From a virus, in the IMG/VR virus record IMGVR_UViG_3300030103_000184, positions 1 to 20,852 of that record: a stretch of 20,852 nt of DNA; one strand, 5' to 3'. The notes under the pieces are model-generated. The model had not been told where the DNA came from and made no database searches. It saw nothing but the letters and a program-made list of their open reading frames with translations. This document shows positions 1 through 20,852 of this stretch, in pieces (position 1 is the first letter of the stretch; every line of letters starts with the position of its first letter). The position numbers were made by a program, and so were the translations under genes.

Positions 1-976
1 TGCCAGTAACCTCAACATCGTTACTAACTGTAACCTTAGTTGATGCAGTTAGGTCTATTGTTGGTGCAGTAATTTCTACCTCTGTATCTGCATCTACATC
101 AAGTTGTCCATCTGTGCTTGAACTTACAGACAAAGCACTATCTCTAAAAGTCATTTTTATTGCGTCATTTAATAATAAAGCAGAGTCATGCACATGAGTT
201 AAAGTTACATCGTTGTTAACACCAAAACCTAACACTGCTGCATCACTATCTAATTTTAAATCATTACTTATAAGAACTGCCGTTGAGGCATTTAAATCAA
301 TAGTTGCTTCACCATCTACTGTCAAAACACCATCTGAGCTTTGATGTACAAAACTAGCTGTATCACCAAACGTAAGTTTATTTGTGCCATTTAAAGTAAG
401 TCCAGTGCCATCTGTATGTGTTAAGGTAGTGTCTGCATCTGCACCAAACTTGACTACAGCACTATCACTAGATAATAATAAATCATCTGATACTGTAAGG
501 TCATCTTGCACTTTAAGATCAATTACACTTAATGAATCTAAAACATCTGTAACTATAGCACCACTGCCACCACCATCTAATGAAACAATTTTAGTATCTC
601 CGTTTGGTATGGTAACTGCTGCTCCAGCACCTGATCCTTGTTTTATAAGAATATTATATGGACCTGAACTACCACTATCGGTAGTTGCATTTTTTATTAT
701 ATGAACTCGTTTCATGGTGTCTGGACCTATAGTAATGGTGCAATCAGAATCCAAAGCTCCAGTATATGAGATATATATTGCTCTTCCTGCATCAGAAGTT
801 GCATCTGCCACTGTCGTTGCATGAGTATTAGCGTTAGTAGTTATGGCCTCCGTGCCAAAACCTAAAGCCTCACCTATAAGTTCTAAGTTTGTGTTGGTTT
901 TAGTACCCCATTGTCCTGACTGCTCGCCAGTATTCATTTCTTCGAGTCTCAAATTGTTTACAAATGTACTTGCCAT
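1..976 (-). CDS. Tail fibre / tail protein, 3' end cut by the window edge
   Basis: The frame is open from an ATG at 976 to base 1, giving 325 codons with no stop. The N-terminus (MASTFVNNLRLEEMNTGEQS, then GQWGTKTNTNLELIGEALG) is a signature I recognise from fibre proteins of marine phages, where it is thought to anchor the protein to the virion. Residues 40-150 are Gly/Ser/Thr-rich beta-type sequence. Residues 166-320 are two tandem copies of a degenerate repeat (LTHTDG / LTHVHD, KLTF / KMTF, TIDLNAS / TIDLTAS), as expected of an elongated trimeric shaft. The host-binding tip would lie beyond the left edge. The ATG shares one base with the upstream stop (TAATG), so translation is probably coupled. 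The virion role is inferred from family resemblance and composition; no receptor domain is visible. Confidence 0.8.
   Translation of the reverse strand, partial: MASTFVNNLRLEEMNTGEQSGQWGTKTNTNLELIGEALGFGTEAITTNANTHATTVADATSDAGRAIYISYTGALDSDCTITIGPDTMKRVHIIKNATTDSGSSGPYNILIKQGSGAGAAVTIPNGDTKIVSLDGGGSGAIVTDVLDSLSVIDLKVQDDLTVSDDLLLSSDSAVVKFGADADTTLTHTDGTGLTLNGTNKLTFGDTASFVHQSSDGVLTVDGEATIDLNASTAVLISNDLKLDSDAAVLGFGVNNDVTLTHVHDSALLLNDAIKMTFRDSALSVSSSTDGQLDVDADTEVEITAPTIDLTASTKVTVSNDVEVTG
17..481 (-). repeat. Tandem coding repeat in the tail-fibre shaft
   Basis: Fibre residues 166-239 (bases 260-481) and 240-320 (bases 17-259) align as two diverged copies of a unit of about 74-81 residues. Shared landmarks in order are LLLSSDSAV / LKLDSDAAV, LTHTDG / LTHVHD, LTF / MTF, SSDGVLTVD / STDGQLDVD, TIDLNAST / TIDLTAST and ISND / VSND. 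The second copy is longer by several residues just before its TIDL segment. The repeat probably reflects shaft lengthening by internal duplication. Confidence 0.65.
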
Positions 977-1833
977 TATGCGACCTCTTGCCAGTTAGCT
1001 GTTTGATTTGGAACTATTAAACTATATACTAATTCCTCTCCAGTGCCACCAGTAGCACTTACTCCCGTTAAAGATACCACACATTGTGGCACTGTGACAA
1101 CACTAGATTGTTGTGCTTGTGCAGCATCTAAGGTGACACTAACGTCAACACTAGCCACAACAGACTCTGAGCCTAATGCAGTTGTTCCAACATTTCCAGT
1201 AACAGATGCTCCAGTTGTTGTTGCTATGTTAGGAATACCAAGAGTATTTCCAAAATAACCCATGAGAGCATGGTTGTAACATTGATAATGCAATGTAGGT
1301 GCTCCGTCTGGAACAGTTATTTCTACATATCTAGTTGTGCCTGCATTAAAAGTAGTGGTGTCAACGTAAGATGACTGAGAAACAGATGAACCATCTATAT
1401 TGTAACTTACACCACTAGTGTATCTTGTATTTTTGTCTTTATCCTCATAAAGATTAATTGGATGACCATCATTACTACTGTCATCTTGATTAAATCTATA
1501 AGTATTACCCTCATATAAAGTTAAAGTAACATCAGAAGTAGCTGTCGATCCACCAATGGCATACTTATTTGTTGATCCTTGATTGTAATATGGATGATTT
1601 GAAGGGTTGCCAGAAACGACAGTAACAGTGAAAGTGACTGTACTAGCACCAGTTTGACTTATGGCAGTGGTTGCAGAAACACCTGTTGCAGCAACATTTA
1701 CACCAGGTATACCATCTGGAGTCCCTAAAGCAGTTGTACCAACAACACCAGTAACAACAACGTCAATCTCTTCATTCCAAGGACCTTGACCCCATGTGCC
1801 TCTACCCCAACCTTGTAAGGTAGAATTTGACAT
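976..1833 (-). CDS. Virion structural protein with a cupredoxin-like domain between repeat segments
   Basis: This 285-residue protein begins GWGRGTWGQGPWN (8-20), an N-terminus I recognise from marine-phage structural proteins. Two flanking regions carry similar segments, VTGVVGTTALG (27-37) and VTGNVGTTALG (211-221), plus TGVSAT at 50-55 and 256-261. Between them, residues 104-198 form a separate beta domain with NTYRFNQDDSSNDGHPINL, VPDGAPTLHYQC and NHALMG. H124, C185, H188 and M191 match the His-Cys-His-Met ligand pattern of cupredoxins, with a shorter C-x2-H-x2-M spacing than plastocyanin. Metal binding is inference. The ATG directly follows the upstream stop, with AAGGA behind it. It probably belongs to the tail, given that a fibre gene follows; the exact location in the virion is unknown. 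Confidence 0.72.
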   Translation of the reverse strand: MSNSTLQGWGRGTWGQGPWNEEIDVVVTGVVGTTALGTPDGIPGVNVAATGVSATTAISQTGASTVTFTVTVVSGNPSNHPYYNQGSTNKYAIGGSTATSDVTLTLYEGNTYRFNQDDSSNDGHPINLYEDKDKNTRYTSGVSYNIDGSSVSQSSYVDTTTFNAGTTRYVEITVPDGAPTLHYQCYNHALMGYFGNTLGIPNIATTTGASVTGNVGTTALGSESVVASVDVSVTLDAAQAQQSSVVTVPQCVVSLTGVSATGGTGEELVYSLIVPNQTANWQEVA

Positions 1834-2286
1834 TTAGGCTATCCTTATAATCGCATTACTTGCATCAGCAGTTGGAAACTGAATTGTGAAAGTGCCAGAT
1901 GTTGAAGTTTTATTAGATGTAAAATCTAACACACAAACTGCTTTATCACTATTAGTGTCATTATAAATTAAAGCACCCATAGCGGTAATTGTTGCAGTTG
2001 TGAAACTTAAGTCAGCAAAATCTGTAAAAGCAGTTGTTCCAGAAGTTGTCGGTGCAACTTTAGTTAAAGTGCCACCACCAGAAGTATAAGAACCACTATT
2101 TGCAATTTCACCAGTTGTCGTAAAAGCAGTCGTTGCTGCTCCTAATGTCGCAGTTGTGGAAGATTTGCCTCCACCACCTTCTGCATATAACGCTAATTTA
2201 AAAGCATTTCCGTTTGTTGCAAAATTGTGTGTGCCTAACAATAACTCTTGTTTAAATGCAGTACACATTGCTTGTGCTATAGCCAT
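1834..2286 (-). CDS. Conserved structural (tail or capsid) protein, function unknown
   Basis: The 150-residue product starts MAIAQAMCTAFKQELLLGTH and ends in FTIQFPTADASNAIIRIA. I recognise both as conserved ends of a marine-phage virion protein family. The middle is low-complexity Thr/Ala/Gly sequence typical of beta-rich phage surface proteins. No catalytic motif is visible. The start is supported by AAGGAG seven or eight bases upstream of the ATG. It sits between a small conserved protein and the cupredoxin-domain protein, in the tail part of the late operon. A virion role is inferred from family pattern and context only. Confidence 0.7.
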   Translation of the reverse strand: MAIAQAMCTAFKQELLLGTHNFATNGNAFKLALYAEGGGGKSSTTATLGAATTAFTTTGEIANSGSYTSGGGTLTKVAPTTSGTTAFTDFADLSFTTATITAMGALIYNDTNSDKAVCVLDFTSNKTSTSGTFTIQFPTADASNAIIRIA

Positions 2287-2287
2287 A

Positions 2288-2575
2288 TTAAAGTCTCCTT
2301 ATATATTCAGCGGTTTCTTTTTGACCGCTTGATCTTAGAACTTGAATTATACTAGCACGTTCCTCTCTTCTTGCCAATAATATATAATGATACAAAACTC
2401 CTTTAAGTTGCTCTTTAAATAATTTAGCTTGTTGCCTAACATGAGGGGGAGCTTGATCTGATATACCTGCTATCTTATCAACAGCTAAGTCTGCTATCTG
2501 CTCGTTTGTCAATCCACCCCCTTGTGATGTTTTAATATTGACACTTCCAACAGTTCCTGATCCTAAATCAAGCAT
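2288..2575 (-). CDS. Small conserved phage protein of unknown function
   Basis: The 95-residue product begins MLDLGSGTVGSVNIKT. It continues with a helical part: NEQIADLAVDKIAGISDQAP, then PPHVRQQAKLFKEQLKGVLY and a basic C-terminus ending AEYIRRL. The D-x2-V-D-K-I...AP-x3-R-x-QA-x2-F-K pattern recurs in small proteins of marine phage structural clusters. I cannot give a function; an assembly factor is possible. An in-frame ATG at 2590 would add five residues, but AGGAG at 2583-2587 lies seven bases before the ATG at 2575, so I chose 2575. It overlaps the upstream gene by 8 nt. Confidence 0.72.
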   Translation of the reverse strand: MLDLGSGTVGSVNIKTSQGGGLTNEQIADLAVDKIAGISDQAPPHVRQQAKLFKEQLKGVLYHYILLARREERASIIQVLRSSGQKETAEYIRRL

Positions 2576-3287
2576 TTTTTTTCTCCTCATAACTTATGCC
2601 AGGTATATCAACTCTACCTATTAAATTAGGTTTTGAATCAAGTGGTTCTGGCGGTTCTAACTTTGATTTTTTTGTTATTAACATATTACCTTGTGTGGTT
2701 GTAGAAACAAGTGGATCGTCAAGTCTATGATAACCATAAAGTTTTTCATCGTCTGGAACATTCATATCTAGCAAAGATGAACTATTAGCTATGTGAACTT
2801 TTATTTTTTTTGAAATAGCTATAGCTAACCAAAATTCACAACACGCTCTGCCTGCCTCTGCAAAAGCAACATCTTTATGAGTAAAATCTATTCCATACAA
2901 ATGTAAATCTGACACTTTTTGTGATACTGCATAACCTATCGAATAAGATACTGTGTTATTAAAATAAGCATAGCCAGTTTTTTGTATTACTTCTTGTAAA
3001 GGATATTCCACAACGTCAGGACATCTTTTATCTAAACAACAAGAATATATTGGTATGTCCTTTTTAGTTAAAAGTCTTTCTGTCATTACATCTGTTTGTT
3101 TACCAGCGTTGGGTGAATCCAAAAACCTAGAGGGCGGGTCCATCATAAAACACTTATCGTGATAGATAACACCAGACATAGAATTAATTGTCCATACCTC
3201 ATCAAATTTTTCACTTCTTATTTTTGCTAATATATATTCTGAAAAACTATTGCCAAGTGCAACAATAGCTATGCTTTTGTTTTTCAT
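2568..3287 (-). CDS. Rossmann-like protein resembling MptE/DUF115-type enzymes
   Basis: The 239-residue protein opens with a beta strand and Gly-rich turn (KSIAIVALGNSFSEYI, 4-19), then EVWTINSMSG (30-39). Asp50 lies in FMMDPPSR, YFNNTVSYSIGYA spans 108-120, LHLYGIDFTH spans 128-137, and AEAGRACCEFWLA spans 143-155. This order resembles DUF115 / MptE-like and motility-accessory-factor proteins, which act on nucleotide- or sugar-linked substrates. I recognise close relatives with EKLYGYHRLDDPLVS near the C-terminus inside structural regions of other marine phages. The resemblance is by pattern; the substrate is unknown. Glycan modification of the virion or host surface is speculation. The start is ATG with GAGGG nearby. 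The last 50 residues are Pro/Lys-rich and look disordered. Confidence 0.7.
   Translation of the reverse strand: MKNKSIAIVALGNSFSEYILAKIRSEKFDEVWTINSMSGVIYHDKCFMMDPPSRFLDSPNAGKQTDVMTERLLTKKDIPIYSCCLDKRCPDVVEYPLQEVIQKTGYAYFNNTVSYSIGYAVSQKVSDLHLYGIDFTHKDVAFAEAGRACCEFWLAIAISKKIKVHIANSSSLLDMNVPDDEKLYGYHRLDDPLVSTTTQGNMLITKKSKLEPPEPLDSKPNLIGRVDIPGISYEEKKNA
2583..2587 (-). promoter_or_regulatory. Ribosome binding site deciding the 2575 start
   Basis: The minus strand reads AGGAG then seven A residues then ATG at 2575. The sequence lies inside the last codons of the upstream gene and favours 2575 over the ATG at 2590, which has no such site. Confidence 0.6.
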
Positions 3288-3298
3288 CTTGCTACCCT

Positions 3299-3946
3299 CT
3301 ATTGTTTTGGAACTCTGACCAAACCCTCCCTAAAAGCATCTGTATTTTCTTGTCCTTCACCATATACTTTAAGTCTGCTTATAGCCTCTGTAAATCTTGC
3401 AGTATATAGTTGTATTAAGTCTGACTCACCTTTCATAAAAGTATATGCCTCTACAAGTGTAGCATATAATAAAGCATCTGGTGCGTTTGTGCTTATCCAA
3501 GTGCTTCCAGAATCATCAGTTGTTAACGAAGCAGGTCTATAATAATAATGTAATTCAACGGCATAACTAGAATCTGGAGTTGGTGCAACTATGAATGTAT
3601 CAACATCAAAAGATGAATAAAATCTAGGACTACCAGTGGTGCTTGAGTTTGGTGTAAATTCTTGTATGTAATTAACATCCTTTTGTAATAAAAAAACATT
3701 TTGACTACTTGAGTTAACATAAGATAAAGAAAAAGTTGCTAAGTAATCAGATGGTTTTTCTAAAAACTTGTTACCACTTGTCATTGTTCCAGTAACATTT
3801 TTTCTGAAAAGATCTAAATCAACAACTTTAAATATTCTTTCTTCTGCATTTTTTATAAAAAATGGTATCTCTGCTACAAAAGTTGATTCATCATTTTCAG
3901 TCCACTCTTGTATTGAAGCTGTTAATGTTGTTAATGTAAAACTCAT
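3299..3946 (-). CDS. Head-tail adaptor / tail tubular A-like protein
   Basis: The 215-residue protein has a helical N-terminal part (LTASIQEWTENDESTF, then FIKNAEERIFKVVDLDLFRK). A beta region follows (FLLQKDVNYIQEF, PRFYSSFDVDTFIVAPTPD, VELHYYYRP), then C-terminal helices (APDALLYATLVEAYTFMKG, FTEAISRLKVYGE). This arrangement matches the T7 gp11 / P22 gp4-like adaptor style, in which the protein docks beneath the portal and starts the tail. Its start overlaps the upstream stop through ATGA. The neighbour at 4257-4925 has a similar overall layout, suggesting two stacked adaptor or tube rings. The assignment is by pattern, and the precise ring is uncertain. Confidence 0.68.
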   Translation of the reverse strand: MSFTLTTLTASIQEWTENDESTFVAEIPFFIKNAEERIFKVVDLDLFRKNVTGTMTSGNKFLEKPSDYLATFSLSYVNSSSQNVFLLQKDVNYIQEFTPNSSTTGSPRFYSSFDVDTFIVAPTPDSSYAVELHYYYRPASLTTDDSGSTWISTNAPDALLYATLVEAYTFMKGESDLIQLYTARFTEAISRLKVYGEGQENTDAFREGLVRVPKQ

Positions 3947-4257
3947 GTTGTACTCACTGTTACTGTTCCAACTGAAGCCGTTGCACTAAATGTCGTAAGT
4001 AATGTTCCTATATTACCTAATCCAGTATTTGTGTAAACAATGAATTTTTTTCCATCATCTTCCGTGTCTGGTCTAGCATCTCTGATTGCTTGATTATCTG
4101 CACGACTTCTTACTGGCTCTAATTGTGGATGTTTTTCTTCATATTCATCTTTGCCAACAATAGAACCATTCCATTCTTTGCGAGTGTCTTTTAATTTATA
4201 CCTAAATCCAGATCTGTCTGATATTCTGTAAGCGTATTTACCACTAGCAAAAGCCAT
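3943..4257 (-). CDS. Small conserved structural protein, Cys-less version of a zinc-knuckle-like family
   Basis: The 104-residue product contains ISDRSGFRYKLKDTRKEWNG (12-31), then EYEEKHPQLEPVR and RDARPDTED. I recognise this as a phage family in which some members carry two C-x2-C pairs where this one has S13/S16 and G35/E38, so it probably binds no metal. The C-terminal 35 residues are beta-type and Thr/Val-rich. It sits between the two adaptor-type proteins, overlapping the upstream stop by one base (TAATG) and the downstream start by four (ATGA). A head-completion or connector role is plausible from position; no function is proven by sequence. Confidence 0.7.
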   Translation of the reverse strand: MAFASGKYAYRISDRSGFRYKLKDTRKEWNGSIVGKDEYEEKHPQLEPVRSRADNQAIRDARPDTEDDGKKFIVYTNTGLGNIGTLLTTFSATASVGTVTVSTT

Positions 4258-4925
4258 TATCCTACCTTATAATAATCTAATTTAGGAGATACGTTAAAAG
4301 CAGATCTATCTCTATCTTCTGCCATTGCTCTTTCAAACTCTTCTTCATACACAGTTTTAAGAAATTGTATTCTATCTGGTGCTCTTTTCATAGATATATA
4401 ATAAGCCAATCCAGCAGTTAAACAAGGTATAAATCTAAAAGGCACCTCCATAGTATTAACTTGCGAGTCTGCGTCTTGTATGCGTGTTAAAGCATCATAC
4501 ACAATAACATCTGTGCTGTTTTCTGGTGTAGGAAATAATTTTAAATTTGGTGTTATTTGCCTATCTAAAAAATATTGTGTGGGTCTTCCAGTAGAGGTTT
4601 TGTTTGGTAAGTTTAGAAAAGCATCTCTGCTTATTCTAGTCATTGAAAAGTCAGTCCCACTACGTCTAACAACTAAAGATAATATGTCAATTACATCGGT
4701 TGCTAAACTATACTCTGAATCATTTGTTGTGACAGTTTGTGTTCTTTGTTCAATAGTCCATTGATTAAGACCACGATTTGCCCACTCTGCCAACATAATA
4801 TTCATAGACCTTCTAGCAGTTTGTAAGTCGTAACCAGTTTTAGCCTCTAAGCCACATCTTTCAAAAGCCTCCTCGATGTACTCTGCTACATCTAAATCAA
4901 AATCAGTAGAACTTGAAGTTGCCAT
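4257..4925 (-). CDS. Head-tail connector adaptor, P22 gp4 / T7 gp11-like
   Basis: This is a 222-residue protein. Its N-terminal helices include YIEEAFERCGLEAKTGYDLQ and SMNIMLAEWANRGLNQWTIE. A beta domain follows (SEYSLATDVIDILSLVVRR, GRPTQYFLDRQITPNLKLFP), and C-terminal helices include LTAGLAYYISMKRAPDRIQF. The pattern of a helical bundle, then a P-x2-Y-F-L/strand segment with an LFPTP turn, then a helical tail is typical of podovirus adaptor proteins that seal the portal after DNA packaging. AAGGAT lies at the end of the preceding gene, just upstream of the ATG. Confidence in a connector role is good; which named homologue it matches is uncertain. Confidence 0.72.
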   Translation of the reverse strand: MATSSSTDFDLDVAEYIEEAFERCGLEAKTGYDLQTARRSMNIMLAEWANRGLNQWTIEQRTQTVTTNDSEYSLATDVIDILSLVVRRSGTDFSMTRISRDAFLNLPNKTSTGRPTQYFLDRQITPNLKLFPTPENSTDVIVYDALTRIQDADSQVNTMEVPFRFIPCLTAGLAYYISMKRAPDRIQFLKTVYEEEFERAMAEDRDRSAFNVSPKLDYYKVG

Positions 4926-4928
4926 CTT

Positions 4929-5597
4929 TTAATCCTTATACAAATTATTAAACGTAATGCTAGGGTCCATATAACTATTATCACATTCTGCGTTATGAAT
5001 CCACTGACTTGGTTTAAAATCAGGTGCACCCTCACCTGTCTCCCACAAAGCAGGACTTGTAGCACGAACTCTATTATTAGGTAATGCTACTATATTTCCA
5101 GTCCATTTACCAGCATCAGTTAATTCAATAACATGACTTTGTTTATGTTGTGCGGGGTCGTCAGCTATGTCGGACTCTGTATAATCAACTGTAAAAAGAT
5201 ATTTTCCTATATAAAATTTACCATCAATCTTACATTTCCAAGGACTTGAGCTAACTCTATCCATTTTAATTATGGAGTGATAATGAGAACTACAATCCCA
5301 AGGTTGAACTAAATGCACAAGCATAGGATCTGGCCATTCTTTTAAAGGAGTATCTGCAACTAAAGCTGTAATTGGCATCCTTGCCCACATAGCTCCACCA
5401 TTTATATTTTGACTATCATCAAAATCTGACTCACAACCAGTAAATATAACTTGAAAACTTAAACACCTATCAGGCACAGTCGTAACTGCTATAGCCATAG
5501 CGTGTAAAAACTCTCCGTGATATTTTTCGTGGTTGTGCGTATACTCTCTTCTCACCCAACATTTAAAATGAGGGATGTTACTTTGTAAATAGGGCAC
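4929..5597 (-). CDS. Conserved marine-phage virion-associated protein, unknown function
   Basis: The 222-residue product starts from GTG as MPYLQSNIPHFKCWVRREYT. I recognise this N-terminus as conserved in marine phages, which supports the GTG directly after the upstream TAA. Further conserved-looking parts are WARMPITALV, LHLV-type segments around VQPWDCSSHYH, GKFYIGKYLFTVDYTES and ALPNNRVR. The composition is Trp/His-rich with mixed strands, and no membrane segment or catalytic signature is visible. Between the small basic proteins and the connector genes, it is probably structural or an assembly factor. I cannot assign a precise function. Confidence 0.72.
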   Translation of the reverse strand: MPYLQSNIPHFKCWVRREYTHNHEKYHGEFLHAMAIAVTTVPDRCLSFQVIFTGCESDFDDSQNINGGAMWARMPITALVADTPLKEWPDPMLVHLVQPWDCSSHYHSIIKMDRVSSSPWKCKIDGKFYIGKYLFTVDYTESDIADDPAQHKQSHVIELTDAGKWTGNIVALPNNRVRATSPALWETGEGAPDFKPSQWIHNAECDNSYMDPSITFNNLYKD

Positions 5598-5810
5598 TTA
5601 TACACGGCCACCTTTAGCAAAGCCCTTTTTCTTCATCGCAGCACCACCTTTGGCAAAACCTTTTTTAGCCATTCCACCACCACGCATTTTCTTTGCAGCC
5701 ATGCCACCGCCTCTCATTTTTTTAGGTTTTGCTTCACCACCCTCCATCATTTTAGCAGCTCTGGCTAGTTCTTTTGACATAGCCATCATTTTTCTTGGAC
5801 TCATTGCCAT
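5598..5810 (-). CDS. Lys/Gly/Met-rich repeat protein
   Basis: This 70-residue, highly basic protein has an N-terminal helix (MAMSPRKMMAMSKELARAAK). After it come KKMRGGGMA twice and KKGFAKGG twice, ending GGRV. Such Lys-Gly-Gly repeat proteins recur in marine phage structural regions; their role is unknown, with DNA binding inside the capsid one possibility. GGAG six bases before the ATG supports the start, and the N-terminus overlaps the upstream gene by 10 nt. It shares the G-G-hydrophobic motif with several other proteins in the window. Confidence 0.7.
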   Translation of the reverse strand: MAMSPRKMMAMSKELARAAKMMEGGEAKPKKMRGGGMAAKKMRGGGMAKKGFAKGGAAMKKKGFAKGGRV

Positions 5811-6352
5811 TTTAGTCTCCTATAGTAGTTTTCACGTTGCTCATAAATGTCTTCAACATTGTACCTATTATAATAATTATCATAATAACCAAGTTTCTTC
5901 AATTTATTTGCACTTTCTTGAAGCTTACTTAATCTTTGTACGAATATCAAAGAATATTCCTCACTGACAACTTCCTCAAAAGAACCATCATCTATTAGTT
6001 CATTAACGTCATCATCAGGGTGGAATCCCATTAACCAAATATCTCTTTGGTTAAATTTGTTTTGATGTATTAATTCATTCAAATTAGTTAAATTATTATG
6101 AAAAACATCATTACTTTCAAAACACATATCAATAACAATTATTAAATCTTTTGAGTCATGAAATTTATTAATTAAAGAGTAAACTATGTCGTAACTTTCT
6201 GTGGTTTTAAGAGCAAAACCTACTTTTTTATTCTTCCAAGCACTTTTAGCATAAGGGCAAGATGGTAAATTATTATAATTTTTATTAGGTATTTCTAAAG
6301 CGTGTTTAGACCACTGACGTATTTCTTCACAAATTTTATGTTCTATATTCAT
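5801..6352 (-). CDS. Unknown AT-rich gene, 183 residues
   Basis: The N-terminus is helical (KICEEIRQWSKHALEIP) and is followed by LPSCPYAKSAWKNKKVGFAL (29-48). That motif, P-x-C-P-[YF]-A-x2-A-W, I have seen in marine phage proteins of unknown role. The core contains a hydrophobic strand DLIIVIDMCFE and IWLMGFHPDDDVNELID, suggesting an alpha/beta fold. The C-terminus is charged and Tyr-rich (GYYDNYYNRYNVEDIYEQ). The DNA is visibly richer in A and T and in Asn/Lys codons than the flanking structural genes, which may mean separate acquisition. ATGA coupling to the upstream gene supports the start. I do not recognise a function. Confidence 0.68.
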   Translation of the reverse strand: MNIEHKICEEIRQWSKHALEIPNKNYNNLPSCPYAKSAWKNKKVGFALKTTESYDIVYSLINKFHDSKDLIIVIDMCFESNDVFHNNLTNLNELIHQNKFNQRDIWLMGFHPDDDVNELIDDGSFEEVVSEEYSLIFVQRLSKLQESANKLKKLGYYDNYYNRYNVEDIYEQRENYYRRLKWQ

Positions 6353-6627
6353 TTCTTTTTTCTTCTTGCTGCCTGAACTCTTTTTGGTCTGCCTGCTGGT
6401 TGACCTAATCTTTTTTTCTGTGCAATACGCTTTCTTTTTTCTGATGCAGACATTTCTGATGCAGTTTTTGGTGTTTTTGATGAAATACGTTTAGTAGGTC
6501 TACAATAAGGAGTGCCACGTTTTTCACCCTTTTGTCTGCCACACTTTTTACCAGTTCTTTGATCTTTCCAATCTTCCTTAAACCATCGTTTAAGAGCAAG
6601 GCCAGCTTTTGTTTTACGAACCGCCAT
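6349..6627 (-). CDS. Small basic phage protein with RWFKEDW motif
   Basis: The 92-residue, strongly basic product carries LKRWFKEDWKDQRTGKKCGR (12-31), GTPYCRPTKRISSKTPKTAS and a Lys/Arg-rich tail ending RRKKK. I recognise this family from many phages of aquatic bacteria, where it is annotated only as a domain of unknown function. The two cysteines (C29 and C42) and the conserved Trp residues suggest a small folded core followed by a basic tail, possibly nucleic-acid binding. It joins the upstream gene through TAATG and the downstream one through ATGA. Function unknown. Confidence 0.75.
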   Translation of the reverse strand: MAVRKTKAGLALKRWFKEDWKDQRTGKKCGRQKGEKRGTPYCRPTKRISSKTPKTASEMSASEKRKRIAQKKRLGQPAGRPKRVQAARRKKK

Positions 6628-6908
6628 TATCTAAACTTTGTAACTTTTCTTCTATTGCTCATAACAACGCCACAACCCCTTGCTATGTTTGGATTTTTAG
6701 AAGGTCTTTTTGTTTTACCTTTTGATACGTTACCGCCATTAGCCATTGTAATAACGCCACCCTCTGCTTTTTTCTTAGCTTTTTTGCCACCTTTTCCATA
6801 GTTGGCTGCTCCAACCTTTCGGCATTTAGCAATAGCTCCTGAAGCATAGGCTGATGGAAAAACTCTATAACGAGCTTTAACTTTATGATAACAAGCGTCT
6901 TTAGGCAT
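6627..6908 (-). CDS. Small basic phage protein with PSAYASG motif
   Basis: The 93-residue product begins MPKDACYHKVKARYRVFPSA and continues YASGAIAKCRKVGAANYG. I recognise this short conserved module from phages of marine bacteria; its two cysteines (C6 and C29) are regular features. The remainder has two Gly-Gly-hydrophobic segments (EGGVITMANGGNVSKG) and a basic end. Function unknown; structural or nucleic-acid binding is plausible. It overlaps the upstream gene by 8 nt. A longer frame on the same strand (6683-6973) is its shadow and shows no conserved motif. Confidence 0.75.
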   Translation of the reverse strand: MPKDACYHKVKARYRVFPSAYASGAIAKCRKVGAANYGKGGKKAKKKAEGGVITMANGGNVSKGKTKRPSKNPNIARGCGVVMSNRRKVTKFR

Positions 6909-7086
6909 AATATCTTCCTTTCAATACTTTCCAACAAGTACACCAATATTTTCTTTTCATGCACTGTGGACAATCACTTAATGGTTTACCTTTTGCTCTT
7001 AGAACTTCTCCTTTTTTTAGCGGCACAATGTGCTTTTTCAGAAAATCCTTTAGGTCTTTTGCAATTGATTTTCCTTTTCCTCGCAT
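6901..7086 (-). CDS. Small Cys-rich basic protein, 5' part overlaps the upstream gene out of frame
   Basis: The 61-residue product has a basic helical N-terminus (RGKGKSIAKDLKDFLKKHIV). Its C-terminus holds DCPQCMKRKYWCTCW, with C39, C42, C49 and C51, a possible mini zinc-binding site. The first 33 codons overlap the end of the gene at 6986-7153 in the +1 frame. AGGAAG seven bases before the ATG supports independent initiation. The Cys segment lies outside the overlap and looks like the conserved part. The role is unknown; the overlap makes the N-terminus less certain than the rest. Confidence 0.6.
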   Translation of the reverse strand: MRGKGKSIAKDLKDFLKKHIVPLKKGEVLRAKGKPLSDCPQCMKRKYWCTCWKVLKGRYYA

Positions 7087-7153
7087 TACTCCACTTCCTT
7101 TTTTGGGGAGGCTTTGACACTTGCCGTGACATTTGTGACCTGCCCATAACCAT
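6986..7153 (-). CDS. Small basic protein with KGFSEKAHC motif
   Basis: This is a 55-codon gene starting ATG in a TAATG junction with the XhlA-like gene and ending TAA. The product contains MSRQVSKP, then CKRPKGFSEKAHCAAKKRR (31-49) and a Lys/Arg/Ser tail. The P-[KR]-G-F-[ST]-x-[KR]-A-H-C segment is one I recognise from small basic proteins encoded in phage structural clusters, which makes this frame credible although it is short and shares 101 nt with the next gene. A second ATG at residue 8 (MSRQV) is an alternative start. Function unknown; nucleic-acid binding is suggested only by charge. Confidence 0.62.
   Translation of the reverse strand: MVMGRSQMSRQVSKPPQKRKWSNARKRKINCKRPKGFSEKAHCAAKKRRSSKSKR
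7094..7099 (-). promoter_or_regulatory. Internal ribosome binding site for the 7086 start
   Basis: The minus strand reads AGGAAG at 7099-7094, followed by TGGAGTA and ATG at 7086. The site lies within the coding sequence of the 6986-7153 gene and would allow the overlapping frame to start on its own. Confidence 0.5.
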
Positions 7154-7311
7154 TAGAAAAACTTCTCAAGAACTGCTACTCCTATGATAACTCCATAAAT
7201 ACCCCATAAACGAGTATCTAATTTGTTAAGTTTATTATTAATACCATCAAATCTAGCATTACATACAGATTCATGTTTTTCCAACATTTTTAATAACTCT
7301 TTACTTGTCAT
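7153..7311 (-). CDS. Small membrane protein, XhlA-like
   Basis: The 52-residue product starts with MTSKELLKMLEKHESVCNAR, has a short coiled segment FDGINNKLNKLDTRLW, and ends in one membrane helix (WGIYGVIIGVAVLEKFF). The heptad of Asn/Lys/Leu/Asp running into a Trp-led C-terminal helix is the pattern of XhlA-type proteins, which assist holins in some Bacillus phages. The start directly abuts the upstream stop (TAA ATG) and the stop is shared with the next start (TAATG). A lysis accessory role is inference; simple virion membrane-contact functions are alternatives. Confidence 0.65.
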   Translation of the reverse strand: MTSKELLKMLEKHESVCNARFDGINNKLNKLDTRLWGIYGVIIGVAVLEKFF

Positions 7312-7596
7312 TTAACATTTCCATCTTCTTCTTGCTTGTCTCAAACGACTGTTTGGATCTTTTGCTGCTTTAGGAAATTTTTTCATTTGTCCAGCACTTC
7401 TTGCACAAAAGGACTTTCTTCTTTTAGCCGCTTTACTTCCTGCTTTAACTTTGCCAGTCACAGCAGTTTTTAATTTACTACCTGGATTATCTCTTCTATA
7501 ACGAGCAACACCTGCTTTAGTCATTCCCGCTCCAGATTTAGTGGAGCGGAAATACTTTTTAGTTTTAGGCGGTTGCTTGTCAGGCTTCCTTGCCAT
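7312..7596 (-). CDS. Small basic phage protein, DUF6321-like
   Basis: The 94-residue basic product carries MTKAGVARYRRDNPGSKLKT (25-44), KRRKSFCARSAGQMKKF and a C-terminal DPNSRLRQARRRWKC. This order of an N-terminal KAGV-x2-YRR-x-NPGSKL module, a KSFCAR module and a terminal R-W-x-C is the pattern of the small phage family I know as DUF6321. Its function is not established. It is joined upstream by TAATG to a structural gene and begins the run of tiny basic proteins. The family number is from memory; membership in the pattern is clear. Confidence 0.75.
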   Translation of the reverse strand: MARKPDKQPPKTKKYFRSTKSGAGMTKAGVARYRRDNPGSKLKTAVTGKVKAGSKAAKRRKSFCARSAGQMKKFPKAAKDPNSRLRQARRRWKC

Positions 7597-8000
7597 TATT
7601 CATAGCTCTTTCTAACTTGCATAATGATAGTGTAACTATCTGCTGATGAATGACCTACTGTAGTAAACATAATATCACCAGTTACACCAGAACTTGCAGG
7701 ATTGGTTAATCCCCCAAAAGATGTATAATCGTGGTGTCCACTTTGATTTTCACCTAACTCAATGCAAAAGTCATCTGTTGAGGCATCAAACAAAACTTTA
7801 ACTTTCATGCCATTACACTGCCACCAAATCTTTTCAATGGTAGCTCTAGTGCAAGCCTCTCCTCTAGCATTTGTTGCTAAAGCAGAAACATCAACTTTTT
7901 TTACTGCACTTTCACCTGATCCGTCAGAAATATTAGTGAATTTTAGAACAGCATTTTGATGTCCGTCTACTAAAGTTTGTGAGGTAACTGCGTCTGCCAT
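7596..8000 (-). CDS. Conserved small structural protein, unknown function
   Basis: The 134-residue product has VLKFTNISDGSGES (19-32), KKVDVSALATNARG, IEKIWWQCNGMKVKVLFDAS and a C-terminal DSYTIIMQVRKSYE. I recognise this beta-rich family from structural regions of marine phages (KVDVSAL...GM-x-V...GDI-x-F-x-T-x-G...YTII). AGGAG upstream of the ATG supports the start. Following the terminator and the 209-residue structural protein, it is probably a head or decoration component; the sequence alone does not prove this. Confidence 0.72.
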   Translation of the reverse strand: MADAVTSQTLVDGHQNAVLKFTNISDGSGESAVKKVDVSALATNARGEACTRATIEKIWWQCNGMKVKVLFDASTDDFCIELGENQSGHHDYTSFGGLTNPASSGVTGDIMFTTVGHSSADSYTIIMQVRKSYE

Positions 8001-8012
8001 ATTACTCTCCTA

Positions 8013-8642
8013 TTAATAAACTGAGTATTCTATTTCCAGAGTTGCACGGAAAGCAGTTAGAGCAGTATCACAAGCAGCACCTGCACATAAATATAAATTT
8101 TTACTTGCTATAGCTGCATTTATGTTTGGCTCAAACACATGGAAAGTACCAGCAGTTGCATCTAAATCTATATCTATTTCTGTCACAGAGTCTGTTGCAG
8201 ATATTCTTGGATTAAAAGAAGCTACTCCTGCACCAACAATCTCTGTTCCAGATGATATTGCAGTATTAGTTGCAGTTCCAGATGTTGCACTTAGTTGTAG
8301 ATTAGCTACTGACTGTGCATCACTTGCTGCCGCAGTTGTAATACCTATAACCACTTTATGAATGAAAAACTTACTTGCAGTTACTAAAGCATCTGGATGA
8401 TCAGTGTTTAATTCACCGAGCTCAACAAGAACATCATCGTCTGCATAAGTAACTGATCCTGCATTAGTATCGGCAAGACTTATTGCAAATGTTTGAATTT
8501 TTCTTGTACCCATAGATATAAGTTGTCCAGTTGAATTAACTGAAAACCCAGTTTCTGTTATAGCACCACTTGTGCCATCTTTATTTATTACATTAAATCC
8601 ACCCTCGGAACGGACTGGACCTGAAAAGGTTGTGTTAGCCAT
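8013..8642 (-). CDS. Structural protein, first gene after the capsid terminator
   Basis: The 209-residue protein starts MANTTFSGPVRSEGGFNVIN and contains TETGFSVNSTGQLISMGTRK. I recognise this N-terminal FSGPVRSEGGF pattern in marine phage virion proteins. The rest is Ala/Thr/Ser-rich beta-type sequence with a C-terminal TAFRATLEIEYSVY. No catalytic motif or membrane segment is visible. GGAG six bases before the ATG gives a strong start. It is the first gene of the leftward block beyond the terminator and may be a capsid surface or tail component. Its leader contains palindromes described separately. Confidence 0.72.
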   Translation of the reverse strand: MANTTFSGPVRSEGGFNVINKDGTSGAITETGFSVNSTGQLISMGTRKIQTFAISLADTNAGSVTYADDDVLVELGELNTDHPDALVTASKFFIHKVVIGITTAAASDAQSVANLQLSATSGTATNTAISSGTEIVGAGVASFNPRISATDSVTEIDIDLDATAGTFHVFEPNINAAIASKNLYLCAGAACDTALTAFRATLEIEYSVY

Positions 8643-8657
8643 GTTAGTCTCCTTGTC

Positions 8658-8684
8658 TTGGCCAATGTCGAACTTAATTGTTCG
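8658..8684 (-). promoter_or_regulatory. Palindromes in the leader of the 8642 gene
   Basis: Two dyads lie just upstream of the ribosome binding site. TTGGCCAA is a perfect 8-bp palindrome at 8658-8665, and CGAAC-TTAATT-GTTCG is a perfect 5-bp inverted repeat at 8669-8684. They could be an operator, an RNA-processing or protective hairpin, or chance. No uridine run follows either, so they are not terminators. Confidence 0.35.
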
Positions 8685-8697
8685 TCAAGGTAATTTA

Positions 8698-8726
8698 ACT
8701 ATACACAAAAAAAAGGGGTCTGAAAA
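8698..8726 (-). promoter_or_regulatory. Possible sigma-70-type promoter overlapping the terminator
   Basis: On the minus strand TTTTCA (8726-8721) is followed after exactly 17 bases by TATAGT (8703-8698). These match TTGACA at four of six positions and TATAAT at five of six. The -35-like element is the loop of the upstream terminator and the spacer contains its 3' arm and T run. It would restart transcription for the leftward structural block. AT-rich DNA gives such matches by chance, so support is moderate. Confidence 0.35.
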
Positions 8727-8734
8727 GACCCCTT
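8707..8734 (-). terminator. Intrinsic terminator after the major capsid gene
   Basis: Read on the minus strand, AAGGGGTC (8734-8727), loop TTTTCA and GACCCCTT (8720-8713) form a perfect 8-bp stem. A run of eight T follows at 8714-8707, partly shared with the stem base. It lies 20 bases past the capsid stop codon, in the largest intergenic gap of the window (8643-8753), and would end or attenuate the packaging/capsid transcript. Confidence 0.85.
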
Positions 8735-8753
8735 ATAAAATATGTAAATATTT

Positions 8754-9665
8754 TTATGCGGCTCCTGGAGAACCAAAGACACATCTTGGATCTGAAAAAC
8801 CAAAGGCGTAACGCTCTCTAGCTTTATATCTCATGTTGCCTGTGTCAAAGTCAGCTTCCATGCTTGTGCTTAATGGTATTCTTTCAAAATATTTGAAACC
8901 ATTAGGTGCATCTGTTTTTAAGAAAAACGCATCTGTATCAGTTAAGAAATGATTAATGGTGTAACCATCTGGTATCATCCCTCTGTTCTTAATAGCGTTT
9001 AAATCATTGTCAGATGTACCAACTCTTAGAGTTGACTCAAGCAGTCTGTCTGCAACAAATTGCAATGCAGGTGGAACAATTAATTTCATTCCTCTTAATG
9101 CAACAATCATGTTTCTTTCATCAACAAATTGTGAAATGTCAATCAAAGCATTTTCTAATGATGTTTCATTTAGATCTGCTGCAGTTGATGGTTCATTTCT
9201 AAATGTACCACCACCACCTAATGGGTGGTCTGTTGCACAAAGCTCTTTGCCATCACCACCTGCAAAACTTGAATCAAACGCATTGTTTAACACAGCAGCA
9301 GCTTTGACTTGCTTTGTGTGAGACATTGATCTTGCTAACGCTCTTGTATATCTAGCTCCAAGTTGATCATACAAATTGTCTTCCATAGCCTCTTCTGTTA
9401 ATGCAAAAGCTAATGCAATAGTTTCCATTGTATATCTTGAAGTGTAGACTTCGTTTGCTTGATCAAACTGTACTCCAGCACCTTCTGACTTTGTTGAAGC
9501 ATTACCAAATCCACTTAACATGACCTCTTCTTCAAATGCTCTATCTGAAGATTCAGTCTCAAAGATTTCAGTATGCTCTTGATCATAACGATCATATTCC
9601 ATGCCGAATAAAGCGTTAAGACCAGGTTCTAGTTCTTTAACTAGTTGTGCTCGTGATATAGCCAT
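8754..9665 (-). CDS. Major capsid protein, Mu gpT-like
   Basis: This 303-residue protein forms the head shell. The N-terminal arm contains LVKELEPGLNALFGMEYDRY and an acidic FETESSDRAFEEEV. A core follows with YTSRYTMETIALAFALTEEA, LGARYTRALARSMSHTKQVK and the loop CATDHPLGGGGTFRNEPS. Later parts are LRGMKLIVPPALQFVADRLL and the end KARERYAFGFSDPRCVFG. The order (acidic arm, EAMEDN helix, R-x-LARS helix, DHPL loop, VPPAL strand, Y-x-FGFSDPR C-terminus) is that of the Mu gpT-like major head proteins with an HK97-type fold. It lies directly after the scaffold-like, conserved and decoration-type genes, which fits. GGGAGA before the ATG supports the start. No cleavable delta domain is obvious. 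Confidence 0.88.
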   Translation of the reverse strand: MAISRAQLVKELEPGLNALFGMEYDRYDQEHTEIFETESSDRAFEEEVMLSGFGNASTKSEGAGVQFDQANEVYTSRYTMETIALAFALTEEAMEDNLYDQLGARYTRALARSMSHTKQVKAAAVLNNAFDSSFAGGDGKELCATDHPLGGGGTFRNEPSTAADLNETSLENALIDISQFVDERNMIVALRGMKLIVPPALQFVADRLLESTLRVGTSDNDLNAIKNRGMIPDGYTINHFLTDTDAFFLKTDAPNGFKYFERIPLSTSMEADFDTGNMRYKARERYAFGFSDPRCVFGSPGAA

Positions 9666-9678
9666 AATCTAATCTCCC

Positions 9679-10263
9679 TTACGCTAATCCTGCACCCTTT
9701 TGCCCAAATATGTGATTTTGAATCACAACATAGACATTGGTTGCATCTGATGAAACATCGCTATTCTCTGGATCTTGCGAAATATCAATCGCTTTCAGAG
9801 GTAAACCAGCGGTGGTTGCACCTGTTGTTACATCTAACTCTGCACCAGAAATACCAGTTACAGTAGAACCTGCGGTGGTATAAACGATGTCAAAGTTACC
9901 TAATAAATCTGCAACTGGAAATGCAGCATCAGCTTGGATTTCAAAGATAACATTTGGGTCATCTATAATGAAAGCCTCAATGTCCGCAGCATTTGTGCTT
10001 GCAGGGTAAAAGTTGGAAAAAGTTTCTTTTCCAGTTGTAGGGTCTGTAAACCTACAACCATTGAACACTCCAACTATTGGAACAGTACCACCATCAGCGT
10101 GAACTTCCACGCCTCCGCCAGTGACTTGCATAACCATGTCACCTTGAAATATAGCAGTTCCATAATTGGCAGCGATTCTATATCGGCTTTGACCACCAGT
10201 CCAAGGTGCACCACCTATCATTCTGATTGGTCTCATACCGAAAGCAGCATCTTGATTTGCCAT
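9679..10263 (-). CDS. Capsid decoration / head-stabilising type protein
   Basis: The 194-residue protein begins MANQDAAFGMRPIRMIGGAP and includes YRIAANYGTAIFQGDMVMQV, IVGVFNGCRFTDPTTGKETF and YVVIQNHIFGQKGAGLA. I recognise the AFG-[ML]-RP start plus YGT-x-IF-x-GD and GVF-x-G segments as a phage family encoded immediately before the major capsid protein in marine and cyanobacterial phages. The beta-rich sequence and the location fit a surface protein that binds assembled capsids. GGAG upstream of the ATG supports the start. The decoration role is inferred from position and family pattern. Confidence 0.72.
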   Translation of the reverse strand: MANQDAAFGMRPIRMIGGAPWTGGQSRYRIAANYGTAIFQGDMVMQVTGGGVEVHADGGTVPIVGVFNGCRFTDPTTGKETFSNFYPASTNAADIEAFIIDDPNVIFEIQADAAFPVADLLGNFDIVYTTAGSTVTGISGAELDVTTGATTAGLPLKAIDISQDPENSDVSSDATNVYVVIQNHIFGQKGAGLA

Positions 10264-10288
10264 TTTACTCTCCTAAGTAAGAATTTTA

Positions 10289-10741
10289 TTAACTTTGTCT
10301 CTTGCCACCAAAGTGTACTTGAGACTTTCTTTCCTTAGATATTGGCATTGCAGGGTTTGACTCTTTCATTAAATCCCTATCAACAGCCTCCATCTGGGTA
10401 TCTGTCTTATTCCTAAAGTAAGCATTTCTTTCTTCTACTATTTCTTCAGGAATCCGTGCTAATAAAAGTCCTCCTTGACCAATTACTCCAGCATTTTTGC
10501 CTTCATCAATCACGGGAAATTCTGCATCTGGATAATCCTCTGCACGAACAAGTTCATATCCCTCTCTTTGCCGTTTATGAACATTAGCTTTATCATCATA
10601 GTCCATAACTCGTTCTCTAATCCACCTATGCTTATAACCTATAGGTGCTGGTGGAGCATCTAATTGATTTGGCGGTGTCCAACCTTTTTTTCTTTCCTGT
10701 TTTTCACGAGTTGCAGACTCTCGACTGGTTCTATCCACCAT
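10289..10741 (-). CDS. Conserved protein between scaffold and decoration genes
   Basis: The 150-residue, highly charged product has KKGWTPPNQLDAPPAPIGYK (18-37), then HRWIRERVMDYDDKANVHKR and GYELVRAEDYPD. The C-terminus is disordered and basic (SKERKSQVHFGGKRQS). I recognise the GW-x-PP...P-x-GY-x-HRWIRE...REGYE-x-VRAE-x-YPD pattern from marine phages with the same gene order. The function is unknown; an assembly partner of scaffold or capsid is plausible. AAAGGAG inside the last codons of the scaffold gene places the start at the ATG. Confidence 0.74.
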   Translation of the reverse strand: MVDRTSRESATREKQERKKGWTPPNQLDAPPAPIGYKHRWIRERVMDYDDKANVHKRQREGYELVRAEDYPDAEFPVIDEGKNAGVIGQGGLLLARIPEEIVEERNAYFRNKTDTQMEAVDRDLMKESNPAMPISKERKSQVHFGGKRQS

Positions 10742-10744
10742 TTT

Positions 10745-11674
10745 TTAGGCTCCTTTCCTGGTTTCAATTTTAGATACCTCTTTTGCATATTGATCTAAAG
10801 GTATTCTCATTTTTTTAGCAAATGCAACTTGTCCAGGGGTAAGCTCTATTTGCTTTTTCCGCCCACTTGATACGGCTTTGCCGTTTGCAGGTGCGACAGT
10901 CTGGGCGACTTTTCTGTCACTCTGAAACTTATGAGGAAATTCAATTCTCATTCTTCTATCTATTTCCTTGTAATATTCATCTGTTGATGGATCAAATCCA
11001 TCTACACTTACTATTTGTTCGTGTATAGCTTGAGCACCACGAGACATTACCATATCTTGACCAAACCAAGTATTTTTACCAAGCCAAGATTGTAATTTTG
11101 GATCTATCTCTTGTTTTTCTTGGGCCTGCCTCGCTTGAGGTTGGTTTTCTTTACTTTGTCCCTCATCTGCTTTAGTTGCTGCATTTTCGGTTCTAAGTTT
11201 TTGTATTCTGAGCCTCTCATTTTCAATAGCAAGTCTAGCCATGAGGTCACTCGCTTCAGACATTTTTTCAGCATCTCCAGCATCAAAAGCCTCCTTGTAT
11301 AATTTTTTTGCACTAGCAGTTTGAGCTTCAATTCTATTTCCAAACTCTGAAGTATAGCCAGTATTTAGTTGTTGAAGTTGTTTTTGAAGCTCCTCATTTT
11401 TTCTTTTTTGTTCCTCTGCATATTTGTATGCAGCATCAGCTTCTTCTAAAGCAACTTTTCTTTTAGCAGTAAGTTGATTAATACGCTTTTGCACATTTTC
11501 TGAATACTCATCTAATTCTTCTTCAGATTGTTCAGAACGAACATCTGTTCGCTCATCTTCTTTTTCAACAACTGGTTGAGTCTCTACTTTTTTTTGCTCT
11601 GGTTCCTCGATGTCAACTATTACGTTTTCTTCGACAGAGTTTTCTTCTTTAATTTGTTCTTGTGTTTCATTCAT
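10745..11674 (-). CDS. Scaffold-like capsid assembly protein
   Basis: The 309-residue protein has an acidic N-terminus (Glu/Val-rich to about residue 55). A long coiled-coil region runs from about 60 to 165 (NVQKRINQLTAKRKVALEEA, then EEQKRKNEELQKQLQQLN). A compact middle follows (DPKLQSWLGKNTWFGQDMVM), and the C-terminus is basic (GRKKQIELTPGQVAFAKKMR). Acidic plus coiled coil plus basic C-terminal capsid-binding helix is the usual layout of scaffold proteins, and the gene lies between GroES and the capsid genes. A GTG at 11686 would add four residues, but GGAG sits six bases before the ATG at 11674, which I prefer. No protease motif is seen. Confidence 0.75.
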   Translation of the reverse strand: MNETQEQIKEENSVEENVIVDIEEPEQKKVETQPVVEKEDERTDVRSEQSEEELDEYSENVQKRINQLTAKRKVALEEADAAYKYAEEQKRKNEELQKQLQQLNTGYTSEFGNRIEAQTASAKKLYKEAFDAGDAEKMSEASDLMARLAIENERLRIQKLRTENAATKADEGQSKENQPQARQAQEKQEIDPKLQSWLGKNTWFGQDMVMSRGAQAIHEQIVSVDGFDPSTDEYYKEIDRRMRIEFPHKFQSDRKVAQTVAPANGKAVSSGRKKQIELTPGQVAFAKKMRIPLDQYAKEVSKIETRKGA

Positions 11675-11680
11675 CATGCT

Positions 11681-11684
11681 CTCC
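11681..11684 (-). promoter_or_regulatory. Ribosome binding site deciding the scaffold start
   Basis: GGAG at 11684-11681 is six bases upstream of the ATG at 11674 and only three from the ATG at 11677. The GTG at 11686, which overlaps the previous stop, precedes the site and so cannot use it. Confidence 0.5.
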
Positions 11685-11685
11685 A

Positions 11686-12156
11686 CTATACATAAGAAAT
11701 ATCTGTTGGATCAAGTATTTTTGCAATAATATTATCATCATTTATAAGTCTAAGCTCAAGTCCTTCCACTTTAAACCTATTTCCAGCATATCTGCCCATA
11801 AGTACCCATTCTTTCTCAGAACAGTACGCTCCATTTGGGAATTTATGAGTGTCTTGATATGCGTCTGGACCCATTTTGACAACATAAGCTACTACTGTTG
11901 CAAATGATTCTCTTTCTCTTGTTGCATCAGGTATGTATATGCCACCCTTAGTCTTTTCTTTCGGATAATATGGTATTACCAAAAGTCTATAACCAGTTGG
12001 TTGTGGCAACCTATTCAATGTAGATTCATCTAACTTTGAAGGATCATCTTCATTTTTGTTAGGTTCTTCATTTTTGAATCCTTTGCTTATTGCAGATGGT
12101 GTTGGGTTAATATTTTTTGCCAACAATCTGTCGGGAACATAAAGTTTTTTAGTCAT
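11686..12156 (-). CDS. groES: GroES-like co-chaperonin (Cpn10)
   Basis: The protein has 156 residues, against about 97 for bacterial GroES. Residues 50-150 fit the Cpn10 fold. GYRLLVIPYYPKEKTKGGIY (55-74) includes the likely mobile loop (KTKGGIYIPD) that contacts GroEL. FATVVAYVVKMGPDAY (85-100) follows, then GRYAGNRFKVEGLELRLIND (121-140) and DNIIAKI, which parallels the GroES end. The first 50 residues (RLLAKNINPTPSAISKGFKN and an acidic Asn/Lys part) are an extension absent from host GroES. T4 gp31 is the classical precedent of a phage co-chaperonin that refits host GroEL for capsid folding. The position just before scaffold and capsid supports that role. No GroEL gene is in the window. 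The gene overlaps the upstream stop by 8 nt. Confidence 0.82.
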   Translation of the reverse strand: MTKKLYVPDRLLAKNINPTPSAISKGFKNEEPNKNEDDPSKLDESTLNRLPQPTGYRLLVIPYYPKEKTKGGIYIPDATRERESFATVVAYVVKMGPDAYQDTHKFPNGAYCSEKEWVLMGRYAGNRFKVEGLELRLINDDNIIAKILDPTDISYV

Positions 12157-12340
12157 CTTCTATACCTTTCATCGAGGTTCTTATTTCTTCTATTACCCAA
12201 GTCATGCCTCGTATCTGACCTGTAATAAACCGATAGTCCTCAATGGAGTCTATCGAGCCATCTGCTAAAGACTGTGTTAATTCTTCTTGTCTTTTGCGAA
12301 TGTTCTTTAATAAATATTCCGCTAATTTAATTGCATCCAT
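12149..12340 (-). CDS. Small helical conserved phage protein
   Basis: The 63-residue product is MDAIKLAEYLLKNIRKRQEE followed by LTQSLADGSIDSIEDYRFIT and GQIRGMTWVIEEIRTSMKGI, ending EDD. The L-x-K-x-I-R-x-R...ADG-x-[IV]-x-S-x-EDY...GQIRG pattern recurs in marine phages near chaperone and scaffold genes; the role is unknown. A start at 12379 is possible but would add 13 Leu/Cys-rich residues and overlap the zinc-ribbon gene. The ATG at 12340 follows that gene's stop by two bases with GGAAA upstream, so I chose it. Confidence 0.7.
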   Translation of the reverse strand: MDAIKLAEYLLKNIRKRQEELTQSLADGSIDSIEDYRFITGQIRGMTWVIEEIRTSMKGIEDD

Positions 12341-12342
12341 AA

Positions 12343-12495
12343 TTAGGTTTCCACACAAGTAGTAAAGCAAACAGGACATTTATATTCTATATAACGATAA
12401 ATACCATACTCTGGTATTGGTTCCTCATGCTCTACTTCTTTCATAGCAACTTTATGAATATAACAAATAGCAACTTTCTTTTTTTCATCTTCCAT
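12343..12495 (-). CDS. Mini zinc-ribbon-like protein, 50 residues
   Basis: This short gene starts in a TAATG junction with the holin-like gene and ends TAA two bases before the next ATG. It encodes MEDEKKKVAICYIHKVAMKE, a middle EPIPEYGIYRYIEYKCPVC, and FTTCVET. C11-x2-H14 and C40-x2-C43 are spaced like the two knuckles of a zinc ribbon, and C47 is a spare thiol. Metal binding is inference. Similar tiny CPVC proteins are common in phages with unknown roles. Tight coupling on both sides supports that it is translated. Confidence 0.65.
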   Translation of the reverse strand: MEDEKKKVAICYIHKVAMKEVEHEEPIPEYGIYRYIEYKCPVCFTTCVET

Positions 12496-12890
12496 TACTT
12501 AGTTAAACCTTTTTGCTTCTCGTATGTCCGCAATCCACCAATTCCTAACATTCCGCCAAGAACAGTTAAAAGTGTACCCATATCAAATTCAGGTAGCTCT
12601 GGTAGCTCTGCACCAGCAAAACTCGCACCAAATATAATTAAATCTTTTACGATAAAATGATATGCAAAGGCAATCGCACAGACCCATCCAACAGCAGGTC
12701 GCCATCCACCCTTAAATATAGAACCACTTGCAGCCTCAGCTTTGTTTATTTCTAACTGGGCAAGTAACGCTTCTTGAGCGTGTTTTTCGGACATCGTAGC
12801 TATCTCGTGGGCGAGTTTTGCTTTTTGATCTGCGTCTGGAATAAATTTATCTAATAGTCCAGTAACTGGACCTATAAGTGCTTGTAACAT
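12495..12890 (-). CDS. Holin candidate, three-helix GTA-holin-like
   Basis: The 131-residue protein has an amphipathic N-terminus (GPVTGLLDKFIPDADQKAKL) and a charged helix (LAQLEINKAEAASGS). GGWRPAVGWVCAIAFAYHFI (61-80) follows, then a hydrophobic segment at about 82-95, a Glu/Pro-rich loop (ELPELPEF), and a final membrane helix at 104-120. GGWRP-x-VGW is the signature I associate with the three-membrane-helix holins first described in gene transfer agents. Holins make the inner-membrane hole that times lysis. AGGAGG five bases before the ATG is one of the strongest ribosome binding sites in the window. No endolysin lies nearby. Confidence 0.78.
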   Translation of the reverse strand: MLQALIGPVTGLLDKFIPDADQKAKLAHEIATMSEKHAQEALLAQLEINKAEAASGSIFKGGWRPAVGWVCAIAFAYHFIVKDLIIFGASFAGAELPELPEFDMGTLLTVLGGMLGIGGLRTYEKQKGLTK

Positions 12891-12899
12891 GGCTACCTC

Positions 12900-13097
12900 C
12901 TAGTACACTTTCACTCTCTTTGGATTTATATTTGGTATGAGTTTACACATACATTGATAGTTTTCAACTTCTTTTGACATATTTATATTTTGATTGCTCA
13001 ATCTTTTTGAATAATACAAACAATCATTTACATTTTTAAAATACACTCCACCATTATAAACATCGTTTAAATAACACATGAGCATAAACACAGTCAT
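12900..13097 (-). CDS. Small protein with hydrophobic N-terminus and several cysteines
   Basis: The 65-residue product begins MTVFMLMCYLNDVYNGGVYF, continues KNVNDCLYYSKRLSNQNINM and ends with YQCMCKLIPNIN. The V-x2-NG-x-VYFKN-x2-x-CLYY-x-x2-L pattern occurs in small phage proteins of marine origin. The short hydrophobic start could be a signal or weak membrane segment, and the cysteines (C26, C49, C51) could form disulfides outside the cytoplasm. ATGA coupling to the upstream gene supports the start. Its position beside the holin candidate suggests a lysis or envelope role, which is only inference. Confidence 0.62.
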   Translation of the reverse strand: MTVFMLMCYLNDVYNGGVYFKNVNDCLYYSKRLSNQNINMSKEVENYQCMCKLIPNINPKRVKVY

Positions 13098-13378
13098 TTT
13101 TTTCTTGCACGCTTCAATGACTCTTTAGCAGATTTAGCTATTCTAACTACCTCTGCTTTTTTCATTACTTTTGCCCTTTGTTCCATGACAGTAAGGATTT
13201 GAATTTTTCTAGCATAAGGCTTATTGATTCTTTTGACCTTTGCAACTGTTGCACGAGCATCAGTAGGAGTTGCAAATTTAATCCTAACAGTGTCTTTTGG
13301 ATTTTCGTCAGTATAGAGTCTTCTTCCCGAACCTTTAGGTTTTTTTCCTGAACCAGTTTTTGGATCTTTTTTTGCCAT
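13094..13378 (-). CDS. Small basic conserved phage protein (RRLYTDENPKDT)
   Basis: The 94-residue basic product starts MAKKDPKTGSGKKPKGSGRR. It contains LYTDENPKDTVRIKFATPTD and ARATVAKVKRINKPYARKIQ, followed by ILTVMEQRAKVM and a Lys/Arg-rich end. I recognise KPKGSGRRLYTDENP...FATP-x-DARATVAKVK as a well conserved family in phages of aquatic bacteria with no established function. A basic N-terminal arm plus an alpha/beta core suggests nucleic-acid or protein binding. Upstream spacing is 7 nt with only a weak ribosome binding site, so coupling to the preceding gene is likely. Confidence 0.76.
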   Translation of the reverse strand: MAKKDPKTGSGKKPKGSGRRLYTDENPKDTVRIKFATPTDARATVAKVKRINKPYARKIQILTVMEQRAKVMKKAEVVRIAKSAKESLKRARKK

Positions 13379-13385
13379 AAATTAA

Positions 13386-13529
13386 TCACTTTTTCTTTTT
13401 GCCATTTTTGTATCTTTTGCTTTGATCTTTTTTTATTTTTGTCAAAACTTTTGCTTGCTTTGCGTGTAATTTAGAGGCTTTTCGTAACCCGCCTATAACT
13501 TTTTTTAAAGGTTTTGTGTAATGTGGCAT
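13386..13529 (-). CDS. Tiny basic protein, 47 residues (HYTKPLKK)
   Basis: The gene runs from ATG at 13529 to TGA at 13386 and encodes MPHYTKPLKKVIGGLRKASK, then LHAKQAKVLTKIKKD and a Lys-rich tail. AGAGGAG five or six bases upstream of the ATG is a textbook ribosome binding site. The HYTKPLKKV...KASKLHAKQAK-x-L sequence is one I recognise among tiny basic phage proteins. The net charge is strongly positive, so it may bind DNA or acidic membrane lipids; the function is unknown. Confidence 0.68.
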   Translation of the reverse strand: MPHYTKPLKKVIGGLRKASKLHAKQAKVLTKIKKDQSKRYKNGKKKK

Positions 13530-13553
13530 TTAAACTCCTCTGAAAAATTTAAT

Positions 13554-13778
13554 TTATTTTTTTTGTGTGACATTGTTATCTGATTTATGCTCGTGACCCA
13601 TCCAAATACCGAAAACGCCTGTCATAACGCCCATGACGACTGATACGAAAGCGGATTGACTAGCAGTTGGGGAATCCAAGTTCATAAACCATTCTGCACA
13701 TCTCCATGACATAACTGTACTAGCTAACATCATAAATCTTGGTAATATCTTAAGTTTAATTAAAGTTTCTGCGTTCAT
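13554..13778 (-). CDS. Small two-helix membrane protein, possible second holin
   Basis: The 74-residue product has two predicted membrane segments, about 11-32 (ILPRFMMLASTVMSWRCAEW) and 41-61 (QSAFVSVVMGVMTGVFGIWM), joined by NLDSPTAS. Its C-terminus is charged (GHEHKSDNNVTQKK). Length and topology fit class II holins or antiholins. The sequence MSWRCAEWFM with S-x-A-F-V-S-x-V-x-G-x-M-T-G-x-F-G-I-W-M-G-H-E looks conserved in style with marine phage membrane proteins. Its start overlaps the upstream stop (ATGA). A lysis role is inference from size and from the holin candidate about 660 nt downstream. Confidence 0.62.
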   Translation of the reverse strand: MNAETLIKLKILPRFMMLASTVMSWRCAEWFMNLDSPTASQSAFVSVVMGVMTGVFGIWMGHEHKSDNNVTQKK

Positions 13779-13984
13779 TGTATTAATAGCTCATTCAAAC
13801 CAAAGCCCTCCAGTAATATCAGAGTGAAAAATAACAATAAAATTCCACCTGCTATCAGTTTACCACTAAAATTAGTTGATCCAATCTTTATTGCAACAAA
13901 CTCGTTACTTAGTATTCTTAAAGATAGCTCGAAACTATTCTCGTCAATCTTTACACTTATTGGTTTTTTATCTTTATCACTCAT
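13775..13984 (-). CDS. Small single-helix membrane protein
   Basis: The 69-residue product has a soluble N-terminus with a beta-like part (PISVKIDENSFELSLRILSN, EFVAIKIGSTNFSG) and one membrane helix at about 43-61 (LIAGGILLLFFTLILLEGFG). I do not recognise the family. Both ends are coupled by ATGA overlaps to other membrane-protein genes, so it belongs to the same translational unit. Possible roles include holin regulation or anchoring; the sequence gives no further clue. Confidence 0.58.
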   Translation of the reverse strand: MSDKDKKPISVKIDENSFELSLRILSNEFVAIKIGSTNFSGKLIAGGILLLFFTLILLEGFGLNELLIQ

Positions 13985-14463
13985 CTTCTACCTTCTTTAT
14001 AAATCCACGCAAGAAAAAATAAAAATCCTACAACTGTACAAGCTAAAAATATCCAGCCTATAACTTCCCATATTTTTCTTACAAATTGTTGTCTGTCATA
14101 TATTTCTTTTTTTCTTTGCAGCCTTATATCTGCTTCCATTTGGAGAATCTCATTCCAAGAATTAGGACCATGATAAAAGTTTATAAAAGTTTTAAGTTCT
14201 TGTCTTTGAGCCTCTAATTTTTTTTTTGCAGTAAAAGCTTCTATAGCACTGGCTTGTATTTCGTTGCCTTTAAATAATTTTCTAAGAGGTGAGGCATTTT
14301 TTGCAGATTTTTCTGCATTATCAATATCACTTAAAGCAGTCATCCAGCGACCTAGATCTTTGCCCATAGATTCTATTTCACGACCTGCTTGGAATCCACG
14401 CTTTATTGCGTTAAATGCCGTATTCGCTGCCGTAATAGCTACACCTATGGTTGCTGGGTCCAT
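13981..14463 (-). CDS. Membrane-anchored coiled-coil protein, conserved in marine phages
   Basis: The 160-residue product starts [20 protein letters not shown] and KRGFQAGREIESMGKDLGRW. A charged helical middle follows (IEAFTAKKKLEAQRQELKTF, NSWNEILQMEADIRLQRKKE), and one membrane helix spans about 133-154 (VIGWIFLACTVVGFLFFLAW). I recognise MDP-x-[TS]-IG at the start with AGREIE-x-M...DLG-x-W as a recurrent marine phage family of unknown role. The N-terminal amphipathic Ala-rich part may also touch membranes. TAATG and ATGA couplings on both sides tie it to the small membrane genes downstream. Confidence 0.7.
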   Translation of the reverse strand: MDPATIGVAITAANTAFNAIKRGFQAGREIESMGKDLGRWMTALSDIDNAEKSAKNASPLRKLFKGNEIQASAIEAFTAKKKLEAQRQELKTFINFYHGPNSWNEILQMEADIRLQRKKEIYDRQQFVRKIWEVIGWIFLACTVVGFLFFLAWIYKEGRR

Positions 14464-14687
14464 TAAAATATACCCTTAAATTTTTGTGGTTTAGCTATAT
14501 CAGAAAACTTTTTTATTATACCACCACTACTCTTTTTTATTGGCTTTTTTCGGTTTACTTTTTTTCTTTGTTTTCCCGCTTTTGACAATGCTATAGCTAT
14601 CGCTTGTTTCTGTGGATACTTTTCTTTCCTCAACTTGCGTATATTCTTGCTGATTGTTTTTTGGCTCGATCCTTTCTTCAATGGCAT
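14463..14687 (-). CDS. Small basic conserved protein ([16 protein letters not shown])
   Basis: The 74-residue basic product begins [20 protein letters not shown] and includes [20 protein letters not shown], then [18 protein letters not shown]. The MP-x-KKG-x-SQK-x-ISKNI...PQKQA[10 protein letters not shown] pattern is widely conserved in phages and resembles the DUF6496 type; function unknown. AAGGAG at 14694-14699 precedes the ATG by six bases. Its first 53 codons (14527-14687) overlap another open frame from 14772, and conservation favours this frame as the one under protein-level selection. It carries the GG-hydrophobic motif near its C-terminus. Confidence 0.75.
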
Positions 14688-14772
14688 TTACAACTCCTTC
14701 TTTTGCAAGTCTTCTTTGTCTTTTCTTTTCTTTTTCTACTTCCCAAATTTTTTCTCTAATAGAACTTACCAT
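14527..14772 (-). CDS. Small charged protein overlapping the MPLKKGSSQ gene out of frame
   Basis: The 81-residue product begins [20 protein letters not shown] and continues [17 protein letters not shown], ending in a Lys-rich [13 protein letters not shown]. The first 28 codons use DNA no other gene uses and form a charged helix. The remaining 161 nt overlap the conserved 14463-14687 gene in the other frame. AAAGGA at the end of the portal gene, 4-5 bases from the portal stop, places a ribosome binding site before the ATG. I do not recognise the family. A +1 frameshift fusion with the downstream gene is an alternative explanation. Confidence 0.5.
14694..14699 (-). promoter_or_regulatory. Internal ribosome binding site for the 14687 start
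   Basis: The minus strand reads AAGGAG, six bases (TTGTAA), then ATG at 14687. It lies inside the codons for AKEGVV of the overlapping upstream frame, showing that the second frame can start independently. Confidence 0.65.
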
Positions 14773-14776
14773 TATT

Positions 14777-17176
14777 TTATCCTTTCATTGATTTCATTGC
14801 CGCTATATCACGTTGCGTTTGATCTCTTTGATTAGCTATCTCCTCTTGTTGATCTAGTCTTTGTTGATCTAGCAGTACATCATTTCTTTCTTTTTCTTTA
14901 TCTAGCGTTTGTTTCTTTTCAAACTGATCTTGTTTTTGTGCTATCTCTTGTCCTCTTAGTGCCAACTCTTGCTTTCTAATTGTTACAAGTGGGTCTTCAC
15001 TTGGAGGTGGTGTTAAGGCTTGTGCGTATTGTTCTTGTATCTCTGCGGCTAGTTCTGCACTTCTTGATGCTATCTGATCTTGCATAGCTTTCATTGCATT
15101 AGGATCTTGTTGCATCATCATTTGTTGCTCTGGTGGTATTGATGCCATAACCTCTTGTTGTGCTTGTAATTCAGACATCATAGCTATGTGCTCTGATATA
15201 TGTCCTTGTAAAGTCATAATTATTGCGGCATTTGCTTGTGCAACTGGTGTGCTTATCATAGCTAAATGTGCAGTTATATGTGCTTGATGATTTTGTTCTG
15301 GAAAAGCGTTTAAAGCACCACCTTTTAAAGCTTCTTGATTTTCTTTCGCAGGGTTCATGGGCATAGGCTGTGGGGGAGGTTGCAACACAGCCTCTATGTT
15401 AGTTACACCCAAAGCTTCATACATTTTTCTATATGCTTGGTACATACCATTTGGCCCATGAATATCTGGATTACTCTGTGCCAGTTGTAATTGTGTTTGT
15501 GCTAACGCTATGCGTTGTGACATAGAAAATATATTTGGATCTGACACAGGTAATATATCAATTCTATCATCAAAGTCTGTTTGCTTTATTTCGGGTGGTG
15601 CTCCAGGCACTTGATATGGATACATTGGGACATCCATAGCAAATATACGAGCTAGTAATTTAAACTCTATTTTTTGTGAATAATGTAGACGCTTATGAAT
15701 TGCAGACATGACTTTTGTCCCACGTTCCATAATAGCCATAGTTGTGCCAACTGGAGCGTTGCCTTGCATCTCGCCAACTTTCATGTCAGCCATAGACGCA
15801 AAACGTCTGCCAGAGTCAATTAATGTTCCAAGTAAAGAATACAAGGTTTGAGATGGCTCCTTAAATGGTAAAGGCATAATTGCTTGACGCAAATCCATAC
15901 CCACCATATCTACATCTCTGAACTCGCCAGGATTTAGTGGAGTTTCATCATCTCTAATCCTTGCACCTCTTGCTTTAAATCCTGCAGGTAAGTTAGACAA
16001 TGTACCTGCGTCTATTAGTTGTCTTAATATTGATGTTGATGCTCTTGATAAGCCACCTATCATATGAGTAAGGCCAAAGCCATAAAAGCCAAGACCAGGT
16101 AAGAACTTATAATGCACAAAATAAGGGATCTTCCTACGGAATGGATCGCCTTCATTGAAATTCCTTTTGATCGATAATATTTCACCAGATTTCTCCACTA
16201 TTGTAACAACATAGGGCATCTTCAATCCAGTAGGTTCTCCGTCTTGACCAATATCTTCAAAGCCAATTAAATCTAAATCTGTGTGAACTTCATATAATGT
16301 TATCTCTTCGTTGTAGCCAGAACCTTTGTCAATGCCTTGTATGTCATCTATTGTTTCTTTTACCTCATCATAATTTGTTCCTCCACTATCAGATGAGGGT
16401 AAATCTATATCTTTGTAAAACCCTTGAAGTTGTAACTTTCTTATCTCATTTCTATCCATACGGACAACATGAGCTATGCGTGTTGAAGTCCTTAAATCTG
16501 TTGCATTGTAAGGAACAATAAGATCCTCTGCATGTACAAATTTTGAAACTGCCCTTTGCATAGAAGGGTCAAAATAAATCTTTTTAAATGCTGAACCTAC
16601 AATTGGAAGATAAAATAACATTTGATCTAACTCTGGATCATATTCTTCCATCTCATAGGTTATTTGGTAATTCATATAATTTTTAACACGTTCTGCTTGT
16701 GATAAAAGTTCTGGACTTTCAGCACCTACAATATGTGTTCTAACAGGGCCACTTGCTGGTAGCATCTCTCTGTATGCTTGTGCTTGGAACTGTGTAACGC
16801 TTTCTGCTAACAATGGGTGTACCACGCCAGATGCACCCTCAAAAGGCTCTGCCCTATCTTCATAGTTCATGCCTAATAATTCTAAACCACCTTTATATTG
16901 GTCTTCCCAATCTTTACGAGATGATATGTCTTCATCAATATTGCCAACAATGTCGCTTGATATAACACCAAGCTCTGAATCATCTATGTATTCTGCTAAA
17001 TTAGCATTAAATGGCACTGGCATAGATGCTTCTAATTCTTCTTGCATCTCACCTATAATTGCAGAGCCGTCATCAAGTTCTGTGATGCCTGGAGTTATTT
17101 CTGTTTCAGTAACTGAAACTTGCACACCCTCTGGCAAAGAAGCGTTCTCTATACCATTTACTTTTTCAATAGCCAT
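14777..17176 (-). CDS. Portal protein, P22-like
   Basis: At 799 residues this is the largest gene here, close to the P22-type portal size (725). The portal is the twelve-part ring at one capsid vertex through which DNA enters. Key parts are DWEDQYKGGLELLGMNYEDR (about 88-107), then AEPFEGASGVVHPLLAESV and YREMLPASGPVRTHIVG. DQMLFYLPIVGSAFKKIYFD follows, then VHYKFLPGLGFYGFGLTHMI and NAPVGTTMAIMERGTKVMSA. The last 170 residues are Gln/Met-rich and helical (ELQAQQEVMASIPPEQQMMM, QDQFEKKQTLDKEKERNDVL), resembling the C-terminal helical barrel of P22-like portals. Three small genes separate it from the terminase. The start lies just after the upstream stop, with a weak ribosome binding site. Confidence 0.9.
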   Translation of the reverse strand: MAIEKVNGIENASLPEGVQVSVTETEITPGITELDDGSAIIGEMQEELEASMPVPFNANLAEYIDDSELGVISSDIVGNIDEDISSRKDWEDQYKGGLELLGMNYEDRAEPFEGASGVVHPLLAESVTQFQAQAYREMLPASGPVRTHIVGAESPELLSQAERVKNYMNYQITYEMEEYDPELDQMLFYLPIVGSAFKKIYFDPSMQRAVSKFVHAEDLIVPYNATDLRTSTRIAHVVRMDRNEIRKLQLQGFYKDIDLPSSDSGGTNYDEVKETIDDIQGIDKGSGYNEEITLYEVHTDLDLIGFEDIGQDGEPTGLKMPYVVTIVEKSGEILSIKRNFNEGDPFRRKIPYFVHYKFLPGLGFYGFGLTHMIGGLSRASTSILRQLIDAGTLSNLPAGFKARGARIRDDETPLNPGEFRDVDMVGMDLRQAIMPLPFKEPSQTLYSLLGTLIDSGRRFASMADMKVGEMQGNAPVGTTMAIMERGTKVMSAIHKRLHYSQKIEFKLLARIFAMDVPMYPYQVPGAPPEIKQTDFDDRIDILPVSDPNIFSMSQRIALAQTQLQLAQSNPDIHGPNGMYQAYRKMYEALGVTNIEAVLQPPPQPMPMNPAKENQEALKGGALNAFPEQNHQAHITAHLAMISTPVAQANAAIIMTLQGHISEHIAMMSELQAQQEVMASIPPEQQMMMQQDPNAMKAMQDQIASRSAELAAEIQEQYAQALTPPPSEDPLVTIRKQELALRGQEIAQKQDQFEKKQTLDKEKERNDVLLDQQRLDQQEEIANQRDQTQRDIAAMKSMKG

Positions 17177-17178
17177 GA

Positions 17179-17991
17179 TTATCTAAGCTTAAACTTTCCA
17201 CCTGCTCTTGCAGCACCCATACCTTTACAGACACCACCACCAGAACCCATTTTAACAGGTCCACCTTTTTTAAATTTTTTTGCCAATGTTGGATTCATCT
17301 TTTGTTGCACATCCTCTGGTAATTTAGAGAACCCTTTGAATTTAGCTGGTACAACGCCACCATCTTCCATTCTTCTAGCACCCATCATTTGGCTTACCAT
17401 ACGTCTGTCTCTGTCAGAGATCATTCTGCCACCTTCTCCCAACATAGCACCTACCATTGCTCTGTCTCTATCTGATATTGTATTTCCAGAAAAATTAGGA
17501 TTAGGCATTTGTCTGATAATCATGGTTTTACCATCTATGTTCCTAAGTTTTTCGCCTTTTCTGACTGTCCCTTGAAATGGCTCGATTGTTTCGATAAATT
17601 CTTCTACTGCATTATCTAGTTTGTTCATAGCTCTCATCGGTTTTGGTGTTTTTCTTCCTCTTATAGGTCCACCCTTTGCTTTTTCTTCAGGCTTAACGCC
17701 AGTGGCTTTCATTATTCCAGGTGTTGATTTTTCTGCCTCCCTAATTAATTTAATTAAATTGGGATCAAGTTCAATTGGTCTTCTTTTTGGCTTTGGAACA
17801 TCACCACCTTCTTCCATTTCTTTAGCCTTAACCTTCTCAATGGCTTCCATAAGTCCACCATCTTTTTTGTTTGGAATAAATTTGATACCACCTTCTGGTT
17901 GCACCCTTATTGTGCCATCTTTTAATTTAGTCTTACCAGTTTGTCTTATCTTGCCATCTTTATCGACTTTGATTATAGGTCTTTCTGCCAC
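17179..17991 (-). CDS. Lys/Gly-rich protein with many GG motifs
   Basis: The 270-residue product appears largely disordered. Pairs of Gly occur at about residues 34, 45, 62, 107, 187, 211, 243, 251 and 264, each usually followed by a hydrophobic residue (EGGIK, DGGLM, EGGDV, KGGPI, DGGVV, KGGPV). A short internal repeat starts ISDRDRAMVGAMLG (172-185) and ISDRDRRMVSQMMG (191-204). The end MGSGGGVCKGMGAARAGGKF is a C-terminus I recognise from marine phage proteins. It starts from GTG with GGAG six bases upstream. Placed between terminase and portal, it may be a head-internal or assembly protein, but the function is unknown. Confidence 0.7.
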   Translation of the reverse strand: MAERPIIKVDKDGKIRQTGKTKLKDGTIRVQPEGGIKFIPNKKDGGLMEAIEKVKAKEMEEGGDVPKPKRRPIELDPNLIKLIREAEKSTPGIMKATGVKPEEKAKGGPIRGRKTPKPMRAMNKLDNAVEEFIETIEPFQGTVRKGEKLRNIDGKTMIIRQMPNPNFSGNTISDRDRAMVGAMLGEGGRMISDRDRRMVSQMMGARRMEDGGVVPAKFKGFSKLPEDVQQKMNPTLAKKFKKGGPVKMGSGGGVCKGMGAARAGGKFKLR

Positions 17992-17992
17992 A

Positions 17993-18460
17993 TTACTCTC
18001 CTGTTTCTGGATTAATGATTGTTGATCTAGTCATATTAATAACTTCGCCTCCACCAGCCATCTGTATTGTCTTTTGTTGAACACTAAACGGATCTTTCTT
18101 AGGGTTAGGTGTTATATCAAAAGTTTGTGGCTTTGCACTAACCTTACTTACTTTTGCAGATTTTTTCAATTTTTTTATCATGGCGGCATCTTTCTTCTTC
18201 TGTCTATCGACAGTCTTAATGCCAGTTTTGCCTTTTTCAAAGTCAGAGACCATTTTAGCTAAATCCTTTAATGGATCAGCCTCGCCACCTTTTTTAAGCA
18301 GTTTTAATTGCTTCATTTTAGTTGTATCAATGACTTTTATCTTTGGAGTTTCTTTTTGTTTCATCGGTGGCATACGAGTTCCAAAATATTTACCTGGAAC
18401 TGGTTGTCCACGTTCTTCTAACTCTCTGTAAGCTCTTCTTCTATCTGCTTCGTCTGACAT
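17993..18460 (-). CDS. Unknown basic, probably disordered protein
   Basis: The 155-residue product begins with a charged helix (MSDEADRRRAYRELEERGQP). GKYFGTRMPPMKQ follows, then Lys-rich segments (DTTKMKQLKLLKKGGEADPL, DAAMIKKLKKSAKVSKVSAK). It ends in QMAGGGEVINMTRSTIINPE. I do not recognise a domain. It shares the GG-hydrophobic motif with its neighbours and is coupled upstream by TAATG. GGAG in its last codons is the ribosome binding site for the next gene. A structural or DNA-binding role is guesswork. Confidence 0.65.
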   Translation of the reverse strand: MSDEADRRRAYRELEERGQPVPGKYFGTRMPPMKQKETPKIKVIDTTKMKQLKLLKKGGEADPLKDLAKMVSDFEKGKTGIKTVDRQKKKDAAMIKKLKKSAKVSKVSAKPQTFDITPNPKKDPFSVQQKTIQMAGGGEVINMTRSTIINPETGE

Positions 18461-18735
18461 TATCTTGTTCCTTTAAAACTACCACCACGACCTTTAATTA
18501 CGCCACCCATATTCATCTTAACTATACCACCTTTAGCTTTAAACAATTTATCAAAATCTTTGTTTGTCATATTTGGATTATCTTTAAGAAATTTTTTCCT
18601 ATTAGCATCCGTTGGTTTAAAAGATGGTTGTTCTTTCTTAATACCAAATATTCTATCATAATCCTTATCTGTCATTTCTGGATTATCTCTTAAAAATTTT
18701 GCTCTATTAGCTGGATTACTTGGATTAAATGACAT
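18460..18735 (-). CDS. Small protein with a duplicated 21-residue module and GG tail
   Basis: The 91-residue product contains two copies of a 21-residue module at 10-30 (starting NRAKFLRDNPEMTDKDYDR) and 45-65 (starting NRKKFLKDNPNMTNKDFDK), each ending in [IL]F. The copies differ mainly by conservative changes. A Lys/Gly tail follows (KAKGGIVKMNMGGVIKGRGG). The module looks like a small helix-turn-helix-sized unit with an NP-x-MT-[DN]-KD-[YF]-D core, function unknown. TAATG couples it to the terminase stop. Confidence 0.7.
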   Translation of the reverse strand: MSFNPSNPANRAKFLRDNPEMTDKDYDRIFGIKKEQPSFKPTDANRKKFLKDNPNMTNKDFDKLFKAKGGIVKMNMGGVIKGRGGSFKGTR

Positions 18736-20204
18736 TAGTAATACTCCATCTTTCTTCTATAGTTAGGTTCAAACTCTTCATCGTCTGGTGTGGATATAAA
18801 ACCACCTTGTCTGAATCTTAGTATAGCCTGAGTCATCGAGTCTGCCAAGTCATCATGGTCACCATGTGGAAAACTCGCACATTCCTCAACAACTTCCTCT
18901 GCAAAATTAGCGTCTGGTCTCCACACCATACCACTCTCAAACACTGGAGCACAAGCGTTCATACGAGCAAATTTATCTGCTCCTTTACTTGGCGTAAATG
19001 GTGTAACTGGAACACCCATACGTCTTAACTCTTGTGTAAGTGGCGTACCACTTGCTTTTTGTTCTATCAATATCATGTCAGGATCATATGCCTCGCACAA
19101 CTCCTGTGCTTTAAGTTTGAGTTCTGGAAAATCCCATCTGCCCTTTTCTGCATCAAGCAAGATGATGGCATCTCCTTCGCCCTCAACTGGAGTAAAAACA
19201 CCCCAAGTAGTAATAGCACTATAATCAGAACGCTCATTTTTTGTAAACGCTGTGTCATAGGATTGTATGATATACGAGCAGGCAGGTGGGTCACCACGAT
19301 TCCAAACATTCCACCACTCCCTTTTTATAATTGCACCCTCTTCGGCAGTAGGGTTCTGCATATACTGTGCATTCCATTTGCCTACAGGTATTGACGCTTT
19401 AACGCCCTCTAACTCTTCTCTGCTCCAATATTCTGGCCATAATACATTATCAGTGTCTGGAAAGATAGCTGGAAACTCTACAACATCCCAACTATCAGCA
19501 CCACCTTGTGCTTGTTTCTGTAATACTCTTGCCGTCAAATCCTTAATACCCCAACGTGTCATAACAATAATAATTGATCCACCTGGCTGTAATCTTTGTC
19601 TTGGTCCAGATGTGTACCACTCATAAATACTATCTAATGCAGTAGGACTCAAAGCATCTTGTTCTGACACTGGATCATCAATGATAAGTAAGTCTGCACC
19701 ACGACCAGCTAAAGCACCACCTACACCAACTGCATAATACTCACCACCCTTATTTGTTGACCATCTGCCAGATGCCTTTGCGTCTGCCGCCAACTTTACG
19801 TCTGGAAATATATCCCTAAAGTCATCACTATCAATAAGATTTTTAACCTTACGACCAAAGCCAACTGCTAACTCTGCTGTGTGTGTAGCTTGTATTATTT
19901 TTAAATCTGGTTTCTTTCCCATTAACCAAGATGGAAATAAATAACTTGCAAACTCTGATTTTGTATGTCTTGGCGGCATATTAACAATCAAACGCTTAAT
20001 CTTGCCATCTGCTACTTTCTGTAACTTATCTGCGTATATCTTGTGATGTCTGCCCTCAATGAAAGAAGGCCATATACGTTTTACAAAATCCATGTACTTG
20101 TCTTGACTAAGCTTTTGCTTTTCAAGCATAGACAAACGCTCAAGCATAGGAGCTATCTTGGATAACTCATCATCACTTAAATATTCTGCAAACTCTAGGT
20201 TCAT
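18735..20204 (-). CDS. terL: Terminase large subunit
   Basis: This 489-residue DNA-packaging motor protein pumps DNA through the portal and cuts it. The ATPase half shows a Walker A-like PPRHTKSE (77-84), an ATTH-like IIQATHTAE segment (104-112), Walker B LLIIDDP (172-178) and a motif III strand SIIIVMTRW (210-218). The nuclease half shows SYDTAFTKNE (315-324) with D317, LIEQKASGTPL (379-389) with E381, and HGDHDDLADS (447-456) as the third acidic site. These are the expected RNase H-like metal ligands, so the enzyme looks intact. Its length is normal for the family. The start overlaps the upstream stop by four bases (ATGA). No small subunit gene is visible; it may lie beyond the right edge. 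Confidence 0.93.
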   Translation of the reverse strand: MNLEFAEYLSDDELSKIAPMLERLSMLEKQKLSQDKYMDFVKRIWPSFIEGRHHKIYADKLQKVADGKIKRLIVNMPPRHTKSEFASYLFPSWLMGKKPDLKIIQATHTAELAVGFGRKVKNLIDSDDFRDIFPDVKLAADAKASGRWSTNKGGEYYAVGVGGALAGRGADLLIIDDPVSEQDALSPTALDSIYEWYTSGPRQRLQPGGSIIIVMTRWGIKDLTARVLQKQAQGGADSWDVVEFPAIFPDTDNVLWPEYWSREELEGVKASIPVGKWNAQYMQNPTAEEGAIIKREWWNVWNRGDPPACSYIIQSYDTAFTKNERSDYSAITTWGVFTPVEGEGDAIILLDAEKGRWDFPELKLKAQELCEAYDPDMILIEQKASGTPLTQELRRMGVPVTPFTPSKGADKFARMNACAPVFESGMVWRPDANFAEEVVEECASFPHGDHDDLADSMTQAILRFRQGGFISTPDDEEFEPNYRRKMEYY

Positions 20205-20852
20205 GTTCCTGTTGCTAGAAAATCATCAACAGCCTTGATCAATCCACCATTCGCAAATCCAGCAACGCCACCTTTAGCCATAGATGTTGGTGATTGAATG
20301 CCAGTTATCTGTTGAATTAATCTATTTAAATCTCCAGTGCTAAATCCAGTGCCTTGAAAATCTCCTACATTTGTTGTGAAAGGCGAGTCAACAACAACTG
20401 GCGTTTGTGTGGGTGCAAAAGGATTAGCACCACCCATCATTCCAATATTTGTAGGTGTCTTTTCTTCCTCTGGCGGCTTTGGTGTGCGTGGTAGTATTAT
20501 CGTTGGACTACTATCGTCTCCAATAGGTGTTGTATCATCGTACATTCCAATTGAAGGTGATGTATCATCAAAAGGTTTGTAACCCGGCACAGTAGTTCCT
20601 TGTCCAAAAAGACCTCCAGGTTGACCCATGCCAATACCATAGTTAGTTGTGCCAGTTATATTTCCATCTTTGTCATATGTCGGTGCAAAACCTTTTGCGA
20701 TGTTGTCTAATGTATTTTGAGCACCAGTTTTTGTTGCGGCATTAATCAAACTTGTAATAGCTCCTAAAGTGCCTGGAACATTATCAAAAGATGGAAATGA
20801 ACCTTTCTTAGCTTGGTCCTCAACATTTGATAAAGCATCTATGTCTGTGCTG
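20201..20852 (-). CDS. Unknown Gly/Pro-rich protein, 5' end beyond the window
   Basis: The frame is open to the right edge, giving 216 codons before TGA. A TTG at 20749 could be read as a start, but the coding frame continues upstream of it (for example SFPSFDNVPGTLGAITSLIN), so the gene is partial. The sequence is Gly/Pro/Thr-rich and probably disordered (GIGMGQPGGLFGQGTTVPGY, IILPRTPKPPEEEKTPTNIG). A short helix DLNRLIQQITGI precedes the C-terminal SMAKGGVAGFANGGLIKAVD. That terminal motif is shared in style with several other proteins here and with marine phage proteins I have seen. Function unknown. It overlaps the terminase start by ATGA. Confidence 0.7.
   Translation of the reverse strand, partial: STDIDALSNVEDQAKKGSFPSFDNVPGTLGAITSLINAATKTGAQNTLDNIAKGFAPTYDKDGNITGTTNYGIGMGQPGGLFGQGTTVPGYKPFDDTSPSIGMYDDTTPIGDDSSPTIILPRTPKPPEEEKTPTNIGMMGGANPFAPTQTPVVVDSPFTTNVGDFQGTGFSTGDLNRLIQQITGIQSPTSMAKGGVAGFANGGLIKAVDDFLATGT

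Follow-up and report, generated by a model that had tools for sequence, protein, structure and literature searches.

Does a gene of this marine phage encode a blue-copper domain, and would such a domain be carried on the virus particle? The window, by which we mean the whole stretch of 20,852 nucleotides analysed (IMG/VR record IMGVR_UViG_3300030103_000184), contains on its minus strand a gene in whose product the earlier note, made from the sequence alone, had recognised a cupredoxin-like domain with a His-Cys-His-Met ligand set, inserted between the repeats of a phage structural protein. In this study, we analysed the fold, the ligands, the relatives and the genomic setting of this domain. 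The explanation that we regard as probable is that the gene encodes a tail-region protein of a marine SU10-like podovirus, composed of 22-residue repeats and one inserted cupredoxin domain with an amicyanin-type site, which would be displayed on the virion, bind copper there and serve the particle. The features discussed below are as follows.

2..976, minus strand: downstream neighbour, a fibre-like repeat protein (phrog_31104), 96% identical (over 165 aa) in a relative whose protein lacks the domain
976..1833, minus strand: the whole 285-aa protein, with N-terminal W/G motif, 22-residue repeats, inserted cupredoxin domain, further repeats and conserved C-terminus (PHROG 30742 'tail fiber protein', E 1.2e-22)
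1171..1203, minus strand: repeat VTGNVGTTALG, residues 211-221, past the domain (translation)
1225..1653, minus strand: cupredoxin-fold domain, residues ~61-203 (AF2 model, PDB structural matches, empty-site alignment against locus L509)
1261..1263, minus strand: M191, predicted axial ligand (translation and conservation; replaced by His only in a rare HCHH variant)
1270..1272, minus strand: H188, predicted ligand (translation and conservation)
1279..1281, minus strand: C185, predicted thiolate ligand (translation and conservation)
1462..1464, minus strand: H124, first predicted copper ligand (translation and conservation)
1660..1686, minus strand: repeat unit TGVSATTAI, residues 50-58, one period of 22 residues beyond the first (repeat analysis)
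1723..1755, minus strand: repeat VTGVVGTTALG, residues 27-37 (translation)
1777..1812, minus strand: N-terminal GWGRGTWGQGPW motif, residues 8-19 (invariant W/G columns in an alignment of 29 orthologues)
1834..2286, minus strand: upstream neighbour (phrog_644), 84% identical in the relative without the domain

A removable insert in a repeat protein

Translation of 976-1833 places H124, C185, H188 and M191 at the residue numbers given previously, and the domain is indeed bounded by two similar segments, VTGVVGTTALG from residue 27 and VTGNVGTTALG from residue 211. The third unit at residue 50 sets the repeat period at 22 residues, and at least 10 units with exactly this period stand ahead of the domain in relatives such as that in L076. 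Since the third unit and the arrays of the relatives share the 22-residue period, the segments flanking the domain are the ends of a tandem-repeat array.

Insertion of the domain between repeats was borne out by 22-residue units on both sides and by a natural empty site. The latter was found at positions 2999-3427 of L509, where a syntenic orthologue of 143 aa has the same N- and C-termini and lacks the cupredoxin domain, its upstream and downstream neighbours being 84% and 96% (over 165 aa) identical to those in the window. Further relatives with long repeat arrays are also without it. Because a syntenic relative possesses the same protein minus the domain, the domain is an accessory insert, and its absence from so close a relative indicates that it is not essential. 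In addition, comparison with L033 gave 97% identity for the N flank, 86% for the C flank and 75% for the domain, which has a different, shorter loop there; the domain subtype can therefore switch between close orthologues with nearly unchanged flanks. The domain is a dispensable and exchangeable module. Ig-like accessory domains of phage structural proteins are likewise dispensable beta-sandwich inserts, present or absent between relatives, but they have a different fold and no metal site.

Fold of the domain

The AF2 model of the domain alone, built on a diverse alignment, had a mean pLDDT of 88.9 and a pTM of 0.85, with residues ~73-100 less well modelled than the remainder; in the full-length model, confidence was limited to the domain. 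Comparison of the domain model with the PDB by Foldseek returned the cupredoxin AcoP of Acidithiobacillus ferrooxidans (7z3b/7z3f) first (E 1.3e-3, prob 1.00), and the best 50 matches were nearly all of cupredoxin fold, including rusticyanin, laccases, CotA and similar proteins. The full-length model likewise drew cupredoxin-fold proteins as its best 50 matches, among them nitrite reductase, AcoP and laccases. The cupredoxin-like fold that had been proposed from the letters alone is thus what structure prediction and PDB comparison return, and on these grounds the domain is assigned the Greek-key beta-sandwich fold of the superfamily. Because the scores were modest (no E below 1e-3, TM ~0.5), the PDB match is a fold assignment and not a sign of close homology; AcoP differs in being a cellular respiratory protein with 12-13% identity to the domain. 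In a viral structure library, the same domain was found in a virion protein of S-TIM5 and tail-fibre proteins of P-TIM68 and P-SSM2, among others, with E down to 4e-12.

Sequence relationship to known copper proteins

A chance motif in an unrelated fold might be suspected, since the window copy alone had no significant Pfam match, its score for PF00127 (Copper-bind) being below detection, and the window protein had no significant PDB sequence match with phmmer. In that phmmer search of the whole protein, matches to L31 and ComA (E > 0.1) were taken as chance, and an NCBIfam L31 match (E 0.0026) was far below its cut-off. However, three family members exceed the Copper-bind cut-off of 21.2 bits, namely the lipoprotein domain of a marine bacterium of the Woeseiaceae (24.5 bits) and two copies in a viral contig (L260; 23.6 and 22.4 bits). 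A profile of ligand-bearing members, searched against 177,635 PDB sequences, gave just three matches, to pseudoazurin and two plastocyanins, each weak alone (E 0.22-1.3) and all with the Cys and His in the correct register. Furthermore, profile-profile comparison of the orthologues with true PF00127 proteins gave an E of 1.1e-5 (prob 82), again with Cys and His in register, and a more diverse profile aligned less strongly to true cupredoxins with hhalign (prob 40, E 3e-4). A mixed profile that included ligand-less rows gave chance matches only against the PDB. The profile methods thus suggest a weak tie to plastocyanin and pseudoazurin. As the window copy fails the PF00127 cut-off, we describe it as a relative of this family of plastocyanins and azurins and do not file it as a member. 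Fold search, profile comparison, members above the Pfam cut-off and conservation over hundreds of copies all contradict a chance motif, which is scarcely credible.

An amicyanin-type ligand loop

The window copy has its ligands in the order His...Cys..His..Met, and the earlier note had raised the concern that the shortened C-x2-H-x2-M spacing might mean changed metal binding. This concern is not supported, for the copper ligands of the proven blue copper protein amicyanin are His53, Cys92, His95 and Met98 (PMC12723479). The sequence of amicyanin (PDB 1aac) reads C-x2-H-x2-M, exactly the spacing of the window domain, so this arrangement is the usual one in a proven class of type-1 site and lies within the range of proven members. 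By inspection, the window copy does not match the PROSITE type-1 copper pattern PS00196, C-x(1,2)-[PG]-x(0,1)-H-x(2,4)-[MQ], because its C-Y-N-H has no Pro or Gly between Cys and His; the amicyanin loop is CTPHPFM, with Pro in that place, and that of the window domain CYNHALM. The two proteins are alike in superfamily, in ligand order and in the spacing of the C-terminal three ligands, but amicyanin is a free periplasmic electron carrier and shows no significant full-length sequence similarity.

Ligands are kept or lost together

All four ligands were invariant in 29 diverse orthologues at 58-87% identity, therefore the His-Cys-His-Met (HCHM) set is not a chance motif. Search patterns free of ligand positions recovered 51 distinct copies, 50 with HCHM and one truncated. 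Across all loci, with the phage records and the distant scans counted in, HCHM was present in 276 of 404 distinct copies and HCHH in two, and the four ligands were kept down to ~30% identity; the sampling is partly biased, because some scan patterns covered the ligand loop and two scans started from ligand-less copies. One HCHH variant, in which the axial Met is His and the other ligands are retained, lies at positions 2935-3285 of L228. A further histidine, H80, within PSNHP (residues 77-81, window 1591-1605) and the motif NHPYYN, is invariant among the orthologues, and several cyanophage copies have H[PR] in its place (7 of 35 representatives).

Some 120 copies have lost the site, chiefly the second domain of cyanophage gp7, fibres of the syn9/P-SSM4 type and a P-SS2 protein. 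The expectation of strict conservation in relatives thus stood among the orthologues (29 of 29) and for most copies, and failed in these, in which the domain persists. In the ligand-less copies, Cys and its partners are nearly always altered together; the exceptions are the P-RSM6 and S-SZBM1 copies, in which the first His remains, as well as two P-HM gp7 copies with a His aligned to H188, where the alignment is uncertain. Copies with all or most ligands gone occur in cyanophage gp7 (L083, L168, L167, L174), in fibres (L090, L091) and in P-SS2 (L089), where gp080 is a natural ligand-less copy, and a ligand-less copy sometimes adjoins an intact one within a single gp7 protein. The best tree of 79 representatives has five losses, of which just one is strictly forced by well-supported branches, and an independent-pairs sign test, with few pairs, did not reach significance.

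These data bear on what the site is for. A metal site predicts that its ligands are retained jointly or lost jointly. Under an alternative reading, the fold would be a metal-free structural module, an Ig-like beta-sandwich serving as spacer or adhesion domain, with some other structural reason for the four residues. The persistence of ligand-less copies in gp7 and fibre proteins and the dispensability of the domain in L509 speak for it, and since ~120 copies in some clades persist after loss of the site, the fold can work without metal. In the ligand-bearing lineages, however, all four ligands are present in 35 of the 36 representatives that fall below 65% identity, and in the ligand-less clades the four positions drift together, a joint loss that a purely structural role would not predict; we regard this reading of the window copy as unlikely. 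Occupation in nature by a different metal, for example Zn, might also be considered, for copper is scarce in seawater and His-Cys-His sites bind Zn in vitro, but among the 278 ligand-bearing copies in which all four columns are aligned, 276 have the Met, which favours copper and makes another metal very improbable. Taken together, the domain very probably has the cupredoxin fold with an intact metal site.

Genome context and distribution

The phage of the window has an SU10-type portal and adaptors as well as capsid and fibre genes, and downstream of the gene a near-identical contig (L001) encodes fibre-like, SPRY/DUF7483 and small chaperone-like proteins. The SU10-type portal and adaptors together with the downstream fibre-like genes place the gene within a tail or adsorption module. 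Elsewhere in the window, 4929-5597 matches phrog_3704 'ferredoxin' (E 2e-33) without a Pfam match, a label that looks doubtful; 11686-12156 encodes a GroES/Cpn10-like protein among the head genes, and 12495-12890 a gene-transfer-agent-type holin (GTA_holin_3TM).

A recognisable copy was detected in 325 of 50,697 phage records, nearly all of cyanophages, plus Pelagibacter and Methylophilales phages; among the records searched, the phage relatives came from marine phages only. The cultured phages S-TIM5, P-TIM68 and HTVC028P are among the carriers. The proteins that contain it are annotated as baseplate (gp7, gp9), tail-fibre or virion structural proteins, besides a peptidase S8 fusion, the pelagiphage and Methylophilales-phage relatives being in tail fibres and the cyanophage relatives in gp7, gp9 and tail fibres. 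In Synechococcus phage S-BM3, the domain lies in a protein of ~2,650 aa annotated as peptidase S8 (positions 3838-11784 of L087). The module is therefore, contrary to the earlier supposition, not unusual among marine phages, although some of the copies have lost the metal site. The PHROG 30742 tail fibre family and the S-TIM5, P-TIM68 and P-SSM2 records share a homologous domain in structural proteins but have never been labelled cupredoxin. Consistent with the description as a phage structural protein, the gene has both a PHROG 30742 assignment and portal, capsid, adaptor and fibre neighbours; its position and its tail-fibre and baseplate relatives suggest that the product is part of the virion. 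Virion proteomics exists for S-SM1, S-PM2, Syn9 and P-SS2.

Cellular copies occur in lipoproteins encoded on the chromosomes of bacteria (SAR86, SAR92, Woeseiaceae, OM182) and MGII archaea; at the loci inspected they adjoin ordinary chromosomal genes, and the copies listed have HCHM. Intact ligands are seen in L453, L456, L458, L459 and L460 (bacteria) and in L448, L449 and L450 (MGII archaea). The window domain is one version of a module common to marine phages and to lipoproteins on the surface of marine bacteria and MGII archaea; these lipoproteins may have given rise to the phage module, or the phage module to them.

This distribution also touches on function. Type-1 His-Cys-His-Met sites are electron-transfer sites in amicyanin and plastocyanin, and a copper centre might similarly pass electrons, to or from host surface carriers or to oxygen species, during adsorption or particle survival. 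Yet no redox partner, enzyme domain or second copper site adjoins the domain, and the relatives sit in scaffolds as different as fibre, baseplate and peptidase S8 fusion, so that a redox role is rather unlikely.

Discussion

The cupredoxin superfamily is known; in the literature searched, what appears new is that a module of it is widespread and conserved in phage tail and baseplate proteins and has degenerated there repeatedly. No description of a cupredoxin or blue-copper module in such proteins was found in that literature, many subscription papers lying outside its reach. Fold class, an intact and co-conserved ligand set, insertion and tail-gene context were established computationally.

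Metals on phage tails are not without precedent, because iron is found at HxH sites of tail fibres such as T4 gp37 (PMC11705849). For these fibres, which include that of Alteromonas phage R22Y, a metal on the tail has been either proposed or shown (PMC11705849), but the metal is iron in a histidine-ringed trimeric fibre of different fold and ligands. A copper version of the 'Trojan/Ferrojan horse', a use proposed for tail-fibre iron, could be imagined, in which virion copper is recognised by a host copper-uptake receptor. This iron precedent, proposed for marine phages, and the occurrence of relatives in tail fibres of marine phages only agree with the idea, but no host copper receptor has been identified, and the copper of a cupredoxin is buried and hard to release; we consider such a decoy improbable.

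We favour instead an accessory beta-sandwich domain displayed on the particle. It would be synthesised metal-free in the reducing host cytoplasm and would take up copper after lysis; the bound copper may then lock the sandwich and expose a metal-centred face that could assist the tail in engaging the host surface or persisting there. That the domain is copper-loaded on the virion is somewhat favoured by our estimate, and copper as the metal, the time of loading and a role in attachment or stability are inferred. The wider proposition, that marine phage particles carry functional blue-copper centres which are swapped between tail and baseplate proteins, use copper in infection (attachment, persistence or redox) and have repeatedly given rise to metal-free derivatives, is tentative.

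Since hundreds of marine phages share the module in tail or baseplate proteins, copper on virus particles becomes a concrete and testable idea. Two nearly identical phage loci, one possessing the domain and the other lacking it, form a presence/absence pair and the natural ligand-less copies are ready-made controls, so that function could be tested by comparison. There is a sequence-level case that abundant marine phages, whose hosts are Synechococcus, Prochlorococcus, Pelagibacter and Methylophilales, may have virions that are copper metalloproteins, which would bear on the cycling of trace metals in the sea and on the working of tail proteins.
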